Assembly: GCA_003647765.1 (NCBI GenBank)
Contig: QMNM01000052.1
Coordinates: 1-8,051, forward strand
Source: Candidatus Cloacimonadota bacterium
GTDB lineage: Bacteria > Cloacimonadota > Cloacimonadia > JGIOTU-2 > B8-G9
Direction of reading: 5' to 3'
Length of the DNA stretch: 8,051 nucleotides
Below are positions 1 to 8,051 of this stretch, piece after piece. Positions within the stretch are counted from its first letter, which is position 1, and every line of letters starts with the position of its first letter. A program made the translations under genes and the position numbers. Under the pieces are notes generated by a model. That model was given only the letters and a program-made list of their open reading frames with translations. It was not told the origin of the DNA and made no database searches.

Positions 1-2
1 TA

Positions 3-110
3 AAAGAAGAATTACAGAATGAATTTGGAGTTAATATAGATTTAGTTGTAAAAACTGAACTAACGAGAACCGGTAGGAAATATATTTTGAAGGATGTTGT
101 AAATGTTTGA
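3..110 (+). CDS. C-terminal tail of a gene cut by the left edge; possibly a PaaK/CapK-type adenylate-forming ligase
   Basis: Only one forward frame is open from the left edge. It gives 35 residues ending at a TGA at 108-110. The tail runs from KEELQNEFG to KDVVNV and contains RTGRKYIL. Phenylacetate-CoA ligase-like and CapK-like adenylate-forming enzymes often end with a short subdomain carrying an 'RT..GK.r.v' stretch followed by a hydrophobic strand, and this tail resembles that pattern. That is a weak resemblance based on few residues, so the function is tentative. The coding call itself rests on the open frame, AT-rich codon use like the neighbouring genes, and the position just before a non-coding spacer. 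Confidence 0.45.
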   Translation, partial: KEELQNEFGVNIDLVVKTELTRTGRKYILKDVVNV

Positions 111-115
111 AAAAG

Positions 116-202
116 ATATTGCACTTTTTCTCAACCGCAAAGACGCAAAGATTTATAATTATTTTTCTTTGTGTCTTTGTGGCGAAATTAAAAGTGCAAT
201 GT
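116..202. repeat. Long imperfect inverted repeat (two-part hairpin) upstream of glmU
   Basis: The outer arms attgcactttt (118-128) and aaaagtgcaat (190-200) are perfect 11-bp reverse complements, and pairing can extend to 116/202 with one G-T. The inner arms 135-151 (ccgcaaagacgcaaaga) and 166-182 pair over 17 positions, two of them G-T, around a 14-base AT loop (152-165). An asymmetric unpaired stretch (129-134 against 183-189) separates the two stems. No T-run follows the right arm, so it does not look like an intrinsic terminator. The inner motif (repeated CTTTGTG / CGCAAAG) resembles short dispersed repeats I recall from many environmental bacterial genomes. A small MITE-like or REP-like element is therefore plausible, but I see no clear target-site duplication. 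Confidence 0.75.
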
Positions 203-230
203 GGATTAGATAGATATAGGGGATTTTATA

Positions 231-1781
231 ATGTCAGATAAACAAACAGCCGCAATTGTTTTAGCCGCAGGAAAAGGGACAAGAATGAAGTCAAGTCATC
301 CAAAGGTTACATTCCCTTTAGCCGGCATTCCATTGATTGAAAGAGTTGTGATGACTTTACAAAATATTAGTATTGATAACATTGCTATTGTAGTAGGTTA
401 CAAAAAAGATGAGGTTATATCTTGCGTTTCACCAATGCAAAATGTATTCTTCATTGAACAAAAAGAGCAGTTAGGCACTGGTAATGCTGTTGCTATTTGT
501 AAGGATTACTTTAAAGATTTTAATGGATATATATTCATTTTAGCTGGTGATGTCCCGCTTCTTACGACTGATACTTTATCAAAATTAAAAGAGAAACATA
601 TACAAACTAATGCAGATGCAACAGTATTAACTGCTATTTTAGATGATGCTAAAATGTATGGTAGAATCATCCGTGATAAAGATGGAAATGTGGAAAGAAT
701 CGTTGAGTTCAAAGATGCCAATGAACAAGAAAGAGAAATCAAGGAGATAAATACTGGTATATTTTGTTTTAATTCCCCTGCACTTTTTTCAGCAGTCGTA
801 AAGATTGATAATAACAACAAACAAAAAGAATATTATCTAACTGATACTTTGGAAATATTGAAAAGAAGCGGAATGAAAGTTTCAGCACAAATTGTAGAAG
901 ACCCAACTGAAACAAGTGGTGTTAATTCCCAGCTACATCTTGCAGAACTTGAACAAAAATTGTATGAGAAAATAAAAGAGCATTTTCTTAATAATGGTGT
1001 TGTTATTGAAAATCCACAAACCGTTATTATTGAGGATAGAGTAAAAATAGAAAATGATGTGCATATTTATCCGAATTGTATTATTCGCGGCAAAACAGTT
1101 ATAAAATCAGGTTCTAATATTGGGGCTAATAGTGTAATTATAAATAGCATTCTCAATAATAATGTGCAATTGGAAGGGTTTAATTTTTTGGAAGGGTGTG
1201 AAATTCCTTCAAATACAAAATTACAGCCATTTAAGGTTTTGATAAATCAGTCCTATGTCCAAATGAATAGTACGCAAAGATTATATTCACCCTGGCGAAT
1301 GGATTATATCAAAAGTGAGAAGACGGATAAGTGCATTTTATGTAATAAAGTCAATGAAGGTTCAGTAAAAGATCAGGATAATAATGACAAAAAGCAGCTT
1401 ATACTTTATCGTGGAAAATATTCTTATGTAATTATGAATCTATATCCGTATAATAATGGGCATCTAATGGTTGTTCCTTATAAGCATTGTGCTATTATAG
1501 AAAATCTTTCTGATGATGAATTATTAGAGATGATACGACTATTGAAAAAATCAGTGATGGTTCTAAAAGAGGTATATCATCCTGATGGCTTTAATATCGG
1601 GATGAATATAGGTACTTCTGCTGGTGCAGGAATCCCAGAACATTTACATATACATATAGTTCCTCGTTGGAACGGTGATACGAATTTTATCACTACAACT
1701 GGGCTTACACGAGTTATACCAGAAGATTTCAATAAGTCATTCGCTAAATTGAAAAAAGTATTTGTTAAAAAGACAAGATAA
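231..1781 (+). CDS. glmU: GlmU-type UDP-GlcNAc pyrophosphorylase with truncated beta-helix, fused to a HIT-family domain
   Basis: The N-terminal domain (residues 1 to about 230) is a GT-A-fold uridylyltransferase that makes UDP-GlcNAc from UTP and GlcNAc-1-phosphate. It has LAAGKGTRM (11-19, R18), PK at 24-25 (K25), EQLGTGNAV (79-87), AGDVPL (105-110, metal ligand D107), YGRI (143-146), EINTGIF (172-178), EYYLTD (200-205) and GVNS (230-233). Residues about 256-335 are a few left-handed beta-helix coils. They stop at LQPFKVL, which corresponds to the 'IGPFARLRPG' region of normal GlmU, so the acetyltransferase active-site residues further on are absent. From residue 345 a complete HIT domain follows: RLYSPWRMDYI (350-360), CILC (368-371), NNGHLMVVPYKH (408-419) and the triad-bearing HLHIHIV (471-477). 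This part resembles Ap4A phosphorylase/hydrolase-like HIT proteins. At 516 aa the protein is longer than GlmU (about 450) despite the lost helix. The ATG has an AGGGGA at 218-223, seven bases upstream. The acetyltransferase step is presumably done elsewhere. Confidence 0.9.
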   Translation: MSDKQTAAIVLAAGKGTRMKSSHPKVTFPLAGIPLIERVVMTLQNISIDNIAIVVGYKKDEVISCVSPMQNVFFIEQKEQLGTGNAVAICKDYFKDFNGYIFILAGDVPLLTTDTLSKLKEKHIQTNADATVLTAILDDAKMYGRIIRDKDGNVERIVEFKDANEQEREIKEINTGIFCFNSPALFSAVVKIDNNNKQKEYYLTDTLEILKRSGMKVSAQIVEDPTETSGVNSQLHLAELEQKLYEKIKEHFLNNGVVIENPQTVIIEDRVKIENDVHIYPNCIIRGKTVIKSGSNIGANSVIINSILNNNVQLEGFNFLEGCEIPSNTKLQPFKVLINQSYVQMNSTQRLYSPWRMDYIKSEKTDKCILCNKVNEGSVKDQDNNDKKQLILYRGKYSYVIMNLYPYNNGHLMVVPYKHCAIIENLSDDELLEMIRLLKKSVMVLKEVYHPDGFNIGMNIGTSAGAGIPEHLHIHIVPRWNGDTNFITTTGLTRVIPEDFNKSFAKLKKVFVKKTR

Positions 1782-1807
1782 CAAGAACTTCTTAAACTTT
1801 TAAATTT

Positions 1808-1812
1808 AGGAG
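1808..1812 (+). promoter_or_regulatory. Ribosome binding site supporting a TTG start
   Basis: AGGAG lies nine bases before the TTG at 1822-1824. No in-frame ATG precedes the hydrophobic signal sequence, and starting later would remove it. The TTG is therefore the best start for the downstream lipoprotein gene. Confidence 0.6.
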
Positions 1813-1821
1813 TAAAATAAA

Positions 1822-2268
1822 TTGTATAGTAAATGGATTCTTTTAATAAATTTACTCTTATTATTGGTTTCGTGTAATCATTCCAAAAAAGAGAAGGATA
1901 AAGCACGGTTTATAGTTGAGAATTTGCCATATTCTATACAAGTATTAAATGGAGTTGGAAAGCCAGGATTAGGGAAAGCTGTAAGGAATGACTTGATTTC
2001 ACGAGGATTTAATATTATGGATTACAGGAATGCGAGACATTTTATTTATAATAAGACCGTAATTATTATTAGAAGTGAAGATAACAAAATAGATGTAAAT
2101 AAATTAAAGAATGCACTTGGAATAAAAAAGATATACTATCAAATAAAAGAGAACTCTGATTATGACTTACAAATCATAGTTGGTAGAGATTATAGAGATA
2201 TTTTTCCATCTATCAATAGCCAGATGGGACAATTAAGTGAAAAAAATAACAGTAAAGAAAGGTGGTAA
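1822..2268 (+). CDS. Small lipoprotein with a LytR C-terminal-type (LytR_C) domain
   Basis: The 148-aa product begins with a lipoprotein signal peptide: a basic start, a leucine-rich core (residues 7-15) and a lipobox L15-V-S-C18. Export and lipid attachment at C18 are thus likely. After a charged linker (21-29) comes one globular domain of about 38-126. It has SIQVLNGVGKPGLG (38-51), a helix ending in LISRGFNI (58-65), and a closing strand LQIIVGRDYRD (116-126). This matches the LytR_C (CpsA/LytR C-terminal) pattern of 'VxVLNGtGxxGLA..L...GF.v......D..IxxGkD'. The catalytic LytR-CpsA-Psr phosphotransferase domain is absent, so it should not be called a wall-polymer ligase; its actual role is unknown. 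It starts 40 bases after glmU-HIT, and its stop abuts the rsfS start, which indicates cotranscription with at least rsfS. The start is TTG. Confidence 0.75.
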   Translation: MYSKWILLINLLLLLVSCNHSKKEKDKARFIVENLPYSIQVLNGVGKPGLGKAVRNDLISRGFNIMDYRNARHFIYNKTVIIIRSEDNKIDVNKLKNALGIKKIYYQIKENSDYDLQIIVGRDYRDIFPSINSQMGQLSEKNNSKERW

Positions 2269-2658
2269 ATGAGTAAGGATTTAGAAGAAAAAATGCGAAA
2301 GTTGATTCATTTTGCTTTTGAAAAGAAAGCACAGAATTTGATAGTATTTAATTTGCAAGGTAAATCTGTTCTTACAGATTTTTTAATTATATGCAGTGGA
2401 CAGGGAGAGATGCATACAAAAGCAATAGCTAAGAATGTGATATTAAAAGCTAAAGAACATGGAATCCATCTTGATCATAATGAGGGTTTGGAAAATGGAC
2501 AATGGATATTGCTTGATTTTATAGATGTTATTGTTCATATTTTTGAACAGAAAAAGAGAGAATTTTATAAGTTAGAAGAGCTATGGGAGTGTATACCTCA
2601 ATTAAAATTTGTAGATGAGGAGAGCAAAATAGAGTTTTTCAGTCATCGTGAACCTTGA
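2269..2658 (+). CDS. rsfS: Ribosomal silencing factor RsfS (YbeB/Iojap family)
   Basis: RsfS binds ribosomal protein uL14 on the 50S subunit and blocks joining with 30S, slowing translation in starvation. The 129-aa product has the family's usual length and landmarks: an N-terminal helix (2-20) with KKAQNLIVFNL (19-29), TDFLIICSG (36-44, normally T-D-[YF]-F-[VI]-I-x-[ST]-G), a helix through 49-63, and GQWILLDFIDVIVHIF (77-92), then REFYKLEELW (97-106). The D-F-I-D-V-I-V-H-I-F core is nearly canonical; the Ile at residue 85 sits where Gly is common. The ATG follows the TAA of the upstream gene with no gap. An AGGTGG at 2259-2264, inside the upstream coding end, supplies the ribosome site, so translational coupling is likely. 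A LytR-type gene beside rsfS is a recurring bacterial arrangement. Confidence 0.93.
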   Translation: MSKDLEEKMRKLIHFAFEKKAQNLIVFNLQGKSVLTDFLIICSGQGEMHTKAIAKNVILKAKEHGIHLDHNEGLENGQWILLDFIDVIVHIFEQKKREFYKLEELWECIPQLKFVDEESKIEFFSHREP

Positions 2659-2867
2659 TTTATCAATGTAAAGTAATTTCATTAATTAGGCACAGAACTA
2701 CACGAAATCAGTCCTATTAGATAGCATGCATAGGTCAGGTACAAAAAATGTTCTATTTTTCATTTACTCATTATCAATCACCAGCAGTGTCATAAAAAAT
2801 TAAATATTTTAATCCGTGAATTCGCAGCTTTTGGTAATATATAAAGGAGTTATATGTAGGAGGGAAA
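2659..2867. other. Gene-free spacer between rsfS and argS
   Basis: No convincing ORF, tRNA or terminator is visible in these 209 bases. Around 2690-2711 the reverse strand reads TTTCGTGTAGTTCTGTGCC. This is reminiscent of the 'TTCGTGTxxTTCGTGGC' type of short dispersed repeat found in many environmental genomes, and may be a decayed copy. A small AT-only dyad (ATTAAA-TAT-TTTAAT) lies near 2800-2815. I found no well-spaced -35/-10 pair, although an argS promoter probably lies here because the rsfS transcript has no obvious reason to continue. Confidence 0.4.
2845..2863 (+). promoter_or_regulatory. Tandem Shine-Dalgarno sites with an AUG-UAG start-stop codon pair before argS
   Basis: The proper argS ribosome site is AGGAGG at 2858-2863, four bases before the ATG at 2868. 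Just upstream, AGGAG (2845-2849) lies four bases before an ATG at 2854-2856 that is followed at once by TAG (2857-2859). The TAG overlaps the second Shine-Dalgarno. Both sites are seen directly; any regulatory use is inference. Confidence 0.45.
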
Positions 2868-4523
2868 ATGTTTCAGAACTATCTTAAACTTAGAATAGTA
2901 AAAATTTTAGATAAATTAAAGATAAAATATAGTAAAGCAGATAATATATCATTAAAATATCCATCACCGGAATTTGGTGATTATGCCACAAATGCAGCTC
3001 TTGTTCTATCAAAAAAGAACAAGATAAAACCTATGATATTAGCAAAAAGAATTGCTGTAAGATTAGCTAAGGATAAAAAAGTAGACAAAGTAAAAGTTGC
3101 AAAACCAGGATTTGTTAATATAACTTTAAAGAAAAAACTTTATCGTGAAGTATTACAAACAATTCAAGAAGAAAATAGTGAATTTGGCTCTGATAAGCAA
3201 TTTGGTCAAAATAAAAAGGTATTAGTGGAGTTTGTTAGTGCTAATCCAACAGGACCTCTTAATATAGTCAATGCAAGAGCTGCTGCGTTTGGTGATACTT
3301 TTGTTAGGTTGCTGAAATTTCTTGGATATAATGCTTACAGCGAATTTTACATCAATGATGCTGGTAATCAAGTAGATATTTTAGTTGAGTCCGTAGAATT
3401 GCGTTATAGACAGCTCTCAGGTGAAAGTATTATTTATCCAGAGGAAGCATATCAAGGTGAATATATCAAAAATATCGCACTTAAAATTTATCTTAAATAT
3501 GGGATAAAATTACTAAATCTATCAAAAAAGGAAAGATTTAATGAACTACTAGAAAATTCCTTAAATATAGTATTAAATGAACAAGTAAAGGACTTGAAAA
3601 AATTTAATGTTACATTTGACAACTGGATATCTGAGCGCAAGTTGCGCGATAAAGGTTATATTGAGGATGTGCTTACTTATTTAGCAGAAAAGGGCTACAC
3701 CTATGAAAAAGATGGAGCTATCTGGTTCACTTCAAGTAAATTTGGTGATGATAAGGATAGGGTATTAATGAAGACAGATGGGAATGTTACTTATTTTGTT
3801 CCTGATGTAGCATATCATCTTACTAAATATGAGCGAGGTTATGAATTACTTTATGATTTATTTGGTCCTGACCACCAGGGGCATGTGCCACGATTGAAAG
3901 CTGCGATTACTGCATTGGGATACCCTGCTGACATATTAAAAATCATATATCTTCAACAAGTGAACTTCTTTTCAAAAGGCAAAAAGATAAAGATGTCAAA
4001 ACGAAAAGGGGCTATATACCGTATGCGCAATTTAATTGAAGAGGTTGGAACTGATGTAGCTAGATTTTTCTTTTTAATGAGACGCGCTAATAGTCATCTT
4101 GACTTTGATATAGAACTAGCAAAAACACAATCTGTTGAAAATCCTGTATATTATGTTCAATATGCTCATGCCAGAATTTGCAGTATTATTAGAAAAGCCA
4201 AAATGAAAAATTTCACACTTAACAAATTCAAACCTGATTATTTACAAAGATTAAAAGAGAAGTTGGAGTTCCAAATTATTAGAGAACTATCCCGTTTTCC
4301 AGAAATTCTCAAAATTGCTGCTATTACTACCGAGCTGAATATCTTGACTCAATATCTAACAGATTTAGCAACTTTATTTCACAATTATTATCATAAAATT
4401 CCTATTATTAATTCTGATGACACAGAACTGACCATGGCAAGACTTTATCTGATTAGTTCTGTGAAGATAGTTTTGGTCAATTGTCTACACTTATTAGGAA
4501 TTTCTGCACCAAAAAAAATGTAA
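2868..4523 (+). CDS. argS: Arginyl-tRNA synthetase (class I)
   Basis: This cytosolic enzyme charges tRNA-Arg with arginine using ATP. At 551 aa it is full length. The N-terminal additional domain (about 1-110) includes FGDYATNAAL (36-45) and KPGFVNI (79-85). The Rossmann core begins at VEFVSANPTGPL (120-131) and continues into AFGDTF and EFYINDAGNQVD. The KMSKS loop reads KMSKR (375-379), followed by EEVGTDVARFFFLMR and HLDFD. The anticodon-binding DALR domain starts around VENPVYYVQYAHARI and ends in the family-typical LLGISAPKKM. The oddity is the HIGH signature, where the expected H-[IV]-G-H is N132-I-V-N135. The rest of the catalytic core is well kept, so I infer a working clade variant rather than a dead enzyme. 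A strong AGGAGG supports the ATG. It is probably transcribed from the preceding 209-base spacer. Confidence 0.96.
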   Translation: MFQNYLKLRIVKILDKLKIKYSKADNISLKYPSPEFGDYATNAALVLSKKNKIKPMILAKRIAVRLAKDKKVDKVKVAKPGFVNITLKKKLYREVLQTIQEENSEFGSDKQFGQNKKVLVEFVSANPTGPLNIVNARAAAFGDTFVRLLKFLGYNAYSEFYINDAGNQVDILVESVELRYRQLSGESIIYPEEAYQGEYIKNIALKIYLKYGIKLLNLSKKERFNELLENSLNIVLNEQVKDLKKFNVTFDNWISERKLRDKGYIEDVLTYLAEKGYTYEKDGAIWFTSSKFGDDKDRVLMKTDGNVTYFVPDVAYHLTKYERGYELLYDLFGPDHQGHVPRLKAAITALGYPADILKIIYLQQVNFFSKGKKIKMSKRKGAIYRMRNLIEEVGTDVARFFFLMRRANSHLDFDIELAKTQSVENPVYYVQYAHARICSIIRKAKMKNFTLNKFKPDYLQRLKEKLEFQIIRELSRFPEILKIAAITTELNILTQYLTDLATLFHNYYHKIPIINSDDTELTMARLYLISSVKIVLVNCLHLLGISAPKKM

Positions 4524-4539
4524 GCTCATTACACAGTAA

Positions 4540-4579
4540 AAATCTAAAAAGATTAAAAGATTTATAAAGATTGAAATCT
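4540..4579. repeat. AT-rich cluster of AAAGATT / AAATCT direct and inverted repeats after argS
   Basis: AAAGATT occurs at 4548-4554, 4556-4562 and 4566-4572. The complementary AAATCT occurs at 4540-4545 and 4574-4579. Alternative 5-6 bp stems can form, for example 4541-4545 with 4550-4554, or 4558-4563 with 4574-4579. The stems have low G+C and no U-tract follows directly, so a terminator call is weak. Low-complexity sequence is the simplest reading. Confidence 0.3.
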
Positions 4580-4585
4580 CGACAC

Positions 4586-4615
4586 CTTTTTGTGATTTTT
4601 TGTGGAATTTTGTGG
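4586..4615. repeat. Three 10-bp-spaced TTTTGTG repeats before ktrB
   Basis: TTTTGTG starts at 4588, 4598 and 4608, exactly ten bases apart, forming three imperfect 10-mers (cTTTTTGTGa, tTTTTTGTGg, aaTTTTGTGg). T-tracts in phase with the helical turn can bend DNA. The same TTTGTG motif occurs in the right arm of the hairpin at 166-184, so this may instead be a decayed copy of a related dispersed repeat. The last GTGG (4612-4615) is also the only Shine-Dalgarno-like match before the ktrB ATG at 4621. Confidence 0.5.
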
Positions 4616-4620
4616 CTAAT

Positions 4621-5979
4621 ATGAATAAAAAATTTAAATTATCATCACCACAGATTATTTTATTATCCTTTTTAATTGTAATTCTTATAGGTACAGTCCT
4701 TCTTTTATTGCCTTTTTCTACTACTGGTGAGAATATAAATTTCATAGATGCTCTTTTTACAGCCACATCTGCAACTTGTGTTACTGGACTGATAGTTCAT
4801 AATACTGGCACATATTTCACACGGATTGGTCAAATGATTATTTTGCTGATGATGCAAGTAGGTGGATTAGGAATAATGACATTCTCATCTATCTTTTTGA
4901 TATTGCTAAAGCAAAGAATTAGTATCAAAGATAGATTGATTTTACAAGAGAACTTTGGACAAAAAACATCACAAAAACAAATATCTGTACTTATTCGCAA
5001 TATTGTTATTTTTACAATAATCACAGAAACAGTCGGTGCATTGTTACTTTATTTAGGATTTAGAAAAGATTTGCCTCCTTCAGAAGCGCTATATTCATCT
5101 ATATTTCATTCTATCTCTGCTTTTTGTAATGCAGGATTCTCTATTTATCAGAATAGCTTTTCTAAATATGTTGATAATCCATTAATAAACTTTACAGTAA
5201 TAAGTTTGATTATAATTGGTGGTTTGGGCTTTTTTGTATTAACTGATTTGCAGATAAAATTTTTTAGAAAATTTAAGAGGAAAAATGTCTTTTTAACTTT
5301 ACATACAAAAATTGTCTTGACCACAAGTTTGATTTTGATTATTGTAGGTGCATTGTTAATTTATTTATTTGAATGTACAAATATACTTGCTGGTTTCAAT
5401 TTAAGAACATTATTTGCTTCTTTATTTCAATCAGTAACAACGCGTACTGCTGGGTTTAATACTATTGATATAGGCAAATTGCAGGGAACAACTTTATTTT
5501 TGATGATAATATTGATGTTTATAGGTGCTTCTCCTGGCTCTACTGGAGGTGGTATAAAAACAACAACATTTGTAGTTGTGCTATATTATTTTTTCTCGGT
5601 AATTACAAATAAACAAAGGGTCGTGATTCGCAAAAGAACTATTCCAAGAGAGGTCATTTCAAAGTCCATTGTTATCTTTTTTATATCGTGTAGTATATTG
5701 ATTTTCTTTACAATGTTACTTCAACTATTTCAATCATCTGCATATTCAGGAGCAGTAGCAAAAAATAAATTTTTAGAATATCTCTTTGAGGTAACATCTG
5801 CTTTTTGTACAGTCGGATTATCTACTGGTGTAACACCAAACTTAACTTCATTATCACGCTTATTAATCACAGTTTTGATGTATATTGGAAGATTAGGACC
5901 TTTGACAATTGCAGTTGCTTTTACTCAAAAGGAAAGAATAAATATTGAATATCCAGATGAGAATATTCTAATAGGTTAG
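4621..5979 (+). CDS. ktrB: KtrB/TrkH-family potassium transporter, membrane pore subunit
   Basis: This inner-membrane protein forms the K+ (often Na+-coupled) translocation path with the RCK subunit encoded next door. The 452-aa product has four M1-P-M2 repeats. The filter segments are SATCVTGL (50-57), SAFCNAGF (166-173), TTRTAGFN (273-280) and SAFCTVGL (393-400). Each keeps the key glycine (G56, G172, G278, G399) required for K+ selectivity. MQVGGLGIMTF (78-88), the gating loop IGASPGSTGGG (301-311) and the closing GRLGPLTIAVAF (423-434) are all family hallmarks. Length fits KtrB, shorter than E. coli TrkH. I chose ATG 4621; an upstream in-frame TTG (4600) and a GTG (4612) are possible but would add residues from a repeat-like stretch. 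Ribosome-site support is weak (GTGG at 4612-4615). ktrA follows after 91 bases. Confidence 0.93.
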   Translation: MNKKFKLSSPQIILLSFLIVILIGTVLLLLPFSTTGENINFIDALFTATSATCVTGLIVHNTGTYFTRIGQMIILLMMQVGGLGIMTFSSIFLILLKQRISIKDRLILQENFGQKTSQKQISVLIRNIVIFTIITETVGALLLYLGFRKDLPPSEALYSSIFHSISAFCNAGFSIYQNSFSKYVDNPLINFTVISLIIIGGLGFFVLTDLQIKFFRKFKRKNVFLTLHTKIVLTTSLILIIVGALLIYLFECTNILAGFNLRTLFASLFQSVTTRTAGFNTIDIGKLQGTTLFLMIILMFIGASPGSTGGGIKTTTFVVVLYYFFSVITNKQRVVIRKRTIPREVISKSIVIFFISCSILIFFTMLLQLFQSSAYSGAVAKNKFLEYLFEVTSAFCTVGLSTGVTPNLTSLSRLLITVLMYIGRLGPLTIAVAFTQKERINIEYPDENILIG

Positions 5980-5990
5980 CATAGAAGAGA

Positions 5991-6029
5991 GCGTAGAGCG
6001 TAGGGCGTAATGCGTAGGGCGTAGAGCGA
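5991..6029. repeat. Seven-base tandem repeat (GCGTARR) in the ktrB-ktrA spacer
   Basis: Five uninterrupted 7-mers begin at 5991, 5998, 6005, 6012 and 6019: gcgtaga, gcgtagg, gcgtaat, gcgtagg, gcgtaga. A decayed sixth unit (gcgacaa) starts at 6026. The variant order is mirror-symmetric around the central unit. The block is markedly richer in G+C than its surroundings. It lies just after the ktrB stop (5977-5979) and about 40 bases before the ktrA ATG. No spacer-repeat architecture is present, so it is a simple microsatellite-like array and not CRISPR. Confidence 0.85.
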
Positions 6030-6060
6030 CAAGAGTGAGAATATAAAAATTTTATTTATT

Positions 6061-6064
6061 GGAG
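6061..6064 (+). promoter_or_regulatory. Ribosome binding site fixing the ktrA start
   Basis: GGAG lies six bases before the ATG at 6071. An upstream in-frame TTG at 6059 overlaps this site and would add only four residues (M-E-K-Q), so ATG 6071 is preferred. Confidence 0.65.
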
Positions 6065-6070
6065 AAACAA

Positions 6071-6751
6071 ATGAAACAGTTTGCAGTAATTGGTTTAGGG
6101 AATTTTTCATTTAAAGCAGCTATTACTCTTTCTGAAAAAGGATGTCAGGTTATAGCTATTGATAAAGATATGGACAAGATTAATGACATAAAGAATTATG
6201 TTACAGAGGCAATTTCTATTGATGTTAAAGATAAAAAAACCTTATCTACTTTGGGATTAGAGAATATGGATGCTGTATTAGTTGGGCTTGGTGAATCAAT
6301 GGAAGCAAGTATACTAACTACTCTATATCTTAAAGAGATGAATGTAAAAAATATCATTGTTAAAGCAATGTCAAGAGACCATGCCGCTATTGTAACTAAG
6401 TTAGGAGCAACTCGCACTATTATCCCAGAAGAAGAGATGGCTATTAGATTGGCAAATAGTTTGGTAAGTAAGAATATTATTGACCATATTCCAATGGCAG
6501 ATGGATTTACGGTTTCGGAAATTACTGCTCCATTTAGTTTTGTTGGTAAAACAATAAGTGAGCTGCATGTTAGGAACATATATAAAGTAGAAATCATTGC
6601 TATAAGGAAAGGATTCAAAAAAGATAATGGAGAAGTTGGTGAAATTGAAAAAACTACACAGATGCCATCAGCAAGTACTGTAATTGAGAAAAATGATATA
6701 ATTTTAGTATTCGGAAAGGAGGAAGATGTGATAAAATTACAAAAACTGTAA
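6071..6751 (+). CDS. ktrA: KtrA/TrkA-family potassium uptake regulatory subunit (RCK domain)
   Basis: This soluble cytosolic protein forms the ring that gates the KtrB pore in response to bound nucleotides (ATP/ADP or NAD(H)). The 226-aa product has one RCK_N Rossmann domain (about 1-135): FAVIGLGNFS (4-13) carries the glycine motif G8-x-G10, VIAIDKD (27-33) ends the second strand with D31 where the ribose is bound, and DAVLVGLGE (67-75) and GATRTIIPEEEMAIRLA (112-128) are typical. An RCK_C/TrkA_C domain follows (about 140-226, including FVGKTISEL and a final NDIILVFGKEEDVIKL). A single RCK unit of this length fits KtrA rather than the duplicated TrkA of E. coli. Its position directly after ktrB supports one functional pair and probably one transcript, with the 7-bp repeat array between them. 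Confidence 0.93.
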   Translation: MKQFAVIGLGNFSFKAAITLSEKGCQVIAIDKDMDKINDIKNYVTEAISIDVKDKKTLSTLGLENMDAVLVGLGESMEASILTTLYLKEMNVKNIIVKAMSRDHAAIVTKLGATRTIIPEEEMAIRLANSLVSKNIIDHIPMADGFTVSEITAPFSFVGKTISELHVRNIYKVEIIAIRKGFKKDNGEVGEIEKTTQMPSASTVIEKNDIILVFGKEEDVIKLQKL

Positions 6752-6755
6752 AAGC

Positions 6756-6783
6756 TTGAGTTAAGTTTAGATAGACATATAAA
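6756..6783 (+). promoter_or_regulatory. Candidate sigma-70-type promoter for eno
   Basis: TTGAGT (6756-6761) and TATAAA (6778-6783) are separated by 16 bases, matching the consensus boxes at four and five of six positions. They lie in the 101-base ktrA-eno spacer. In such AT-rich DNA a match like this can easily occur by chance, so this is tentative. Confidence 0.3.
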
Positions 6784-6840
6784 ATAATAGAAGAGAAGTA
6801 TCTAAATAATACTGCATCTTTCATAAAACAAAATAAATAA

Positions 6841-8051
<1,211 letters not shown>

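Follow-up and report, generated by a model that had tools for sequence, protein, structure and literature searches.

Probable loss of a single stop codon joins a conserved glmU-hit gene pair into one open frame in a Cloacimonadota draft genome

A stretch of 8,051 nucleotides from a Cloacimonadota bacterium (the window) was examined in the present study and contains an uninterrupted open reading frame at positions 231-1781 that carries a GlmU-type uridylyltransferase and a HIT domain in a chain of 516 residues. The window corresponds to contig C78 in a draft genome (G000; 1.97 Mb in 360 contigs, 88.8% complete), in which the fused protein, used as a query, has no second match. We consider it probable that the loss of one stop codon joined a glmU-N/hit operon pair into a single chain with two independently working domains. 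The fusion is a one-genome event with an ordinary cause and not a new system; taken alone it matters little, being an example of one lost stop turning a tightly packed gene pair into a two-domain protein. The conserved pair is of more interest than the fusion: a pyrophosphorylase-only GlmU encoded directly before an Ap4A-phosphorylase-like HIT protein across Cloacimonadota opens to test a possible link between the supply of cell-wall sugar and the clearance of dinucleotides.

The single frame and its domains had been called in an earlier note on this DNA, with coordinates that are correct and calls that open-frame analysis and Pfam, NCBIfam and PDB matches bear out. The features of the fused gene are listed below, with nucleotide positions in the window and residue or model positions in brackets.

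231-1781, forward strand: fused open reading frame, 516 residues, no internal stops
231-980, forward strand: GlmU-type uridylyltransferase (UDP-GlcNAc pyrophosphorylase) domain (Pfam NTP_transferase 8-219, NCBIfam glmU models, PDB GlmU structures, motifs)
984-1235, forward strand: truncated left-handed beta-helix (LbH), without the GlmU acetyltransferase half (Hexapep 271-304; TIGR01173 match ends at 337 of 452)
1236-1262, forward strand: junction linker, in or beside which the glmU stop of relatives falls (tail alignment and junction read-outs)
1263-1781, forward strand: Rv2613c-type (Ap4A phosphorylase) HIT domain, containing CILC and HLHIHIVPRW and beginning at the old start codon ATG (Pfam HIT; phmmer to 3ano, 3wo5 and 6af2; NF052622)

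Domain composition of the 516-residue chain

In the chain, a GlmU-type uridylyltransferase occupies residues 1 to ~250 and is followed by a short beta-helix at ~255-335 and by a complete HIT domain, the last extending over 387-479 by Pfam and over 345-516 by homology. The N-terminal part has both the domain and the motifs of a GlmU-type uridylyltransferase (LAAGKGTRM, QxGTG, GDxPL, YGR, IVExKDA, E-N-G and YLTD), of which the forms LAAGKGTRMKS, QLGTG, GDVPLL, YGRI, EINTG and YYLTD are common to relatives. GlmU structures align over residues 7-337 in a PDB search (E 8e-62), and the nucleotidyltransferase domain is well modelled in the structure prediction. NCBIfam glmU models match residues 7-345, but the match accounts for just 2-337 of the 452 model positions, and the scores of these models stay under the cut-offs because the acetyltransferase half is absent. 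For TIGR01173, which describes the bifunctional UDP-GlcNAc pyrophosphorylase/GlcN-1-P acetyltransferase, the score is 347.5 bits against an equivalog cut-off of 366.85, and the C-terminal half required of that enzyme is missing. The window protein thus shares with bifunctional GlmU the uridylyltransferase domain, the start of the LbH and the motifs, but has a HIT domain in place of the acetyltransferase half; the "short beta-helix" of the earlier note is present, and is this truncated LbH domain. In extent, the GlmU part equals the 331-residue GlmU used in crystallography (1fwy, 1fxj), a man-made truncation that leaves the nucleotidyltransferase with a few LbH turns; those proteins are without a HIT domain, whereas the window protein has one. 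Since the GlmU motifs are kept and the protein is the sole query match, it is probably the UDP-GlcNAc pyrophosphorylase of this draft.

The truncation is common to the window protein and the Cloacimonadota relatives searched, with no TIGR01173 match above cut-off in any of 30 genomes. The best GlmU matches in these genomes are all without the acetyltransferase half, and in two families the LbH is absent as well. With this half missing from the best matches of the 30 genomes, the GlcN-1-phosphate acetyltransferase must be a different protein.

The HIT part scores 54.9 bits against PF01230 (cut-off 21.5) and contains both motifs that had been reported for it, CxxC as CILC and the HxHxHxx triad as HLHIHIVPRW. 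Its closest kin appear to be the Rv2613c Ap4A phosphorylases, not HinT or Fhit. A PDB search with the whole chain aligned the mycobacterial AP-4-A phosphorylase (3ano, 3wo5) over residues 338-499 (E 6e-42), and phmmer with the HIT part alone aligned 3ano over residues 3-155 (E 3e-42), the mycobacterial enzymes being the nearest solved homologues. The best-scoring family model, the actinobacterial equivalog model NF052622, gave 168.4 bits, under its cut-off of 290, so the HIT part resembles the Rv2613c type by sequence and is not filed as an equivalog. The alignment spans almost the entire HIT domain, and HxHxHxxPRW and a GTSAG stretch are in common, but the mycobacterial enzyme is stand-alone where the window HIT domain is fused, and the latter differs in CILC, in an insertion of 7 residues compared with its kin, and in AG before the triad where 3ano has GS. 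According to Mori et al. (as cited in PMC7705103), the M. tuberculosis Ap4A phosphorylase is active as a phosphorylase and has a true HIT triad. Among the substrates suggested in the earlier note, Ap4A agrees with this kinship as far as sequence goes and HinT-like AMP-NH2 hydrolysis becomes less likely, while the proposed link to GalT stands as superfamily kinship, but a distant one only.

Arrangement of glmU and hit in relatives

A total of 124 genomes of the class were surveyed, a phylum-wide search giving an equal number. Although 118 of the 124 yielded a match, an uninterrupted frame through both domains was found in G000, the sole member of its family among the genomes searched, and in none of the 123 other class genomes; every other match spanning both domains was interrupted by at least one stop, so that the fused genes do not form a conserved family. 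The earlier note had left a choice between the same fusion and two adjacent genes in related genomes, and had regarded two separate genes, with this copy an assembly artefact, as fatal to its reading; of this, the two-gene part is what we found, glmU-N and hit being separate and adjacent in all 54 relatives whose junction DNA was read. In 19 of these, hit starts within glmU with an overlap of 8 nt (ATGAATAA type), in three the overlap is one base, and in six the hit ATG abuts the glmU stop in frame, with TAA or TGA immediately before it. Open-frame lengths of ~420 had pointed to many fused relatives, a reading that was rejected as the DNA shows a glmU/hit stop in every one.

The glmU-hit pairing is a property of the Cloacimonadota phylum and near-absent elsewhere among the loci examined: outside the phylum, only one of 76 further HIT loci (L090) had a nearby GlmU-like NTP transferase within the flanks examined. 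A literature search found neither a GlmU and HIT domain fusion nor a paper on Cloacimonadota and UDP-N-acetylglucosamine; the absence of the fusion elsewhere applies to the genomes and loci examined. Shared frames of other kinds were seen at two HIT loci: the NTP transferase of L090 is joined to PanC (pantoate ligase) in an open frame that overlaps the HIT gene (L090:2473-4621), and in an Abditibacteriota genome an Rv2613c-type HIT domain shares one with a RibF-like FAD synthetase/riboflavin kinase (L062:734-2254).

Origin and product of the fused frame

Tails and motifs were aligned using read-through rows of the relatives. From PF onward the window tail aligns without gaps to that of one relative, L121 (PFKVLINQSYV-Q-M versus PFRSTTIEEYV-stop-M), and CAA at 1260-1262 is paired with the TAA found immediately before the hit ATG of L121. 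There is no inserted linker sequence at the junction, and the hit ATG stands at the position expected from relatives. On this alignment one T-to-C change would suffice for the fusion, and an indel of one base near 1236-1242 could create it just as well. A reading-frame profile test on the variable tails gave 486.2, 485.9 and 485.7, all inside the random-tail range. The resemblance of ATGAATAG at 1263 to the 8-nt stop/start overlap was rejected as proof of a frameshift origin, as this pattern also follows the start codon in several non-overlapping relatives and the L121 alignment, free of gaps, agrees no less well with TAA to CAA.

We propose that an operon pair conserved across Cloacimonadota, a monofunctional glmU-N followed immediately by hit, the latter predicted to encode an Rv2613c-type dinucleoside-polyphosphate phosphorylase, lost its only intervening stop in the lineage of this genome, either through a base substitution, TAA to CAA for instance, or through an indel of one base. 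This would most likely yield a single 516-residue chain with two independently working enzymes, a GlmU domain predicted to form UDP-GlcNAc from UTP and GlcNAc-1-P and a HIT domain predicted to phosphorolyse Ap4A-like nucleotides. In the structure model of the whole chain both domains are mostly confident, residues 333-362 score under 50 and the pTM is 0.53, a low-confidence junction being as expected for two independent domains.

The foremost alternative is an error of consensus or assembly, or a variant of a minority strain, with glmU and hit separate in the organism itself as they are in its relatives. We regard this as possible but unlikely. The fused reading is unreplicated and the draft is fragmented, and when 334 kb of it was compared with 1.08 Mb from a single relative of the same order, four matches had internal stops, of which one is convincing:

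L176:1337-2917 (G000:C71), reverse strand: hutH-like gene, single internal TAA (comparison with same-order relative)

This homologue, presumably hutH from its sequence motifs, is 527 residues long and 72% identical to that of the relative, with one TAA replacing Ser inside the conserved GDLAPISHI. It may be a fresh pseudogene or contain a wrong base, and in the latter case the base call at the glmU stop may be wrong as well. Against such an error, the 69 homologous genes compared (61.7 kb) contained no frameshift candidates and only this one convincing internal stop, and the window's remaining genes have open frames.

Stop loss yielding one chain is likewise to be weighed against continued production of two polypeptides, the HIT part arising by internal initiation at ATG 1263. 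The ancestral hit start codon is retained, but, in agreement with the earlier note, which saw no clear ribosome site there, a Shine-Dalgarno-like sequence is absent upstream (cagtcctatgtccaa), and the overlap or abutment in relatives points to coupling with termination at a glmU stop that the fused gene no longer has. We consider internal initiation improbable.

Neighbouring genes and functional coupling

The fused gene is followed by three further genes of the same cluster, in the same order as in two relatives (L002, L003).

1822-2268, forward strand: LytR_C-domain protein starting at TTG, first of the three (family scan)
2269-2658, forward strand: RsfS ribosomal silencing factor
2868-4523, forward strand: argS-like gene (name based on sequence appearance and position)

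In four Cloacimonadota genomes from three families, a single open frame holds HPPK (folK) together with glmU (L003:1987-3468, L010:1501-3090, L110:1333-2715 and L125:1018-2514). As in the window, glmU is joined in frame with an operon neighbour, but there the partner is the upstream HPPK and hit remains a separate gene. An AAGGAGG-like site precedes the glmU start in L010, so separate initiation is possible even there. As glmU shares a frame with an unrelated folate gene in these relatives, neighbours can join without a shared pathway, and neighbour fusion in Cloacimonadota looks opportunistic.

These observations bear on the functional coupling proposed in the earlier note, for which direct support goes no further than the conserved adjacency. 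Under such a coupling, a bifunctional enzyme would have been selected and fixed in this lineage, with the pairing of its genes across the phylum as a hint: its HIT domain would clear dinucleoside polyphosphates (e.g. Up4A) made by the uridylyltransferase, or Ap4A status would feed back on UDP-GlcNAc supply. Yeast UTP:glucose-1-phosphate uridylyltransferase is among the listed makers of Up4N (PMC7705103, Table 1), which makes by-product clearing by HIT conceivable, and the pair is adjacent in every relative read and near-absent from the other loci examined. However, two separate chains suffice in relatives, the cluster also holds lytR_C, rsfS and the argS-like gene without a shared pathway, folK-glmU frames arise without any such link, and the literature found does not show GlmU itself as a maker of Up4N; we consider selection for coupling very improbable.

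Just upstream of the fused gene, positions 118-200 of the window hold a palindromic element with arms ATTGCACTTTT and AAAAGTGCAAT and an inner sequence ACCGCAAAGACGCAAAG; four partial copies elsewhere in the genome mark it as a dispersed repeat.
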